DNA of 64,000 nt from Flavobacteriales bacterium (GTDB lineage: Bacteria; Bacteroidota; Bacteroidia; Flavobacteriales_F; PHOS-HE28): NCBI GenBank assembly GCA_019912395.1, contig JAIOIH010000066.1, forward strand, positions 1 to 64,000. The letters run 5' to 3'. Below the pieces are notes generated by a model. It was not told where the DNA came from and searched no databases. It saw only the letters and a list, made by a program, of their open reading frames with translations. Below are positions 1 to 64,000 of this stretch, in pieces (the first letter of the stretch is position 1; each line of letters opens with the position of its first letter). Position numbers and translations under genes: made by a program.

Positions 1-29
1 CAACATCCCCTTCCGTACGCCCCCCGACC

Positions 30-959
30 ATGGCCATCGAGCAAAAGCACATCCAAGCCCTCAGTCAACTGGAGTTCCACGCCCGGCAGGTGGTGGAAGG
101 CTTCCTCGCCGGCCTGCACAAGAGCCCCTTTCACGGCTTCAGCGTGGAATTCGCGGAGCATCGCGCCTACAATCCCGGCGAGAGCACGCGGCACATCGAT
201 TGGAAGCTCTATGCCCGCACCGACAAGCTTTTTGTGAAACGCTACGAGGAGGAGACCAACCTGCGCTGCCAACTGGTGATCGACGCCAGCAGCAGCATGT
301 ACTATCCAAAAACCTCCGAAAAGGCACCCAAGCAGTTCAACAAGATCGAGTTCAGCGTGTACGCCGCTGCTGCGCTGATCGCACTCCTGCGCAAACAGCG
401 CGATGCGGTGGGGATGACCGTTTTTGCGGACAAGTTGCTCCTCACGGAAGAGGCCCGCAGCAATGCCGTACACCTGCGCCACCTGATGGCGCAACTGGAG
501 GAACTGCTCAGCGCGGAAGCCCCGGACCAACAGCAAAAGACCAGTGCGGTGGACGCATTGCACGATATCGCCCGCCGCACCCATCGCCGTTCGCTCATCG
601 TCCTCTTCAGCGACATGATGGACAACAGTGCCCGCAGCGATGAACTCTTCGACGCGCTGCAACACCTGCGTTACAACAAGCACGACGTGATCCTCTTCCA
701 CGTGGTGGACCGCAAACGCGAGCTGGAACTGGACCTGGAGGATCGCCCCTATACCTTCGTGGACCTGGAGAGCGGTGCACAGGTGAAGGCCCATGCGGCC
801 GAAGTGCGCGAGGAGTACAAGGCTGCCATGGCGGCCTATTGGCACGAGCTGAAGCTGAAGTGCGGCCAGTACCGCATCGAACTGGTGGAAGCGGACATCA
901 ACGCGGGGTTCGAGAACATCCTGCTGCAGTTCCTGCTGAAGCGGAGCCGGCTCTACTGA
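30..959 (+). CDS. DUF58 domain protein (309 aa)
   Basis: Cytoplasmic protein of the DUF58 family, which usually sits beside MoxR ATPases and von Willebrand A proteins of the Bat type. The family signature YNPGESTRHIDW is seen at about residues 47-58, followed by the conserved KLYARTDKLFVKRYEEE stretch. A VWA-like DASSS motif lies near residue 85. No signal peptide or membrane segment is visible. The ATG at 30 gives a normal family length, so the gene appears complete; its usual MoxR partner would lie upstream, outside the window. The downstream neighbour is unrelated. Role inferred from family: chaperone-associated or cell-envelope stress function; exact activity unknown. Confidence 0.9.
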   Translation: MAIEQKHIQALSQLEFHARQVVEGFLAGLHKSPFHGFSVEFAEHRAYNPGESTRHIDWKLYARTDKLFVKRYEEETNLRCQLVIDASSSMYYPKTSEKAPKQFNKIEFSVYAAAALIALLRKQRDAVGMTVFADKLLLTEEARSNAVHLRHLMAQLEELLSAEAPDQQQKTSAVDALHDIARRTHRRSLIVLFSDMMDNSARSDELFDALQHLRYNKHDVILFHVVDRKRELELDLEDRPYTFVDLESGAQVKAHAAEVREEYKAAMAAYWHELKLKCGQYRIELVEADINAGFENILLQFLLKRSRLY

Positions 960-1289
960 TCTTCAGTTGTCAGTTGTCAGGGTATTCGGCCTGCTTGGTG
1001 GGACGGTTGGCCACACCGCTGGCGCGGGAATTTGGCCGAAGGATACGTGCGGCGGATGGTCAACCTCCACATGCTCCCGCAAGTCTTCCCCGCCAACCAT
1101 GCTCTGCGTTCAACCGCGAGAGGCGGGGGCGACTTGTGGGTCCATGTCCGGAACATCAGTTCATGCATTGAGATGAAGTCTCCGGACTTCACCCAACGAA
1201 ACGAATACGATCCATGCCCCGTGGTCGTTCCGTGCAATTCCATGATCATAATGGCTGGCTACTTTTGCGCCCCCATTCCCCTACCCCCC
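960..1289. other. Intergenic region with short-period repeat and small palindrome
   Basis: No convincing gene in 330 bp. Four bases after the stop codon lies CAGTTGTCAGTTGTCAG (964-980), a 7-base-period tract. At 1172-1189 an inverted repeat TGAAGTC/GACTTCA with a 4-base loop occurs. A -7 promoter motif closes the region at 1260-1267. Open frames that cross it on either strand show no recognisable motif. Confidence 0.5.
1260..1267 (+). promoter_or_regulatory. -7 promoter element TACTTTTG
   Basis: Exact match to the Bacteroidota sigma-A -7 consensus TAnnTTTG, 22 bases before the ATG at 1290. It lies inside the longer reading frame that begins at 1032, which argues that translation starts at 1290. 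Confidence 0.6.
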
Positions 1290-3464
<2,175 letters not shown>

Positions 3465-3515
3465 GATATCGGCGCACGCGTGCCTGGCTCGCAGTGACGG
3501 CCCAACAACTCTCCC

Positions 3516-5051
3516 CTACTGATCGCTCAACCTCAAGGTGTAGATATCCTCACGGCGGTCCTTCAAATTCTGGACGCTTCCCCGGTGGTGCAGGTCCTTC
3601 AGCAGGCTCAGGTCCACGTCCACCACCAGCACCATTTCGGTGTTGGCCGTGGCCTCGCCCTTGATGCCGGACGCAGGGAATGCAAAATCGCAGGGGGTGA
3701 ACACGGCACTCTGGGCGTACTGGATGTCCATGTTCTTCACCTTCGGAAGGTTGCCCACGCTGCCGGCGATGGCCACGAAGCACTCGTTCTCGATGGCCCG
3801 TGCCATGGCGCACAGGCGTACCCGCGAGAAGGCGTTCTGGGTATCGGTGAGGAACGGGATGAACAGTAGCTGCATGCCCTGCAAGGCCAATAGGCGCACC
3901 AGCTCGGGGAATTCGCAGTCATAGCAGATCACCACGCCCACCTTGCCGCAGTCGGTGTCGAACACCCGGACCTGCCGGCCGCCGTGTATGCCCCATGCGC
4001 TCTTTTCGTTCGGGGTTACGTGAACCTTTTCGTAGCGCTCCCAACTGCCATCGCGGCGGCACAGGAAGCCCATGTTGTAGAGGATGCCGCCCTCCACCAT
4101 CGGCATGCTGCCGGTCACGATGTTCACATTGTACTTCATCGCCGCCTTCACCATGTAGTCACGGATGGGGATGGTGTGCTCGGCAAGGCTACGGATCGCC
4201 TCCGCCTCGTTCTGGTCGTCGTACATGGCCATCAACGGGGCGTTGAAGAGCTCGGGGAACACCGCGAAATCGCTGCCATAGCCGCTCACCACTTGCAGGA
4301 AGAAATCCAAGTGTTCGAACAGCCCGTCGATGCCGGCATAGTTGCGCATCTTCCACTGCACCAGGCCCAGGCGCACGTTGCGCGACCAACTGCCGCTCAT
4401 GTCCGCCTCGTTGTGGTAGATGTTGTCCCACTCCATCAAGGTGGCGTACTCCATGGAGTTCACGTCGTCCGGCATGTAGCCTTTCAGCAGGCGCACCACG
4501 TGGAAATCATTGGAGAGCTGGAAGGAGAGCACGGGGTCATGGATCACCTTTTCACGCACCTTTGTGATGTATTGCTTCGGCGTGAGCTTCTTGGCGTGCT
4601 TGTGGTAGTTGGGGATGCGGCCGCCGAACATCACGGAGCGCAGGTTGAGGTGTTCGCAGAGTTCCTTGCGGGCCTCGTACAAGCGCCTTCCCAGCCGTTT
4701 GCCCCGGTATTCCGGATGGACGAACACCTCTATACCATAGAGCACATTGCCCTTCCGGTCGTGTGTGTTGAAGGTATAGCCGCCGGTGGCCTTCATGTAG
4801 GTGTGATCCAGACCGAGCTTGTCAACGTCCACGATGATGGTGAGCGCACAACCCGCCAACTTCCCGTTCACGAACACGCCGAGCTGGCCTTCGGGAAACA
4901 GGCCCAGCAATCTGGCTATGGTCTCGCGCTTCCATAGCCCTCCGCTCCAATCGGGGTAGGCGGCGTTCATGGCGGAAGCGAAATCATCAAAGGCGTCCAT
5001 GGTCAAGGGGCGCACCTCGACCTTCTTCAACGTGCTTCTCTTTTTGCTCAT
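3516..5051 (-). CDS. Bifunctional GNAT acetyltransferase / carbon-nitrogen hydrolase
   Basis: Cytoplasmic 511-aa fusion of an N-terminal GNAT acetyltransferase (about residues 10-215) and a C-terminal nitrilase-superfamily amidohydrolase (about 225-500). The GNAT part shows HPEYRGKRLGRRLYE, the acetyl-CoA loop. The nitrilase part shows the Glu-Lys-Cys triad in order: FPELF, YEKVHVTPNE and VICYDCEFPE. Start at 5051 chosen over 5144: it has a clear AGGAG ribosome site and overlaps the stop of the DUF389 gene as ATGA, so the two are translationally coupled. This fusion is common in Bacteroidota (YhcX-like); its substrate is not known to me. Confidence 0.93.
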   Translation of the reverse strand: MSKKRSTLKKVEVRPLTMDAFDDFASAMNAAYPDWSGGLWKRETIARLLGLFPEGQLGVFVNGKLAGCALTIIVDVDKLGLDHTYMKATGGYTFNTHDRKGNVLYGIEVFVHPEYRGKRLGRRLYEARKELCEHLNLRSVMFGGRIPNYHKHAKKLTPKQYITKVREKVIHDPVLSFQLSNDFHVVRLLKGYMPDDVNSMEYATLMEWDNIYHNEADMSGSWSRNVRLGLVQWKMRNYAGIDGLFEHLDFFLQVVSGYGSDFAVFPELFNAPLMAMYDDQNEAEAIRSLAEHTIPIRDYMVKAAMKYNVNIVTGSMPMVEGGILYNMGFLCRRDGSWERYEKVHVTPNEKSAWGIHGGRQVRVFDTDCGKVGVVICYDCEFPELVRLLALQGMQLLFIPFLTDTQNAFSRVRLCAMARAIENECFVAIAGSVGNLPKVKNMDIQYAQSAVFTPCDFAFPASGIKGEATANTEMVLVVDVDLSLLKDLHHRGSVQNLKDRREDIYTLRLSDQ

Positions 5052-6400
5052 CTTTTTCTCCTGCGGGGTTCTGGCTCCACCTTGGTGCTGTCCGCGGTGA
5101 TCGTCAGTACGAATTGGGTGTTGTTGAGGCGGACATTGAGCCACCGCTGCATGCGGTCGATCGCGGCGGTATCCGGATAATGCCTATAGTGCGCAGCGAC
5201 CACTTTCCTAATGCTGTCCGTGGACGTGGCACCGGGAAGGTCCGCGGTCACGAGCCACCGCAATCCGGGGTCCATGGCCTTGGCCTCGTTCATCAGGGTC
5301 TCCCCGCCCCTTACGACCTGGGCCAGGCTGTCGCGCATGGCACCGAACCTGGCCACCAGCACGGATTGGTCGTCGAGCTGCCGCTGCATGCCCTCGCTCT
5401 TGGAGCGCTGCTCCTCATCGAGTTCCTGCAACGACAACCCCGTGCGGATGTCCAATATGGCTCCCTCGATCCCGTGTGCCGCAAGCCGACGCTGCATGTT
5501 GGCACTGTCCGCAGGGGAAATGCCGACGCCCAGATAGGTGAGCGTGATGGTGCGGTTCGGCGCATCCACGCTCTTGTCCAAGAGGTAATTATCCGGCACG
5601 GTGCATTCGTAGGCGATGAATGCCTCGGCCCTGTGCTTGAAGTTGTTCTCCACCACGAGCCGGTAAGCAAGCCAGATGCTCGGGATCACGGTGATCAGCA
5701 CGATCCAGGTGGAATAACGTTTGATCCGGCCGGTAAGCTTCATATCCGCCACGAAGCGCTGCGGATAACCCAACCAACGCACCATCACCAGGGCGGCAAT
5801 GCTGATAAAGACCGAGTTGATGAGGAAGAGATAGAGCGCGCCCGCGAGGTAGGTCAAATTGAGGTGCGCCAAGCCGTAGCCGGCGGTACACAGGGGTGGC
5901 ATCAACGCGGTTGCGATGGCCACGCCCGGCACCACGTTCCCGCGCAGTTTTTCCTTGCTGGCGGTGGCAATGATGCCCGCAAACCCGCCGGCAAGCGCGA
6001 TCAGCACGTCCCAGATGGTGGGGCTGGTGCGGGCCAGGATCTCCGAGTGGGCATCACTCAACGGGCTCAGCAGGAAATACAGCGCACTGGTGGCCAAGCT
6101 CACTGCAACGGCAAACCCCAGGTTCTTCAAACTGCGCCGCACGAGCCTCAGGTCGAGCACGCCCAAACCGGCACCCACCCCGATGATGGGACCCATGAGC
6201 GGGGAGATCAACATGGCGCCGATCACCACCGCCGTGGAATTCACGTTCAAGCCCACCGAGGCGATGAGGATGGCACAGACCAGGATCAACATGTTGGAGC
6301 CCCGGAACACCACGCCGCGCTCGATGGCCTCCATGGCCACTTGCGGCTCCTCGGCATCGGCGCCAAGGCGGAGGTAGGCGAGTAAACGGGCGGGATCCAT
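5048..6400 (-). CDS. DUF389 (TIGR00341-type) integral membrane protein
   Basis: A 450-aa membrane protein with six or so hydrophobic segments between residues 35 and 250, starting with a segment containing VVIGAMLISPLMGPIIG, a hallmark of DUF389. The second half (about 260-450) is soluble and partly coiled-coil-like (LQELDEEQRSKSEGMQRQLDD). Function of the family is unknown; it is often guessed to be a transporter or channel. Its stop overlaps the start of the GNAT-nitrilase gene by 4 bp. Upstream, 145 bp away, are two MscS-type channel genes on the same strand, so the whole set may respond to envelope stress; that is inference from position only. Confidence 0.88.
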   Translation of the reverse strand: MDPARLLAYLRLGADAEEPQVAMEAIERGVVFRGSNMLILVCAILIASVGLNVNSTAVVIGAMLISPLMGPIIGVGAGLGVLDLRLVRRSLKNLGFAVAVSLATSALYFLLSPLSDAHSEILARTSPTIWDVLIALAGGFAGIIATASKEKLRGNVVPGVAIATALMPPLCTAGYGLAHLNLTYLAGALYLFLINSVFISIAALVMVRWLGYPQRFVADMKLTGRIKRYSTWIVLITVIPSIWLAYRLVVENNFKHRAEAFIAYECTVPDNYLLDKSVDAPNRTITLTYLGVGISPADSANMQRRLAAHGIEGAILDIRTGLSLQELDEEQRSKSEGMQRQLDDQSVLVARFGAMRDSLAQVVRGGETLMNEAKAMDPGLRWLVTADLPGATSTDSIRKVVAAHYRHYPDTAAIDRMQRWLNVRLNNTQFVLTITADSTKVEPEPRRRKR

Positions 6401-6545
6401 GGGGGCGTCGATCTTGGAGCGCGAATGTGCGTATAAAGTGCGGATCCCAGCCGATGTATTTGATCAACAGGACGCACGGGTTTGCTTTTTTTCAGGAACC
6501 CATCCGCAGCACTGCTTCCATCTTGGAGCCTGCTCAGGCCTCCTG

Positions 6546-7454
6546 TTATTTGCGTATGGAGATGTCCATCGGAGGCACTCCCACGACTTGGAAGGTTGCC
6601 GAGGCGAACCTGATGCGGCCTTCCGTGGCCTCCACTTCCTTCAATATTCTCGTGAACAACGCGTCCTTTGTGCCGCGACGGTTCTTGTAACCGACCACAT
6701 AGCGCAGGGTGTATTCCACCCAATTGTCATTGAAGACGAGCGTTACCCACGGCTGGGTGCGGGCATCCTCCACCATGAACTTGGTCACCATGCCCTTCCA
6801 TTTGGCTTGCGAACTGTCGGAGAGCCCGCCCGCCACCTCATCCAGTACGGTCCCAAAGAGCTCCCGGGCCTCCTCGTAGTCGCTGCCGAACATCACCGGC
6901 ACCTTGATCTCATCCCATAGGAAGGGGAAATCGCTGGAATAGTTGAAGACGGGTTCCTTGAAGACGAAGCTGTTCGCCACCAGTACGATTCGGCCATTGT
7001 ACAGGTCTCCATCCACCCACTGGCCGATCTCCATGATCGTGGTGCGCAGCACGCCGATGTCGATCACATCACCTTTGACACCGCCGAGCTGTACACGATC
7101 CCCGGTGCGGTAGAAGCCGGCGAACATGATCGCGAGCCAACCCGCTACCGAGGCGATCACTTCCTGCAGGGCAAAAGCGATCCCCGCCCCCGCGACGCCC
7201 AATGCCACGGTGAGACCGCCCAACCTTTCACTGTATACCACGGTGAGCAGCACGATCACCAGCACGAAACCTCCGAGGTCCAAGAGCTTTCGTGCCCTGT
7301 ATTTGGCATCAGCCTGCTCCATCCGCGTGGTGAAGCGCACCTTGAGGAATTTGACGAGCGCCCAGATCAATGCGATCCCGATCCCAATGACCACCAAGCG
7401 TCCCACCGTGGGGTTCATCAACCACTCGCGCACGAATTCGTCCATTTCGCTCAT
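6546..7454 (-). CDS. MscS-family mechanosensitive ion channel (302 aa)
   Basis: Small inner-membrane channel predicted to open under membrane tension. Two or three hydrophobic segments lie in the first 110 residues, followed by the pore helix with VALGVAGAGIAFALQEVIASVAGW and the MscS beta domain (GDRVQLGGVKGDVIDIGVLRTTI). Start at 7454 (MSEMDEF) is chosen because its ATG overlaps the stop of the upstream channel gene as ATGA; the frame is open further to 7790 but that part is antisense-like and has no motif. Second of three MscS homologues within 4 kb. Confidence 0.92.
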   Translation of the reverse strand: MSEMDEFVREWLMNPTVGRLVVIGIGIALIWALVKFLKVRFTTRMEQADAKYRARKLLDLGGFVLVIVLLTVVYSERLGGLTVALGVAGAGIAFALQEVIASVAGWLAIMFAGFYRTGDRVQLGGVKGDVIDIGVLRTTIMEIGQWVDGDLYNGRIVLVANSFVFKEPVFNYSSDFPFLWDEIKVPVMFGSDYEEARELFGTVLDEVAGGLSDSSQAKWKGMVTKFMVEDARTQPWVTLVFNDNWVEYTLRYVVGYKNRRGTKDALFTRILKEVEATEGRIRFASATFQVVGVPPMDISIRK

Positions 7455-9127
7455 GGCTTCCCCTTTGTGATGTCCTCCACACGGAACGCTGGCGCCTGAT
7501 AGCCATCGGGGACCTTGTCCGAAGCCATCGTCGTCATGTTCCCGTCGCGCACGGCCCGATAATGCGGGCTCATGATCTCCACACCGGCAGCATTGAAACT
7601 GTCCTGGATATGCTGGTGCAATTGCGAATAAATGTGTGCCTGCTTGGCGGGCTGGTCCGTGTAGGCATTGATCTCGTAGCTCACGAAGAAGTCGTCCAAG
7701 CTGGTCTGAAGCACGAAGGGTGTCGGCTCGCTCTTGAGCATCTCCGTGGCCATTGCCGCATCGATGAGGAGCTGGTGCACCTGCCGCCACGGGACGTCAT
7801 AGCCGATGGTGACGGTGGTATGGATGATCAATCCTCGCCCCACCGACTCGCTGGTATAGTTGATGGTATGGCTACCGATGACCCCGGAGTTCGGGATGGA
7901 GATGATCTCGTTCTTGACGGTCCGCACCCGGGTTACCAGCATGGTCTTTTCTATCACATCCCCTGTGACGTCGCCGATCTTGACCCGGTCGCCGATCTGG
8001 AAGGAACGCATGTAGGTGAGCACGAGGCCCGCGATGATGTTGCTCAGCGAGCCTGCCGAACCGAAGGTGAACAGGGCGCCGAGAAAGACGGTGACCCCGC
8101 GGAACACCGGACTATCGGAACCCGGCAGGTAGGGAAAGATCACCACCACCATGAAGGCATAGAACAAGATCCGAAGCAGTTGGAAAGTGGGTGCGGCCCA
8201 ATCCGGGTAAAAACCGGGCAGGGTAAGTGCGCCTCGCTCCACCTCGTTGCGCAAAAAAGCGAGGCCTTTGATCACATAGTGAAAGACGAAGAAGATCACC
8301 ACTATGGTGATGAGGTTCGGCAGGAAGTGCCACATGGCGCTCAAGATCCCGCCCACGGGCCGGGTCACATAGCCGAAGAGGGTCGCCGCGAGGTCTTGCG
8401 TCCAAGGGAAGATCCCGAACAGCACAGGCAACGCGATATAGAGGATGAACAGGACCGTGAGCCAACGGAGCACATTGTTCAGCAACAACAAGGCATTCAC
8501 GGACCGGTCGGCGGTGAACAGTTCATAGTCGCGGATCACCAGTCCCCTGATAAGCTTTCCATTTTGTTCGATCAGCCAACTCCGGGTCCATCGGAAGGCC
8601 CGCGCCACCAGGCGCAGCATAAGGATCAGGACCACGATGACCACCACGGCCAGCCCTATTTCCTTGGCCCAGGTGGTCCACTTTACCGAGTGATGATGCG
8701 CCTCCACCGCCTTTGCGATCCGGTCGCGGTACTCGACCGCAAGCTGGCCGGGCGAACTCCCATGGGCCGCAGCCTCCTGCTTGGAAATGCTCACCACCAC
8801 CTCATCCCCATGGACAACATCATGGCTTCCCTCCATCGTGTCAACGCGGAGGGAATCAGATGAGTAGGACGGCTCGGCGCCAATTCGCAGGATCCGCTCC
8901 GCGATCGCTTCCGCACGTGCCTGTGGACTAAAGTCGCCCGCACGGGTAGCGATGAAGAACAACGTATCACCGTAAGGTGTCACGGGGACTGTGATCTTTT
9001 TCCCAACGGGCAGACTGTCCGAAGTCGCCTTCTGAACCCCTTGTGCAATGGCAAAAACGCCCGTTAAGGAAAGAAGCGCCCCAAGAAGCATGCGCAAGCA
9101 GGAGGGGCGAGAGATTGAATGCTTCAT
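7451..9127 (-). CDS. MscS-family mechanosensitive ion channel, large (558 aa)
   Basis: Large MscS-type channel. It has a signal peptide (cleavage near FAIAQ), a roughly 130-residue periplasmic domain, several membrane segments from about residue 155 to 360, the pore helix (FLGALFTFGSAGSLSNIIAGL) and the beta domain motif GDRVKIGDVTGDVIEKT. The C-terminal cytoplasmic vestibule ends with a short polar tail. It overlaps the downstream 302-aa channel gene by 4 bp, so the two are probably made together. The periplasmic domain is not one I can name. The start at 9127 itself overlaps, as ATGA, the stop of a short unassigned open frame (see 9128-9545). Confidence 0.93.
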   Translation of the reverse strand: MKHSISRPSCLRMLLGALLSLTGVFAIAQGVQKATSDSLPVGKKITVPVTPYGDTLFFIATRAGDFSPQARAEAIAERILRIGAEPSYSSDSLRVDTMEGSHDVVHGDEVVVSISKQEAAAHGSSPGQLAVEYRDRIAKAVEAHHHSVKWTTWAKEIGLAVVVIVVLILMLRLVARAFRWTRSWLIEQNGKLIRGLVIRDYELFTADRSVNALLLLNNVLRWLTVLFILYIALPVLFGIFPWTQDLAATLFGYVTRPVGGILSAMWHFLPNLITIVVIFFVFHYVIKGLAFLRNEVERGALTLPGFYPDWAAPTFQLLRILFYAFMVVVIFPYLPGSDSPVFRGVTVFLGALFTFGSAGSLSNIIAGLVLTYMRSFQIGDRVKIGDVTGDVIEKTMLVTRVRTVKNEIISIPNSGVIGSHTINYTSESVGRGLIIHTTVTIGYDVPWRQVHQLLIDAAMATEMLKSEPTPFVLQTSLDDFFVSYEINAYTDQPAKQAHIYSQLHQHIQDSFNAAGVEIMSPHYRAVRDGNMTTMASDKVPDGYQAPAFRVEDITKGKP

Positions 9128-9545
9128 GGTAGCTGCTTGTACCGCGTGAAGTAACGGAGGGAAAGGCTGACGTTCATGAATTGTGTCGATGGGATGATCG
9201 CATTGACCATGGACAGGCCCTCAGCTCGGACGGACCACCATTCCGGTCGCCCCCAAGGATAAGCAGGAAGCTCCAATGCGGCGGGACCATTTTTGCTGGC
9301 TGCCACCATCTCTCGGCGGGCTGTCCTCATGCGGACCGTACGTCGGACCGGCAGTTTCACGCAGAATGGAATGCCCAGTACCGGTACGCCTCCGACCTGT
9401 GGAAATAGCAGCGCCGAGCATTCCGTCCGGGCCTCGGAAGATCCCGATCCGTGCCAGGTCCACGTGATCTCTCCTCAGCGAAATAACAGACCATGAATGG
9501 CATTACTTTGCCCCTGCGCCCCTTGACCGGCTCGGCCCCGTTCCC
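9128..9545. other. 418-bp gap with possible gene remnant on the minus strand
   Basis: No assignable gene. On the minus strand a short frame ends at 9124 and its TGA overlaps the ATG of the large MscS gene, like the other couplings in this operon. Its last residues (MNVSLSLRYFTRYKQ) resemble the final beta-strand of a Bacteroidota outer-membrane protein, but nothing upstream supports a full gene; it could be the 3' remnant of a lost operon member. On the plus strand TTACTTTG (9503-9510) is a near match to the -7 consensus ahead of the gene at 9546. Confidence 0.3.
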
Positions 9546-10370
9546 ATGAAAGACGTCATCTTCCATTTCGGCAGCTATGACCTGACCGTGGGCCACCTCG
9601 TATGGGCCCTGGTCACGGTATTGATCGCCATGCTGCTGCTGCGCTTGGTGAAAGTGGGCATTGCGCGCCGCGCAAAGGGCGACAAGGAGCAACGCACCCG
9701 CCTGCATTCCGCCTACTTGCTGGTGAAATACCTGGTGTGGGTGGCCACCATCATAATCGTGCTGCAGGTGCTGGGCATGAACATTACCTTCCTGGTGGCG
9801 GGTTCCGCAGCGCTCCTGGTGGGCTTGGGCATCGGTATCCAGCAAACCTTCAACGACATCATTTCCGGCGTTTTCATCCTCATGGAAGGCACCATCATGG
9901 TGGGTGATGTGCTCGAAGTGGAAGGACTGGTGGGCCGCGTTACGGAGATCAACCTGCGCACATCCACCATCTTTTCGCGTGACGGCATGAACGTGATCGT
10001 GCCCAACCACCGCTTCATCAACGAGAACGTGGTGAACTGGAGCCACAATGCCCTGGAGACGCGCTTCCGGTTGCAGGTGGGCGTTTCCTATGGTTCGGAT
10101 CCCCGGCAGGTGGAGAAGATCCTGATGGGTTGTGCCATGGACCACCCCGATGTGCTGACCAACGATCCCGCGCACACCGTGAAGGTGCGTTTCATCGATT
10201 TCGGCGACAGCTCGCTGGATTTCGAACTGCTCTTCTGGAGCCGCAACATCTTCCTGGTGGAACAGACCAAGAGCGACCTGCGCTTCCGCATCCTGGAGCG
10301 CTTCCGCGAGGCCGGTATCTCCATACCCTTCCCACAGCGCGACGTGCATATCATTCCGCCCAACGCCTGA
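9546..10370 (+). CDS. MscS-family mechanosensitive ion channel, small (274 aa)
   Basis: Compact MscS homologue in the classic layout. Three hydrophobic segments occur in the first 115 residues, the last being the glycine/alanine-rich pore helix (LVAGSAALLVGLGIGIQQTF). The beta domain (GDVLEVEGLVGRVTEINLRTST, IVPNHRFINENVVNWSH) and the C-terminal mixed domain follow. No signal peptide. Divergently arranged to the two minus-strand MscS genes, with a near-consensus -7 element at 9503-9510. Predicted tension-gated safety valve in the inner membrane; whether it differs in threshold from its two neighbours cannot be judged from sequence. Confidence 0.94.
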   Translation: MKDVIFHFGSYDLTVGHLVWALVTVLIAMLLLRLVKVGIARRAKGDKEQRTRLHSAYLLVKYLVWVATIIIVLQVLGMNITFLVAGSAALLVGLGIGIQQTFNDIISGVFILMEGTIMVGDVLEVEGLVGRVTEINLRTSTIFSRDGMNVIVPNHRFINENVVNWSHNALETRFRLQVGVSYGSDPRQVEKILMGCAMDHPDVLTNDPAHTVKVRFIDFGDSSLDFELLFWSRNIFLVEQTKSDLRFRILERFREAGISIPFPQRDVHIIPPNA

Positions 10371-10471
10371 CAGCACGTACGAACCTCGGAAAAGCTCCGG
10401 GCATGCCGCGTTCCACCGGTGTTGTTCCCTGAATGCGGGAGAAGGTGGCACGGCACCCCTATTTTAGCCCG

Positions 10472-11539
10472 ATGCTGAGCGACCTGCTTGTGATCGAGAC
10501 CGCCGGGGTACTGGCGGGCCCCGCCGTGGGGATGTTCTTCGCCGAGGAAGGCGCCCGGGTGGTAAAGGTGGAGAACCCACGCAGCGGTGGTGATGTTACG
10601 CGGCAGTGGAAATTGCCGGAAGAAGATCCCTCGGCTTCCCTCAGCGCCTACTTCAGCAGCGTGAACCACGGAAAGGAGCATCGGTTCCTTGACCTCAAGC
10701 AAGCGCATGACCGGGCCGAATTTGATGCGCTGGTGGCCAAGGCCGACGTGCTGATAAGCAACCACCTGGCCAAGGATGCGCGGAAGCTGGGCTTGGACCG
10801 GGAACGGCTTCGCGCCCTCAACCCCGCCTTGGTACACGGCCATATCAGCGGTTACGTGAATGATCCGCAGCGACCTGCCTATGATGTGGTGCTCCAAGCG
10901 GAGACCGGCTACCTGAGCATGACCGGAACCGATCGGGAGCATTTGGCCAAGCTGCCCGTGGCGATGATCGACATACTGGCCGCGCACCAGTTGAAGGAGG
11001 GACTCTTGCTCGCGCTGCTCCACCGCGCCAAAGGCGGCAAAGGTGCGTATGTGGACGTCTCCTTGGAGGAAGCCGCGCTGACCGGGCTGGTGAACCAGGC
11101 CACCAATTGGCTGATGGCGGGCCATGTGGCACAACCGTTGGGCACCTTGCACCCGAACATCGCCCCCTATGGCGAGGTGTTCCGCTGCGCTGATGGGGGG
11201 CAGATTGTACTGGCGGTGGGGAGCGATGCCCAATTCACAAAACTCTGCGAACTGGTGGACCTCCCGGGCGTATCCTTGGATCCCCGGTTCACCTCCAATG
11301 CCGACCGCGTGCAGCACAGAAAAGCATTGGCGGCGGAACTGGCCACGGCCATGGCTGCATCACCAAGGACCGAACTGCTGGCCAGCTTGCAAAAAGCAGG
11401 AGTACCGGCCGGTGCAGTGAACACGATCGACCAAGCACTCTCCTCCCCTGCGGCCCAGCGCATGACGGTGGAGGAAATGATCGACGGTGTGCGCACGGTG
11501 CGCATCAGGGGGAATGCATTCCGGAGTGAACACTTCTGA
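10472..11539 (+). CDS. Class III CoA-transferase (CaiB/BaiF family)
   Basis: Cytoplasmic CoA-transferase moving CoA between carboxylic acids. The N-terminus LLVIETAGVLAGPAVGMFFAEEGARVVKVENP is the family's first conserved block, the middle has GAYVDVSLEEAAL with the Asp expected to form the aspartyl-CoA intermediate, and the C-terminus carries the ARTELLASLQKAGVPAGAV-like block. At 355 aa it is slightly short for the family (about 380-400). An in-frame ATG at 10433 would add 13 residues; 10472 is preferred because the family begins close to the LLVIE block. Substrates cannot be told; the neighbours give no pathway. Confidence 0.88.
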   Translation: MLSDLLVIETAGVLAGPAVGMFFAEEGARVVKVENPRSGGDVTRQWKLPEEDPSASLSAYFSSVNHGKEHRFLDLKQAHDRAEFDALVAKADVLISNHLAKDARKLGLDRERLRALNPALVHGHISGYVNDPQRPAYDVVLQAETGYLSMTGTDREHLAKLPVAMIDILAAHQLKEGLLLALLHRAKGGKGAYVDVSLEEAALTGLVNQATNWLMAGHVAQPLGTLHPNIAPYGEVFRCADGGQIVLAVGSDAQFTKLCELVDLPGVSLDPRFTSNADRVQHRKALAAELATAMAASPRTELLASLQKAGVPAGAVNTIDQALSSPAAQRMTVEEMIDGVRTVRIRGNAFRSEHF

Positions 11540-11603
11540 TCGGGAAGCAGCTCGCGGCTCAATGCGTAGGACTTCCGACCAACAGTCTGCCGACAAGCAA
11601 ACC

Positions 11604-12164
11604 TCACACCCCGCTCTTCCGCTCCCGCTTCAGCGCCGCCGCCAGCAGATGCACCAGTTTACCGGCCTCTTCCTTCGTTAACCCTCTGCCAAATGCCACC
11701 TTCTTCTCGTGGTATTCAAATCCCAGGCGCTCGGCACCGCGGGTCCAAAAGGAATCGCTCATCTGCCACTTCCACGAGGTCTCGTCCATGTTCAGCAGGC
11801 CGAAGCGCTTGATGTTGGCGATAAAATAGCGGTTGGCTTTCCCGAGCCGGAAGAGGCTGTCCTTGATGATGAGTTCGCCGTCCTGGACGCGCCAAAGCTC
11901 AAAGCCCTTCAGCCGCCAAAGCACCACGTGGAATATGCGCACCTCGAAGTAGATCCAAAAGGCAAGCAGGATGACCAGGGGGATGAACATGTCCTTCTCC
12001 ACACCCCGCGAGAGTTCATGGAGGAACACGTAGCCGCATGCCGTCCAGGCCAACAACCATCCAATGAGCAGGAATTCCTTGGAGCGAGGCAGGCGACTGC
12101 TGATCACCACACTCAGACTGTCGTCTTGCTGCCGATAGCTGACCCGTTCACTGATGAACTCCAT
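11604..12164 (-). CDS. Membrane protein of unknown function (186 aa)
   Basis: I do not recognise a named family. Two hydrophobic segments lie near residues 31-50 and 60-80 (LLIGWLLAWTACGYVFLHEL, MFIPLVILLAFWIYFEV). They are followed by a soluble half with a beta-rich pattern (FELWRVQDGELIIKDS) resembling bacterial PH-like domains fused to two-helix membrane anchors. The start overlaps the end of bshA by 17 bp on the same strand, so it is cotranscribed with it. No link to bacillithiol is evident apart from this coupling. Confidence 0.75.
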   Translation of the reverse strand: MEFISERVSYRQQDDSLSVVISSRLPRSKEFLLIGWLLAWTACGYVFLHELSRGVEKDMFIPLVILLAFWIYFEVRIFHVVLWRLKGFELWRVQDGELIIKDSLFRLGKANRYFIANIKRFGLLNMDETSWKWQMSDSFWTRGAERLGFEYHEKKVAFGRGLTKEEAGKLVHLLAAALKRERKSGV

Positions 12165-13296
12165 TTGCTTTCACTTGATCCACCACCTTTTCATACAGTG
12201 CTTCATAAATGGGCAGGACACGACTGATGTCGAATCGTTCCGCAGCGCTCCGGGCCCCTTTTCGGTATTCCTCCAAGGTGCCATCGTCCTTCAGGATGGC
12301 CAGTGAATTGGTGGTCATTCGGGCGGTATCCCCCACGTCGTTCAGCAATCCCGCAACACCATCTTCCACCACTTCGGAAAGTCCTCCGGCGTTGGTGCTT
12401 ACCACCGGCACCCCACAGGCCATGGCCTCCAGTGCCGCCAATCCGAAGCTCTCTGTCTCACTGGCCAGCACAAAGAGGTCGCAGCTTGCCAGTACCGCCT
12501 CGGGGTCGGTCATCTTTCCCAGGAAGAGCACATCATCGCAGGTACCATTGGCACGGCACATGATCTCGGCCGCGTTCCGGTCCGGTCCGTCGCCGATCAA
12601 CAGCAGGCGGGCCGGCAGCTGCTGGTGTACGCCCAGGAACACGGTGAGAATATCCAGCACCCGCTTCACCGGTCGGAAATTACTGACGTGTACCAATAGC
12701 CGCTCCCCGTTCGGTGCAAAGCGGCGGCGCATCTCCTGGTCCACCTCCGCCACATAGCGCTCCATGCGGATGAAGTTGGGGATCACCTGGATGTCCCGCT
12801 TAACCGGAAAGTGCTCGAAAGTCTCCTTCCGCAAGCTCTCGGAAACGGCAGTGACCGCATTGCTGTGTTCAATGGCAAAGGTGATCACCGGCTCAAAGCT
12901 GGGGTCGCGGCCCACCAAGGTGATGTCCGTTCCGTGCAACGTGGTGATGAAGGGGATACGGATGCCTTGCGCCTTCAGGATCTGTTGTGCCAGCCAAGCC
13001 GCCGATGCATGCGGTATGGCGTAATGCACATGCAGGAGGTCGAGCCGTTCATGCTTCACCACGTCCACCAGCTTGCTCGTAAGTACCAGCTCGTAGGGCT
13101 GGTAGTCGAACAGTGGATAGTCGCTCACGCGGACCTCGTGATAGAAGATGTTGGCCATGCCGCTGCCAAGGCGCACGGGCCTGTCGTAGGTGATGAAATG
13201 CACGATATGGCCCTCCTCGGCCAAGGCAAGCCCCAATTCAGTGGCCACCACCCCCGATCCGCCGAAGGTGGGGTAACAAACAATTCCGATGCGCAT
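12148..13296 (-). CDS. bshA: N-acetyl-alpha-D-glucosaminyl L-malate synthase BshA
   Basis: GT4-family glycosyltransferase catalysing the first step of bacillithiol synthesis, transfer of GlcNAc from UDP-GlcNAc to L-malate. The N-terminus MRIGIVCYPTFGGSGVVATELG, then HVHYAIPHA, TLHGTDITLVG, a GT4 block NFRPVKRV, and the ESFGLAALEAMACGVPVVSTNAGG nucleotide-sugar motif all fit BshA. Start 13296 gives 382 aa, normal for the family; the frame is open 117 codons further upstream without homology. A GACCTTTG sequence, one base from the -7 consensus, lies about 25-30 bases upstream. bshB and bshC are not in this window. Confidence 0.93.
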   Translation of the reverse strand: MRIGIVCYPTFGGSGVVATELGLALAEEGHIVHFITYDRPVRLGSGMANIFYHEVRVSDYPLFDYQPYELVLTSKLVDVVKHERLDLLHVHYAIPHASAAWLAQQILKAQGIRIPFITTLHGTDITLVGRDPSFEPVITFAIEHSNAVTAVSESLRKETFEHFPVKRDIQVIPNFIRMERYVAEVDQEMRRRFAPNGERLLVHVSNFRPVKRVLDILTVFLGVHQQLPARLLLIGDGPDRNAAEIMCRANGTCDDVLFLGKMTDPEAVLASCDLFVLASETESFGLAALEAMACGVPVVSTNAGGLSEVVEDGVAGLLNDVGDTARMTTNSLAILKDDGTLEEYRKGARSAAERFDISRVLPIYEALYEKVVDQVKANGVHQ

Positions 13297-13446
13297 GGAG
13301 GTGTTCTTCAATAAGGGTGGCAAAGGTCGGCACCACATGTGGAACGGAGCGCCAAAACCCGCGGAACCCTTGCCGGGCCATCCAAGATCACACGGAACTT
13401 GGTTGATGGAAGCCCTTCGGCCTTTCGGATCCCCGATCACTTGGGC

Positions 13447-13454
13447 TACCTTTG
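13447..13454 (+). promoter_or_regulatory. -7 promoter element TACCTTTG of the serine operon
   Basis: Exact TAnnTTTG match 23 bases before the serC ATG at 13478. The spacing equals that seen at 1260-1267, and it decides the serC start against an upstream in-frame start at 13289. Confidence 0.65.
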
Positions 13455-13477
13455 CGATCCCAAAAAACAGCCCGGAC

Positions 13478-14566
13478 ATGCCCGCCACAACAAGTACCAA
13501 GGTCCACAACTTCAGCGCCGGACCATGCATCCTGCCCCCGGAGGTCTTCCAAAAAGCAGCCCAGGCGGTGCTGGACCTGGACGGTAGCGGACTGAGCATC
13601 CTGGAGATCAGCCACCGCAGCAAGCCCTTCGAGGCGATCATGGCCAATGCGCGACAACTGGTGAAGGACCTGTTGGACGCACCTTCACATTATGAGACGG
13701 TATTCCTGGGCGGTGGTGCGAGCATGGGCTTCCACCTCGTTCCGCAGAACTTCATGAAGCCCGGCGGCAAAGGGGCTTATGCCCATACGGGTGAGTGGTC
13801 CAAGCGCGCCATCAAGGAAGCCAAGATCGCCGGCGAGGCCGTGGTGGTGGCCAGCAGCGAGGACAAGAACTTCAATTACATCCCCAAGGGCTTTGCGATC
13901 CCCGGTGAGGCCGACTACTTCCACTTCACCAGCAACAACACCATCTACGGCACCCAGTACAAGCAGTTCCCCAAGAGCGTTGTACCGATGATCTGCGACA
14001 TGAGCAGCGACATCTTCAGCCGCCCGGTGAACGTGTCGGACTTTGCCCTGATCTATGCAGGCGCCCAGAAGAACATGGGGCCGGCCGGTGCCACCATGTA
14101 CCTTTTCAATCCAGAAGCCCTGGGGAAAACAGGCCGCACCCTGAGCCCCATGATGGACCTGGCCAACCATGCCGCCAAGGACAGCATGTACAACACCCCT
14201 CCGGTATTCCCGGTCTATGTGATCATGCTCACCCTGGAGTGGATGAAAAGCAATGGGGGCGTTGCCGGTATCCGGAAAAGGAACACGGCCAAGGCCGAAC
14301 TGCTGTACTCCACCGTGGATCGCCTGCCGATCTTCCAGGGCACCACAGCGAAGGAGGACCGCTCGGACATGAACGCCACCTTCATCCTGAAGGATGCCGC
14401 CTTGGAACCGGCCTTTGACGAAATGTGGAAGGCTGCCGGCATCAGCGGGATCCGCGGGCATCGGAGCGTGGGCGGGTATCGCGCGAGCATGTACAATGCG
14501 CTGCCCTTGGAAAGCGTAATGGCGCTGACGGAAGTGATGGAGGAATTTGCAAAAAAGAACGGTTAA
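13478..14566 (+). CDS. serC: Phosphoserine aminotransferase SerC
   Basis: PLP enzyme converting 3-phosphohydroxypyruvate and glutamate to 3-phosphoserine (second step of serine synthesis; also used in pyridoxal phosphate synthesis). The N-terminal HNFSAGPCILP motif, GGGASMGF phosphate-binding turn and GAQKNMGPAG with the Schiff-base Lys198 are present. It ends with GIRGHRSVGGYRASMYNALP, the SerC C-terminal signature. At 362 aa it is complete. It opens a four-gene operon; serA begins 5 bp after its stop. Confidence 0.97.
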   Translation: MPATTSTKVHNFSAGPCILPPEVFQKAAQAVLDLDGSGLSILEISHRSKPFEAIMANARQLVKDLLDAPSHYETVFLGGGASMGFHLVPQNFMKPGGKGAYAHTGEWSKRAIKEAKIAGEAVVVASSEDKNFNYIPKGFAIPGEADYFHFTSNNTIYGTQYKQFPKSVVPMICDMSSDIFSRPVNVSDFALIYAGAQKNMGPAGATMYLFNPEALGKTGRTLSPMMDLANHAAKDSMYNTPPVFPVYVIMLTLEWMKSNGGVAGIRKRNTAKAELLYSTVDRLPIFQGTTAKEDRSDMNATFILKDAALEPAFDEMWKAAGISGIRGHRSVGGYRASMYNALPLESVMALTEVMEEFAKKNG

Positions 14567-14571
14567 GCATC

Positions 14572-15546
14572 ATGCGCATTCACGCGAACGACGGTATTTC
14601 GGACGAGGCCAAGAGCCTGCTCCAGGAACAGGATTTCAAGATCACCACCCACCATGTCCCCCAGGACAAACTGGTGGACTATATCAACGCTGAAGGCGTC
14701 GATGCCCTGTTGGTCCGTAGCGCCACCAAGGTTCCCAAGGAACTGATCGATGCCTGCCCCGGGCTGAAGCTGATCGGTCGCGGAGGTGTTGGAATGGACA
14801 ACATCGATGTGGTCCATGCGGAGGAGAAAGGCCTCCGGGTGATCAACACACCGGCCAGCAGCAGCATCAGTGTGGCCGAACTGGTGATGGGGCACCTCTT
14901 CAACCTGATGCGCGACATGTACAAGGCCAACCGCCGCATGCCCAGCGAAGGGGGCACCGCCTTCAAGGAAATGAAGAAGGAGTACGGGAGCGGAACGGAG
15001 CTTCGCGGGAAGACCCTGGGCATCCTGGGGTTCGGCCGCATCGGGCGCTGGGTGGCCTGCTATGCCTTGGGTGCCGGCATGAAGGTGATCTATACCGACA
15101 ACAATGCCACGGTGGATTACGTGGAGATGGAATTCAATGGCTCCCCCTGCCGTGTCGGCGTGAAAATGGTGGGCATGGACGAACTGCTGTCCAAGAGCGA
15201 TGCGATCACCGTACACGTGGGGTCCAAGGGCAACAGCAAGATCGCACTTGGTGCCGAGGAGTTCGCCAAGATGAAACCGGGGATGGTGCTCGTGAACACC
15301 GCCCGCGGCAATTCCATCGATGAGCAGGCCCTGATCGCAGCCCTGAAGGATGGGCGGGTGAAGGCAGCAGGCTTGGACGTGTTCATGGACGAACCCACAC
15401 CCCATGCCGAGCTACTGAGCCTTCCCAACGTGTGCCTCAGCCCGCACATCGGTGCGGCCACCGTGGAAGCACAGGCGCGCGTGGGCAACGAGCTTGCGGA
15501 ACTGCTGATCGCATGGCGGGATGAGGTGACGGTGGGCCGCGGATGA
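14572..15546 (+). CDS. serA: D-3-phosphoglycerate dehydrogenase SerA, short form
   Basis: NAD-dependent dehydrogenase of the D-isomer hydroxyacid family, oxidising 3-phosphoglycerate to 3-phosphohydroxypyruvate. Seen: RSATKVP, the nucleotide-binding GILGFGRIGRWVA, NTARGNSIDE with the catalytic Arg, and DEPTPHAELL / SPHIGAAT with the catalytic His. It has 324 aa and stops right after the catalytic fold, so it lacks the ACT regulatory domain of longer SerA proteins and is probably not feedback-inhibited by serine through that route. Start 14572 follows serC by 5 bp; its stop overlaps the DUF1015 start by 4 bp. Confidence 0.93.
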   Translation: MRIHANDGISDEAKSLLQEQDFKITTHHVPQDKLVDYINAEGVDALLVRSATKVPKELIDACPGLKLIGRGGVGMDNIDVVHAEEKGLRVINTPASSSISVAELVMGHLFNLMRDMYKANRRMPSEGGTAFKEMKKEYGSGTELRGKTLGILGFGRIGRWVACYALGAGMKVIYTDNNATVDYVEMEFNGSPCRVGVKMVGMDELLSKSDAITVHVGSKGNSKIALGAEEFAKMKPGMVLVNTARGNSIDEQALIAALKDGRVKAAGLDVFMDEPTPHAELLSLPNVCLSPHIGAATVEAQARVGNELAELLIAWRDEVTVGRG

Positions 15547-16760
15547 TCCACGTGCGCCCCTTCCGGGCATGGCGCCCCGCGCCGCATACGGCCCACTTGG
15601 TCGGTTCCCGCTCCATCCTGAACTACTCCGTTGAGGAGCTCCGGGAAAAACTGGCGGGCAACCCCTACTCGTTCCTGCACATCGTGCATGCCGATCACGA
15701 CCGCGACGGCCTCTCGCGTGCGGAGCACTTTGACGGGGTGCGCCGCAAATTCATGGATTTCACCACGAGGGAGATCCTGCAGCGCGAAGAACATCCCGCG
15801 TACTACCTCTATGAGCAGAGTTGCGGAGCGTTCAGTTCAAGAGGCATCATTGGTGCGGTGGACGTGGCGGACTACCTCGATGGCCGGATCAAGGTACATG
15901 AGCATACGCTGACCGCCCGCGAGGAACTGTTCAAGGACTACCTCGACCATACCGGCATCAATGCCGAACCGGTACTGCTCGCGGTGCCGGATGCGCCCGA
16001 ACTGGAAGCCGCCTTGGACCGCATCGCGCTGCGGCCGGTATTGTACGACTTTCGCACCAACGACCAGGTGCGCCATCGCTTCTGGAAAGTGGATGCCCCT
16101 GATGATCTGCTTGCCTTGAGCCGACATTTCGAGCGCATGTCCGCGATGTACATCGCCGATGGGCACCATCGCTGTGCCAGCAGTGCCCGTCTTGCCGAAT
16201 ACTCCGGAGCGGCATCCGGCTCACCCAAGGCCGCCTTCCTCGCCTTCATGGTGCCCGAGCCCCAATTGCACATCTACAATTACGACCGTACCGTGAAAGG
16301 ATTGAACGGTCTTTCCACGGAGGAATTCCTCGCTGCCTTGGGAGGGGTCGGGCAACTGAAGGCATTGCCCGATGGACCTTCCGAACCGGAACCGGGCACC
16401 GTTCAGCTCTATCTGAGGGGGAGCTGGTACGAGCTGACGTTGCCATTGCCATCCGGTCCCAACCCGGTGAGCGCATTGGATGCCTCCTTGCTCAGTGAGT
16501 TCCTCCTCGGCCCTGTGCTGGGCATCGCCGACCTGCGTACCGATCCGCGCATCTCGTTCGTGCCGGGCACGCACGGCCCGGCCGAACTCGAGCAAGCCGT
16601 GCATTCAGGAAAGGCCGATGTGGCGTTCCATCTGCGCGCGGTATCCTTCAACGAGCTCCGGGCAGTGGCTGACAGTGGCGCTTGCATGCCGCCGAAGACC
16701 ACCTGGATCGAACCCAAGTTGCGCAGCGGCCTCACCATCTATTCCCTGGACGACAATTGA
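15543..16760 (+). CDS. DUF1015 family protein in the serine operon
   Basis: A 405-aa soluble protein of DUF1015 (COG4198). Conserved blocks seen include IKVHEHT near residue 120 and YIADGHHRCASS at 203-214; the GHHR motif resembles that of the ParB/sulfiredoxin-like fold, to which I believe the family belongs. It overlaps serA by ATGA upstream and yggS by TGATG downstream, so all four genes are tightly coupled. The operon has no phosphoserine phosphatase. A role in the last step or in serine/phosphoserine exchange is therefore an attractive inference, but I cannot assign an activity. Confidence 0.88.
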   Translation: MIHVRPFRAWRPAPHTAHLVGSRSILNYSVEELREKLAGNPYSFLHIVHADHDRDGLSRAEHFDGVRRKFMDFTTREILQREEHPAYYLYEQSCGAFSSRGIIGAVDVADYLDGRIKVHEHTLTAREELFKDYLDHTGINAEPVLLAVPDAPELEAALDRIALRPVLYDFRTNDQVRHRFWKVDAPDDLLALSRHFERMSAMYIADGHHRCASSARLAEYSGAASGSPKAAFLAFMVPEPQLHIYNYDRTVKGLNGLSTEEFLAALGGVGQLKALPDGPSEPEPGTVQLYLRGSWYELTLPLPSGPNPVSALDASLLSEFLLGPVLGIADLRTDPRISFVPGTHGPAELEQAVHSGKADVAFHLRAVSFNELRAVADSGACMPPKTTWIEPKLRSGLTIYSLDDN

Positions 16761-17437
16761 TGGACAAGGCGGCATTGGCAGCACGGTATGCCCGGGTGAA
16801 GGAAAACCTGCCAGCCCACGTTCTGCTTATCGCGGTAAGCAAGACGCGGACCGTGGAGGAGATACAGGCGCTCCACAACCTCGGGCACCGTGCCTTCGGC
16901 GAAAACTACCCCCAGGAATTGCGGGACAAGTATCCCCTGCTTCCGGATGATATCCAGTGGCACTTCATCGGCCACCTGCAGAGCAACAAGGTGAAATACA
17001 TCATTCCGTTCGTCCATTTGGTGCACGGGGTGGACCGCGAAAGCTTGCTGAATGAACTGGACAAGCGGGCGACCACTGCCGGACGCAGCATCGGTGTGCT
17101 CCTGCAGGTACACATCGCGGAGGAGGACACGAAGCATGGCTTCTCACCTGCGGAACTGCGCGCGCTCATCCAGCGTGGCGATCTCACCACCCGTTGGCCC
17201 TCGCTGCGCTTCCGGGGGCTGATGGGCATGGCCACCAACACGGACGACCTCGTGATGGTCCGCCGAGAGTTCGACGGGCTGGCTGCCTTGCGCGATGAGT
17301 TGCGACAGAGCGGGGCAGTGGACATGGACCTGTTCACCGAGCTCTCGATGGGCATGAGCGGTGACCTGGAGGAAGCGGTGGCCGCCGGGAGCACCATGGT
17401 GCGGATCGGCACGGCCATCTTCGGCGAGCGTGCATAA
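16760..17437 (+). CDS. PLP homeostasis protein, YggS/PROSC family
   Basis: Cytoplasmic 225-aa pyridoxal-phosphate carrier of the YggS/YBL036C family, controlling free PLP. The N-terminus has LLIAVSKTRTVEEI with the PLP-binding Lys28; GENYPQEL, WHFIGHLQSNK, LMGMATN and ELSMGMSGDLEEAVAAGSTMVRIG follow in the usual order. The start at 16760 shares its A with the TGA of the DUF1015 gene. Placement behind serC fits, since SerC is a PLP enzyme and a member of the PLP synthesis route. Confidence 0.95.
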   Translation: MDKAALAARYARVKENLPAHVLLIAVSKTRTVEEIQALHNLGHRAFGENYPQELRDKYPLLPDDIQWHFIGHLQSNKVKYIIPFVHLVHGVDRESLLNELDKRATTAGRSIGVLLQVHIAEEDTKHGFSPAELRALIQRGDLTTRWPSLRFRGLMGMATNTDDLVMVRREFDGLAALRDELRQSGAVDMDLFTELSMGMSGDLEEAVAAGSTMVRIGTAIFGERA

Positions 17438-17518
17438 CAATCCCGGTTCCGGCAGGCAACCACCTGGAAATGAGGCCGTCTTTTGGTTGTAGCTTCGTGG
17501 TACCAAGCCCTCCTCCCC

Positions 17519-18538
17519 ATGTTCCCATCGCGTCACCTCGCCAGCTTATCGGTCTGCCTCCTCCTCACCACCAGCCTGTCCGCACAGCGTAATTTGGAGA
17601 TGGGCGTCCAACTGGGTGTGGACCATTTCTCCGGTGACCTCGGCAATTGGGACGGTGCCGTGCAGTGGAACGGGATCCGCCCGGCCATGTCCATTACCTT
17701 CCGGGATTACCTGAACAATCCCAAACGCTACATCACCCGCGCCCTCACCACCGAGACACGGATCAGTTGGCATCGGTTGGGCTACAACGAACTCGCACCC
17801 ACCGGCGGCAAGTCCGGCGTCGAAATGCGCAACTACCGTAGAGGGCTGAATTTCCGCAACGACCTCTTCGGCATCAGCCAGCACTTGGTGCTCAACATGT
17901 ACCGCGAACCCTTCCAACCGCTCTATCAACAGCGCTTTTTCGCATTTTCGTTCGTCGGGGTCGGTCTTTTTTACGGGCGTCCCAAAGCGGACCTCTTCCA
18001 TGGCTCGATGGACATGACCAACCGCTACTACGCATGGGCGGACGGCACCATACGGGACAAGCCTCGCGGCGATGGGACCGCCATCGTGATCGGCCAGGAC
18101 GGCACCTACGAGACGGACCTGTATAGCTGGGTGATCGAGGGGGATGGCGGTGGCCGGGAAGCTACGGTGCTGAGCAAGCCGCCCAGCCCATGGCATGTGG
18201 GCGTTCCCATCGGCTTCGGCATGCGCTATATGGTGACCCGAGAAGTGTCCGTGGGCATGGAGCTCAGCTACTACATGTTCTTCACCGACATGCTGGATGC
18301 CGTGAGCAACCGCTATGCCACCTATGCGGAGATCGGCCAGGCCTATCCGGACAGCGCTTCCCAGTTCATGGCCCGCTATATCAGCGATCCCACGGGCTGG
18401 GGAACCAATGGCGAGGAGAGCATCTTCACCAGTCGTCGCGGTAATCCCGGCCTGCCCGATTCCTTCAGCTACCTGAGCGTGGAGGTGTGCTGGAAGTTCA
18501 AGCGCAGCCGCATGCGCCGCAGCTTCGTGAGCCTGTAG
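17519..18538 (+). CDS. Outer-membrane beta-barrel protein (DUF6089-like)
   Basis: Exported 339-aa protein with a signal peptide ending at SLSAQ and alternating hydrophobic beta-strand pattern throughout. The first strands (LEMGVQLGVDHFSGDLGN) and the middle FAFSFVGVGLFYGRPKA resemble the DUF6089 group of Bacteroidota barrels. The last stretch LSVEVCWKFKRSRMRRSF is a plausible closing strand with a basic tail. Start 17519 is chosen to open the signal peptide; the frame extends 12 codons upstream. No neighbour indicates a partner; role unknown. Confidence 0.75.
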   Translation: MFPSRHLASLSVCLLLTTSLSAQRNLEMGVQLGVDHFSGDLGNWDGAVQWNGIRPAMSITFRDYLNNPKRYITRALTTETRISWHRLGYNELAPTGGKSGVEMRNYRRGLNFRNDLFGISQHLVLNMYREPFQPLYQQRFFAFSFVGVGLFYGRPKADLFHGSMDMTNRYYAWADGTIRDKPRGDGTAIVIGQDGTYETDLYSWVIEGDGGGREATVLSKPPSPWHVGVPIGFGMRYMVTREVSVGMELSYYMFFTDMLDAVSNRYATYAEIGQAYPDSASQFMARYISDPTGWGTNGEESIFTSRRGNPGLPDSFSYLSVEVCWKFKRSRMRRSFVSL

Positions 18539-18703
18539 AGCCTTTCAATATCTCCTCGAACGCGGCTCCCGGCCTCCTTTCCGCCCATGCCTCGCCGGGA
18601 AATGATCCCGTAGGCACCGCGCTGCGATGATTTTCCGGCTGCGCCTGAACGAAAATTGACCAGCGGTCCAGCGCCCGATAGATCATGAACAGGCTTTTAG
18701 GGG

Positions 18704-18925
18704 TCATTCCGCCTTGCGTGCCGGTTTAGCGGCCGTTTTCTTCTTCACCTTCCGGGTAACGGGCGGTTTTGCAGCGGCCTTGATGGCAGCGGCGACCTCG
18801 GCGGCGGCTGCAGCCATACGCCGGGCGGTCTCCTCCTTGCGGCGGGCACGCGTATTACTGGACTTGGAAACGGTCTTGCCAAGAACGCTCTTGGTCTTTC
18901 TGAGTCTTGCTCTCTTCGTGGTCAT
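18704..18925 (-). CDS. Small lysine/alanine-rich histone H1-like protein (73 aa)
   Basis: Very basic protein starting MTTKRARLRKTKSVLGKTVS and ending in an Ala-Lys-Pro-rich tail (AAAKPPVTRKVKKKTAAKPA). The composition resembles histone H1-like DNA-binding tails known from several bacteria. Start 18925 was chosen because the frame upstream to 19117 loses this composition and shows nothing conserved. It stands alone on the minus strand between an outer-membrane barrel and a small lipoprotein. Possible nucleoid-associated protein; the assignment rests on composition only. Confidence 0.6.
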   Translation of the reverse strand: MTTKRARLRKTKSVLGKTVSKSSNTRARRKEETARRMAAAAAEVAAAIKAAAKPPVTRKVKKKTAAKPARKAE

Positions 18926-19052
18926 GGTGCTCCGGATTTTCTGCAAGCTAACCGTGAAATCCCCATGACCGGCCCTCCACTTCAGCTTGGTGCCGAAGAT
19001 CGGCCGGATCGCATTGTGAACTCGTGGCGAAGCGGGAATGGCCCCAAGCAGC

Positions 19053-19436
19053 CTATTGGCCCTGTGCCGGTTGGTTGATCCTGGCACATTCCTGCGTGGT
19101 GTCCACGCTGGCCTCACCGGGTTTTACCCCGCCATCGATCCACAGCACGATATCGCCAAACGCAGTATCCGTGCGGATCCGGCAGCCCTGAAGAAAGAGG
19201 TTGTCCCCCTCCTTCAATTGCAGGCTCCATTGGCGTTCCTCAGCCAAGGTGTCGCCGGAGCCCGGATCCACCACACCCAACAACGTATCCTTCTTGGATT
19301 GTGCCGCCCCGGCGGCATAGCTGACGATGCAATCCCTGCACTTGGCATGCAAGGTGGCGTTCAACAGCGGGTCCTCCTTTTTGCAGGAAGAGACCAATAC
19401 CGCACCGACCAGGAGCAATGGAAAGAGACCTCGCAT
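19053..19436 (-). CDS. Small lipoprotein of unknown function (127 aa)
   Basis: Begins MRGLFPLLLVGAVLVSSCKKED, a lipoprotein signal with lipobox VSSC. Two closely spaced Cys (CRDC) follow about 23 residues after the lipidated Cys, then a beta-rich domain with a single further Cys (QGCRI) and ECARIN near the end. I do not recognise the family. The Lys-Lys after the lipidated cysteine does not match the acidic surface-export signal known for Bacteroidota lipoproteins, so a periplasm-facing location is likelier. Confidence 0.7.
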   Translation of the reverse strand: MRGLFPLLLVGAVLVSSCKKEDPLLNATLHAKCRDCIVSYAAGAAQSKKDTLLGVVDPGSGDTLAEERQWSLQLKEGDNLFLQGCRIRTDTAFGDIVLWIDGGVKPGEASVDTTQECARINQPAQGQ

Positions 19437-19487
19437 GGGCGGAAAGTTATCCAAGAAGCTCCATTGGGGCATGAGCGCGTGCGCCGA

Positions 19488-21128
19488 TCAACGCACGATC
19501 ACAAGGCGGGAGGTGTGGATCGGCACCGGATCCGCACCGATCAACTTGAGCGTATACGTCCCCGGGGCGATGGCCGCGATGTCACAGCTGACCTGTGCAC
19601 CCATGCGCGTATGCGGAAGCGAAAGGATACGGCCACTGATATCGACCAGTTCCACAGCGGAGATGCCCCCGGTCGTGGACAGTATCACATGGTCCCGCGC
19701 GGGGTTGGGGTGAACAGTGATCGTTCCATTCGTTGCGGACGCCATGCCGGACGTTAGACAAGGGGAGGGTAACGGGTCCAGTTCGATCTCATCGCCCGGC
19801 GTCAGGTCATGTCCGGCGAACCCGATGAAATCCGCTGGGTACCACTCGCAACGGAACACCGCGTTGAATTGAGGGGTGTTCCCTTGAGTGATGGGTCCGG
19901 TGCTGTTCACGGGGTTGATGTATTCCCACACCTGTTCGTCATTGGCATCGATATGGAAGAAGCGGCCATGCGGACCATCGGTGAGAAAGAAGCCATCATC
20001 CACCGCGAATACCCCGCTCAGGTTCATGCTGAAGAAATCCGTGGGGACAGGTGCCGTCCATGTCCAAAATGAGGTGGCAGGCCCCGCCGCTGTGCCGGGT
20101 GCCAATGGATAGTGGCCGTCCGTGTCCAGCGCTGGATCGATGATCTCCAAACTGGAGAAGTTCCCCTCGGGCCTCAATTTGCCGTTATTGAACACCATGA
20201 TCTTGCCCGCATCGGGATGGCCGGGGGGCAACCAAGTGGCATGGTGCTGACCGAATAGTTTGCGGTCGTTCAACAAACCTGTTCCATACGCTTCGGGGTT
20301 GCCCCACCGATAGAGCAGATCCCCTCCGTGTCCGCTTGCCCCACCGGTGCTTCCGGCGGCCTCTACAGTGGTAGTGCTGTGGTCGATCACCCAGAACTCA
20401 TCAAAATTGTGGACGCTGACCAGTACCTCATCGCGCTCTGCATTGTAGGCGATGGAATTGATATGGAGCCAATCGACATTGGATGGTGGCCCGACCCGGT
20501 AATTGATGTCGATCCGAGCTGGCCTTTGGGAGGGCTGCCCGAAGTTCGGAAGTTCAGGATCGAAATGCTGTACCAGGTGGTCCCATGCACGCCAAGTCCA
20601 GACAATATCGGCCTGACCCGGACCGGTTGGGTGCAGCTCCAGCAGCACTTCGCTCCACAACCGGGGCAAAACGTTGGAGGTGTCCTTGCCGTGAGCAAGG
20701 GCATCCGCTGCGGAGTGCAGTTCCCAAGCGATGGTGAGGATATTCCCGTTGGGCATCACCGTGAAGTCGTGGTGCTGGCACATGCTGTCATTCGAGAGCA
20801 AGTAGCTCCATATCAGGTCGCCGTCCCAGTTGAAGCGCTCGATCACACCGCCATTGCCACCGCCATGGAAGTCGGGGTTGCCCACCGATCCCGCACGGAG
20901 CAAGCTGCCATCCGGCTGCAATTGGGCGGAGGCTCCTGCCGAATAAGTGCTCGTCCATTGCTTTACCTCCCTCCCACATCCGTCGATGAGGTAGGTGACA
21001 TTGCTGTTCATCGGAGCGAAAAGCCCGTACCCCGGAATGTCCGCATCGTACTGTGTTAGCCCCACGGTTCGTTGGGCTTGTGATCCAATGGCAAGTACGG
21101 TGGCGGCTATCAAAAGAAAGGATCGCAT
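19488..21128 (-). CDS. Arylsulfotransferase-like secreted protein with T9SS sorting domain
   Basis: Exported 546-aa protein: signal peptide ending at IGSQAQ, a six-bladed propeller-type region of the arylsulfotransferase (ASST) family (residues about 25-450; QHHDFTVMPNGNIL, DWLHINSIAYN, FGQHHATWLPPG), then a type A T9SS sorting domain. The sorting domain starts ITVHPNPARD and ends SRLVIVR. In ASST enzymes a histidine carries sulfate between phenolic donors and acceptors; several candidate His residues are present, but activity is unproven since many secreted homologues are uncharacterised. Would be released or surface-attached by T9SS. Confidence 0.88.
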   Translation of the reverse strand: MRSFLLIAATVLAIGSQAQRTVGLTQYDADIPGYGLFAPMNSNVTYLIDGCGREVKQWTSTYSAGASAQLQPDGSLLRAGSVGNPDFHGGGNGGVIERFNWDGDLIWSYLLSNDSMCQHHDFTVMPNGNILTIAWELHSAADALAHGKDTSNVLPRLWSEVLLELHPTGPGQADIVWTWRAWDHLVQHFDPELPNFGQPSQRPARIDINYRVGPPSNVDWLHINSIAYNAERDEVLVSVHNFDEFWVIDHSTTTVEAAGSTGGASGHGGDLLYRWGNPEAYGTGLLNDRKLFGQHHATWLPPGHPDAGKIMVFNNGKLRPEGNFSSLEIIDPALDTDGHYPLAPGTAAGPATSFWTWTAPVPTDFFSMNLSGVFAVDDGFFLTDGPHGRFFHIDANDEQVWEYINPVNSTGPITQGNTPQFNAVFRCEWYPADFIGFAGHDLTPGDEIELDPLPSPCLTSGMASATNGTITVHPNPARDHVILSTTGGISAVELVDISGRILSLPHTRMGAQVSCDIAAIAPGTYTLKLIGADPVPIHTSRLVIVR

Positions 21129-21244
21129 GGGCTATTAGGCTGGCCGGAATGGAGAAAAAGGGTTCACAATGTAACCGGTAGCGTGGAAGGGAACCCGGAC
21201 TTCTCCGAGGACGGAACCATTCACCGTCGTAGCGATCCGGTTGC

Positions 21245-22327
21245 TCACATCCTCCGGTACCACCCCTTGATCCGCTCCCTGTCCAGCACCTTCTCCCACT
21301 CGGGTCCAAAAGCATGGTCCCACATGTGCGGCAGGTTGTAGGCTACTTCGGCCATGGCACTGATGGTCTCCTCGCTCCAACCCTTGGCAAGGCCCTGCGG
21401 GATGTGGATGTTGTTGTGCTTCACCATGCCCTTGAACTCCTGGACGTTGTCGCCATATACATCCTCCAGCTTGTCAAAGGCGATGCAGTTGGCAAGGCAG
21501 TGGTGGATCTCCAGCACCTTGCCGAGGCCGTAGCTCAAGGCATGGCAGACACCGACCTCACTATAGGTGAGACTGAGGCCGCCCATGTAGCTGGCCACCA
21601 TCAGGAACTCGTCGCTTTTGGGGTCCTTGCGGTCGCGCTTGAGGAAGACCTCGCGGCAAAGCTCCAAGGCCTTCTCGCTGTATGCTTCCGCGAAGGTGTT
21701 CTTCTTGGTGCCGGTGATGGCTTCCACGCTGTGGATGTACGTATCCATGCCCGTGTAGAACCATTGGTCCTGCGGCACGGTGGCGATCAGGTCGGGATCC
21801 AGCACGATCTGGTCGAGCACCGTCCAGTCGCACTTCAGGCCAAGCTTCTTCACCGGTCCGGTGAGCACCGCCGTCATGCTCACCTCGGCCCCGGTGCCGC
21901 TGATGGTGGGCACGCCGCAATGGTAGATGCCCGGCTTCTTGATCAGGTTCAGCCCTTGGTATTGCACGCTGCTGCCCTCGTTGGTGAACATCAGCGACGT
22001 GGCCTTGGCGATATCCATCACCGTGCCTCCGCCGATGCCGATGATGCCCGCTGGCAGGCCGCGACGTGCAAGGACATCATCGCGCAGCGCATCGATCTGG
22101 GTGGTGCTCGGTTCCTTCAGCGAACTGATGAAATGGATCTCGTCCTCGGACCGGGCTGGGATGCGCTTCCGGAAATCCTCCTTGTCGGCGAAGTAGTCGT
22201 CCACCACGAAGACCATGAATTGCTTGTTCGCTGAGCGCTGTGGCTCCAGGATCTCGCCGAGCTTATCGAAGGAGCCACGGCCGTAGCAGGTCTTGGTAAC
22301 GGACTTGAAATTGCGGAAGAGGTTCAT
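21245..22327 (-). CDS. kdnB: 3-deoxy-D-manno-octulosonate 8-oxidase KdnB
   Basis: Iron-containing alcohol dehydrogenase family member that oxidises C8 of Kdo, the first of two steps to 8-amino-Kdo. The start RNFKSVTKTCYGRGSFDKLG, IGIGGGTVMDIAKA with the NAD-binding GGG, YQGLNLIKKP, PTISGTGAEVS, and putative metal ligands Asp195, His199 and the His-rich VCHALSYG/LEIHHCLAN segments follow the Shewanella KdnB pattern closely. Length 360 aa is complete. Its amination partner KdnA lies 7 kb away on the same strand. The start codon is 6 bases from a short-period AT-rich repeat that contains two TAATTTTC words, near-consensus -7 elements. Confidence 0.88.
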   Translation of the reverse strand: MNLFRNFKSVTKTCYGRGSFDKLGEILEPQRSANKQFMVFVVDDYFADKEDFRKRIPARSEDEIHFISSLKEPSTTQIDALRDDVLARRGLPAGIIGIGGGTVMDIAKATSLMFTNEGSSVQYQGLNLIKKPGIYHCGVPTISGTGAEVSMTAVLTGPVKKLGLKCDWTVLDQIVLDPDLIATVPQDQWFYTGMDTYIHSVEAITGTKKNTFAEAYSEKALELCREVFLKRDRKDPKSDEFLMVASYMGGLSLTYSEVGVCHALSYGLGKVLEIHHCLANCIAFDKLEDVYGDNVQEFKGMVKHNNIHIPQGLAKGWSEETISAMAEVAYNLPHMWDHAFGPEWEKVLDRERIKGWYRRM

Positions 22328-22332
22328 GGGTC

Positions 22333-22371
22333 GATCGGAAAATTAGAAGATCGGACGATCAGAAAATTAGA
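22333..22371. repeat. Short-period AT-rich repeat at the kdnB 5' end
   Basis: GATCGGAAAATTAGA (22333-22347), GATCGGAC (22349-22356) and GATCAGAAAATTAGA (22357-22371) form a 24-base-period tract 6 bases from the kdnB start codon. On the kdnB strand each copy contains TAATTTTC. Confidence 0.7.
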
Positions 22372-22423
22372 TATTGATCGCCGTGTTTGATGTTGCGGAT
22401 GCAAAGGAACGGATGAAAGCGTT

Positions 22424-22598
22424 GGGCGTGCCCCTTCCTCCGCGCGCAAGCCCCCGCACAGGGTCCGGCTGTCCGCTGTGGCCGTCCTGGTCCGCACTGC
22501 GGCACATCGGGCTGCGGGGTCCCGTCTGCGCCGGGCCTCCTCGCTCCGTGTGCCGCAAGCGCGTCCTGTGGCCGGGCCGCCGCTGCCATCCGTCACGC
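22424..22598 (+). ncRNA. GGGCG-type structured intergenic element, copy A
   Basis: A 175-bp GC-rich element between divergent kdnB and the DoxX-like gene. It runs TTGGGCGTGCC at the start, GTCCGGCTGTCCGCTGTGG at about 22464-22482, a variable hairpin (TGCGGCACA near 22499 pairing with TGTGCCGCA near 22552), and GCCGCTGCCATCCGTCACGC at the end. The same plan with other internal sequence is seen in copy B (27969-28082). From memory, elements of this plan are frequent between genes of Bacteroidota and are often mis-called as ORFs; I know of no assigned function. RNA or mobile-DNA nature is undecided; typed ncRNA as the nearest class. Confidence 0.45.
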
Positions 22599-22643
22599 AA
22601 AAGTCCGCTCAGGGGTTATCCTTGTGGCCTATTCCGGACCGCC

Positions 22644-23081
22644 ATGAACTGTGTTACCGATCTCCTGGCCGGTTGCGGCCTCTCCTCCGCCAACCTGCTG
22701 CAACTGGCCTTCGCCGCCTTCGTCGCCGTGCTCTTTATCCAGTCCGGCCTGGACAAGGTCTTCAACTGGACCAGCGAGAAGAACTTCTACAAGGCGCACT
22801 TCAGCAAGAGCATCCTCAAGGGCTCGGTCTTCCTCCTGATGCCCGTGATCACGCTGGTGGAGCTTTCCGCCGGGCTGCTTTCCGCCGCAGGCTTTATCCA
22901 GGTCCTCTTCACCGGCAACACCGGCATCGGCACGCTCGGCATGCTCTGCGCAGTTGCGGGCCTTACCATGCTGTTCTTCGGCCAACGCGTGGCCAAGGAT
23001 TACAAAGGGGCTGCGGTGCTGGTGCCCTATTTTCTGATGGCCGCTGCCGGGCTGTATGTGTTCGGCGCTGGTGCTTGCTGA
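22644..23081 (+). CDS. DoxX-like small membrane protein
   Basis: A 145-aa inner-membrane protein with four hydrophobic segments. FAAFVAVLFIQSGLDKVFNW at residues 19-38 is typical of the DoxX/MauE-like superfamily. Start 22644 excludes the upstream in-frame stretch, which is the GGGCG element and not protein-coding. Convergent with the propeller gene at 23091, the two stops being 9 bp apart with a small GTCCG/CGGAC hairpin between them. Family members are linked to quinone or thiol redox chemistry; nothing here narrows the role. Confidence 0.75.
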   Translation: MNCVTDLLAGCGLSSANLLQLAFAAFVAVLFIQSGLDKVFNWTSEKNFYKAHFSKSILKGSVFLLMPVITLVELSAGLLSAAGFIQVLFTGNTGIGTLGMLCAVAGLTMLFFGQRVAKDYKGAAVLVPYFLMAAAGLYVFGAGAC

Positions 23082-23090
23082 ACCGTCCGC

Positions 23091-24755
23091 TTACGGACGT
23101 ACCACCATCAGCCTCGCGGTTGATCGCGCACGGGATCCCATGGCCTCCAGGTTATAGCTGCCCGGTGGTAGGCTACTGACGTCCAATATCACCGGATCGC
23201 CCGGGGAGGTCACGGTTCGCTCCAAGGCCACGCGCCCAGTGCTGTCCAGGATACGCAGTTGTATCGATGCGCCCAATGTGCCTGCCCCTCCCACCGTGAC
23301 CCGCCGATCCGCAGGGTTGGGGGTCAACAGAAGCGGATCCCGCGCTTCAGGTCCGTCTACTCCGAGCGGAATGAAATCCACCGGGACACAGACATGGTTA
23401 TCGGAAGGATCGCGGTCAGCCACCGCGTCCGGAGCCAACGCCGTGATGCAGACTTGCCCGTAAGTGCTCAGGATCTCGCTCAGCGGGGTGTCCTTCGCCG
23501 TATGCACCACCCCAAAAGGCAAAGTGACCGTATCACCCGGTGCAACGGCCAGGTCGGTCGGATCCAGGCGATGCTGTAGCGAGAGGCAGGTCATGTTGAA
23601 CCACACGCCGTGCAAGGTGACCAATACGCTGCGCAGTGTATCCGGACCGTGGTTCACCACGTGTGCGGTCACATCGGCTTTCGCGTCCCACCAAATATCC
23701 CCGGAGCCCGACGGTACGGCCCAGGCCGAATCCACCTCGACCAGGATCTCCACGTCCTGGTGGTGGACCGCGGCATCCCCATCCAGGGAAAGCTTGCGGA
23801 AAACACCCGTGTACCGCCCGCTGATATTCGTGTAGCCCACTTCATGGACGGCGCCGTCGCCGATGACGCAACCGGTGTGCGTATAGGCCGGAACCGAAGG
23901 CCACGGGAAGAGCAAGGTGGCCGTGCCGCCCGCATCCAAGTGATAGAGCCCGTAGGCGGTTTGCACGTACAGGCCGCTGCTCGTCCACACGAAGGAGCTG
24001 TTTGTCCCCGCACCCGATACGATGGTGGTTCCATTAAGCTCCAAGGCCGGGCCAAAGCGACGGATAGTGTCACCGACCAAGGCGAAAAGCTGGGTGCCTT
24101 CCATCTGCAGGTCCAGCACGCCTTCGCCAATGGGCGTATCGGATAGGACCATACCGTTCAGGCCGACCAATTTCAGATCGGTCCCGTCCGCCACGAAAAG
24201 AGTGGAATCGCTGGCCCAATGCAACTTCTTGATGTTGCTCTCATCCCCCAAGGTGAATTGGCCGATCTGCTGGCCATCCCAGCCATCCAGGATCCGCACG
24301 GCCTTGAGCGAGGCAACAGCCAGTGGTCCCCCACTCCCTCCGTATAAGCCCTTGGCCAAGAGGAAGAAATCCTCCCAACCCTCTTGCCCGGTCGGGGCCA
24401 GTTCATGCTCCCAGAGCACATTCCCCAATGCATCAAATCGCCTGATCCGGCCCGGCCCAAGGACATCACAATAGTCAGCGATGCCCACCTGGATCAATTC
24501 GCCGTCCGGCATGGCGATCATATCGCCCCCTCCTTGGCCGGTCATATACGAGTCGCCTATCTCCCAATCCACTGAAGCATCGGCATTCCGTACGCTGAGC
24601 ATATTTCCTTCAGCAGCATAGGCCATGCGGCCATCGCTCAGGTAAATGACGCGATGGAAGGTGAGGGCATCGGAACGTTGTTCGGCCAGTTCCCACCATT
24701 GGGCGGGTGCAACGAGCATGGCCAAGGCTAAGGGAATGGTGAGCAGGATGCGCAT
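23091..24755 (-). CDS. Secreted propeller-like protein with T9SS sorting domain (554 aa)
   Basis: Exported protein: signal peptide (MRILLTIPLALAMLVAPAQ), a WD/PQQ-like propeller region with repeated YLSDGRMAYAAEG, IAMPDGELIQVG and RRFDALGNVLWEHE patterns (about residues 20-310), a CARDB-like domain (about 320-460) and a type A T9SS sorting domain (LTPNPADRRVTV to RLMVVRP). It is a paralogue of the neighbouring gene at 24866: both begin W-ELA-QRS and share nearly the same sorting domain. Function unknown; likely surface or released. Confidence 0.85.
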   Translation of the reverse strand: MRILLTIPLALAMLVAPAQWWELAEQRSDALTFHRVIYLSDGRMAYAAEGNMLSVRNADASVDWEIGDSYMTGQGGGDMIAMPDGELIQVGIADYCDVLGPGRIRRFDALGNVLWEHELAPTGQEGWEDFFLLAKGLYGGSGGPLAVASLKAVRILDGWDGQQIGQFTLGDESNIKKLHWASDSTLFVADGTDLKLVGLNGMVLSDTPIGEGVLDLQMEGTQLFALVGDTIRRFGPALELNGTTIVSGAGTNSSFVWTSSGLYVQTAYGLYHLDAGGTATLLFPWPSVPAYTHTGCVIGDGAVHEVGYTNISGRYTGVFRKLSLDGDAAVHHQDVEILVEVDSAWAVPSGSGDIWWDAKADVTAHVVNHGPDTLRSVLVTLHGVWFNMTCLSLQHRLDPTDLAVAPGDTVTLPFGVVHTAKDTPLSEILSTYGQVCITALAPDAVADRDPSDNHVCVPVDFIPLGVDGPEARDPLLLTPNPADRRVTVGGAGTLGASIQLRILDSTGRVALERTVTSPGDPVILDVSSLPPGSYNLEAMGSRARSTARLMVVRP

Positions 24756-24865
24756 GGAACGAAGTTTTGTTGTAGTTCCAAGGTAGGGATACTTCCGGGT
24801 TTCGGCTCCGGCCTATCGGGAACTGCCGTGATGGACTCCGGTCATCAAGCCCTCGAACACCGACA

Positions 24866-26512
24866 TCAGGGACGCACCACCATCAGCTTGGCGGTGGAAC
24901 GCGCACGGGGTCCCATGGCATCCAAGATGTACGTGCCAGGCGGCAGGCTGCTGATGTCCAATTCCACCCGATCGCCCGGGGAGGCCACTGTTCGCTCCAA
25001 GGCTACGTGCCCGGTGCCATCCAGGTAACGTAGGCGGAGCTGATCGCCCAAGGCGGCCAAGCCGGATACCGTGCAGGCATTGGAAGCCGGGGTCGGGAAC
25101 AAGGCGAGCGGGGCAATGCTCTCCTGCCTTGCCACGCTAAGCACAAAATCCACGGAAGCACATGCCGTATTGTCCTGCGGCGCACGGTCCGCAAGATCGT
25201 CCGGCGCCAAGGCTACGATGCAGATATCACCGTCCCCGGCGGCTTGTGCCGAAGAGAGGCCCAGCGCAACATCCACCGCACCGAACGGAAGCCTCAGCGT
25301 ATCCCCCGGTGCCAATGCGAAGCCCGATGTATCGATACGGTTCGTGGGTTGCTCGCACAGTATCCAAGGCACTTGGATCCACATGCTCAGCACAACACTG
25401 CGGAGCGTGTCCGAGCCGTGATTCACAAAGAGACCCGTGATGTCCGCATGCCGGTCCCAAGGATAGAACCCGCCCACGAACTCCGTCCATGTTGAATCAA
25501 CATGAAGGATCACTTCCACGTCCTGGTCGTGCTGTACCGCTTCACCGCTCATGGAAAGCGTGCGGATGATCCCGGTGGACCTCCCGCTTATATCGGTGTT
25601 CCCAAGTGAAAACACGGTACCGTTGCGGACCGCACAACCGGTGGTGCTTAAGCCGGGCAGTGCAGGCCAAGGAAAGAGGAATGTGGGAGTACCGTCCGGG
25701 GCCAGATGATAAAGGCCCGCTGCGGTATTCACAAGAAGGCCGCTGTCCGAAACGACGAACCGGCTGTTCCAATCCATGTTCGGAAACGCTACGATGCCCA
25801 GTGGAGATAGATCAGCGCCAAAGCGTCGAATACTGTCATTGGCCAGCACGAACAGCTGTTGTTCATACCAACGCATGTCCTCCACGAATGGCCCGATGGT
25901 ATTTGAATTAAGCATCGCCCCACCGATGTCCACGAGTTGCAAGTCCGTGCCCTGGACAATGAACAGCGAGCTATCCTCCGCCCACATGATCTTTCGGATG
26001 TCCGAGGTTAGGGCCTGATAGCCACCTGCCACGTTCCCATCCATGTCCATGACATACACGGTATCCTGCGAAGCCACCGCCACATGTCCGATCGACCCCT
26101 TCGCCGCCATCGTGACCATGTATCCCGTTTGCGATTCGATGGTCCTTTCCCAAAGCACGCTGCCATCCGGGGCATACCGGCGCACGCGGCTGTCCGGGCC
26201 GTAATAATCACAGCCATCCTTGACCCCAACGTGGAGTATGCCGCTGTCCGGCAACAGGACCACCTCGCCCACACCTTGGCCCGTACAGTAGGTATCGATA
26301 TGCTCCCATACTATCGTTCCGTCGCCATTCCGAACAGTGATCATGTGGCTGCCCGCAAAGCTCGCACGCCCGACCACCGCCCAACGGCCACCGCCGACCG
26401 GGAGCGCTTGGTCGAAATAGATCTCCTCCGAACGTTGGTCCGCCAATTCCCACAACTGCGCCTGTGCTTGGAAGGAGAGGGTGCCAAGAAGTACGAGTAG
26501 GATGTGTCGCAT
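24866..26512 (-). CDS. Secreted propeller-like protein with T9SS sorting domain (548 aa), tandem paralogue
   Basis: Same architecture as the gene downstream at 23091: signal peptide (MRHILLVLLGTLSFQAQAQ), propeller blades (LLPDSGILHVGVKDG, RRYAPDGSVLWERT), a CARDB-like domain (HADITGLFVNHGSDTLRSV) and a type A sorting domain (LFPTPASNACTV to KLMVVRP). Start 26512 is chosen at the signal peptide; 77 upstream codons in frame have no support. The 3' 150-200 bases are much more similar to the paralogue than the middle, which suggests a recent duplication with constraint or gene conversion on the sorting domain. Confidence 0.85.
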   Translation of the reverse strand: MRHILLVLLGTLSFQAQAQLWELADQRSEEIYFDQALPVGGGRWAVVGRASFAGSHMITVRNGDGTIVWEHIDTYCTGQGVGEVVLLPDSGILHVGVKDGCDYYGPDSRVRRYAPDGSVLWERTIESQTGYMVTMAAKGSIGHVAVASQDTVYVMDMDGNVAGGYQALTSDIRKIMWAEDSSLFIVQGTDLQLVDIGGAMLNSNTIGPFVEDMRWYEQQLFVLANDSIRRFGADLSPLGIVAFPNMDWNSRFVVSDSGLLVNTAAGLYHLAPDGTPTFLFPWPALPGLSTTGCAVRNGTVFSLGNTDISGRSTGIIRTLSMSGEAVQHDQDVEVILHVDSTWTEFVGGFYPWDRHADITGLFVNHGSDTLRSVVLSMWIQVPWILCEQPTNRIDTSGFALAPGDTLRLPFGAVDVALGLSSAQAAGDGDICIVALAPDDLADRAPQDNTACASVDFVLSVARQESIAPLALFPTPASNACTVSGLAALGDQLRLRYLDGTGHVALERTVASPGDRVELDISSLPPGTYILDAMGPRARSTAKLMVVRP

Positions 26513-26614
26513 CGGGCTTGGGTTTGAATTTGCAGGAGGGCGCACTTCGATAGACACGGTGAAGCTATGATCTGCTGCCTGTGCGGTGCGAGGCTGGATC
26601 CTCTTCGGGGAGAC

Positions 26615-26656
26615 ACTGGTATGTTCTGTAGCAATCCACGAGCGTGGATGCACGCG
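26615..26656 (+). repeat. REP-like palindromic repeat, copy 1 (diverged)
   Basis: CTGTAGCA followed by CCACGAGCGTGG (5-bp arms) and CACGCG. Aligns with the repeats at 27899-27961 and 28776-28839 flanking the IS200 transposase. Lies between a T9SS cargo gene and the GNAT-like gene. Confidence 0.5.
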
Positions 26657-26670
26657 TAATTGAAGGAACA

Positions 26671-27795
26671 TCAAGAGATCATCCGCGCATAGACCCGGTA
26701 TCGTTTCCAAACCCGTGCGCCCAATCGTTCCAACTCCGCGCACATCCTGGTGTTGCGCTCCATGACCAGGTGGCTGTCCAAGTGGGTGAAGCCATGGGCC
26801 CGCGCCGCATCGAACAAGGAAACACCCAACGCTGCCGTAAGCCCTTTCCCTTGCAGGTCCGTGCGCACCGCGCCCAGGAGCAGGTCCATTTGCTTGGACC
26901 GCTTCATGGCCCGAAGGATGTGCAGAAAGCCCAAGGGGAACAGCCTTCCCTTGGCTCGCCGCAGGCCCTCGCTCATGTCCGGGCTCGCGATCACAAAGGC
27001 CACCGGTGTATTGTGATCATCCGCGATCAGATGAACAAGCTCGGGCCGCAGGATGAACATGTACTTCGCGGCCAGGGCATGCATCTCCGCTTCGGCCATC
27101 GGCGTGAAGCCGAGCAGGTGTCCATAGGTTTCGTTCACCAAGCGCAGGACGGGCACTATCCACGGCGTCAATTCGCGCTTGGAGCGGAGCGTGACCCGAT
27201 GCAGGCCATGGTTCCGAAGGCAACGGTCCGCAATGGCGTGATAGCTGGCGGGCAGTTGGGCGGGAATGTCCAGGTAATAGCTCACCAGATCCTCCGAGCG
27301 GCTGTACGCGCAGGCTTCGATATGGGGCGGCAGCCATGCCGGGTTGGTAGGCGTGGCGATCACGGGCAAATGCGTGAAGCCCTCCACCTGCATGCCTTGG
27401 GGATCCTTGTCACTGAAACCGAACGGCCCGATGATGCGGTCCCTGCCCTGCCCGCGCGCCCAGTCTTCCACAGCAGCCAAGAGCAGGCGGACGATTCCCG
27501 CATCGTTGATGCAGTCCAATTGGAAGAAGCGGGCGGTGCGTTCACCATGCGCGGCGTTATGGCTGCGATGGATGATGCCCATGATCCGGCCCACGGCCCG
27601 GTTGCCTTGCCAGGCGATCCAACGCTCCACTTCGCAGTGGGCCAGTTGCGGGTTCCGCTTCGGATCGAGCAGGTCCCGGTCATCACCCAGCAGGGTGGGC
27701 ACCGCATTGGGGCGCCGGTCGGGCAGTTCGAGCGGCAGGGTGAGGTACCGGCGGTGTTCCCTGGCGGAGGCCACTGGCCGCAACTGGATCGGCAT
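26671..27795 (-). CDS. GNAT-superfamily N-acyltransferase-like protein (374 aa)
   Basis: Cytoplasmic protein of the large uncharacterised GNAT-like family with the conserved opening RPVASAREHRRYLTLPLEL and NAVPTLLGDDRDLLDPKRNP. It continues with a duplicated acyltransferase fold; DRIIGPFGFSDKDPQGMQVEGF and QGKGLTAALGVSLFDAARAHG are visible, the latter being the acyl-CoA loop near residue 320. Start 27795 was chosen to match the family; an in-frame ATG at 27855 with GGAAGG just before it would add 20 residues. Substrate unknown. Confidence 0.75.
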   Translation of the reverse strand: MPIQLRPVASAREHRRYLTLPLELPDRRPNAVPTLLGDDRDLLDPKRNPQLAHCEVERWIAWQGNRAVGRIMGIIHRSHNAAHGERTARFFQLDCINDAGIVRLLLAAVEDWARGQGRDRIIGPFGFSDKDPQGMQVEGFTHLPVIATPTNPAWLPPHIEACAYSRSEDLVSYYLDIPAQLPASYHAIADRCLRNHGLHRVTLRSKRELTPWIVPVLRLVNETYGHLLGFTPMAEAEMHALAAKYMFILRPELVHLIADDHNTPVAFVIASPDMSEGLRRAKGRLFPLGFLHILRAMKRSKQMDLLLGAVRTDLQGKGLTAALGVSLFDAARAHGFTHLDSHLVMERNTRMCAELERLGARVWKRYRVYARMIS

Positions 27796-27898
27796 CAGGT
27801 TGGATCGTGCGGCCAAGGTGGGGAAAATCGGGACTTGTCCGATCGGTACGAACATCCTTCCAACTTAAAGACGACTCTCGACCAGGGCGAGCTTCCAC

Positions 27899-27961
27899 AC
27901 TCGTGTGGGATGCACTGGACAGATCTGCGGCTTTGCACGAGCGGGGAGCTCGTGCTGGAGA
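27899..27961 (+). repeat. REP-like palindromic repeat, copy 2 (left of IS200)
   Basis: Contains CTCGTGTGG, CTGGACAGATCTG and the hairpin GCACGAGC-gggga-GCTCGTGC (27935-27955, 8-bp perfect arms). A second palindrome CCACAC-tc-GTGTGG sits at its left edge (27895-27908). Direct-repeat partner at 28776-28839. Confidence 0.75.
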
Positions 27962-27968
27962 TGGAGCT

Positions 27969-28082
27969 GCGTTAGGGATCGCAGCGGAAAGCCCACAGCG
28001 ACCCCGGCTCGTAAGCCGGGGGTGCGAGGACTTGCAGCGAAGAGCCCGACGGCGCGGCGCATTTGGGCGCGCCGGAACGCCC
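27969..28082 (-). ncRNA. GGGCG-type structured intergenic element, copy B
   Basis: Read on the minus strand: GGGCGTTCC start, GTCGGGCTCTTCGCTGCAAG, a variable hairpin CCCCGGCTtacgAGCCGGGG with perfect 8-bp arms, then GGCTTTCCGCTGCGATCCC and TAACGC. Same plan and end words as copy A (22424-22598) but different internal sequence and length (114 against 175 bp). It lies between the left REP-like repeat and the IS200 transposase. Its word CCGCTGCGATCCC differs by one base from CCGCTGCGACCCC in the transposon's inverted repeat, which may link the two. Confidence 0.5.
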
Positions 28083-28160
28083 AAAGCATTTTGCCCCCAA
28101 GGAGATAGCGACCCCGAAGGGCGTCGAAGCATGTTGAACAACCCACTCCATTGGATCCGC

Positions 28161-28186
28161 CCCCGAAGGGGTCGCAGCGGGTGTTC
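28161..28186 (+). repeat. Left inverted repeat of the IS200-like unit
   Basis: 26 bp beginning CCCCGAAGGGGTCGCAGC and ending GGGTGTTC, 30 bases before the transposase start. Its perfect reverse complement occurs at 28662-28687. The first 12 bases also form a CCCC/GGGG mini-hairpin. Confidence 0.85.
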
Positions 28187-28216
28187 TATCTTCACCTTCA
28201 TCCAACCGCCATCGCC

Positions 28217-28660
28217 ATGTCCACCTATTTCAAGCTGCATTACCACATCGTGTTCGGAACGAAGAACCGTGTCGCATGTCTCGACAAGAAATGGCGTACG
28301 CAGTTGTGGGAGTACATGGGTGGTACCATCCGCGGCCTTGGCGGCGTGCCCCATGGCGTTGGCGGCTGGAATGACCATGTGCATCTGCTCATCGACCTGA
28401 AACCCACGCAGGTGATCGCCGATGTGATGAGGGAATTGAAAAAGGCAACCACCGCATGGGTCCGCGAACATGGCGGGCTACCGACGTTCCAATGGCAGGA
28501 GGGCTATGGTGTCTTCACGGTCGGCTGGCGCGAACGCGATGCGATAGAACGCTACATCGCAGGGCAGGAGAACCATCACCGGCAGAAGGCGTTCCGCGAA
28601 GAACTTGTCGAACTGCTGAACGAGGCGGGTGTGGAATTCGATCCGAAATACCTGCCGTGA
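28217..28660 (+). mobile_element. tnpA: IS200/REP-associated tyrosine transposase (TnpA-like, intact)
   Basis: Intact 147-aa single-strand transposase of the Y1 HUH family. The N-terminus MSTYFKLHYHIVFGTKNR is typical of Bacteroidota IS200 members; the HUH motif is HVH at residues 54-56, and the nucleophile is Tyr113 in YIAGQ with the metal-helping Gln117. The end GVEFDPKYL is the usual C-terminus. Start 28217 follows the left inverted repeat. The unit is bracketed by perfect 26-bp inverted repeats (28161-28186, 28662-28687) and outside these by diverged direct copies of a REP-like hairpin, an arrangement typical of REP-associated transposases. Confidence 0.92.
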
Positions 28661-28661
28661 G

Positions 28662-28687
28662 GAACACCCGCTGCGACCCCTTCGGGG
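28662..28687 (-). repeat. Right inverted repeat of the IS200-like unit
   Basis: Starts GAACACCCGCTGCGACCC directly after the transposase stop; perfect reverse complement of 28161-28186. A further GACCCCTTCGGGGTC hairpin follows at about 28724-28738 in the spacer before the right REP-like repeat. Confidence 0.85.
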
Positions 28688-28775
28688 TCGTTTGGCCTTT
28701 GTCTTTTACGAGCTACAGGCCGTGACCCCTTCGGGGTCTTTCACCCTGCTCCCCTTACTAGCGCTAACTTCTGCG

Positions 28776-28839
28776 CTCGTGTGGAAGAAACTGGACAGAT
28801 CTGTAGCACAGCGCGAGCGTGGAGACTCGCGCCAGAGAA
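28776..28839 (+). repeat. REP-like palindromic repeat, copy 3 (right of IS200)
   Basis: CTCGTGTGG, CTGGACAGATCTGTAGCA and hairpin GCGCGAG-cgtggaga-CTCGCGC (28811-28832). Relative to copy 2, A-to-G in the left arm is matched by T-to-C in the right arm, so pairing is kept. Confidence 0.75.
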
Positions 28840-28858
28840 GGGCTGCCGATGAATCAAC

Positions 28859-29425
28859 CTATCCAGGCTTCCGCCTTACCATATCAAAAGCCTCATAGTC
28901 ATCACCACTCGCTTCCGACTTCGGTGGAAGTAGCAAGATACGGTCTTTACCAATCCAATAGAGGCGAAAATTCCGACACTTCATGGCTTCTCCCTGTGCA
29001 AATAGGGTATCCCGCGATCTGTTCCGAGCGATCATCAATGTTGTGTTCGAACTGTCATTATTAAGGAAGAACTCTCCTTTATCTGTCCGGTCATGCACCG
29101 GATCTGAGTACGTCTCTTCCCAGATGAATATCTTCGAACTCTTCAGTTCGAATCTGATGTGACGGTCCAAGCACTTAGCGCCGTACCAGCAGGTATCAGG
29201 AGGCCGGTTCATCCATAACAGCGAATCGGTCCAAACCCCTGTGATGTCCTCAAGGGTAGTCTCGCGTTGATCTCCAATCAGGTCGCGCTGTTCCTTGTTG
29301 ACCATGACGAACCGGAGAGGGATATCGTCATTCAAAGCATTTGGCTTGCCGACACTTGACCCAGAAGGTTCATTGCAACCGACAACCATTCCAAGGGTCG
29401 AGGCAGCCAAGATGAACCTCCTCAT
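28859..29425 (-). CDS. Lipoprotein of unknown function coupled to kdnA (188 aa)
   Basis: Begins MRRFILAASTLGMVVGCNEP with lipobox VVGC. The mature part has DITGVWTDSLLWMN near residue 60, two Cys in TCWYGAKC and a beta-rich remainder (KSSKIFIWEETYSDP, RLYWIGKDRILLLPP). The pattern recalls small lipocalin-like lipoproteins, but I cannot name the family. Base composition is more AT-rich than neighbours. Its ATG overlaps the TGA of kdnA, so it is translated behind it, although it lies next to the repeat-rich IS200 region and may be a later arrival. Confidence 0.75.
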   Translation of the reverse strand: MRRFILAASTLGMVVGCNEPSGSSVGKPNALNDDIPLRFVMVNKEQRDLIGDQRETTLEDITGVWTDSLLWMNRPPDTCWYGAKCLDRHIRFELKSSKIFIWEETYSDPVHDRTDKGEFFLNNDSSNTTLMIARNRSRDTLFAQGEAMKCRNFRLYWIGKDRILLLPPKSEASGDDYEAFDMVRRKPG

Positions 29426-30627
29426 ACTTCCACTCCTTCCATCGCGCTCCTCACCGCCTTCTCCACCTTGTCCAAGTAGGCATTCAGCTCAGCCTCGGTC
29501 CACGTCACGCGGATGTTGAAGCTGATCAAACGGCTGAGCACCGCGTCGCTCTTGGGGAACTTCTGCGTCTTGAGGTCCTGTGGTAGGCCTAGCTCATGCG
29601 CCACCGTGCGGAACGGCATCTTCATGTCCTTTAGGTGGTCCCACTGCTTGATGTAGTGGTACATGTTGTCATACCAGTAGGCACCGCCCACGCCAGCTTC
29701 GATCATCGCCTTGTTCGCCGCGCGCGCCGTGGCCTCGTCGGGGAAGAGCATGTGGAAGAAGGTGGCGCTATCACCAGCATCATCGCATTGCTTGCGGAAT
29801 GCCAGACCGGGGATCTTCGACAGCCGCTCTTGGATGATCGCTTTGTGCTTGCGCTGCTGGCTGAGGATGTAGGGCAGCTTCCGCGCTTGCGCCAAGCCGA
29901 TGGCCGCGTTGATCTCGCCGATGCGGTAGTTGGTGCCCATGATGTAGTGCGGCTCCATCCCCCGGTTGTCGCCCTCGTGGCTGTGGCCGTGGTCGCTGAA
30001 GTATTCGGCGGTCTTGATCAGCTGCTCATCATCGGTGATAACTACTCCTCCTTCACCACAGGTGTTGATCTTGAAGAAATCGAAGCTGAAACTGCCGATC
30101 TTTCCGTAAAGGCCCAGATGCTTGCCCTTGTAGGTAGCGCCTAGCGCCTGCGCGGTATCCTCGATCAGCATGATGTTCTTCTCCCTGCACACGGCCATGA
30201 TGCCGTCGAGGTCCGCGGCGGCGCCGCACATGTGGACGAGCAGCACGGCCTTCGTCTTTGGGCCGCACACCGCGCGGATGCCCTCGGCGCTCAGGCAGAG
30301 CGTCTCATCGATCTCCGCGAATACCGGGATCGCCCCGGCGAGCAACACGCTCTCGATGGTGGCGATGAAGGTGAAGGGCGGCACGATCACCTCGTCACCG
30401 TAGCCCACACCGCACGCGGCCAGCATGGTGCTGACGGCGGTGCTGCCGCTGCTCACGGCCAGCGCATGCTTCGCACCGGTGAAGCGCGCGATCACCGCCT
30501 CGAAGTCCTTCGCCTTCCAATGGCCTTGACGCTGGGCGTCGTGGTTGTAGCGGAAGAGCACGCCCGTGTTCAGGACGTCCATCACTTCCTTCCTCTCTTC
30601 TTCTCCAAAAAGCTCTGTGCCGGGCAT
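29422..30627 (-). CDS. kdnA: 8-amino-3,8-dideoxy-D-manno-octulosonate transaminase KdnA
   Basis: PLP aminotransferase of the DegT/DnrJ/EryC1 family that aminates the 8-aldehyde made by KdnB, giving 8-amino-Kdo for lipopolysaccharide. The start MPGTELFGEEERKEVMDVL, SSGSTAVSTMLAA, DEVIVPPFTFIATIESV, EDTAQALGATYKG and SFDFFKINTCGEGG with the PLP Lys186 are close to Shewanella KdnA, including SDHGHSHEG and the ending SFNIRVTWTEAEL. Length 401 aa is complete. A TACCTTTG -7 element lies 21 bases upstream. KdnB is 7 kb downstream on the same strand. Confidence 0.9.
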   Translation of the reverse strand: MPGTELFGEEERKEVMDVLNTGVLFRYNHDAQRQGHWKAKDFEAVIARFTGAKHALAVSSGSTAVSTMLAACGVGYGDEVIVPPFTFIATIESVLLAGAIPVFAEIDETLCLSAEGIRAVCGPKTKAVLLVHMCGAAADLDGIMAVCREKNIMLIEDTAQALGATYKGKHLGLYGKIGSFSFDFFKINTCGEGGVVITDDEQLIKTAEYFSDHGHSHEGDNRGMEPHYIMGTNYRIGEINAAIGLAQARKLPYILSQQRKHKAIIQERLSKIPGLAFRKQCDDAGDSATFFHMLFPDEATARAANKAMIEAGVGGAYWYDNMYHYIKQWDHLKDMKMPFRTVAHELGLPQDLKTQKFPKSDAVLSRLISFNIRVTWTEAELNAYLDKVEKAVRSAMEGVEV

Positions 30628-30648
30628 GGGTTTTCACGTTTCTGCGAA

Positions 30649-30656
30649 CAAAGGTA
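30649..30656 (-). promoter_or_regulatory. -7 promoter element TACCTTTG of kdnA
   Basis: Exact TAnnTTTG match on the minus strand, ending 21 bases before the kdnA ATG at 30627. Confidence 0.65.
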
Positions 30657-30736
30657 GAACCTGCCCTGTTCCACTTTCGATCTCGTCGGTATGGCTGCGT
30701 ACCGGCAACACATTAACCAACACTTCAGATCAGATC

Positions 30737-31183
30737 ATGAAACGCACATCGAAAGCACAATGGAAAGGAACCATCAAGGAAGGCAAGGGTACGCTTACCG
30801 CCCCCAGTGGGGTGCTGAGCAACAGTCCCTATTCCTTCCATGCCCGGTTCGAGGATGCCATGGGGACCAATCCCGAAGAGCTCATCGGCGCGGCACATGC
30901 GGGCTGCTTCGCCATGATGACCTCCCTGCTCCTCACCCAGGCTGGGCACACCGCCGAGCAATTGGATACCGAGGCCACGGTGGTTCTCGGCGAAGTGGAC
31001 GGATTACCCACCATCACGGACATCAAGCTGAAGATCCATGGCAAGGTGCCGGGCATGGACGAGGCGACCTTCAAGAAGATCGCGACCGATGCCAAGGAGA
31101 AATGCCCGGTATCGCGCCTGGTGACGGGCGCTAAGACCAGCTTGGAGATCACCTTTGAGCAAGCGGAAAAGGTGACTGCCTAA
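30737..31183 (+). CDS. OsmC/Ohr-family peroxiredoxin
   Basis: Cytoplasmic 148-aa thiol peroxidase that reduces organic hydroperoxides. The catalytic pair is Cys57 in HAGCFAM and Cys123 in KCPVSR, both in their OsmC contexts; the GVLSNSPYSFHARFED N-terminal block fits OsmC more than Ohr. Start 30737 is chosen by family alignment; upstream codons to 30566 overlap the divergent kdnA promoter. A strong stem-loop terminator follows at 31204. Confidence 0.95.
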   Translation: MKRTSKAQWKGTIKEGKGTLTAPSGVLSNSPYSFHARFEDAMGTNPEELIGAAHAGCFAMMTSLLLTQAGHTAEQLDTEATVVLGEVDGLPTITDIKLKIHGKVPGMDEATFKKIATDAKEKCPVSRLVTGAKTSLEITFEQAEKVTA

Positions 31184-31203
31184 CAGCGAAGGTGAGGCAA
31201 TGG

Positions 31204-31229
31204 AGAAGCCCCAACCTCGGGGCTTTTCC
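31204..31229 (+). terminator. Rho-independent terminator after osmC-family gene
   Basis: AAGCCCC/GGGGCTT arms, 6-base loop, followed by TTCC; 20 bp after the stop. Confidence 0.75.
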
Positions 31230-31270
31230 GCTTTCCGCTCCTACCTTCAGCGCCGCAATTGCCACCGGAC

Positions 31271-31606
31271 ATGAAGAAGCGACCCACCGGAGGAATGGTG
31301 TACAGCACCAACCCCAATGTCAACACCGGATCTTTTGGGGGCCGTGAACCGGTTACGCTACCGCCCGCACAGCAGGACCTGCGCATTCACCTCGACCGAT
31401 TGAAAGGCAACAAGGAAGTGACGCGCATCGTGGGCTTCGTCGGGAAGGACGCCGACTTGGCCGATCTGGGAAAACTGCTGAAGAGCAAGTGCGGCGTGGG
31501 CGGCAATACGAAGGAGGGTGTGATCCTGCTGCAAGGCGATCACCGGGACAAGGTGTTGAAACTGTTGACGGAAGCGGGCTACAAGGCGAAGAAGGCGGGG
31601 GGCTGA
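31271..31606 (+). CDS. SUI1/eIF1-like translation initiation factor homologue (YciH type)
   Basis: A 111-aa protein whose second half (DLRIHLDRLKGNKEVTRIVGF, LGKLLKSKCGVGGNTKEGVILLQGDHRDKVLKLL) is the SUI1 domain; bacterial members (YciH) influence start-site selection. The N-terminal 35 residues are a flexible Gly/Thr-rich lead. ATG at 31271; a TTG at 31259 is in frame but less likely. A near-consensus -7 sequence TACCTTCA lies at about 31242, directly after the terminator of the previous gene. Confidence 0.92.
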   Translation: MKKRPTGGMVYSTNPNVNTGSFGGREPVTLPPAQQDLRIHLDRLKGNKEVTRIVGFVGKDADLADLGKLLKSKCGVGGNTKEGVILLQGDHRDKVLKLLTEAGYKAKKAGG

Positions 31607-31607
31607 G

Positions 31608-31631
31608 AGTTGGCAGGCGGCAGTTGGCAGG
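31608..31631. repeat. Short-period repeat after the SUI1 gene
   Basis: AGTTGGCAGGCGGC followed by AGTTGGCAGG, a 14-base period, starting 2 bases after the stop codon. Akin in style to the CAGTTGTCAGTTGTCAG tract at 964-980. Confidence 0.55.
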
Positions 31632-31751
31632 CGTGGCCGCGAAATTCTGTAGTCCATGAAGAAACCCGCGACCACCCATGGCTTCACCGTGCCGATGACT
31701 GCGGTGAAGCGACCAAGCCTGCCAAGTGTTTTGATGAGCGAAACGTACATC

Positions 31752-32102
31752 ATGGATATTCGCATCAAACGGATCTACGAGGAAGCAGCGAAGGACGATG
31801 GCTACCGCATACTGGTGGACCGCGTCTGGCCGCGCGGTATGGCGAAGGAGCATGCGAACGTTGACGAATGGGACAAGGACATCGCGCCCTCCACCGAACT
31901 GCGGAAATGGTTCGGGCACGAAACGAAGAAGTTCCCCGAGTTCAGGAAACGCTACACCCATGAACTATTGGACGTGGCGGAAGAGCTTGGCCGCATCCGT
32001 GACCTGGCCAGGAAGCAACGCATCACCTTGGTCTACGGGGCAAAGGACGAGCAGCACAACCAGGCGGTGGTGTTGCGGGAAGTGCTTCTGGGGAAGACAT
32101 GA
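31752..32102 (+). CDS. DUF488 family protein (116 aa)
   Basis: Small cytoplasmic DUF488 protein. Seen: MDIRIKRIYEE, DGYRILVDRVWPRGMAKE, IAPSTELRKWFGHE, RYTHELL and TLVYGAKDEQHNQAVVL, all in family order. Start 31752 matches the family; the frame is open to 31656 without conservation. Function of the family is not established. It is convergent with the T9SS cargo gene at 32211 and shares a terminator with it. Confidence 0.92.
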   Translation: MDIRIKRIYEEAAKDDGYRILVDRVWPRGMAKEHANVDEWDKDIAPSTELRKWFGHETKKFPEFRKRYTHELLDVAEELGRIRDLARKQRITLVYGAKDEQHNQAVVLREVLLGKT

Positions 32103-32148
32103 GGCATTGCACACCAAGCTTATACTCCATCAAGGCCCCACGAAGGCC

Positions 32149-32183
32149 AAAGGCCGCATCATCTCACGGATGACGCGGCCTTT
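32149..32183. terminator. Bidirectional terminator between convergent genes
   Basis: AAAGGCCGCATCAT and ATGACGCGGCCTTT form 14-bp arms with one mismatch and a 7-base loop. A-rich and T-rich edges suit both strands; it lies between the stops at 32102 and 32211. Confidence 0.75.
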
Positions 32184-32210
32184 CGCGTTTCGGAGGCAAC
32201 AGTGCGGACC

Positions 32211-33077
32211 TTACTCCATCATCACCTGTTGGCGATGGGCGCCGTTCGCTGTGCGAAGTTCCAGCACTCCGAGGCCATGGAACGCGGAAACATCGATGTT
32301 GAATCGACCGTTCCCGGGAGGAACACCCTGGGCCAGCATGCGACCGGTAGGGTCGTACAAGGTCCATGCGTGTACGCTGCCCATCGCTGTGGAAGGCTCC
32401 ACCTGGAGCAGGTCGCTCGCCGGGACCGGCCAAGCACGGAACCCTGGTGTACTGCCCTCCCCGATGGTCTGTGGTACACTGGAGCAGGCGGTCACGCTCA
32501 CGTCATCGATGTACCACCCGGCACGGTTCACCACGGTGGTGGCCCATAGCTTGAAATCCAAGGCAACTGAGGCTTGGCCCAGGAACGGTGTCAGGTCCAC
32601 GGTGGCTTCCGACCAGGCAGTGCTCCGCTCCGTGGTGTCGTTCCTGTACACCTCTGTTCCATTGGCCGTGATCACCAAATAATCGAAGCTCACGAAAACC
32701 TCGAACCAATGGGCAAAATTGAGCTCGGCCGAGACCAGGGCCGGATCGCTCAGGTCCATCATGAGTTCCATGGTGTTGAACCCGCTTGGGCTCTGATTGT
32801 TGTAACAATCGTTCAACAAGGTGCCCCAACCCTTTGTACCGGAGTTGGCCCCACCGGGGGAGTAAATGTTCGCACTTTCGCAATTGGTCCCCGCGATACT
32901 GACCGGGATGACGCCATACTCCCAATCGCCGGCACCGATCGCCGTGAATCCGCCATTGTCGGTTTCGAAGTCCGTGGAATAAAGCGTGACCGGGAACGAT
33001 CCCGGGCATTGCGCCATGACCGTTGACCCCAGAAGACCTGCCAAGGCTACTGTGAGGAATGGTAAGGTTTTCATCAT
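32211..33077 (-). CDS. Secreted protein with T9SS sorting domain (about 288 aa)
   Basis: Exported protein with signal peptide (MMKTLPFLTVALAGLLGSTVMAQ), a jelly-roll-like domain (TDFETDNGGFTAIGAGDWEYG to AGWYIDDVSVTAC, about residues 35-200) resembling MAM/laminin-G-like modules of Bacteroidota cargo, and a type A sorting domain (FRAWPVPASDLLQV to HRQQVMME). Start 33077 or 33074 both open the signal peptide; a TATCTTGC near-consensus -7 lies about 20 bases upstream. Function unknown, possibly carbohydrate or surface binding. Confidence 0.8.
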   Translation of the reverse strand: MMKTLPFLTVALAGLLGSTVMAQCPGSFPVTLYSTDFETDNGGFTAIGAGDWEYGVIPVSIAGTNCESANIYSPGGANSGTKGWGTLLNDCYNNQSPSGFNTMELMMDLSDPALVSAELNFAHWFEVFVSFDYLVITANGTEVYRNDTTERSTAWSEATVDLTPFLGQASVALDFKLWATTVVNRAGWYIDDVSVTACSSVPQTIGEGSTPGFRAWPVPASDLLQVEPSTAMGSVHAWTLYDPTGRMLAQGVPPGNGRFNIDVSAFHGLGVLELRTANGAHRQQVMME

Positions 33078-33284
33078 GTTATGTGGTTTTGTTCGATGCA
33101 AGATAATGATCCCAGGAATTCGGTAGCGCGTGCATGATCCTTCCTATCCACTTTCCCGCAGGGATCCGGGAAGGAATCTCCACATTGCTTTCCACCCGGC
33201 CCCAGCGCGATGCCCCGAAGGTCACGGCCGGTCGCATGGTCCGGAAGGTGATCCCTTCGGCATCATTCTTGTTCGGGATGCCAC

Positions 33285-34037
33285 ATGCTATCATTCAAGA
33301 AAGTCGCGTTCTGCCTACTGTTCCTGCTCCCCTACCTACCCGCCTCGGCACAAGGGAAACCATACGACGACCTCCTCGTTCTCTATGTGGACGAGGATTA
33401 TGAGAAGTGCGTGTACAAGGCTGAACGGTATGTGGACCGCAAGGACAGCCACCGCGACGCACTCCCCTATCTCTACGCCAGCATGTGCTACTTCGAGATG
33501 AGCAAGATCCCGAAGTACCAGGAAATGGACGAATACAAGCGTGCCGATCGCGATGCGTTAAAGTGGGCCGCGAAATACCGCCGGAAGGACAAGAACATGG
33601 AGTTCTTCGCCGACTTCGAGGATTATTGGAGCGAGTTGAACACGGTGGCCCAGGAGGTCGGCATGAACTTCTTGGACGAGAAGTCCTACAGCAAGGCCAA
33701 GTCACAATTCCAGCGGATGACGCGCTATAATCCGGAGAACCCCGGTGCATGGGCCATGCTGGCGTTGACCCAAAAGAAAATGAAGGCAGCGCGCGATGCG
33801 AAGGAGAGCACCGAGAAGTTCCACGAGGCACTGAACGCCGTCCCTGTTGTGGACCGTCTGCCGCTCGACCAACGCAAACTACTGCTGGAAGGATTGGTAC
33901 GCACCGCTGAGGATCAGGAAAAAAGCGGGGACCTCACTGCCGCGAAGGCTACGATGGACCTCGGTGAGGGATACTTCATGGAGAACCCGGAGTTCAAGGC
34001 ACTTTATCAGGAACTTCAAGGCTCTGCGGGCAAATAG
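33285..34037 (+). CDS. Exported TPR-like protein of unknown function (250 aa)
   Basis: Signal peptide (VAFCLLFLLPYLPASAQG) followed by an all-helical protein with tetratricopeptide-like helices: YEKCVYKAERYVDRKDSHRDALPYLYASMCYFEM near 40-75, YSKAKSQFQRMTRYNPENPGAWAMLAL near 140-170 and a last pair near 200-240. Very rich in Lys and Glu. Probably a periplasmic scaffold. It is convergent with the E1 dehydrogenase gene, whose stop is 16 bp away. I cannot name the family. Confidence 0.75.
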   Translation: MLSFKKVAFCLLFLLPYLPASAQGKPYDDLLVLYVDEDYEKCVYKAERYVDRKDSHRDALPYLYASMCYFEMSKIPKYQEMDEYKRADRDALKWAAKYRRKDKNMEFFADFEDYWSELNTVAQEVGMNFLDEKSYSKAKSQFQRMTRYNPENPGAWAMLALTQKKMKAARDAKESTEKFHEALNAVPVVDRLPLDQRKLLLEGLVRTAEDQEKSGDLTAAKATMDLGEGYFMENPEFKALYQELQGSAGK

Positions 34038-34052
34038 GCATTGTTCACGACC

Positions 34053-36077
34053 TCAGTAAGCTGCCAATTTGGCCAGCGCGACCTTCAAACGGGCCTTCGG
34101 TAGAAATTGCTCCTCCAGCGCTTGCGCGAAGGGAACCGGCGTATCGATCGATGCCACGCGCACCACTGGAGCCTCCAAGCAGGTGAAGCACTCTTCCATG
34201 ATCGTCGCGGAGATCTCCCCGCCGATGCCCCCAGTAAGCGTGTCCTCGTGGAGCACCAATGCCTTGCCGGTCCTGCGCACGCTTTCCAGCACCCGCTCCT
34301 TGTCCCACGGCAACAAGGTGCGCAGGTCGATCAGGTCGGCCTTTATGCCGGGTTCCGCATTCAGCGCTTCGATGGCCCAATGCACGCCCATGCCGTAGGT
34401 GATGATGGTGAGGTCGGTGCCTTCGCGAAGCAGCGCCGCTTCGCCGATCGGCAAGGTGAACCAACCTTCTCGCACCGGCCCGTGAAGGCTGCGGTAGAGG
34501 TTCTTGTGCTCGAAGTACATCACCGGGTCGGGATCCTCGAAAGCCGCGCATAGCAAGCCTTTCGCATCGTTCGGGGAGGAGGGGTAAACCACCTTCAGTC
34601 CCGGTGTTTTGAAGAACCAGGCCTCGTTGCTCTGGCTATGGAAGGGACCTGCTCCGGAACCCGCGCCCGTGGGCATGCGCACCACCACGTCCGCATTCTG
34701 GCCCCAACGCCAGTGCGTCTTTGCCAGGTTGTTGCAGATCTGCGTCATGCCTTCGCTCACGAAATCCGCGAACTGCATCTCCACCATGCTCTTCATGCCA
34801 TTGATGCTGAGCCCCAGCCCCGCGCCAAGGATCGCACTTTCGCAGAGGGGCGTGTTGCGCACGCGGTCCTTGCCGAACTCCGCCATCAGACCGTCCGTGA
34901 CCTTGAACGCACCGCCGTATTCCGCGATGTCCTGGCCCATCAGAACCAAGTTGTCGTTGCGGCGCATGCTTTCCCTCAGGCCATCGGTGATCGCGTCGAT
35001 AAAGCGCATCTCCTTCCCATCCACGGCAGGTTCCACCATCATGGGCGAGCGATCCCCCAGTACGATCGGCTTGGCATACACGTCGTTCAATTCCACTTCG
35101 AGCTCCGCCTTCACCGGTTCCTCCGCGAAGGCCGTTTCCACCGCATGGGCGATCTCGTTCTTGATGGCGTTGCGCGTAGCGTCCTTCACCGTTTCGCTGA
35201 GGATGCCCTGCGAAACAAGCCAACTCTCGTAATTCGACACGGGATCCTTTTTCTCCCATTCCGCCAGCAGTTCCTTGGGCACATACTTGGTGCCGCTGGC
35301 CTCTTCATGCCCCCGCATGCGGAAGGTCATGCACTCCACCAGGATCGGCCGCGGACGGCGACGAATGCTTTCGGCCGCCTCGCGGATGGTGTGGACCACT
35401 TCCAGGATGTTGTTGCCGGCCACCACGCGGCTTTCCATGCCATAGCCCAGGGCCTTATCGCTGATGTACCGGCACTTGAACTGCTCGCTGCTGGGCGTGC
35501 TGAGGCCGTAGCCGTTGTTCTCCACCACGATGATCACCGGCAGGTCCCACACGGCAGCGACGTTCACGCTCTCATGGAAATCGCCCTCGCTGGTGGCGCC
35601 GTCGCCGGTGAAGACGAGCGTGCATTTGTGCTCGTTGCGCAGCTTGTGCGCCAGCGCGATGCCGTCCGCCACGCCGAGCTGGGGGCCCAGATGGCTGATC
35701 ATGCCCACCATCTTGTACTCCTGCGTCCCGAAGTGGAAACTTCTGTCGCGGCCCTTGGTGAAGCCGTTCGCAAACCCCTTGAACTGGCTGAAGAGCCGCG
35801 CCATGGGCACCCCGCGCGCGGTGAACGTGCCAAGGTTGCGGTGCATCGGCAGGAGGTACTCGTCGGCTTCCATGGCCAGCGCCGATCCCACGGCCACCGC
35901 TTCCTGCCCGATGCCGCTGAACCATTTGCTGATGCGCCCCTGGCGCAGCATGCTCAGCATCTTCTCCTCGATCAGGCGTGGACGGAGCAATTGCTCGTAG
36001 ATGCTGAGGAGCTCGGCATCCGTGAGCTTCTTCCGGTCGAATGCGATCTGCTTTTTCTCGATGGTCTCCAGGAACAT
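34053..36077 (-). CDS. 2-oxoacid dehydrogenase E1, alpha and beta subunits fused
   Basis: A 674-aa thiamine-diphosphate enzyme, the E1 component of a branched-chain 2-oxoacid or pyruvate dehydrogenase complex. The alpha half (residues 20-330) shows the TPP motif from GDG at 158-160 to NN at 187-188 and GMESRVVAGNNILEV. The beta half (from about 350) shows MRFIDAITDGLRESMRRND, GQDIAEYGGAFKVTDGL and the transketolase C-terminal domain. In most bacteria these are two genes; the fusion is common in Bacteroidota. The conserved phosphorylation-loop-like GRDRSFHFGT suggests the branched-chain type, but this is uncertain. E2 and E3 are not nearby. Confidence 0.93.
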   Translation of the reverse strand: MFLETIEKKQIAFDRKKLTDAELLSIYEQLLRPRLIEEKMLSMLRQGRISKWFSGIGQEAVAVGSALAMEADEYLLPMHRNLGTFTARGVPMARLFSQFKGFANGFTKGRDRSFHFGTQEYKMVGMISHLGPQLGVADGIALAHKLRNEHKCTLVFTGDGATSEGDFHESVNVAAVWDLPVIIVVENNGYGLSTPSSEQFKCRYISDKALGYGMESRVVAGNNILEVVHTIREAAESIRRRPRPILVECMTFRMRGHEEASGTKYVPKELLAEWEKKDPVSNYESWLVSQGILSETVKDATRNAIKNEIAHAVETAFAEEPVKAELEVELNDVYAKPIVLGDRSPMMVEPAVDGKEMRFIDAITDGLRESMRRNDNLVLMGQDIAEYGGAFKVTDGLMAEFGKDRVRNTPLCESAILGAGLGLSINGMKSMVEMQFADFVSEGMTQICNNLAKTHWRWGQNADVVVRMPTGAGSGAGPFHSQSNEAWFFKTPGLKVVYPSSPNDAKGLLCAAFEDPDPVMYFEHKNLYRSLHGPVREGWFTLPIGEAALLREGTDLTIITYGMGVHWAIEALNAEPGIKADLIDLRTLLPWDKERVLESVRRTGKALVLHEDTLTGGIGGEISATIMEECFTCLEAPVVRVASIDTPVPFAQALEEQFLPKARLKVALAKLAAY

Positions 36078-36116
36078 GGGGGGTCGGCGGATTCATGCGC
36101 GCCGTTCGTTGGGCGG

Positions 36117-36124
36117 CAAAGTTA
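36117..36124 (-). promoter_or_regulatory. -7 promoter element TAACTTTG of the E1 gene
   Basis: Exact TAnnTTTG match on the minus strand, 39 bases before the ATG at 36077. Confidence 0.6.
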
Positions 36125-36153
36125 CGGGTTGGTTTTCCGCAGGTGATGGGTTT

Positions 36154-36378
36154 GGTTTAACCGCAACGACGCTACGGCGCAACGAATACGCCACGTTCCA
36201 ACGATGTTACACCGCAGATCCCAGCAAACGCTTGCCCATGGCTCATTCCCCCGTGGTTCCCCTTGCCTCTGTGGTCTTGTACACTCCATTCCTCCCTTGC
36301 ATTTCTCAGCGTCTCCGCGCCTCGGCGTCTTCTTCATTCTACTCTGGTTCTCCGCACCTCTGTGCCTCTGTGGTTTTC
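36154..36378. repeat. Short-period word-repeat tracts between the E1 and LtaS-like genes
   Basis: The 340-bp gap holds no gene. At 36161-36187 an 8-base-period tract (CGCAACGA, CGCTACGG, CGCAACGA) occurs. Between 36249 and 36378 come CCTCTGTGG, GTCTCCGCGCCTCGGCGTC and CCTCTGTGCCTCTGTGG, the family that reads accacagaggcacagagg on the other strand. Such tracts recur in many bacterial genomes without known function. Their presence inside the open frame of the next gene shows that the frame is not coding here. Confidence 0.65.
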
Positions 36379-36420
36379 CTCACCCTCCTCGCATTCCCTC
36401 TCCCTGCCGATCTTCGCGCC

Positions 36421-38274
36421 GTGCCGAACCTTCGCCCGCTCCGTGTCCTGTTGCTGCGCCTTGCCGTGGTCGCCCTGGTGTTCACCTTGCAACGCCTGGC
36501 CTTTGCGGCATTGAACCACACCGCCTTTCCCGCCGCGCCGTTGCTGGCCTTCATCGGCGGCGTGCGCTTCGACCTCAGCGCGATCGCTTGGCTGTACATG
36601 CCGTGGATCCTTGCGATCGTGGTGGCTCCGAACCCTTCCGGGGGGGTCCGCGTCGTGCAAAAGGTGCTGTTCCACATCAGCAACGTGTTCTGCTTTTTCC
36701 TGAACTCCATTGATATCGAGTACTTCAAGTTCACCTTGAAGCGCAGCACCGTGGACCTCTTCGGCATCGCCACCGGCGGCAATGACCTGGTCAGCTTGGT
36801 CCCGGTCTTCCTCAAGGACTTCTGGTACATCGCTGTGATCTTCATCGGTTCACTGGCACTGGCGGAATCCGGCTATCGGTGGGCGGGACGCAAACAGGAC
36901 GCTGAACCCGCAAAACCCTGGTGGGCGTGGCGCGCCATCACCGTTGCCCTAGTGGTGCTGCTCTCCCGCGGTGGGCTCCAATACATTCCGTTGGGCGTGC
37001 TGGGCGCCAGTGAATACGCTTCCCCCGCCTACATGCCGCTGGTGCTGAACACGCCGTTCACCGTCATGACCAGCATAGGGAAGCCCACGTTGCAGGAAAA
37101 GGAATTGATGCCCGAGGAAATGGCCGACCGCCTGTGGCCGGTGCGGCACCAGTACGGCGATACGGCCCTTGCTCCCGCAAGGCCGAACGTGGTGGTGATC
37201 ATCCTCGAAAGCTTCAGCGCGGCTTACAGTGCCAGGCTCAACGGCACCGGCCAAGGCTATATGCCCTTTCTGGATTCCCTCATGGAGCATGGCATGTACT
37301 TCGACCACGCCTACGCGAACGGACGCCGCAGCATTGATGGGATCCCTGCGATCCTGGCCTCGCTCCCGAAGATGATGGACGAAGCCTTCATCGAATCCCC
37401 TTATGCACAGCAATCCATCAGTGCGCTCCCGGGACTGTTGGGTGCGGAGGGCTACAGCAGCGCCTTCTTCCACGGTGGGCACAACGGCACCATGGGCTTC
37501 GACGCCTTCGCCAATGCTGCCGGTTTCCAGCGCTACGTGGGCCGTGACCAATACCCGGACAGCAAGGACTACGACGGCACCTGGGGCATCCGCGACCGGC
37601 CCTTCCTCCAGTACTTCGCCCGGGAAATGGACGCCCAACAGCAGCCCTTCGTGAACTGCCTCTTCACACTTTCGTCACACCACCCCTACAGGCTACTGCC
37701 CGCGGATGCGGAACGGTTCGCGGGCGGCGACCTGCCGATCATGCCCACCTTGCGCTATTCCGACGATGCCCTGCGCCAGTTCTTCAACACGGCGAGGACC
37801 AGACCATGGTTCCGCAACACGCTCTTCGTGATCACATCGGACCATACCGCGGACCTCGAACGCCAGGGAGAGACCAGTGGTGCCGCGTTCGACCATTGGC
37901 TGCCGATGCTCTATTACATGCCCTCGGCGATCGCGCCGCGCAAGGAAACCCGCGTGACACAGCAGATCGACATCCTGCCCACGGTGCTGGACATCATCGG
38001 CTATCCGAAACCCTTCTTCGCCTTTGGCAGCAGCGTTCTCCGGAATGAGCGCATCCCGGCGGCGGTGAGCGAAAGCAACGCCACGTGGCTCCTTATCGGG
38101 GATAGCTGCCAATTGCGTTCGGACGGTACACGCATACTCTGGGAAGCTGGCATGAACGGTGCAAAGGATCCCGCTCCGGGATCGGTGGAGGAGCATCTGC
38201 CCGTGCTGCAAGCCGCGATCCAGCAGTACAACAATCACCTCCTGCGCCGCGACATGCTGCTGAAGACCCAATGA
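36421..38274 (+). CDS. LtaS-like sulfatase-family phosphoglycerol transferase, membrane-bound
   Basis: Inner-membrane protein with about five hydrophobic segments (first 215 residues) and an extracytoplasmic alkaline-phosphatase-fold domain of the LTA synthase / MdoB group. Seen: NVVVIILESFSAAY with the metal Glu, ANGRRSIDGIPAILASLP with a Ser at the usual Thr nucleophile place, FFHGGHNGTMGF and VITSDHTADLE with the metal Asp-His pair. Start GTG 36421 (617 aa) is chosen because the upstream open frame to 36001 runs through repeat tracts; ATG 36239 is the alternative. It is coupled by ATGA to a diacylglycerol kinase gene, fitting recycling of the diacylglycerol by-product. Confidence 0.87.
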   Translation: MPNLRPLRVLLLRLAVVALVFTLQRLAFAALNHTAFPAAPLLAFIGGVRFDLSAIAWLYMPWILAIVVAPNPSGGVRVVQKVLFHISNVFCFFLNSIDIEYFKFTLKRSTVDLFGIATGGNDLVSLVPVFLKDFWYIAVIFIGSLALAESGYRWAGRKQDAEPAKPWWAWRAITVALVVLLSRGGLQYIPLGVLGASEYASPAYMPLVLNTPFTVMTSIGKPTLQEKELMPEEMADRLWPVRHQYGDTALAPARPNVVVIILESFSAAYSARLNGTGQGYMPFLDSLMEHGMYFDHAYANGRRSIDGIPAILASLPKMMDEAFIESPYAQQSISALPGLLGAEGYSSAFFHGGHNGTMGFDAFANAAGFQRYVGRDQYPDSKDYDGTWGIRDRPFLQYFAREMDAQQQPFVNCLFTLSSHHPYRLLPADAERFAGGDLPIMPTLRYSDDALRQFFNTARTRPWFRNTLFVITSDHTADLERQGETSGAAFDHWLPMLYYMPSAIAPRKETRVTQQIDILPTVLDIIGYPKPFFAFGSSVLRNERIPAAVSESNATWLLIGDSCQLRSDGTRILWEAGMNGAKDPAPGSVEEHLPVLQAAIQQYNNHLLRRDMLLKTQ

Positions 38275-39137
38275 AGATCGTGGTCGTCATCAATCCCCGC
38301 TCGGGGAAGAAACGCGCGGAGAGCCTGCGTGGCGCGGCGGTGCAATGCGCCAAGGATGGCGGCCACGAGCTGGAGATCCGAACCATTGCAGGGCCCGGCG
38401 ATGGAACACGCTTCGCACAGGAAGCCATGGCCATCGGAGCGGACCGGGTCATCTCCATCGGCGGCGACGGCACCCTGAACGCCATCGCCGTCGGCATGGT
38501 AGGCTCCAAGCTGCAGCTTGGTATTGTGCCCATGGGCTCCGGCAACGGCTATGCTCGCTCCCTGGGTCTGCCCCGCGATCCCTTGGCCGCTTTGCGCTTG
38601 GCCTTCGCGGGAACTACCCGCCAGATGGACGTGTGCTATTTGAACGACCGCCTGTTCCTCGGCACCGCCGGCCTCGGTTTCGATGCCCGCGTGGCCTGGG
38701 AGTTCGACCAAAGCCAAGGCCGCGGCGTATGGAACTACATGCGGCTGATCATCAAGCACGTCCTCGGTGCCAAACCCATGCGCACCGTGCTGAAGGCGAA
38801 CCATGAAACGCGCGAGGACCACGTGCTGATGCTCGTGTTCTGCAACACCCGGGAGTTCGGCAATGGCGCCGTGATCAGCCCCGGATCGCTACCGGACGAC
38901 GGGCTCGCCGAACTGCGCATCGTGACCAAGCCTCCCTTCCTCCCCATGCTCTGGGCGTTCATCCGCATGTACACCGGCCGCATCGATGGAAGCCCCTACA
39001 TCACCAACATCGTTGCGGACCAGGCCACGGTACACCAGGAAGGTGTGCTCGCGCACTTGGACGGCGAGCCGGTGGAGATCGGGCAGGAAGTGCAGTTCCG
39101 CTTGGAGGCGAAGCGGCTTTGGGTGGTGGGGAAGTAG
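38271..39137 (+). CDS. Diacylglycerol/lipid kinase family protein (YegS/BmrU/DgkB type)
   Basis: Cytoplasmic 288-aa lipid kinase with the DAGK catalytic fold. The N-terminus IVVVINPRSGKKR, the ATP-binding GGDGT at residues 64-68, GSGNGYARSLGLP, LFLGTAGLGFDARVAWEF and LPDDGLAELRIV are in family order, and it ends with LAHLDGEPVEI and LEAKRLWVV. It overlaps the LtaS-like gene by 4 bp. Predicted to phosphorylate diacylglycerol to phosphatidate, as DgkB does behind LtaS in Gram-positive bacteria; the link here is inferred from coupling. Confidence 0.9.
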   Translation: MKIVVVINPRSGKKRAESLRGAAVQCAKDGGHELEIRTIAGPGDGTRFAQEAMAIGADRVISIGGDGTLNAIAVGMVGSKLQLGIVPMGSGNGYARSLGLPRDPLAALRLAFAGTTRQMDVCYLNDRLFLGTAGLGFDARVAWEFDQSQGRGVWNYMRLIIKHVLGAKPMRTVLKANHETREDHVLMLVFCNTREFGNGAVISPGSLPDDGLAELRIVTKPPFLPMLWAFIRMYTGRIDGSPYITNIVADQATVHQEGVLAHLDGEPVEIGQEVQFRLEAKRLWVVGK

Positions 39138-39210
39138 GGCCATCGACCTTGGCAAGGCTCTTTCTCGCGGCCTGAAGAAGTGCGGATCAACCGATCCCCT
39201 ACCTTGTACT

Positions 39211-39234
39211 GCCGAAAACATAACTGGCACGTTA
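39211..39234 (+). other. Left boundary of a possible inserted cassette (CATAAC-CGTTAC site)
   Basis: CATAAC-tggca-CGTTACGCC, echoing the outer words of the longer palindromic site at 40003-40060. Lies within a 286-bp gap (39138-39423) where composition shifts from GC-rich to AT-rich; nothing else is recognised in the gap. Confidence 0.35.
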
Positions 39235-39423
39235 CGCCGGATCACCAGTTCATTGGGCAAACCATTGACCTCAAGCATGTCCGCAACGATCCAAGAAGCC
39301 ACTCCTACGTACATTGCTGGACCCCAGCATTTTATACGCTTGGAATGGGGTCCCGCGATAGTGGATATTGCAACAGATCCTTGGTAGTCCACTTGTTATG
39401 GTTTATTTAAAAACAGGCAGTAA

Positions 39424-40008
39424 ATGAAACAACTTCTCACAATTCTACTAATTTTTACTTCTTTACAGTTTTTCGGACAGACAGGGAAAGCGGGGAAATT
39501 AAAAGAAGGTGTCACCATTGATACATTATTTGTGAGTATTCAGTTTTCAGATACTGCGGATCTTGTACTTCAAAAAGAACTTTTAACCCAATTTGATAAT
39601 ATTACAACTTCTTTCAACTCAGAAGAAGACGCTTTCACATTGATAATTGACAGTACAAGAAATAATCGGTCCATAAATTTTATAATTGGATCTGTTAAGT
39701 ATGTTGATTGGAAAAAGAATTTATGGGTAACGGGACTTGACCTTGCTTTAATTGGCGCAAATATTCTAATAATGCCCTATTTTCCGCCAATAATCCCTTT
39801 TTATTTAATGCCAGCTACAATTTGTCATGTTGATATAGAGAGTTCGGATGACCTATTCTACAAACAAGATCGAATCTCTGTAAACCCAAATGGTTACTTC
39901 GCAAAAAATGGGTCACAGAAAATTCGTCTAAAGAAGAAGTTTGATAAAGTGTTTTACAAATATTTTGTCAGGCTGAATAAACAGAATGAAAAAATCAACA
40001 AGCCATAA
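39424..40008 (+). CDS. AT-rich exported protein of unknown function, probably acquired (194 aa)
   Basis: Begins MKQLLTILLIFTSLQFFGQ, a signal peptide. The mature part has an N-terminal beta-rich region, a hydrophobic stretch near residues 108-140 (LDLALIGANILIMPYFPPI, IPFYLMPATICHV) and a Lys-rich C-terminus. I recognise no family. Codons are strongly A/T-ending (AAA, ATT, TTA, GAA), unlike every neighbour, so it came from a low-GC Bacteroidota. It is bracketed by CATAAC...CGTTAC sites, the right one with a long imperfect palindrome, as expected for an integron-like gene cassette. Confidence 0.8.
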   Translation: MKQLLTILLIFTSLQFFGQTGKAGKLKEGVTIDTLFVSIQFSDTADLVLQKELLTQFDNITTSFNSEEDAFTLIIDSTRNNRSINFIIGSVKYVDWKKNLWVTGLDLALIGANILIMPYFPPIIPFYLMPATICHVDIESSDDLFYKQDRISVNPNGYFAKNGSQKIRLKKKFDKVFYKYFVRLNKQNEKINKP

Positions 40009-40060
40009 CAAAACCTAAGAATACATGCCCTACGGGACACGTTTCTTAGCTTAGTCGTTA
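40003..40060 (+). other. Palindromic right boundary, attC-like site
   Basis: From CATAAC to CGTTAC. The interior contains TAAGAA...TTCTTA arms, then ATG(C)-type inner pairing and CCC-tac-GGG around the tip, giving an imperfect stem of about 17 pairs. Overlaps the end of the AT-rich gene, as cassette recombination sites do. Not a proven attC: the core words do not perfectly match GTTRRRY. Confidence 0.4.
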
Positions 40061-40099
40061 CAACGGTGATCCGGACGATCTCCCACCTTTACCAGCGCC

Positions 40100-40645
40100 A
40101 TGCGGCTGCTCCCCTGCCTCCTTGTGATCGCCCTCTCGGCCTGCGGCAATCCGCCGCCAGGAGGCCCTGCCGAAGTGCCTGTACCGGAAGTAGAACCCGC
40201 ACACGTGGAGGTGAAGGTGACGGTCCCGGACAGCAGTACCTCCCTCCAACCCGCCGCCGACGCAGCAAGGTCGGATAGCCTACCGCGGACAAAACGGATC
40301 CCTGCGAGCCACGGCGCGGAGGACGGTGGATGCACCGGATACGCGGGTTATGCAAATGGCATGGGTACCATCACCACCCATATCCCGAAAAGCCAATGGC
40401 CCGAACGGGAGGTGGAGGTACTCGAGATGCTGCCCACCGTGTTCACCATGGCGGAGGAGTCCGCTCCGCGATACATCGCCGACGACTTCGAGCACGGCAT
40501 CTCCACGGAGCACAGCACCATGCCGGACACACTGCCGGTCATGGTCTCCGTTCTTGAGAATTGCCGCGCGAGCCGACCCTATGTGAAGCTTCGATATCGC
40601 GTGTGGAGGTCCGGCGATGGCGGGTTCGGGACGGATGGGCCGTGA
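40100..40645 (+). CDS. Lipoprotein of unknown function (181 aa)
   Basis: Starts MRLLPCLLVIALSACGNPPP with lipobox LSAC, followed by a Pro/Glu/Val-rich linker (PAEVPVPEVEPAHVEVKV) and a domain with GGCTGYAGYANGMGTITTHIP and MVSVLENCRASRPYVKLRYRVW. Family not recognised. CACCTTTA, a near match to the -7 element, sits about 17 bases upstream. It directly follows the AT-rich cassette-like gene but returns to the GC-rich codon use of the chromosome. Confidence 0.75.
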   Translation: MRLLPCLLVIALSACGNPPPGGPAEVPVPEVEPAHVEVKVTVPDSSTSLQPAADAARSDSLPRTKRIPASHGAEDGGCTGYAGYANGMGTITTHIPKSQWPEREVEVLEMLPTVFTMAEESAPRYIADDFEHGISTEHSTMPDTLPVMVSVLENCRASRPYVKLRYRVWRSGDGGFGTDGP

Positions 40646-41059
40646 GCGGCATCCGCCATCACTTCACCAGTTCAATGCTGTTCTTCCGCAGGGTCTCCAG
40701 CTTGGGAGCCTGCACCATCTGTCCGTGCTACTACCCCCTGTTGCCGGTACTGCCCCGTCGAACCAAACATAGTCACCCGGAACCTCGAACCATTGGCCAT
40801 GGCCGCCGCGCATTTCAATAGGGAACCGATGCTCGGTGCGGGATGGCACAGCGAATTGCCGGAGCGAAGGAAAGCGGTCTCGGGAAGGGGCCGCTTCCAT
40901 GTGTATCCGGCACGAAGCCGGTGCATTTCCGCGTGGTGATGGTGCGGACCTGGGTTCCTGGCGGAAAGCTGTTCCGGACCTGGGCGCGAGTTAACGTTAA
41001 TTGCCAAGCTCCAACCCGAAACATTGCTTACCTTTGAAACAATTGAAAATCAAGGCATT
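40646..41059. other. 414-bp gap with possible minus-strand gene remnant
   Basis: No intact gene. On the minus strand, a frame from 40900 reads QWFEVPGDYVWFDGAVPATGG and then loses sense. A neighbouring frame ends plausibly with APKLETLRKNSIELVK at 40659, as a frameshifted remnant would. The perfect palindrome TTAACGTTAA lies at 40991-41000, 29 bases before the promoter motif of the next gene, and could be an operator. Confidence 0.3.
41029..41036 (+). promoter_or_regulatory. -7 promoter element TACCTTTG of the dehydrogenase gene
   Basis: Exact TAnnTTTG match 23 bases before the ATG at 41060; a TTG at 41001-41003 could be part of the -33 element. Confidence 0.65.
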
Positions 41060-42121
41060 ATGGCAGAAATGAAAGCGGCTCGCTGGCACGCGGCGAAGGA
41101 CATACGGGTAGAGAAGGCCCCCATCCCCACCCCCACTGACGATCAAGTGAAGATCGAGGTGAAGTTCACGGGCATCTGCGGTTCCGACCTGCACGAATAC
41201 ACCCACGGCCCACAGCTGATCCCGACGAAGAAGCCCTATCCGCTCAACGGACACATGGGCGTTACCACCCTGGGCCACGAATTTGCCGGGGTGGTCGTTG
41301 GAACGGGGAAGAACGTGACCCACGTGAAAAAGGGGGACCGCGTGGTGGTGGAACCGATCTTCCGGAATCCCGAAAGTCCGTTCATCACGACCGGGGAATA
41401 CAACCTGTCCGAGCCCTTGGGCTTCGTAGGGCTTACGGCCAACGGGGCCTTCGCCAAATACGTGGTGGTGGAAGACTACATGGTGCATAGGATGCCCGAC
41501 AAGATGACCTTTGAGCAAGGCGCCATTGTGGAACCTGCTGCGGTCGCGGCTTACGCGATCCAACAAAGCGGAATGGAATTGGGCGACACGATCTTCATTG
41601 CGGGTGCAGGTCCCATCGGTCTGCTCACCGTCCAGGTCGCCGTGGCCAGCGGTGCTTCGCAAATTTTCGTGTCGGACGTTTCGGAAAGCAGACTGGAAAA
41701 GGCCAAGGAGGTGGGCGCAACGCACATTTTCGACGCACGCGACAAGGACATTCCCCAACGGATCAGGAAGATGACCGGCCATGGCGTTGATGTGTTCATC
41801 GATGCGGCCGGTGTCCAAGCCTCTTTCGATACGGGCATCAGCAGCCTGCGCAACGGCGGCACGGCCATTCTGGTCGCCCTTTTCGCCAAGAGCGTCCAAC
41901 ACAATGCCCTCGATCACACGTTGCGGGAATTGACCATTAAAGGAACCGCCGCCTATCGCAACATTTTCCCCGAGGTCATGGCGCTGATCAACAGTGGCAG
42001 GTTGCCCGTGGAAAAGCTGATCACCAGTGTGATCGCCTTGGACGAGATCGTGGAGAAGGGCTTTGAGGCGCTGACCAAGGACCCTTCGGAAGTGAAGATC
42101 CTGGTCGATCTCGACCGTTAA
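41060..42121 (+). CDS. 2,3-butanediol dehydrogenase-like zinc alcohol dehydrogenase
   Basis: Medium-chain dehydrogenase (353 aa) like (R,R)-butanediol dehydrogenase, interconverting acetoin and 2,3-butanediol with NAD. Catalytic zinc ligands are seen as Cys40 (GICGSDLH), His73 (LGHEFAG) and Glu in the IVEPAAVAAYA block; the NAD site is IAGAGPIGLLTVQVA. The loop after VVVEPI (residues 99-118) carries none of the four Cys that hold the structural zinc in most relatives. Start 41060 follows a consensus promoter; an in-frame ATG at 41024 lies inside the promoter. Substrate specificity is inferred. Confidence 0.9.
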   Translation: MAEMKAARWHAAKDIRVEKAPIPTPTDDQVKIEVKFTGICGSDLHEYTHGPQLIPTKKPYPLNGHMGVTTLGHEFAGVVVGTGKNVTHVKKGDRVVVEPIFRNPESPFITTGEYNLSEPLGFVGLTANGAFAKYVVVEDYMVHRMPDKMTFEQGAIVEPAAVAAYAIQQSGMELGDTIFIAGAGPIGLLTVQVAVASGASQIFVSDVSESRLEKAKEVGATHIFDARDKDIPQRIRKMTGHGVDVFIDAAGVQASFDTGISSLRNGGTAILVALFAKSVQHNALDHTLRELTIKGTAAYRNIFPEVMALINSGRLPVEKLITSVIALDEIVEKGFEALTKDPSEVKILVDLDR

Positions 42122-42157
42122 GAAGAAACCCGAACAGAAACCAACAAACCAACGAAC

Positions 42158-42631
42158 ATGGCAACTATGAATTCGATCGGTCTGGACGTGGCAAAGTCAA
42201 AAGTGCTCGCGGAAAAGCTCAATGAGCTTTTGGCCGACTACTCGATCTTCTACCAGAATGTGCGAGGCTACCATTGGAACATCCGTGGCGACAAATTCTT
42301 CGAACTGCACGGCAAGTTCCAAGAGCTGTACGAAGACCTCTTTGTCAAGATCGATGAGGTGGCGGAGCGCATACAGACGCTGGGGCATGTCCCGAACCAC
42401 AAGTTCTCGATCTATCAGAAAGAGGCCAAGGTGAAGGAAAGTACCGAAGTGGCCGACGGGATCAAGGATGTGAAGGACATCCTGGAGTCCCTGAGCATCA
42501 TCATCACGCTTCAACGCGAGCTGCTCGAACTGTCCGCGGATGCGGATGACGAGGGGACCAATGCGCTGATGAGCGACTACATCCGCGAACAGGAAAAGCT
42601 GGTCTGGATGTATGGCGCCTATCTGAACTGA
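42158..42631 (+). CDS. dps: Dps-family ferritin-like DNA-protection protein
   Basis: A 157-aa four-helix ferritin-like protein that stores iron and shields DNA in stress or stationary phase. The inter-subunit ferroxidase site is in YHWNIRGDKFFELHGKFQELYEDLFVKIDEVAERI, with His39/His51-type and Asp/Glu ligands in register. The fourth helix contains DEGTNALMSDYIREQEKLVWMY. There is no long DNA-binding tail. It begins 36 bp after the dehydrogenase stop. A GC-rich hairpin follows, and then a hibernation factor gene, consistent with a stationary-phase set. Confidence 0.95.
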   Translation: MATMNSIGLDVAKSKVLAEKLNELLADYSIFYQNVRGYHWNIRGDKFFELHGKFQELYEDLFVKIDEVAERIQTLGHVPNHKFSIYQKEAKVKESTEVADGIKDVKDILESLSIIITLQRELLELSADADDEGTNALMSDYIREQEKLVWMYGAYLN

Positions 42632-42652
42632 AGGCGCTGATCCGAGGAACGA

Positions 42653-42692
42653 AGGGCAGGGCAGGGTAGCCAACGGTGTTGGGCCCTGCCCT
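42653..42692 (+). terminator. GC-rich stem-loop after dps
   Basis: AGGGCAGGG and CCCTGCCCT form perfect 9-bp arms; the loop contains a second GCCAAC/GTTGGGC pairing. No T-run follows, so it may stabilise the dps mRNA or act as an attenuator rather than a classical terminator. Confidence 0.45.
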
Positions 42693-42800
42693 ACTTCCAG
42701 ATGAGAACGTAGCGACCGGGCCGAAAAGCGCACTTTTGTGCAGGCCGGCCTTCCAATTGGGCACCATCACCCCCAAGCAGACCTGAAAACAACGAACCAC

Positions 42801-43106
42801 ATGGAGTACACTGAGAACCTCACGGGCATCAAGATCAACATTCAGGCCGTGGACATCACCCTCGGGGAAGATGTGAAGGATACCATTCGCAAAAGCATCA
42901 CTCGCCTGAGCCGGTTCTACGACAAGATGGAATGGGCGGATATCTATCTGGAGGACAAGAAGGAGAAGTTGAGCGAGCAAAAGCAAGTGAGCATCCGTCT
43001 GGGCATTCCCGGCAATGACCCCTTCGCTTCAGCGTACGGGGATAATTTCCATGCGCTGTTGACGGACGTGGAAGAGAAGTTGCGCAAGCAATTGGAAAAG
43101 CGCTGA
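42801..43106 (+). CDS. Ribosome hibernation-promoting factor HPF/RaiA family, short form
   Basis: A 101-aa ribosome-binding protein; it places a beta-alpha-beta domain in the decoding centre and shuts down translation in slow growth. Seen: IKINIQAVDITLGEDVKDTIRKSI, RLSRFYDKMEWADIYLED and a polar C-terminal end DVEEKLRKQLEKR. It lacks the C-terminal dimerisation domain of long HPF. Start 42801 follows CACTTTTG (near-consensus -7) by about 80 bases. Its place behind dps suggests shared stationary-phase use. Confidence 0.93.
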   Translation: MEYTENLTGIKINIQAVDITLGEDVKDTIRKSITRLSRFYDKMEWADIYLEDKKEKLSEQKQVSIRLGIPGNDPFASAYGDNFHALLTDVEEKLRKQLEKR

Positions 43107-43425
43107 AGTTTCCTTTCCCCATATCCCGCCCAGAGGTTCGCTCATCAAGGAAGTATGGGGGGTCCTGTCCTGTCCTGAATGAACAAGCGGGCGTGGGGTA
43201 CTCGATCCTCCCCCTCGTCCCCGCCTGTTTTGTTTGTCCTCCCGTGGGCATCGGATCGAACAGTGGGTTCGAGCGTGATCGCCCTGCCATGGGGATCACG
43301 GAGTACGGGTAACCAGCATAACTGCCAAGAAGTGAAGCCCTACACTTGTTGCAATGGTCGGAAGAAGAAGCGGTGATGCATTCGGCGAAGTGCCGAGCAC
43401 GGTGTACGGGACGGTGCGCGTTCGC
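43107..43425. other. 319-bp gap, possible terminator and promoter only
   Basis: No gene recognised. A GC-rich inverted stretch near 43182-43222 (GCGGGCGTGGGG against CCCCCTCGTCCCCGCC) ends in TGTTTTGTTTG and may terminate the hibernation factor transcript. TACACTTG near 43332 is a near match to the -7 element. Confidence 0.4.
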
Positions 43426-44205
43426 ATGCTCTGGGCTATGCTGTTCGTGCTGCTTTATGGAGCACTACCTGCACAGACCGTGGTGATCGACACGTTGCGC
43501 GCGGTGCAGCCGTGGGGCCAACAGGAGGAATATACCTTTCCGAGCGTGCGCCTTCCACAGGATCCGGCGGTGAGCGATAGCATCAACCGTCACCTTTCCA
43601 TCGCTTTCCTGGGCGTGGACCCGCACACTTCAGGGAAGGATCCGTTGAGCGAGCTGTGGGGAGAACCGGGCTCGAGCGGCGTGCCTCGGATCAACAGCTT
43701 GCACTGGACCTGTGAACGCTATGCTCCCGGCGCACTGACGATCCACCTCGTAGGTGAAGCGTGTGGCGCGAACTGTGAAGGCTTCGACGTGCACTTTACC
43801 TATGATCTATACACCGGTGCGGCCCTGGACCTTGACGGAATGTTCAGCAAAACCGGGCTTGTGGTGGCCCAGGGTGTACTCGCGCGGCGCTGGCAACAGA
43901 GGCTTGCACTTCGCATCGATCAACTGAAGGCGGAACGTGCAGCACTGGGGGTAAGCCCGGAGACGGTGACCTATCAGGACGAAGCGATAGGGATGTTCGA
44001 AGAATGCGTGGGTATGAACGCACAACGCAGCGCTCCGATCGCTGACTTCTTCCCCACTCCGGATGGGCTGCGCTTCATCACTGCACGCTGCAGCCACCAC
44101 GTGGATCAGGAATTGGACGACCTCTTCCCCCTGGCGATCGACCTGTCGCGGGAAGAGGTCGCCCCGTTGCTGCGCCTAGCAGCTCAGGAGGCGCTGGGTT
44201 GGTGA
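43426..44205 (+). CDS. Exported protein, RsiV/DUF3298-like (259 aa)
   Basis: Signal peptide MLWAMLFVLLYGALPAQ, then a soluble alpha/beta protein. EEYTFPSVRLPQDPAVSDSIN, CEGFDVHFTYDLYTGAALDLDGMF and LFPLAIDLSREEVAPLL resemble the DUF4163/DUF3298 arrangement of periplasmic proteins, where a DLxTGxxLxLxDLF block is typical. Four or five Cys suggest disulfides. Start 43426 chosen at the signal peptide; an in-frame ATG at 43354 also exists. The family assignment is tentative. Confidence 0.65.
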   Translation: MLWAMLFVLLYGALPAQTVVIDTLRAVQPWGQQEEYTFPSVRLPQDPAVSDSINRHLSIAFLGVDPHTSGKDPLSELWGEPGSSGVPRINSLHWTCERYAPGALTIHLVGEACGANCEGFDVHFTYDLYTGAALDLDGMFSKTGLVVAQGVLARRWQQRLALRIDQLKAERAALGVSPETVTYQDEAIGMFEECVGMNAQRSAPIADFFPTPDGLRFITARCSHHVDQELDDLFPLAIDLSREEVAPLLRLAAQEALGW

Positions 44206-44396
44206 GGCGACATTATGCGCTCCGTTTTCATGCGGCGTATCGCGTATCGGCACGGCCTTTTAATAATGGGATGTATGAGCCGTAGCCACCCAACTCGCTG
44301 GCGGAGATCAATCCTCATGAGGAAGGGCGAAGGCTTGGACCTACTCCCACCATGCCCAATACTATCGGTATCTTCGTCATACACAACCCCTTCACC

Positions 44397-45206
44397 ATGC
44401 GTACAACTCGTACTCCCTTTGTACTTGCCCTTGGCCTCTCACTGATCGGTGCCGCACAACCCGCGTTCGGTCAAGCCTGTACCTCCACGGATGTGCTGGC
44501 CACTCCGTACGATTCGAACAATGGGCTGGACGGCATCATGTTCGACCTCACCGCGCTCAGCGATATCACCATCAACTGCTTCGAGGTGAACATGGCACTC
44601 GGGAACTATGATGCCGTGATCCTTCACAAAACAGGCACGCATGTGGGCTTTGAACAGAGCGCAGGAGCATGGACGGAGCTCGGCACTGCGCCCGGGATCC
44701 CCAGCAACGGACTAGGGGTACCCACCGCTATCCCGATCGATGTGAACGTGGGCATGGCAGCAGGAACCACCCACGCCTTCTACATCAGCACCACGGACGG
44801 GTCGAGCACCAAATACACCGATGGTAATCTCCTGGGTGCGGTCTTCGCCTCGGATGCGAACCTGCAAGTGAAGCAGGGAACCGGGATCAACTACCCGTTC
44901 GCATTCAACCTTGCCCCTCGGAAATTCAATGGCACGATCTATTATTCAACCGAAACCGTGGGCATCGCCGACCAGCTCGCCACTCCCTTGCTCTCCCCAT
45001 GGCCAAATCCGGCCACGAACACGCTCCATATTGCTGGAGGCATCGGATGGACCGTTACAGTGACCAACGCAGTGGGGCAAGTACTATCGCGCAGCCCGTG
45101 GAGTGCCGAGTTGGATGTATCAAACCTCGCTTCCGGGCTCTATCTGCTGAACCTATCGGATAAGGATGGCAATCGCTTGGGAAGCGTGCAGTTCGTGAAG
45201 GAATAG
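44397..45206 (+). CDS. Secreted protein with T9SS sorting domain (269 aa)
   Basis: Signal peptide (FVLALGLSLIGAAQPAFGQ), a beta-rich domain (residues 25-185; GIMFDLTALSDITINCFEVN, AAGTTHAFYISTTDG, FNLAPRKFNGTIYYS) and a type A T9SS sorting domain (LSPWPNPATNTLHI to GSVQFVKE). Start 44397 sits about 20 bases after TATCTTCG, a near-consensus -7. The cargo domain is of a kind often found in Bacteroidota secreted proteins describing fitted or sandwich folds; function unknown. Confidence 0.82.
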   Translation: MRTTRTPFVLALGLSLIGAAQPAFGQACTSTDVLATPYDSNNGLDGIMFDLTALSDITINCFEVNMALGNYDAVILHKTGTHVGFEQSAGAWTELGTAPGIPSNGLGVPTAIPIDVNVGMAAGTTHAFYISTTDGSSTKYTDGNLLGAVFASDANLQVKQGTGINYPFAFNLAPRKFNGTIYYSTETVGIADQLATPLLSPWPNPATNTLHIAGGIGWTVTVTNAVGQVLSRSPWSAELDVSNLASGLYLLNLSDKDGNRLGSVQFVKE

Positions 45207-45373
45207 CTTTTCAAAGTCCGTTGTTTACCGAGCATTGCGGGTTCGGTCGGCTACCCGACCGTTGGATTCCACCTACCTGAAAGTACCGTTCCCCTTCGGT
45301 AACACACCGTAGCCCGTTACCTGCATACGGGACGCTTCCATCCGCTCCACCTTCGATGCAAATCCGATGCATC

Positions 45374-48300
45374 ATGGAAGACACATACGATCTTGAGGGC
45401 GATCACACACGATCCAGCTTGCCATGGAACCAGTTGGTTTTTCTGATGGCAATGATCCTTCCGGCCTGCACGGTTTTCGCGCAAGCCCAGACCATGGATC
45501 CTCCCAAACAACGCTGGAGCACCTATGTGGGTGGGATTGGAGAGGACCAAGTTCTGAGCGTGGCGGTGGACGATTCGCGGTACCTGTACGCCGCGGGCCG
45601 CACATCGGACAGCCTGCTGCTGGGGAATGACACCACCGGTAATTCCGGTTTCACCCATCAGCGGTACTACGGTGGTGGCGGGTCGGATGCATTCCTGGCC
45701 AAGTACGCCTCGCATGGGGCCCTGCTGTGGTGTACCTATTTCGGTGGAGCTGGTGACGACGAGGCCGTGCAAGTAGTGGTCAACGGAACGGACGAGGTGT
45801 ATCTGGTGGGGAACACCACTTCAGTGGACAGCATCGCCACGGATACCTTGTCCTACCAAGGCGTGCCGGGTGGCGGCACCGATATGTTCGTTGCTCGCTT
45901 CAGCCAAGATGGCCTGCTCCTCGGTGCGACGTATTTCGGAGGGCCTGCAGAAGAGCGGGCCACCGGGGCGGCGTTGGATGCTTGGGGAAGATTGGTCGTA
46001 TGTGGCCATGCCGATGCGGCAGGCGCGTTCAACAGCGATGTTCCACCCCATCAACCGTGGACGGCCGGCAGCGATGGTCTGGTGCTGCTTTTTGATGGAA
46101 CCGAGGAATTGCTGGCAGGCAGCTACCTGGGTGGTGAAGGCGATGACCGCCTACTGCAGGTGGCCCAAGGCGATAGCACCGGAATTGTCCTCATTGGCAA
46201 TACCAATAGCACTACGGGCATTGCAACAGCAGGTGCCATGACGACCGAACCGCAGGGTGGGATGGATGCCTTCCTGATCAAGTTGGACTCCAGCCTGGTG
46301 GTGCAGCACGGCACCTACTTCGGGGGACCGGGTGATGACACCGGTAGCAGCGTGGCCGCGCGGAACGGTCTGCTGATCATCGGAGGCTCTACCATGTCGA
46401 CGGATCTTTACACCACACCCCTCTCTCACCAACCCGAAAGCGCCAGTGGGGAAGATGGATTCCTCGCTGCCTTGGCACCCGACCTGACCGTGCAATGGTG
46501 CACCTTTATTGGTGATACCGGGCAGGACGCACTGGCGTCCGTATTCATCGATGACCAGGACGCTTTCTACGTGGCAGGCACTACTACATCCAACGCGAAC
46601 CTCTCCACCTCCACCGATACCACTGGGGCCGTCCTTGCTGGCGCCAAGGATGCGTTCCTCATGCGGTTCAGCAACACGGGGTCATTGGATTGGTCGCGCT
46701 ACGTGGGGGCCATGTCCGATGAGGAAGCGCATGCCATGACGGTGAAGCAACATACGGGCATCTACCTCGGAGGCCGTACCTCCTCCATCACCGGATTCAC
46801 GGATAACCCGCACCAATCGGATTTTGGTGGTGGTACGTGGGACGGTTTCGCTTTGCGCTTGGATCAGAAGATCTCCTCCCCTCCCGGAGGGATCAGTACG
46901 TGCTCGGGCGGTGGTGGTGGAGGCGGCGGTGGCACGGGAGGAAGTGGTGGTCCAGGAGGGGTGAATCCACCGCAGAACAACTATCACGTCTGCTTGGGCG
47001 ATTCCATCATGTTCGTGGCCTACAGCGGTTCGTTGGGCTTCGACTCCGATTGGATGTGGTACGCGGACTCCTGCGGTGTGAACACACAGTTCATCACCAA
47101 GGGCGATACGATCGTACTCTATCCGGATCACTCCTTCACCCTTTTCGTGCGGGCGGAAGGATCGGACCATGCGACCACATGCAGCTATGCGAACATCATC
47201 GTACACGAAATGCCGGAGCCGGTGGCCTTCGCCAGCGATACCGTATGTGCCGGTGCTCCGATCCAACTGCATGGCGGCGGTGCAGAGACCTTTGCCTGGT
47301 TGGTGGCCGACTCGGTGATGGCAACTGGATCACAAGCCCAGATCACCGCACCCATGACTGCCGGAGTGTTCCACATCGTAGCGGCAGGAACCAATGGACC
47401 TGCTTGCACGGTGAACGTGGACCTCTTCGTGGAAGTGCTCCCAGCGCCGGATGTGGCGTGGCAGGTCACCCATATCAGCTGTGAAGGTGAACCCGGCATG
47501 ATCCAACTGTCCATGCCCGATACGTCGATCACTGATCCGGACCAGCTCACGTTCCTCTGGCAGCCCGACACCTTGCAAGGCAGCGATATCGCTGGCCTGC
47601 AAGCTGGGGAATACACAGTGGTCGTTACGGACACCCTGCTGGGCTGCAGCCGCACCGATAGCATTGTGGTACAGAAGCCGCTCACGCTGGATGTGGATTG
47701 GGAGGTCACCCCCATTACCTGTGCGGGCGCTTTCGGAAGCATCCAACTGTTACTACCCGACACAGCCGGATTGGATTCCCTTCTCACGATCGCCTGGAGC
47801 ATGAATAACCTGCACGGCCCGTCGGTCAGCGGCCTGGCCGGTGGGAACTATGCAGTGCTGGTGACCGATACAATGGGCTGTGCCCGGGCGGATACATTGC
47901 GATTGCCCGTGCCGCCATTCTCCATGGCCACGTGGCAGATCACCGGCACCACCTGTGCCGATGGCGATGATGGTAGCATCGCCTTGGTGCATCCGGACCT
48001 GGCCCTTTCCGACACCGCCTTCCTCTCCATCACATGGGCAATACCCGAGTTGGAAGGCCCTGTGGCCAGTGGATTGGAGGCTGGCGGTTACGTCGTTACA
48101 GTCACCGACACCTTGGGCTGCAGCCGCACGGATAGCCTCGTGGTGCCGATGGCTCCGCCACTGATCGATAACGTGGTGACCACCTATGCCTATTGTGGTG
48201 CCGCCACCGGTTCAGCCCAAGTGCAATCCAACAGTAGCTCGCCGGGTCTGGCCTTCGATTTTGGCAACGGAACCTCCCCTTCCACCTTGGCGGAACATCT

Positions 48301-48928
48301 ACTGCCCGGCAACTACACCGTGATCGCTACCGACAGTGCGGGCTGCCAAGAAGTGGCTGCCTTCACCATCCAATCCTTCGGCATCATCTCCGTGGATATT
48401 CCAAGCGATACGGTGCTGGCCGAAAACGGAAGCGCCCTGTTGGAATGCTTCATCACGCCCCCGGACAACCAAGCCATCTACCAATGGATGCCGACCGCCG
48501 GGCTGTCCAATCCGGTCGGGTCCAGCACCACTTGCCAAGTGACGGATACGACGACGTACATCATCCAAGCCATCTCACAGGTCGGATGTTCCGCATTCGA
48601 TACCGTGGTGGTGGTGCCACGCTTCCCCGAACCGCCCACCATCGCCCCCCCCTGTGGCGACTTTTTCCTGCCGGATCACTTCTCACCGAACGGTGACAGG
48701 CAGAACGATATGCTTTGCATAATGGGCGGCTGCCTCACCGATGTGGAATGGAACATCCACGACCGCTGGGGCGGACCCGTGTTCAGCACCACGGCGCCGG
48801 ATGCATGTTGGGACGGCACGCATCGGGGAGCGGTGCTGCCCGCTGGCACTTACGTGTACACGCTCCGAGTGAAGCGAAGCAACGGTGAAGAGTTGCAACG
48901 CACCGGCACCATCACCTTGATGCGATGA
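45374..48928 (+). CDS. Large surface protein: SBBP propeller, SprB-like repeats, gliding-associated C-terminal domain
   Basis: About 1184 aa. Signal peptide near residues 22-40 (FLMAMILPACTVFAQ), then about 450 residues of SBBP (beta-propeller) repeats of the type WCTYFGGAGDDEAVQVVV, a Gly-rich linker (GGGGGGGGTGGSGGPGG) near residue 520, Ig/PKD-like modules, and four SprB-like repeats each with a Cys and the pattern SGL-GGxYxVxVTDTxGC. It ends with a type B CHU_C domain (FLPDHFSPNGDRQNDMLCI to GTITLMR). ATGA overlap with the PorP/SprF gene marks it as that protein's probable partner. Start codon uncertain among 45356, 45374 and 45446. Possible adhesin for gliding or biofilm. Confidence 0.9.
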   Translation: MEDTYDLEGDHTRSSLPWNQLVFLMAMILPACTVFAQAQTMDPPKQRWSTYVGGIGEDQVLSVAVDDSRYLYAAGRTSDSLLLGNDTTGNSGFTHQRYYGGGGSDAFLAKYASHGALLWCTYFGGAGDDEAVQVVVNGTDEVYLVGNTTSVDSIATDTLSYQGVPGGGTDMFVARFSQDGLLLGATYFGGPAEERATGAALDAWGRLVVCGHADAAGAFNSDVPPHQPWTAGSDGLVLLFDGTEELLAGSYLGGEGDDRLLQVAQGDSTGIVLIGNTNSTTGIATAGAMTTEPQGGMDAFLIKLDSSLVVQHGTYFGGPGDDTGSSVAARNGLLIIGGSTMSTDLYTTPLSHQPESASGEDGFLAALAPDLTVQWCTFIGDTGQDALASVFIDDQDAFYVAGTTTSNANLSTSTDTTGAVLAGAKDAFLMRFSNTGSLDWSRYVGAMSDEEAHAMTVKQHTGIYLGGRTSSITGFTDNPHQSDFGGGTWDGFALRLDQKISSPPGGISTCSGGGGGGGGGTGGSGGPGGVNPPQNNYHVCLGDSIMFVAYSGSLGFDSDWMWYADSCGVNTQFITKGDTIVLYPDHSFTLFVRAEGSDHATTCSYANIIVHEMPEPVAFASDTVCAGAPIQLHGGGAETFAWLVADSVMATGSQAQITAPMTAGVFHIVAAGTNGPACTVNVDLFVEVLPAPDVAWQVTHISCEGEPGMIQLSMPDTSITDPDQLTFLWQPDTLQGSDIAGLQAGEYTVVVTDTLLGCSRTDSIVVQKPLTLDVDWEVTPITCAGAFGSIQLLLPDTAGLDSLLTIAWSMNNLHGPSVSGLAGGNYAVLVTDTMGCARADTLRLPVPPFSMATWQITGTTCADGDDGSIALVHPDLALSDTAFLSITWAIPELEGPVASGLEAGGYVVTVTDTLGCSRTDSLVVPMAPPLIDNVVTTYAYCGAATGSAQVQSNSSSPGLAFDFGNGTSPSTLAEHLLPGNYTVIATDSAGCQEVAAFTIQSFGIISVDIPSDTVLAENGSALLECFITPPDNQAIYQWMPTAGLSNPVGSSTTCQVTDTTTYIIQAISQVGCSAFDTVVVVPRFPEPPTIAPPCGDFFLPDHFSPNGDRQNDMLCIMGGCLTDVEWNIHDRWGGPVFSTTAPDACWDGTHRGAVLPAGTYVYTLRVKRSNGEELQRTGTITLMR

Positions 48929-49938
48929 ACCGCGTAGCCCTCCTGCTGTTGGCCTGCGTAACGGGATCCCTATTGCACGCGCAGGATGCCGCCCCCTTCT
49001 TCGCTGGGCGCACACCCATGTTGCTGGATCCCTCGCGCACAGGCTTCGAATCCGGAGGGCGCATCAGCTTCCTCCACCAGGACCAATGGCTGCAGGTTCC
49101 GGGCGCATGGCGGAACGAGCAGTTGGCCGGTGAATGGTGCCTGCGTAATGACAAGAAGGAAGTGAACTCCTGGTTCGGCATGGGCCTGCGCGTGGGGAGT
49201 GAGCAGTTGGGTGCCACCGGTGGGCGTCTTTCGAGCTTGGGTGTTCTCACGGCCGTCCACCTGCGGGCGGGGCCGAAGTCCTACCTCTCTTCCGGGCTGG
49301 AGATGCGCTGGGCCAATGGTCGTTTAGGCGACGGCACCGGCGCGTGGGGCAGCCAGTACGACGGCATGCGCTACGATGCTGCCATGGCTTCCGGGGAAAC
49401 ATGGAGCACCACCAACCAGACCTGGGCCGAAGCACGCGCCGGGATCTCCTTCACATTGAAGAATGACGAGGAAAGTCCGAGGCGGCGCGAGCGCGACCTG
49501 CTGGTGGTCGGGGTGTCCGCTGATCATTTGGGGCATCTGGTACTGAAGGAAAGCGGCAGTTCCACCGCCGTTGCACCCATGCGCTTTACCGTGTATGCCT
49601 TGGGTGAACTGCCGCTCGGGCGCTGGGAAAATGGATTCGTCGCTGCGCACCTGATCGGCCACGTGCAGGGACCCTTCCAAACCGGTCGCCTCAACCTCTA
49701 CGTGGGAAGGCACCTGTACAACCGCGTGCGTTCACCCGGCGGGCCCATGCTCTTGGGCTTCAAAGCGGGCATGGGCTACCAATGGCAAGGTGCCATCTTG
49801 GCCAACGCCGCAGTGGACCTGGGCAACCTCACCATCGGAACGGCCTACGGATGGTCCCTCTTCAACGGCGATAAAATGATCAGCGGAAGACAAACCTTTG
49901 AGCTGATGGTGCAGCTGCGGCTACCGAAGAGCACGTAG
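48925..49938 (+). CDS. PorP/SprF-family T9SS membrane protein
   Basis: A 337-aa outer-membrane beta-barrel with signal peptide (LLLLACVTGSLLHAQ) and the PorP/SprF opening FFAGRTPMLLDPSRTGFESGGRISFLHQDQW, followed by LGVLTAVHLRAG and repeated amphipathic strands to ELMVQLRLPK. Family members pair with type B T9SS cargo and hold or guide it at the surface. Its ATG overlaps the stop of the large SBBP/SprB-like gene, as expected for such a pair. The usual central motif is somewhat diverged. Confidence 0.9.
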   Translation: MNRVALLLLACVTGSLLHAQDAAPFFAGRTPMLLDPSRTGFESGGRISFLHQDQWLQVPGAWRNEQLAGEWCLRNDKKEVNSWFGMGLRVGSEQLGATGGRLSSLGVLTAVHLRAGPKSYLSSGLEMRWANGRLGDGTGAWGSQYDGMRYDAAMASGETWSTTNQTWAEARAGISFTLKNDEESPRRRERDLLVVGVSADHLGHLVLKESGSSTAVAPMRFTVYALGELPLGRWENGFVAAHLIGHVQGPFQTGRLNLYVGRHLYNRVRSPGGPMLLGFKAGMGYQWQGAILANAAVDLGNLTIGTAYGWSLFNGDKMISGRQTFELMVQLRLPKST

Positions 49939-49952
49939 TCATATCTTCTCCT

Positions 49953-51491
49953 TTACTTCACCACCTGCACCGTCAGCTTGCCCTTGGGCGAGGAAATAGC
50001 AATGAGGTAGGTACCTGATGGTAGCGCTACGGGCAGGTCAATGCTCAATTGATGCTCGCCTGCTGCTTGCTCCTCGCCCTCAACAAAGGTCCCTACGGTC
50101 TTGCCCTGCATGTCGAGCAGGTGGATGGAGATGGTCTCGGCGTGCTGCAAGGTGTACGCAAGCGTTGCTGGCTTATCGATCGGGTTCGGATAGATGAGTG
50201 GCGCATTGTTGGTGAGGGAGAATTCGATCACGCCGACATTCAACCCGGAGAGGTAACGGGCCAGCGCAAGATCACTGCCGGTGCCGGTGTCACTGCCGGT
50301 CAGTCCGGCCAGTACGATCTTTCCGTCCGGCTGGATGGCGACCGACCGTCCGTAATCATCGCTCGTTCCGATGGCGGTGGTCACTTTGCCATCCGCGCTG
50401 AAGCTGATGTCCAGTGTGCCATCCGTGTTGTAGCGGGCCAGCGCGAAATCATGGTCCGGGCCGTTGAGCATGTAGCCGGCCACAATGATCTTCCCGTCCA
50501 ACTGTATGGCAACTGACCATCCGCGGTCATAATCCGATCCGAAGTCGGTGGCCACTTTGCCGTCAAGACCGAAGCTGTTGTCCAGCGTACCGTCCGTGTT
50601 GTAGCGGGCTACAGCGAAATCGAAATTCGATTCCCCGGCCACCACGATCTTCCCGTCCGGTTGTATGGCGATGGCCTGTCCGTGGTCAATGGTCGAACCG
50701 AAGTCCGTGGTCACCAGACCGTTGGCACCGAAGCTGTTGTCCAGTGTACCATCCGTGTTGTAGCGGGCCAATGCGAAGTCGTTGATCGATTCTCCGGCCA
50801 CCACGATCTTCCCGTCCGGCTGTATGGCGACCCCCTTTCCGAAGTCAGGACCCGTTCCGAAGTCGGTGGTCACCTTGCCGTCCGTACCGAAGCCGTTGTC
50901 CAGGGTCCCATCCGCGTTGTAGCGGGCCAATGCGAAGTCATAATTGGGGCCGCTGCCCGAGGCTCCGGCCACGACGATCTTTCCATTCGGCTGGATGGCG
51001 ACCGACTGTCCGTAATTCTCACCCGCTCCGAGGTTGGTGGTCACTTTGCCATCCGTACCGAAGCTGTTGTCGAGCGTGCCATCCGCATTGTAGCGGACTA
51101 CAGCAAAATCGAACGCTAGAAGGCTACCCGTATTTCCGGCCACCACGATCTTCCCGTCCGGCTGGATCGCGACGGACCATCCGTAGTCATCCGCCCCTGC
51201 GAAGTCGGTGGTCACTTTGCCCTCCGTGCCGAAGGTGTTGTCCAGTGTACCATCCGGGTCGTAGCGGGCTATGGCGAGATCGCGATCCGATCCGTTGTTC
51301 GATTCTCCGGCCACCACGATCTTCCCGTCCGGCTGTATCGCGACCGCATATCCGCGGTCGCTGAGCGACCCAAAGTCGGTGGTCACTTTGCCGCCGGTGC
51401 CGAAGGTGGCGTCAAGGCTGCCGGGTTGTGCGGTTGTTGTTGCTCCAAGTGTGAAAAGGAAAGCGAACAAGGCTGTTGTGCAATGTTTCAT
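49953..51491 (-). CDS. Delta-60 repeat protein with T9SS sorting domain (512 aa)
   Basis: Signal peptide (LFAFLFTLGATTTAQ), then seven tandem delta-60 repeats of about 53-58 residues. Each contains GTLDNSFGTDGKVTTDFG, SVAIQPDGKIVVAG and FALARYNTD-type segments and together likely fold as a propeller. A type A sorting domain follows (IYPNPIDKPATLAY to KLTVQVVK). The repeats are near-identical at DNA level (about 165-bp period from 50220 to 51430), making this locus prone to copy-number change. Start 51491 or 51500. A perfect -7 element lies upstream. Confidence 0.9.
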   Translation of the reverse strand: MKHCTTALFAFLFTLGATTTAQPGSLDATFGTGGKVTTDFGSLSDRGYAVAIQPDGKIVVAGESNNGSDRDLAIARYDPDGTLDNTFGTEGKVTTDFAGADDYGWSVAIQPDGKIVVAGNTGSLLAFDFAVVRYNADGTLDNSFGTDGKVTTNLGAGENYGQSVAIQPNGKIVVAGASGSGPNYDFALARYNADGTLDNGFGTDGKVTTDFGTGPDFGKGVAIQPDGKIVVAGESINDFALARYNTDGTLDNSFGANGLVTTDFGSTIDHGQAIAIQPDGKIVVAGESNFDFAVARYNTDGTLDNSFGLDGKVATDFGSDYDRGWSVAIQLDGKIIVAGYMLNGPDHDFALARYNTDGTLDISFSADGKVTTAIGTSDDYGRSVAIQPDGKIVLAGLTGSDTGTGSDLALARYLSGLNVGVIEFSLTNNAPLIYPNPIDKPATLAYTLQHAETISIHLLDMQGKTVGTFVEGEEQAAGEHQLSIDLPVALPSGTYLIAISSPKGKLTVQVVK

Positions 51492-51523
51492 GGTAAGCAT
51501 TTTTCGACAAATCCCAATGAACG

Positions 51524-51531
51524 CAAAAATA
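51524..51531 (-). promoter_or_regulatory. -7 promoter element TATTTTTG of the delta-60 gene
   Basis: Exact TAnnTTTG match on the minus strand, 32 bases before the start at 51491. Confidence 0.6.
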
Positions 51532-51860
51532 AGGAAGTGACCGAAAATCCTTGATCGGACCAGGCAGGAAATCCATTCACATCAAATGGGCAGTGTGGGC
51601 TTCTGGCCCGGGAGTGAGGCACAAACAATGCGGCCTTTTATACCTATTCCTATCCGGAGCCTGAAGGGTGCCCCCGAAGAAGCTCACACCGGTCACCAAG
51701 GACGGGCCGTGGAAATGAGGGCGGCAAGGACCAACTACCTTGCCTCCGCATGCGATCAATACACCGGTCGAAGGCCAACCACTCCATGCTCAACTCAACG
51801 AATGCCATGACATGGTCCAAGGTCCTCCCCCAAATTGCACTTCACCCAGCGAATAAAGCG

Positions 51861-52976
51861 ATGATACTGATGCTCCAACGCAACGCACCGATCCATCACG
51901 CCTGCCTGTTCTTTCTGCTCATGGCCTCGTGTACGGCGCAACCGGGTTCCGACCAATCGGTGAAGGTTGCGAGCGCCGACACAGGACCAACGGACAGCTA
52001 CACGCCCTACACCGACACCACGGGACAACTCGCTGAGTACGTGGTGAACGCCTTCGCCGACAGCAAGGGCATCCTCTGGTTCGGGACGATGGGAAAGGGA
52101 GTTGCGCGCTACGATGGCAAATCCCTCACCTTCCTGAGCCCGGCCGATGGTGCTGGTGGGGACGTAGTGAGCAGCATCGCCGAGGACAAGGATGGCAACC
52201 TGTGGTTCGCCGGGCACGAAGGCACCGGGCTGTGTCGCCATGACGGACACACCTTCACGCAACTCTGGGAAGATGAAGGTAGCGTGACCGCGGATCGCGA
52301 TGGGAACATCTGGGCCTCCAAACCGGATGGTATCCAACGCTTCGTGGACGGTGCCTTCGTGGAGCTCGAACTTCCGATCGATCGCCGATCCATCACCACC
52401 TACGCCATCACCCCGGGAGAGGCCTCGTTCGCCATGTTGGACAGCAAGGGTAACCAGTGGTTCCGGTCGGATGGTGCCGGTGCGATCAAGTATGATGGAA
52501 CATCGTTCACCCGATTCACCAAGAAGGACGGGCTGTGCAGCAACTCGGTGAACGACATCCTGGAGGACGATGCCGGCAACATCTGGTTCATATGCATGCA
52601 GGCCTACCAACCGAAGATGAGCGGTGATGGTGGCCTGTGTCGCTACGATGGAAAGTCCTTTACCACCTTTCCGAAAGTGGATGGCTTGCACAACAACGAC
52701 CTCTATACCCTGTTCAAGGACATGACCGGGAACATCTGGATAGGCGCCACGGGCACAGGTGCATATCGCTTTGATGGCAAGGAGTTCACCTTGTTCAACA
52801 CCACCGACCGGCCGGACATCAACGCCAGCTTCGGCTTGCAGGGCATGACGCAGGACCGGGACGGGAACTACTGGTGCGGTTTCTCCGGAGGCTTGTTCCG
52901 GCTCGCGGCCTCGGCGGCGACCAGCGCAGGTGGGGAACAGTTCGTGAACGTGACGCGGGAAGGGCCTTGGGAGTGA
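51861..52976 (+). CDS. Stand-alone Reg_prop beta-propeller lipoprotein (371 aa)
   Basis: A lipoprotein (signal HACLFFLLMASCTAQ, lipobox MASC) made of seven two-component-regulator propeller repeats such as DSKGILWFGTMGKGVARYDG, DKDGNLWFAGHEGTGLCRHDG and DMTGNIWIGATGTGAYRFDG. In the usual hybrid sensors two such propellers precede a histidine kinase; here there is one propeller and nothing after it. Start is uncertain (51861, 51870 or 51786); TACCTTGC at 51736-51743 is a near-consensus -7. It may bind a ligand for another protein. The 51532-51860 stretch upstream holds no other gene. Confidence 0.82.
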   Translation: MILMLQRNAPIHHACLFFLLMASCTAQPGSDQSVKVASADTGPTDSYTPYTDTTGQLAEYVVNAFADSKGILWFGTMGKGVARYDGKSLTFLSPADGAGGDVVSSIAEDKDGNLWFAGHEGTGLCRHDGHTFTQLWEDEGSVTADRDGNIWASKPDGIQRFVDGAFVELELPIDRRSITTYAITPGEASFAMLDSKGNQWFRSDGAGAIKYDGTSFTRFTKKDGLCSNSVNDILEDDAGNIWFICMQAYQPKMSGDGGLCRYDGKSFTTFPKVDGLHNNDLYTLFKDMTGNIWIGATGTGAYRFDGKEFTLFNTTDRPDINASFGLQGMTQDRDGNYWCGFSGGLFRLAASAATSAGGEQFVNVTREGPWE

Positions 52977-53274
52977 GGGCGACTTGAGATCTCTCGGATC
53001 CCTTTCCAACCGCGTACTTGACCCGGGGCACGGCAGAAGAAACTGCAGTACCCATCCCTCTCGGCACTTCCAATGATCGGCTCATCTTCAACACAACCTC
53101 ATTCCCAAGGGCCCAACCAATACTTTTCCCCTCTATTCATGCATTGGTCATTCGTCACTTGGATCATCACGGGTTAAAGCGATCTCGCTCGGGATCGTTG
53201 GAAGTGTGACCTGCATGAAGGTGAAGTGATGGCCCGGATCCCACCAGATCCCAATGATATCCTAGCAATTGACC

Positions 53275-53652
53275 ATGAACACGGAACGGAACAAACAGAA
53301 CGCCATCGCCTTTTACCGCATGGCCTACGAAGGCGATCCGCGCGGTGCCACCGAGCGGTACGTCGGCACGGAATACATTCAACACAATCCAATGGTGGCC
53401 AATGGCACCGAGGCCTTCATCGGCTACTTCGAGCGCATGCAGCGGGAGTATCCGGAGAAGTCGATCGCGTTCGTGCGCAGCATCGCGGAAGGTGATCTGG
53501 TAGCGCTGCACACCCATCAGGTATGGCCGGGCAACGATCAATACGTGACCATGGATTTCTTCCGCTTCGATGCGAATGGAAAGATCTGCGAGCACTGGGA
53601 TTCCATTCAGCAGGTCCCCAAGGAGTCCGCCAATGGGAATACGATGTGGTGA
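53275..53652 (+). CDS. NTF2-like/SnoaL-like protein (125 aa)
   Basis: Small cytoplasmic alpha+beta barrel of the SnoaL-like group: NKQNAIAFYRMAYEGDPRGATERYVGTEYIQHNP, GTEAFIGYFERM, DLVALHTHQVWP and DFFRFDANGKICEHWDSIQ, the last being the typical family ending. ATG at 53275 rather than the TTG two codons earlier. Such proteins are ester cyclases or hydratases or have no known substrate. First of three NTF2-like proteins in the last 11 kb. The 298 bp upstream hold nothing recognisable. Confidence 0.9.
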   Translation: MNTERNKQNAIAFYRMAYEGDPRGATERYVGTEYIQHNPMVANGTEAFIGYFERMQREYPEKSIAFVRSIAEGDLVALHTHQVWPGNDQYVTMDFFRFDANGKICEHWDSIQQVPKESANGNTMW

Positions 53653-53662
53653 AACCGGGAAC

Positions 53663-54108
53663 ATGCGCTACCTAGGCTTCACCCCCTTATACCTTGCTCT
53701 TGCCACTTCCGCGCAGGACCCCAGCCTAGTGTGGCCCACGCTGCTCAGCCACTACCCATTTCCCGAGGAAGTTCCACGTGCTTACGTTCCGGGCAATGAC
53801 GTTGCTTTTCGCGATACGACGTCCCCCAAGTCAGGGTTGGTGACCACGATCAATGCCGGTGTGGCATTGACCATTAGAGGATCGGGGCCAGGCCACGATC
53901 GCGGCAAAGGGCGTGCACGGGATGTGGTATTCCGCCAGTACTGCGGACGCCACGGAGATCAGCTACCGGATCAGCGTTTTCAGAAAAGGCGAAGCAGCCT
54001 CCAGCTTGGGCGGCGAAACTATTCGAGGACGATGAGGACATCATCAATAGTGAATATGGACTAGTGAACGCCCAAATGAGCAAGCGGTGCGCACTTGAAC
54101 TCATGTGA
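53663..54108 (+). pseudogene. Probable frameshifted gene, family unknown
   Basis: Three frames in succession look protein-like. The first (from ATG 53663) reads MRYLGFTPLYLALATSAQD, a possible signal peptide, to about 53875. The second (about 53877-53985) reads ATIAAKGVHGMWYSASTADA and EISYRISVF. The third (53983-54108) reads AKQPPAWAAKLFEDDEDIIN and ends LELM-stop. Each switch is one base in the same direction. Either two indels have broken the gene or the sequence contains errors. It follows the SnoaL-like gene by 10 bp. No family recognised. Confidence 0.4.
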
Positions 54109-54235
54109 TCGTTCAATGCGGCACTCTGGAGCATGGCCTTTCCGCTTCGATGAGTAGCGGTGGGCCTGCCAACAAATTGCACCCCTAGGCAACCGGATCA
54201 ATTCAGCATTCTTAGCTGGACGGACGAATCATCGA

Positions 54236-55438
54236 TCACTGCTTCACGAAGGTGGTCGTGAACCTGCGCCCTTCTTCGATCATGGTAAGGACATATGCAC
54301 CAGCCGGGAGATCGTACACATCCACCGATGCATTGCCCCGCACACTGCGGACCAAACAGCCCGCCGCATCATGCAACTCCAGCGTGACCATTCCAAGGTT
54401 CTTGAACCCGGAGACGAACAGGACATCGGCGGTGGGGTTCGGATATACCTTGAGCAAGGGCCCCGCATCGATCTCCGGTGTGGAAACGAGCGCCGCGATG
54501 GTGCCGGTAACGAAGCCCGAATCCACTTTGGCGAATACGCGATCATTGGAGAGGCTATAGTTGCCTACGAAGGAACCGAACGAATTGCTGGAGAAGATCC
54601 CCTCCAAGATCAGCTGCCAGCCCGAAGGTGCCCATGTGGTTCGCGAATACAATCCGTATGGACTGCGAACGAACAGGGCATCCTCATGGAAGCGCAAGCC
54701 GCCGACCCAGGAGGTAGGGGTCGCGCCAGGTTGGATGGAGGACCAGGTCGGGTCCGCAGGTGCGCCGTAACGGTGGCTGCCATCCTCATCATTGAAGAAA
54801 TAGATGCCATTCACCACTTGCAATTCCGAAACACGCGCATACGTGCTTTGGTTCTTGGAAATATCGGTCCATGTGCCACCCCCGTTCGCGGAATGGAACA
54901 ACTTCAAGGAATCGGAACCATAGTAGAGATCGCCATTGGCATCCAGCGCAGCACCGGTCACCGCATAGGGAGTTGCAACATCCGTAAAGGACACGCCCGA
55001 GTTGGTTGAATACTTGAAACCCGTGGGGGTGGACAGGAAGATGTTCCCTTGTGCGTCCTTGTAAAAGCACCTGCCCGCTACGCCGGTGATCTCCGACAGC
55101 GTCACCCCATTGTCCGTACTGCGGTACACCCGGGGATCCATGACAGAGGAGGAAGGGTTGAGGTCCTGCAGCAGGAACAAGCTGCCATCGTTGGCATGGA
55201 AAGCCTTGGGGAAAGCGCCGTACAGCACCACCGACCACGTGCCGTCGCCGCTGGAGGTGTATATGGAGTCCACGTAGGGGTCACGAAGAAAGAGGACGAA
55301 TCCGGTTTCCGTTGCATTCACCTCCATCTCATAGTGGTACTGCTGCCCAGCGGGCGGAATCCCGATGAGGTCCCAAGTCTGTGCACTCGTGTTGCCGATC
55401 AAGCAGGTGGCCAAGATCACCGGTCCAATGTTCTTCAT
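54236..55438 (-). CDS. Secreted BNR/sialidase-like propeller protein with T9SS sorting domain (400 aa)
   Basis: Signal peptide (MKNIGPVILATCLIGNTSAQ), a propeller with Asp-box-like turns (STDNGVTLSEITG, STNSGVSFTDVA, SANGGGTWTDISKN; residues about 90-230) and a type A sorting domain (VYPNPTADVLFV to RRFTTTFVKQ). The S-x-D-x-G-x-T-W type repeats are those of BNR/sialidase folds, but catalytic residues of sialidases are not evident. Start 55438 at the signal peptide. Probably a surface-exposed binding protein. Confidence 0.82.
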   Translation of the reverse strand: MKNIGPVILATCLIGNTSAQTWDLIGIPPAGQQYHYEMEVNATETGFVLFLRDPYVDSIYTSSGDGTWSVVLYGAFPKAFHANDGSLFLLQDLNPSSSVMDPRVYRSTDNGVTLSEITGVAGRCFYKDAQGNIFLSTPTGFKYSTNSGVSFTDVATPYAVTGAALDANGDLYYGSDSLKLFHSANGGGTWTDISKNQSTYARVSELQVVNGIYFFNDEDGSHRYGAPADPTWSSIQPGATPTSWVGGLRFHEDALFVRSPYGLYSRTTWAPSGWQLILEGIFSSNSFGSFVGNYSLSNDRVFAKVDSGFVTGTIAALVSTPEIDAGPLLKVYPNPTADVLFVSGFKNLGMVTLELHDAAGCLVRSVRGNASVDVYDLPAGAYVLTMIEEGRRFTTTFVKQ

Positions 55439-55942
55439 GGTCATCGTGTTGTTCGTGCAATCTATGATAACGAACGGAGGTCGCGTACAGGAGTGGACCT
55501 TGCCAGCCCCTCTTTCATCTTCGAGCCGCTGAATCCCACCCACCGAGGCCATTGAACCATGGACGCGTTCGGTACGCTCCCTCTGAACCATGAACTGCGA
55601 TGGGAAATGGGGGTATCATGCACACTACTTCAAGCAGCACGATCAAGTGAGGGCAACTGGCCTTATGCGTGCCGTGATCCGGAAACTGGACCTGCCGCAT
55701 CTGAAGGCGGACATCATTCTTGAAGCGGAAGGCACCGATCGAGAGCACAGTCGGTGCTCCTTGCGGTTACCGAGGTACAACGAAATCGAGGCATCTCCCT
55801 GCAACGCAACTTCACCTCTCCGGCCGGCTGGAAATGCTTGTATCGAAATGCCCCCGACACCATCCACCGCCCACTTCCTGATCAAGGACCGACCTTTGCG
55901 GTCCAATCGGTATTGCACCAGATCCAATCCCGCCTTGCGCCC
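55439..55942. other. 504-bp gap without a supported gene
   Basis: A 118-codon plus-strand frame from 55590 covers much of it but has no family motif and ends in low-quality sequence overlapping the next start. A CGCCTTGC sequence about 12 bases before 55943 weakly resembles a -7 element. Nothing else recognised. Confidence 0.4.
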
Positions 55943-57259
55943 ATGAAACCAGCCGTATCCGCAGCCGAGGCCGTGGCCTCCATCCGATCGGGGCAACGCG
56001 TCTTCATCCACAGCAGCGCAGCCACCCCCCATGTGCTGCTGGATGCCCTGTTGGCCCGTGCCGGGGAGCTCACCGATATGGAATTGGTGAGCATCAGTAC
56101 CTATGGGGACATGGGGCTGGACCGGCCCGGGGTGAGCGACCACTTCTTCCTCAACTCCCTCTTCACCTCGGGCAATGTGCGCAAGACGGTGAACAGCTCC
56201 GCCGGGGACCATGTGCCCATTTTCCTGAGCGAGATCCCTCGCCTGTTCGATCGGGGCATGTTCCCGCTGGATGCGGCCTTGGTGCAGCTGTCGCCACCGG
56301 ACCGACACGGCTTCTGCACCTTGGGCGTGTCCGTGGACGTCTCACGGGCTGCTGTACGCAACGCGCGCTTGGTGATCGGCCAGATCAACCCCCGCATGCC
56401 CCGCACGCATGGGGAAGGACAGGTCCACATCAGCCAGCTCCATGCCTGCGTGGAAGTGGATGAACCCTTGCCGGAAGTGGACTATGCCTGCCGCATCGGG
56501 GATCGCGAGCGGGCCATCGGCCATCACTGCGCAGCGCTGGTGGAGGACGGCTCCACCCTGCAGCTCGGCATCGGTGCGATCCCGGACGCCGTGCTGGGCA
56601 ATCTGAAGGGCCATGTGGACCTGGGCGTACACACCGAGATGTGCTCGGACGGCATGATCGACCTGCTGGAAAGCGGTGCCATCACCAACCGCTTCAAGCG
56701 AAAGTACCGGGGCCGGGTGGTCACCAGCTTCGCGTTGGGCACGCGCAAACTTTACGATGCGGTGGACGACAACCCGCTCTTCGCCTTTCTGGACGCCCAA
56801 TACGTGAACGATGGCCATGTGATCCGCCAGAACCCCAAGGTGGTTGCCATCAACAGCGCGATCGAGATCGACATCACCGGCCAGGTATGCGCGGACAGCA
56901 TCGGCACCTACCAGTATTCAGGCGTGGGCGGCCAGATGGACTTCATGCGCGGTGCTGCACTTACCGAAGGTGGCAAGCCGATCATCGCCATGGCCAGCAC
57001 CACGGGATCCGGCCTCTCGAAGGTCGTTCCCCTGCTGAAGCCGGGGGCCGGGGTGGTGACCACACGGGCGCACATGCACTACGTGGTCACCGAATACGGC
57101 ACCGCCTTCCTCTTTGGCCGGAACCTGAGGCAACGCGCCGAGGCCCTCACCGCGATCGCGCACCCGGACCATCGGGAGGAGCTGGACCGCGCCGTGTTCG
57201 ACCGTTTCGGGGCGAAGTGGGTGGCCGCTTCTGGTGGCGGTGTGGCGGGAGGTGATTGA
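55943..57259 (+). CDS. Acetyl-CoA hydrolase/transferase family protein (4-hydroxybutyrate CoA-transferase type)
   Basis: Cytoplasmic class I CoA-transferase, 438 aa, moving CoA between acetate and another acid such as 4-hydroxybutyrate or butyrate. Seen: GQRVFIHSSAATPHVLLDAL, LGIGAIPDAVL, LGVHTEMCSDGMIDL with the likely catalytic Glu, YVNDGHVIRQNPKVVAINSAIEID and YSGVGGQMDFMRGA. The C-terminal block VVTEYGTAFLFGRNLRQRAEAL is complete. Start 55943 matches the family; the frame is open upstream without homology. No pathway partner adjacent. Confidence 0.93.
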   Translation: MKPAVSAAEAVASIRSGQRVFIHSSAATPHVLLDALLARAGELTDMELVSISTYGDMGLDRPGVSDHFFLNSLFTSGNVRKTVNSSAGDHVPIFLSEIPRLFDRGMFPLDAALVQLSPPDRHGFCTLGVSVDVSRAAVRNARLVIGQINPRMPRTHGEGQVHISQLHACVEVDEPLPEVDYACRIGDRERAIGHHCAALVEDGSTLQLGIGAIPDAVLGNLKGHVDLGVHTEMCSDGMIDLLESGAITNRFKRKYRGRVVTSFALGTRKLYDAVDDNPLFAFLDAQYVNDGHVIRQNPKVVAINSAIEIDITGQVCADSIGTYQYSGVGGQMDFMRGAALTEGGKPIIAMASTTGSGLSKVVPLLKPGAGVVTTRAHMHYVVTEYGTAFLFGRNLRQRAEALTAIAHPDHREELDRAVFDRFGAKWVAASGGGVAGGD

Positions 57260-57493
57260 TGCGGCACCCGGAGGATCGCACCTGAACCGACAACGCATCG
57301 GCCGTAACAATCCACCCGCTGGAACAGGAATAGCCACGTTCACGCTCGTATTTTTCAGCACCTGCATCGTATGCACTCCACCTCTGGCGGTTTCCAGAGC
57401 CTGTGTTACAGCGCCCCAAAAGTTCGGCATTTACCTTGCCAACCCGTCCATCCGTTTTGGCCGGTCCATTTTTAAGCTCCATACCATCCATCC

Positions 57494-58948
57494 ATGACCA
57501 ACGAAGCCATCCGCGCCCTTGAACCCAAAGCCCTCTGGAACCATTTCGCCGACCTCAACGCCGTGCCGCGTCCATCCAAGAAGGAGGAGCGTGTGATCCA
57601 GTTCATGAAGGAATTCGGGGAGAAGCTAGGGCTGCCCACGCAGGTGGACCACGCCGGTAACGTGATCATCAAGAAGCCCGGCACCAAGGGCAAGGAGAAG
57701 ATGACCCCGGTGGCCTTGCAGAGCCATTTGGACATGGTCCATCAGAAGAACAACGACACGCACTTCAACTTCGATACGGACGGCATCAAGATGAAAGTGG
57801 ATGGCGATTGGGTGAAGGCCGAAGGCACCACGCTCGGCGCGGACAACGGCATCGGCGTGGCCACGATCATGACGCTGCTCGAATCCACGGACATCCCGCA
57901 TCCCCCGTTGGAAGCGCTCTTCACCATCGATGAGGAGACCGGAATGACGGGCGCTTTCGAGCTGAAGGGCGGCCTCCTGGATGCGTACATCCTGCTGAAT
58001 CTGGATACTGAGGAGGACAACGAGCTCACCATCGGTTGTGCCGGTGGAGTGGATGTAACGGCCAAGGGCACCTATGCCACCGAAGCCGTTCCCCAAGGGA
58101 TCAAGGGATATCGCCTATCGGTGAAAGGCTTGACCGGCGGTCATTCCGGCACGGAGATCCACATCGGCAGGGGCAACGCGAACAAACTGATGAACCGGAT
58201 CCTGCTCGAGAATGAAGGGCATGGCATCCGTGTCTCCACGATCGAGGGCGGCAGCCTGCGCAATGCGATCCCCCGCGAGAGCGTCGCCAGCATCGGTGTG
58301 CCTGCGGACAAGGTGCAAGCCTTCACCAAGGACTTCGAGAAGCTCCGCGACACGCTGAAATCCGAGTACGGCACCACAGATCCGGAGTTGCAGATCGAGC
58401 TAGCACCAGCGGACCTCAGCGGCAAAGTGATGGCCGCCGACGACCAAGGTCGTTTCCTGCGCGCCGTACAAGCCTGCCCGGGCGGGATCTACCGCATGAG
58501 CCCCGATGTGGAGGGCCTGGTGCAGACCAGCAACAACGTGGCCCGCATCCAACTGAAGGAAGGTACCTACACGGTGATGTGCCTTACCCGCGGCTCGGTG
58601 GACAGCGAGAAGATGGATGAGGCCAACAGCATCAGAGCGGTCTTTGAACTGATCGATGCCAAGGTGGAATTCAGCGGTGCATACCCCGGCTGGACGCCCC
58701 GCCCCGATGCCAAGATCGTGAAGTTGATGGCCGACATCTACCGCAAGCGATTTGATAGTGAGCCGCATGTACTGGCCTGCCACGCCGGCTTGGAATGCGG
58801 CATCCTCGGCACCAACTACCCGGATATGGAGATGATCTCCTTCGGCCCAACGATCAGAGGCCCACACTCACCGGACGAAAAGGTGCAGATCAGCTCCGTG
58901 CAGAAGTTCTGGGGGTATTTGCAGGAGGTGCTGGATGAGATCGAGTGA
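57494..58948 (+). CDS. pepD: Aminoacyl-histidine dipeptidase PepD
   Basis: M20-family metallopeptidase (484 aa) hydrolysing Xaa-His dipeptides such as carnosine. Zinc ligands and catalytic residues are seen in LQSHLDMVHQKN (His, Asp), LGADNGIGVA (bridging Asp), DEETGMTGA (catalytic Glu and ligand Glu) and NLDTEEDNE, and the lid domain contains GHSGTEIHIGRGNANKLM. The final ligand His is in IRGPHSPDE. All match PepD; cytoplasmic, no signal peptide. TACCTTGC, a near-consensus -7, is found about 55 bases upstream. Confidence 0.96.
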   Translation: MTNEAIRALEPKALWNHFADLNAVPRPSKKEERVIQFMKEFGEKLGLPTQVDHAGNVIIKKPGTKGKEKMTPVALQSHLDMVHQKNNDTHFNFDTDGIKMKVDGDWVKAEGTTLGADNGIGVATIMTLLESTDIPHPPLEALFTIDEETGMTGAFELKGGLLDAYILLNLDTEEDNELTIGCAGGVDVTAKGTYATEAVPQGIKGYRLSVKGLTGGHSGTEIHIGRGNANKLMNRILLENEGHGIRVSTIEGGSLRNAIPRESVASIGVPADKVQAFTKDFEKLRDTLKSEYGTTDPELQIELAPADLSGKVMAADDQGRFLRAVQACPGGIYRMSPDVEGLVQTSNNVARIQLKEGTYTVMCLTRGSVDSEKMDEANSIRAVFELIDAKVEFSGAYPGWTPRPDAKIVKLMADIYRKRFDSEPHVLACHAGLECGILGTNYPDMEMISFGPTIRGPHSPDEKVQISSVQKFWGYLQEVLDEIE

Positions 58949-59013
58949 GCGAACGAACGTCGCAACCCTGGGCCTCCGAAGCGGATGACCCTACGGCGGT
59001 GTGTTCGTCCCTG

Positions 59014-59529
59014 TTATTCTGAAGCATCCACTCCCTTCGCAAGCTGTCGCTCGTACTCCGCAGCATCGAAACTTCCATCCGAGACTTGGACGCGTCCATT
59101 CCCGGACATCGTCCAGTGTTCCACTCCGCTGAAGCATACACTGTTGCCGGTGCCGTTCGGGCCGGTATTGGTTCCGATCAACGTCCAATGGAACGAAGGA
59201 CCATCCGGTCCGGTCACCAAGCTGTCCATTAGCAACGTCAGGTCCGGAAAGGTCTTCATGAAACCCGCCGCCACTTGGGTGATCGCATCAGTTCCCACGG
59301 CCAGTTCGCCCTTGTTCACGGTGAGGGACCCGTCCGGCTCAAAGAACGAAGCCACCCGATCGGGCTGCTGACTGCACCAGGCTTCAGCATAATCCGCTCC
59401 AAAGAGCTGTAGTTCATAATTATCCATGTGAAGTCCACTTGTTGCCTTCATGGTATCGGTTGCCTGCTCGACCGAACCACTGTTGCATGCGGAAGTGACC
59501 AATACTACCAATAGCAAAGTGCTACGCAT
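59014..59529 (-). CDS. NTF2-like lipoprotein (171 aa)
   Basis: Lipoprotein signal MRSTLLLVVLVTSACNSGS (lipobox TSAC), then a SnoaL/DUF4440-like domain: ELQLFGADYAEAWCSQQPDRVASFFEPDGSLTVN, GTDAITQVAAGFMKTFPDLTLLMDSLV, FHWTLIGTNTGPNG and EHWTMSGNGRVQVSDGSFD. This is close to the ester-cyclase branch (SnoaL-like), where FHWTLTGTN is typical. Start 59529 is preferred to 59538. Lies 19 bp downstream of the RidA-like gene on the same strand, so probably cotranscribed. Function unknown. Confidence 0.85.
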   Translation of the reverse strand: MRSTLLLVVLVTSACNSGSVEQATDTMKATSGLHMDNYELQLFGADYAEAWCSQQPDRVASFFEPDGSLTVNKGELAVGTDAITQVAAGFMKTFPDLTLLMDSLVTGPDGPSFHWTLIGTNTGPNGTGNSVCFSGVEHWTMSGNGRVQVSDGSFDAAEYERQLAKGVDASE

Positions 59530-59548
59530 GTTCGGCATGGTATCGCGC

Positions 59549-60070
59549 TCAATGCTGTGGCTTGTGTACCTCCAGTTCGATCTCGATCATGAATTCCGGC
59601 AGGGCGAGGCCCTTCACCTCCAACCAGGAACCTGCCGGAAATTGCTTGGTATAGATCGCACCCCGGTACTCGGCATGCTTTAGGAAGCCCGCCATGTCCG
59701 TGGTGAATATGTGCTCCGCCACCACGTCATCGAAGGTGCATCCGTAGTGCTTCAGGATCTTGTCCAGGTCGGAATAGCAGTTCTTCATTTGCTGCCCGAG
59801 GTCGCCCACTGCGGTCGCATTTCCCTCGTTATCCATGCTTACCGCTCCACTGATCGTGATGGCATCGCCGATGCGCACCGCGTGCGTGTAGCCATATGCT
59901 TTCTCCACATCGGGCCGCAGGCTGAACCATTCCGGCTTTTCATCATCTGTTGGCGTTGTCCGTGGTTCCTCGGTGGAACCTGAACCCACCGCGCTGGCGA
60001 GCAGGACCGGTAGTGCCGCCACGGCAAGGAGTAGCAGGTTCTTTCGGAGGTCGGTGAAGGCGTATTTCAT
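59549..60070 (-). CDS. RidA/YjgF-family protein with N-terminal export signal (173 aa)
   Basis: RidA-fold protein preceded by a 30-residue hydrophobic leader (KNLLLLAVAALPVLLASAVG), so exported or membrane-tethered, unlike the cytoplasmic archetype. The domain shows AVRIGDAITISGAVSMDNEGN, DLGQQMKNCYSDLDKILKHYGC, VVAEHIFTTDM and LPEFMIEIELEV. The Arg that binds the imine acid carboxylate in archetypal RidA (PxRS motif) is replaced by Gly in FPAGSWLEV, so imine deaminase activity is doubtful. Sits just upstream of an NTF2-like lipoprotein gene. Confidence 0.88.
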   Translation of the reverse strand: MKYAFTDLRKNLLLLAVAALPVLLASAVGSGSTEEPRTTPTDDEKPEWFSLRPDVEKAYGYTHAVRIGDAITISGAVSMDNEGNATAVGDLGQQMKNCYSDLDKILKHYGCTFDDVVAEHIFTTDMAGFLKHAEYRGAIYTKQFPAGSWLEVKGLALPEFMIEIELEVHKPQH

Positions 60071-60297
60071 GATGGTTGGATTTTGTTCGGACCAAAGGTT
60101 CGGTGCATGGCGGGCCTCATACCTCGTGGAAATACCGGTTTCAATTGACGTGAGCGGGCAAGACCAGTGTATTTCAACAAGGCCCGATCACCCATGGGAT
60201 CCATCAACTCCGACGAAACTGGTATATCCACGAGGTGCCTGCCCGGTCCGTGGAAATAGTTTCGCCTCTCAACGGAAACCACCTCAACCCCTTTACC

Positions 60298-60861
60298 ATG
60301 ACCATTCGGAATACCGCGTTCACGTTCGCAATACCCGGACTCTTGCTTGCCGCTTGTTCCGCACCTCAACCCTGCCCGCCGGTGGAGGTGCATTTCGTGC
60401 ATCCGGTTTCCTCCATCCCGCCCGAAGCCGATGCCAACATCGCAGTGGTGGAAGGTTACCTCAACGCATTGGTAACACTGGATGTCGCGGCCATTCGTGC
60501 CGCAACAGCCCCTGGGTTCTACGCCAACAATACCTATACACCGCCCGACTCATCCGATGTTGAAGGCGTCATCTCCGCGTGGATGCACAACGACTCGACC
60601 CGCAGCGATCAGAAGCTGGAGAAGGTGTTCGCGGAATGTGTTCGCGTGGCCCCGGGTAATGAATATGCGGGCGACTGGGTGCATTACTGGGGCACTTATT
60701 ACGCCACGGACAAGGCTACGGGCAAACCTTTCCGGGTCCCCTTCTTCTATGATGGCCGCGTGGAGGACGGCAAGATCACCAAGTCATACACGTACCTGGA
60801 CCGCTTGTCCGTGTGGAACCAGTTGGGCGTGGCACCTCCGGTTCCGGCCACAAGGAAATAG
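60298..60861 (+). CDS. NTF2-like/SnoaL-like lipoprotein (187 aa)
   Basis: Lipoprotein signal (FTFAIPGLLLAACSAPQ, lipobox LAAC) followed by a Pro/Cys-rich spacer and a SnoaL-like domain. Visible: VVEGYLNALVTLDVAAIRAATAPGFYANN, GVISAWMHN, WVHYWGTYYATDKATGKPFRVPFFYDGRVEDGKI and SYTYLDRLSVWNQLG. The ATG at 60298 opens the signal peptide; TAGTTTCG near 60257 is a near-consensus -7. Third NTF2-like protein in this part of the window. Confidence 0.85.
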   Translation: MTIRNTAFTFAIPGLLLAACSAPQPCPPVEVHFVHPVSSIPPEADANIAVVEGYLNALVTLDVAAIRAATAPGFYANNTYTPPDSSDVEGVISAWMHNDSTRSDQKLEKVFAECVRVAPGNEYAGDWVHYWGTYYATDKATGKPFRVPFFYDGRVEDGKITKSYTYLDRLSVWNQLGVAPPVPATRK

Positions 60862-60980
60862 GTGGGAGGAGTATCGCGGCACGTGACCGTTCTGCAGAAC
60901 TCCTCCCTTGTACCCTGGTTTTGCCTTGCTTGAACCTTGGTCGGTCAATGATCGCCGATCCCGTGTTCCTTTGCGTTCCC

Positions 60981-61426
60981 ATGATCAGGTTCCGTACACT
61001 CCTGGTATCCGTACCACTGCTTGTAGCGTGCGCTGCGATTGCCCAACCCTCCATGCCACCCGTGGGGCTGCATGGAGAATGGGAAGGCGAGGTGAACGGA
61101 GCACGCTATGTGGAACAGTGGACATGTGCCAATGGCGTTTGCGATGGAAAGGCCACCAGCTATCGCGGGGATCAGGTTGCCATGGAGGAGACCACTCGGA
61201 TCATGGAGTTTGCGGGGCAATGGATCTTATTGGTGGCGGTGGACCGACGATCGCGTTCAAGTGCATCCACGCTACGGCCACCACGTGGGTCTTTGAGAAC
61301 GCGGAGCACGATTTCCCTCAACGCATCAGCTATACAGTGGCGGGCGATGTCCTCGACGCCCATATCGTCGGGCCGGGCAAGGAAAGTGAGGTCCGCATGG
61401 ACTTCCACCTGAAGCGGGTGAAGTGA
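60981..61426 (+). pseudogene. DUF6265-like exported protein, frameshifted
   Basis: The first part (from ATG 60981) reads a signal peptide (LLVSVPLLVACAAIAQ), GLHGEWEGEVNGARYVEQWT and TTRIMEFAGQWILLVAV. The family then continues only in another frame as GGPTIAFKCIHATATTWVFENAEHDFPQRISY to FHLKRVK at 61426. The switch lies within GGTGGCGGTGGA around 61231-61242, where one base is out of register. The two halves together match the small exported DUF6265-like proteins with the HDFPQRI signature. Either a real disabling indel or a sequencing/assembly slip in a G-rich run. Confidence 0.8.
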
Positions 61427-61547
61427 TCCCCCCTGTTCCATAGGGTGCGGTATTGTCGCCGTTGGTGGCGTTGCGCTGCAACGCAGGGCGGAAAGAAGTG
61501 CCCGGTCCTCCGACCTCACGAGGGAATGAAGCGTTCAGCCGGACGGT

Positions 61548-64000
61548 TCAGCGCAGCACGGTAACGTGCCCGTAGATGGTTTCACGATCCGCCAAGCTAC
61601 CATCCACCAGCAGTGGATCGTAAATGTAGCGCCAGGTGTAAACCCCAATGGGGGCTGGCTTTCCACCGATGGTACCATCCCACGCGCCGTTGGCCTCCTT
61701 GCTCAGGAAGACCACTTCACCCCAGCGATCGAACACGGCCAGTTCCACGGAGATCACGTTGTAGTTCACCGGTGCAAAGCGATCGTTCGCACCATCATTG
61801 TTCGGCGTGAAGGTGTTGGGCAGGAACACGCGTGGTGGGCAGTACTCCATCACGCGGATGGTGTCCACCGTGGTGCACCGTGGGGGATTCGTGGCGGCCA
61901 CCACATAGTTGCCATAGTCCCTCACCTGAATATCGCGGGTCACTTCACCAGTGCTCCAATCGAACAATGTTCCAGAGGTGCTTCCCAGCAAGGTGACCAT
62001 GGCGCGGGGATCCTCGAAACAGGTATCCAACATCAGCACGGGGGCATGTTCGGGATAGGGAATGAAGGTTAATGAAATGCTGTCCCTTTCAGCGCAATAG
62101 CCGTTCGAGACCCGCACCCAGACATCCGCATTCGCCGAAATGTCCACAAAGCGTTCGTGGCTACCGGTGCTCCACTGGTAGAACGGTCCTGGCTCACCTG
62201 CATCCAAGGTGAGCACATCCCCTTCACAGAGCACGGAATCCGGGCCTAGCTCGAGCATGATGCTGGGCATGAAGACGGCTTGGATGGTACTGGTGCGGCT
62301 ACAACCTTGCGGCGTGGTGACGGTAACATCGTAGCTGCCGGGGGCATTGGTCAGCGTGATCGTACGGGTGGTGGCCCCGGTGCTCCAGAGGTAGGTCGAT
62401 CCGGGATTCCCGGCATCGAGCGTGAGCTGCTGCTCCACGCAGATGGTGGTATCCGCCAAAGTGGGCACGGGCAAAGGGTTGAACAGGATGTTCACCGAAT
62501 CCACGGCCTGGCAATGGCTGTTCTGGACCAATACCTGAACGAACGCACTGCTCGTGAACTCCTCCATCTGCCCAATACCGCCACTGCTCCACGCATATGT
62601 GGCGTTGGGTGCGGCACCTGCATCCAGCACGGCCACTTCCCCATCGCAGTGTACTTGGTCCGGACCGAGGTCCACGGAAACCTCCGGGATGAAGGTGACC
62701 AGTGCATTATCGGAGCGGGCGCAGCCTACGGGTGAGGTAACGGTGACGTCCACAGTTCCCGAGATGTCATTCAAGCTGATGGTCTGTGTGGTCTCACCAG
62801 TGCTCCAGAGGTAGGTGGCACCCGGATTGCCTGCATCGAGCACCAGTGTGTTGGCCGCACAGAGGGTCGTGTCCGGCAGGTCCACCACCGGGGGTGGATC
62901 GAAGAGGAGTTGTACGGTATCGCTCGCGGTACAGTAGCCGTTGGTGAGATAGAGCCAGACCAATGCATCATCAGCGAAGGTGGCCACTTGGAACGGGCTG
63001 CCAGTGCTCCACAAGTAGGTGGCCCCCGGAAATGTACCGGGATCAAGTTCAACCACCTCACCGATGCAACGCCCTTGGTCCGGTCCCAGGTCCAAGGCAA
63101 CCGAAGGAGCAATGGTGACCGCAGCGGTCATGGTCCTGCTGCATCCGCCAGCAGTGGTCACCGTAACGGAATAATCGTCCGACACCGTGGGGACCGTAAT
63201 GGATTGGGTGGTCTCCCCTGTTGACCAGAGGTAGGTGCAACCCGGGTTGGCGGCATTCAATACCAAGGGGTTCTCGATGCACACCGTGGTGTCCTGAATG
63301 GTTATTGCCGGCAAAGGGTCGAAAACGAGCGAAACGGTATCCCGGCCCACGCAGCCTGCGCCACTGGTCACTTCCACCGTGTATACCCCGGTAACGGTGG
63401 GAGACAACAATTGAGTTTGCGCACCGGTGTTCCACAGATAGGTCATGCCCGCGTTCCCTGCATCCAAGGGCCAGGGGTCCGCTTCGCACAATGCCGCATC
63501 CGGTCCCAGGTTCACGACAGGGATCGGGCTCACCGTGATCGGAGTGACCAAGGTGTCCTCGCATCCGTTGGCACCGGTGACGATCAGGGTGATGTCATAG
63601 TTCCCCTGCGCGGCATAATCATGCACGGGATCCGTATCGGTGGAGGTGGGCGAGCCATCCCCGAAGTCCCACAGTCGGCTGATCATGGGCGTGCCGGAGG
63701 TGGTGGCATCATGCAATTCCAGCGGCTCGCCGAAGCAGGGAGCATTATGGGTAATGGCCACCACCGGTGCCGGGATCAGGGTAATGGTCTGGACCAAAGT
63801 GTCAGGGCAGCCTGCATCGCTGTCCACGATCAATTGCACCTCATGGTCCCCGGGGGTATCGTAGCTGTGGAAGGGACTCGGGATGTTGCTGGTATGGCCG
63901 TCGCCGAAATCCCAATGCCATGAAGTGATGGGCGGTCCGCTGGTGACCATGGAGTTGTCGGTGAACTGCACCGCGTTCATGCAATCGCCCACTTGGCCAT
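61548..64000 (-). CDS. PKD-repeat surface protein with gliding-associated C-terminal domain (5' end missing)
   Basis: The frame is open to the window edge, so the start lies beyond 64000; at least 816 residues are visible. Two PKD domains (WHWDFGDGHTSNI, RLWDFGDGSPTS) come first. Then follow about seven Ig-like repeats of roughly 75 residues, each with a Cys, DAGNPGxTYLWSTG and a closing SYxVTVTTPxGC pattern. Last comes a CHU_C type B domain (FLPNTFTPNNDGANDRFAPV, VFDRWGEVVFLS, AWDGTIGGKPAPIGVYTW to GHVTVLR). A large T9SS-secreted adhesin-like protein; its PorP/SprF partner is not in view. Confidence 0.9.
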   Translation of the reverse strand, partial: GQVGDCMNAVQFTDNSMVTSGPPITSWHWDFGDGHTSNIPSPFHSYDTPGDHEVQLIVDSDAGCPDTLVQTITLIPAPVVAITHNAPCFGEPLELHDATTSGTPMISRLWDFGDGSPTSTDTDPVHDYAAQGNYDITLIVTGANGCEDTLVTPITVSPIPVVNLGPDAALCEADPWPLDAGNAGMTYLWNTGAQTQLLSPTVTGVYTVEVTSGAGCVGRDTVSLVFDPLPAITIQDTTVCIENPLVLNAANPGCTYLWSTGETTQSITVPTVSDDYSVTVTTAGGCSRTMTAAVTIAPSVALDLGPDQGRCIGEVVELDPGTFPGATYLWSTGSPFQVATFADDALVWLYLTNGYCTASDTVQLLFDPPPVVDLPDTTLCAANTLVLDAGNPGATYLWSTGETTQTISLNDISGTVDVTVTSPVGCARSDNALVTFIPEVSVDLGPDQVHCDGEVAVLDAGAAPNATYAWSSGGIGQMEEFTSSAFVQVLVQNSHCQAVDSVNILFNPLPVPTLADTTICVEQQLTLDAGNPGSTYLWSTGATTRTITLTNAPGSYDVTVTTPQGCSRTSTIQAVFMPSIMLELGPDSVLCEGDVLTLDAGEPGPFYQWSTGSHERFVDISANADVWVRVSNGYCAERDSISLTFIPYPEHAPVLMLDTCFEDPRAMVTLLGSTSGTLFDWSTGEVTRDIQVRDYGNYVVAATNPPRCTTVDTIRVMEYCPPRVFLPNTFTPNNDGANDRFAPVNYNVISVELAVFDRWGEVVFLSKEANGAWDGTIGGKPAPIGVYTWRYIYDPLLVDGSLADRETIYGHVTVLR

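Follow-up and report, generated by a model that had tools for sequence, protein, structure and literature searches.

The closest described relative of the repeat reported here is Flavo-1 (RF01705), a family of Bacteroidota that was predicted in 2010 without a function and published as an sRNA (Weinberg et al. 2010, PMC2864571). No function for it is given in the literature that we found, and in a transcriptome study of F. psychrophilum its hits were indistinctly sense or antisense to transcribed regions, with many lying outside any (PMC9723704). REP/MITE-type repeats, including the GTAG and CGTC families (PMC3733652), are dispersed, intergenic foldback sequences found at gene 3' ends and bearing unpaired tails, all features shared with the repeat family analysed here, which we call E. 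Like E, the CGTC repeats have no known dedicated transposase (PMC3733652). However, REPs are single hairpins of 20-40 nt, whereas E spans 90-180 nt and contains a three-way junction, and the GTAG tag of REPs is not characteristic of E (GT[AG]G lies in the first 14 bases of 9 of 119 copies). Integron attC sites resemble E in their folded single-strand design, their constant ends, their variable terminal structure and their location after genes. They differ in that E is devoid of core boxes, occurs in inverted pairs and possesses a three-way junction, and no integrase was found linked to it.

The window analysed is a 64,000-nucleotide stretch of a Flavobacteriales bacterium (contig JAIOIH010000066.1). 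An initial annotation of this DNA had proposed two structured intergenic elements, A and B, with common ends around variable hairpins. Both lie where it placed them, with limits now refined to those in Table 1, and they face inward, 5.4 kb apart. A and B are copies of one widespread non-coding foldback repeat family, E. The shared layout, which recurs in the genome of the window as TTTGGGCGTG, hairpin 1, GTCGCGCTTTCCGCTGCAAGTCC, hairpin 2 and GGGCTTTCCGCTGCAATCGCTCACGC at the sites read, is borne out by a covariance model of E built from 16 copies, B included and A not. The model matches B, one of its own members, at 27960-28085 with 90.2 bits (E-value 7e-20) and A, which is outside the model, at 22421-22607 with 21.6 bits (E-value 0.0026). 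Taken alone, the words TTGGGCG (26 occurrences in the window, 15.8 expected) and CCGCTGC (25, 17.4 expected) are hardly above chance; the full arrangement of the two copies is not chance. There is no simple match between A and B, A being a member of a long (about 175 nt) subfamily in which the arm is extended and branched. In an alignment of ten long copies (A and nine others), two-sided changes occur at 22 of 52 predicted pairs. Past the limits of both A and B runs a weakly conserved 3' tail of about 9 nt. No tRNA or tmRNA was found in the window.

Table 1. Features of the two E copies and of the DNA between and beside them (window positions)
Feature	Position	Strand	Remarks
Copy A	22422..22598	+	Long form, about 177 nt; read directly; outer stem GCGTG/CACGC, variable hairpin P1, mid helix CGGCTG/CCATCCG, long branched arm
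Copy A 3' tail	22599..22607	+	Weakly conserved, RAAANNC-type; position counts over 119 copies
DNA between A and B	22599..27968	.	Four ORFs
Small DoxX-like protein	22643-23081	+	No Pfam hit
Por-secretion-tail protein	23091-24755	-	Related to neighbour 24866-26743
Por-secretion-tail protein	24866-26743	-	Related to neighbour 23091-24755
GNAT acetyltransferase	26671-27855	-	
Copy B 3' tail	27960..27968	-	Covariance-model match and position counts over 119 copies
Copy B	27969..28084	-	Short form; read directly; outer stem GCGTT/AACGC, P1 hairpin, mid helix GGGCTC/GATCCC, P2 hairpin
IS200-like Y1 transposase (Y1_Tnp)	28217..28660	+	Pfam E-value 1.5e-23; YIAGQENHH motif; adjoins B

Structurally, E is composed of four helices, the outer stem, the variable P1 hairpin, the mid helix and the long P2 arm, arranged around the three-way junction. 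In the 16-copy set the structure is kept in 91.8% of cells, compared with 35-52% when the partners are slid, and two-sided changes outnumber one-sided changes 50:1 in the MAFFT alignment of these sequences (A2). In 119 distinct copies, drawn from many families, pairing holds in 92.6% of cells (33-59% in slid versions), with 344 two-sided and 19 one-sided changes, in an alignment (A3) that was fitted to the structure of the model and so favours paired cells, and whose copies are related, so that cells are not independent events. The covariation is far above shuffled and slid controls. The initial annotation had proposed a test for covariation, and its reading of selection on structure rather than coding is supported in the 16-copy, 119-copy and long-copy sets alike. 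Its view that the interiors are unrelated yet form a hairpin holds for the hairpin sequences, which do differ; the helix between the two CCGCT words covaries, however, and the words themselves are paired as an internal loop, covarying too in the copies of one genome, G158 (CGTT with CACT). The mid helix additionally contains a conserved C x T mismatch and a T.G pair conserved in 104 of 114 copies, making the two strands of E unequal. The outer stem, the three-way junction, the rarity of wobble pairs, the long subfamily of A and the inward-facing pairs around exchangeable cargo in the genus were all absent from that first description.

The covariance-model search that it had proposed yields more copies across the class, with matches at E-value <= 0.01 in 76 of 149 Bacteroidia genomes, in keeping with its statement that such elements are frequent in Bacteroidota. 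A 22-base pattern finds copies in 11 of 11 congeners and, elsewhere in the class, in one or more further families; a reversed-pattern control stays near zero. The genome of the window (4.13 Mb, 87 contigs) carries about 12 copies; 11 sites match a 19-base pattern of the right end with no more than one mismatch, and these are full copies except for a few that are right halves only. Other genomes hold 11 (G026), 22 (G019) or more than 130 copies (G048, 136 pattern sites). In G127 (L193 and L202), copies are arrayed in tandem, spaced about 89-130 nt apart. At another locus, L066, two copies at 4155-4277 and 6596-6727 are 2.4 kb apart, with an IS3-type transposase-like ORF between them; they have flanks in common, about 45 nt on the left and about 40 nt on the right, and a larger unit has therefore been duplicated.

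The inner part of E is Flavo-1. The two have the mid helix, the CCGCT internal loop and the terminal arm in common, read on opposite strands, whereas the 76 positions of Flavo-1 include neither the outer stem nor the P1 branch. The earlier statement that no function is known was fair, except that this inner part already bears a name in Rfam. At the gathering threshold, Rfam gives no match in the window, A included. At a relaxed threshold, copy B scores 29.6 bits on the opposite strand, below the 42-bit cut-off, and all eight loci scanned, A not among them, match positions 1-76 of 76 on the opposite strand, again below the cut-off; in a second locus set, 4 of 16 reach the gathering score (42 bits), the best with 57.5 bits.

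These matches to the whole Flavo-1 model, the covarying helices, which are the usual mark of an RNA, and the location of copies downstream of stop codons are what would be expected if E were a structured RNA, as its Rfam name implies, acting as an sRNA or a 3'-end mRNA element on the strand opposite to the one first annotated. However, wobble pairs are almost absent from E on either strand. A TPP riboswitch from the same class, used as a control, shows 21 one-sided and 80 two-sided changes, compared with 19 and 344 in E (Fisher p = 7e-6), and when the T.G column and its neighbour are left out of E, the counts become 5 and 342 (Fisher p = 1e-10 against TPP). G.U pairs and A.C pairs, the latter being G.U when read on the opposite strand, are equally rare. 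This near-absence favours folding at the level of DNA and suggests that E works as folded DNA, not RNA, an active form that we infer from cells that are not independent events; avoidance of both A.C and G.T could also reflect an RNA under unusually strict selection. The indistinct sense and antisense hits of the F. psychrophilum study likewise speak against an RNA, and tens to more than 100 copies per genome, together with carriage on phages and plasmids, fit a repeat better than a regulatory RNA. The structured RNA is, in our judgement, doubtful, while ranking second after a foldback element acting as single-stranded DNA, the most likely reading.

The occupancy of orthologous sites by E varies. 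One such site with conserved flanks holds a short copy in two congeners (G010 and G009), a long copy in a third (G008) and none recognisable in a fourth (G020). The site of copy A, which lies between the genes for the iron alcohol dehydrogenase and the DoxX-like protein, is empty in five congeners (G002, G004, G020, G007 and G009); in G006 the copy is present with two mid-helix pairs changed on both sides (TA to CG and GC to AT). E is thus present, absent or replaced in place at orthologous sites, without target duplication, as no excess of equal 4-8-base flanking words was found at any offset tried. A MITE of a DDE transposon was rejected for lack of this duplication. The mobility first suspected from the constant ends gains support from presence and absence, in-place replacement and carriage by plasmids and phages; ordinary gene conversion between repeats could also explain the replacement in place. 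Of 27 class-wide loci, 21 have the gene on the left-end side running toward E, its stop often 10-60 nt away, with ORFs called by length rather than by a trained gene finder. In the G010 flanks of L067 and L072 (query positions 1154-1184 and 3228-3258), a short palindromic GGTCGACCCANNGGGTCGACGC-type repeat adjoins two E copies, and it recurs at many congener sites.

Between A and B, pieces of the interval have orthologs in congeners, arranged differently there; the interval is at most a putative mobile unit. Within it, the related pair of secreted proteins with Por-type sorting tails (23091-26743, minus strand) are encoded next to each other, apparently as a tandem duplication. Turnover of cargo is seen in the slot between fadJ and fadA. 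In seven species, its cargo is different in each, with one E copy facing in from each side, some of the right-hand copies being partial; a single copy without cargo is present in G008, and G133 lacks E there. Because parts of the outer flanks are conserved between species, the borders appear old, in contrast to the changing cargo. The cargo includes an XamI-type restriction-modification fusion, an N6/N4 methylase, a HerA-type ATPase and a Schlafen/AlbA-type protein, and elsewhere in the genome of the window a C5 methylase with a weak ApaLI-like endonuclease match adjoins an E copy. At seven loci (L065, L073, L078, L081, L228, L233 and L234), the fadJ-fadA gap and the gap after fadA resemble defence-gene hotspots in the genus, with restriction-modification and other accessory genes varying per species. 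Neighbouring copies within 6 kb in the genus, counted by hand from the 22-base-pattern copies plus copy A, are 10 inward, 8 tandem and 2 outward (p 0.014). In G048, a manual count over the same 6-kb range gives 4 inward, 3 outward and 3 tandem, with no inward bias; slot behaviour may therefore be peculiar to the genus, and inward-facing pairs do not stand as a general rule. Enrichment of defence genes on the right side of E is clear in this genus only. Homologous recombination within fadJ and fadA, in which the copies would be bystanders, could also account for the cargo turnover.

Cargo that differs between orthologous inward-facing copies in seven species could point to a site-specific recombination site read as a folded single strand in the manner of attC, where inward pairs would allow recombinase-mediated cassette exchange. 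The constant ends with variable tips, the strand-asymmetric conserved mismatches and the location at gene 3' ends agree with such a site. However, the pair of core boxes, RYYYAAC and GTTRRRY at the two ends, is present in 0 of 119 copies, no linked integrase was found, E pairs are inverted whereas integron cassettes all share one orientation, and G048 lacks the inward bias, leaving this explanation improbable.

The Y1 transposase adjoining B raises the possibility that an IS200-like Y1 transposase (RAYT) mobilises E in trans as its REP element. A copy lies near 4 of 30 Y1 loci, and atypical secondary structures have been reported beside subclass 2.6 Y1 genes of Bacteroidetes (PMC6006769). However, Y1_Tnp has no match in the element-rich genomes G019 (22 copies) and G026 (11 copies), on which ground the RAYT explanation was rejected as very unlikely and the transposase of the window is judged not to be the required enzyme of E. 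Additionally, the position of E relative to the transposase varies, GTAG or GTGG near the start is confined to the few copies counted above, and the transposase has its own, different flanking hairpin. This hairpin is seen as inverted copies of GGAACACCCGCTGCGACCCCTTCGGGGTC on both flanks (window 28150-28700); the YIAGQENHH motif places the transposase in subclass 1.2, whose members are without REP elements according to the same survey (PMC6006769). A hairpin similar to GGAACACCCGCTGCGACCCCTTCGGGGTC forms tandem arrays in or beside E copies at three loci (L065, about 4500; L075, about 3900; L082, about 3400).

E is not limited to chromosomes. Matches occur in 39 plasmids, 30 of them conjugative and all from four Bacteroidales genera. 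In the pBF9343-like group the copy is fixed: each of the 30 plasmids covering the query has it between a recombinase gene, which ends no more than about 10 nt from the start of the copy, and an ArdC-like gene downstream. Intergenic copies were also found in tailed-phage contigs, and one ssDNA Microviridae genome carries a copy in its VP2-VP4 gap (64.7 bits). This fixation in the plasmid gap and the Microviridae copy would suit a single-strand initiation site or promoter, used when ssDNA becomes duplex in conjugation or phage infection, with chromosomal copies as passengers. However, E is abundant on chromosomes, and Blast of 50,697 phage records gives one annotated Microviridae genome and one other record only, meaning that ssDNA phages do not need E; we regard an initiation site as slightly less probable again than a RAYT repeat. 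Three high-GC IMG/VR viral contigs (L091, 9281; L094, 9001; L100, 5375) carry short-armed copies (TTTGGGCGTTCCGGCTTCGCCGTCGGGCTCT...), possibly outside Bacteroidota. This short form is absent from E. coli genomes and annotated phages, gives one weak match only among plasmids and, with a strict pattern, none in the genome contigs searched, so any spread beyond Bacteroidota rests on these three contigs, whose hosts are unassigned. The least likely explanation, that selection keeps E at gene ends as a bidirectional terminator or insulator, would account for copies after stop codons and between convergent genes and could shield slot cargo from the fad operon, but many orthologous gaps are without E and no T-run follows the fold in position counts over 119 copies, which also eliminates a Rho-independent terminator.

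We therefore favour, with a probability of about 0.48, a non-autonomous REP/MITE-like foldback element that works as a folded single DNA strand and is moved by a putative enzyme. When the strand is exposed, through replication, conjugation or an ssDNA phage, it would fold into the outer stem, the three-way junction and the mismatched long arm. A putative fold-recognising enzyme would then place E, by copying or exchange, in gaps next to the 3' ends of genes and leave no target duplication, with the stems and the CCGCT internal loop as the probable recognition parts and the hairpin tips free to vary. Where two copies face inward, other cargo, in many cases here defence genes, could take the place of the DNA between them, and the copies themselves may drive this exchange. 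No E-moving enzyme was found, and no movement within one strain was seen.

A bolder proposal, which we consider unlikely, is that Flavo-1 represents a new class of folded-DNA mobile sites common to chromosomes, conjugative plasmids, tailed phages and ssDNA phages, with inward pairs serving as docks that swap defence cassettes without an integron integrase. An Rfam family annotated as a small RNA since 2010 may be a DNA element, as the wobble rarity and the behaviour of the copies argue; if so, many annotations change meaning. The wobble test is simple and could serve for other repeat-like 'RNA' families. Found in about half of the sampled Bacteroidia, on plasmids and phages, and bordering a slot of defence genes, E is a candidate for mediating gene exchange among bacteria of the gut and the environment.
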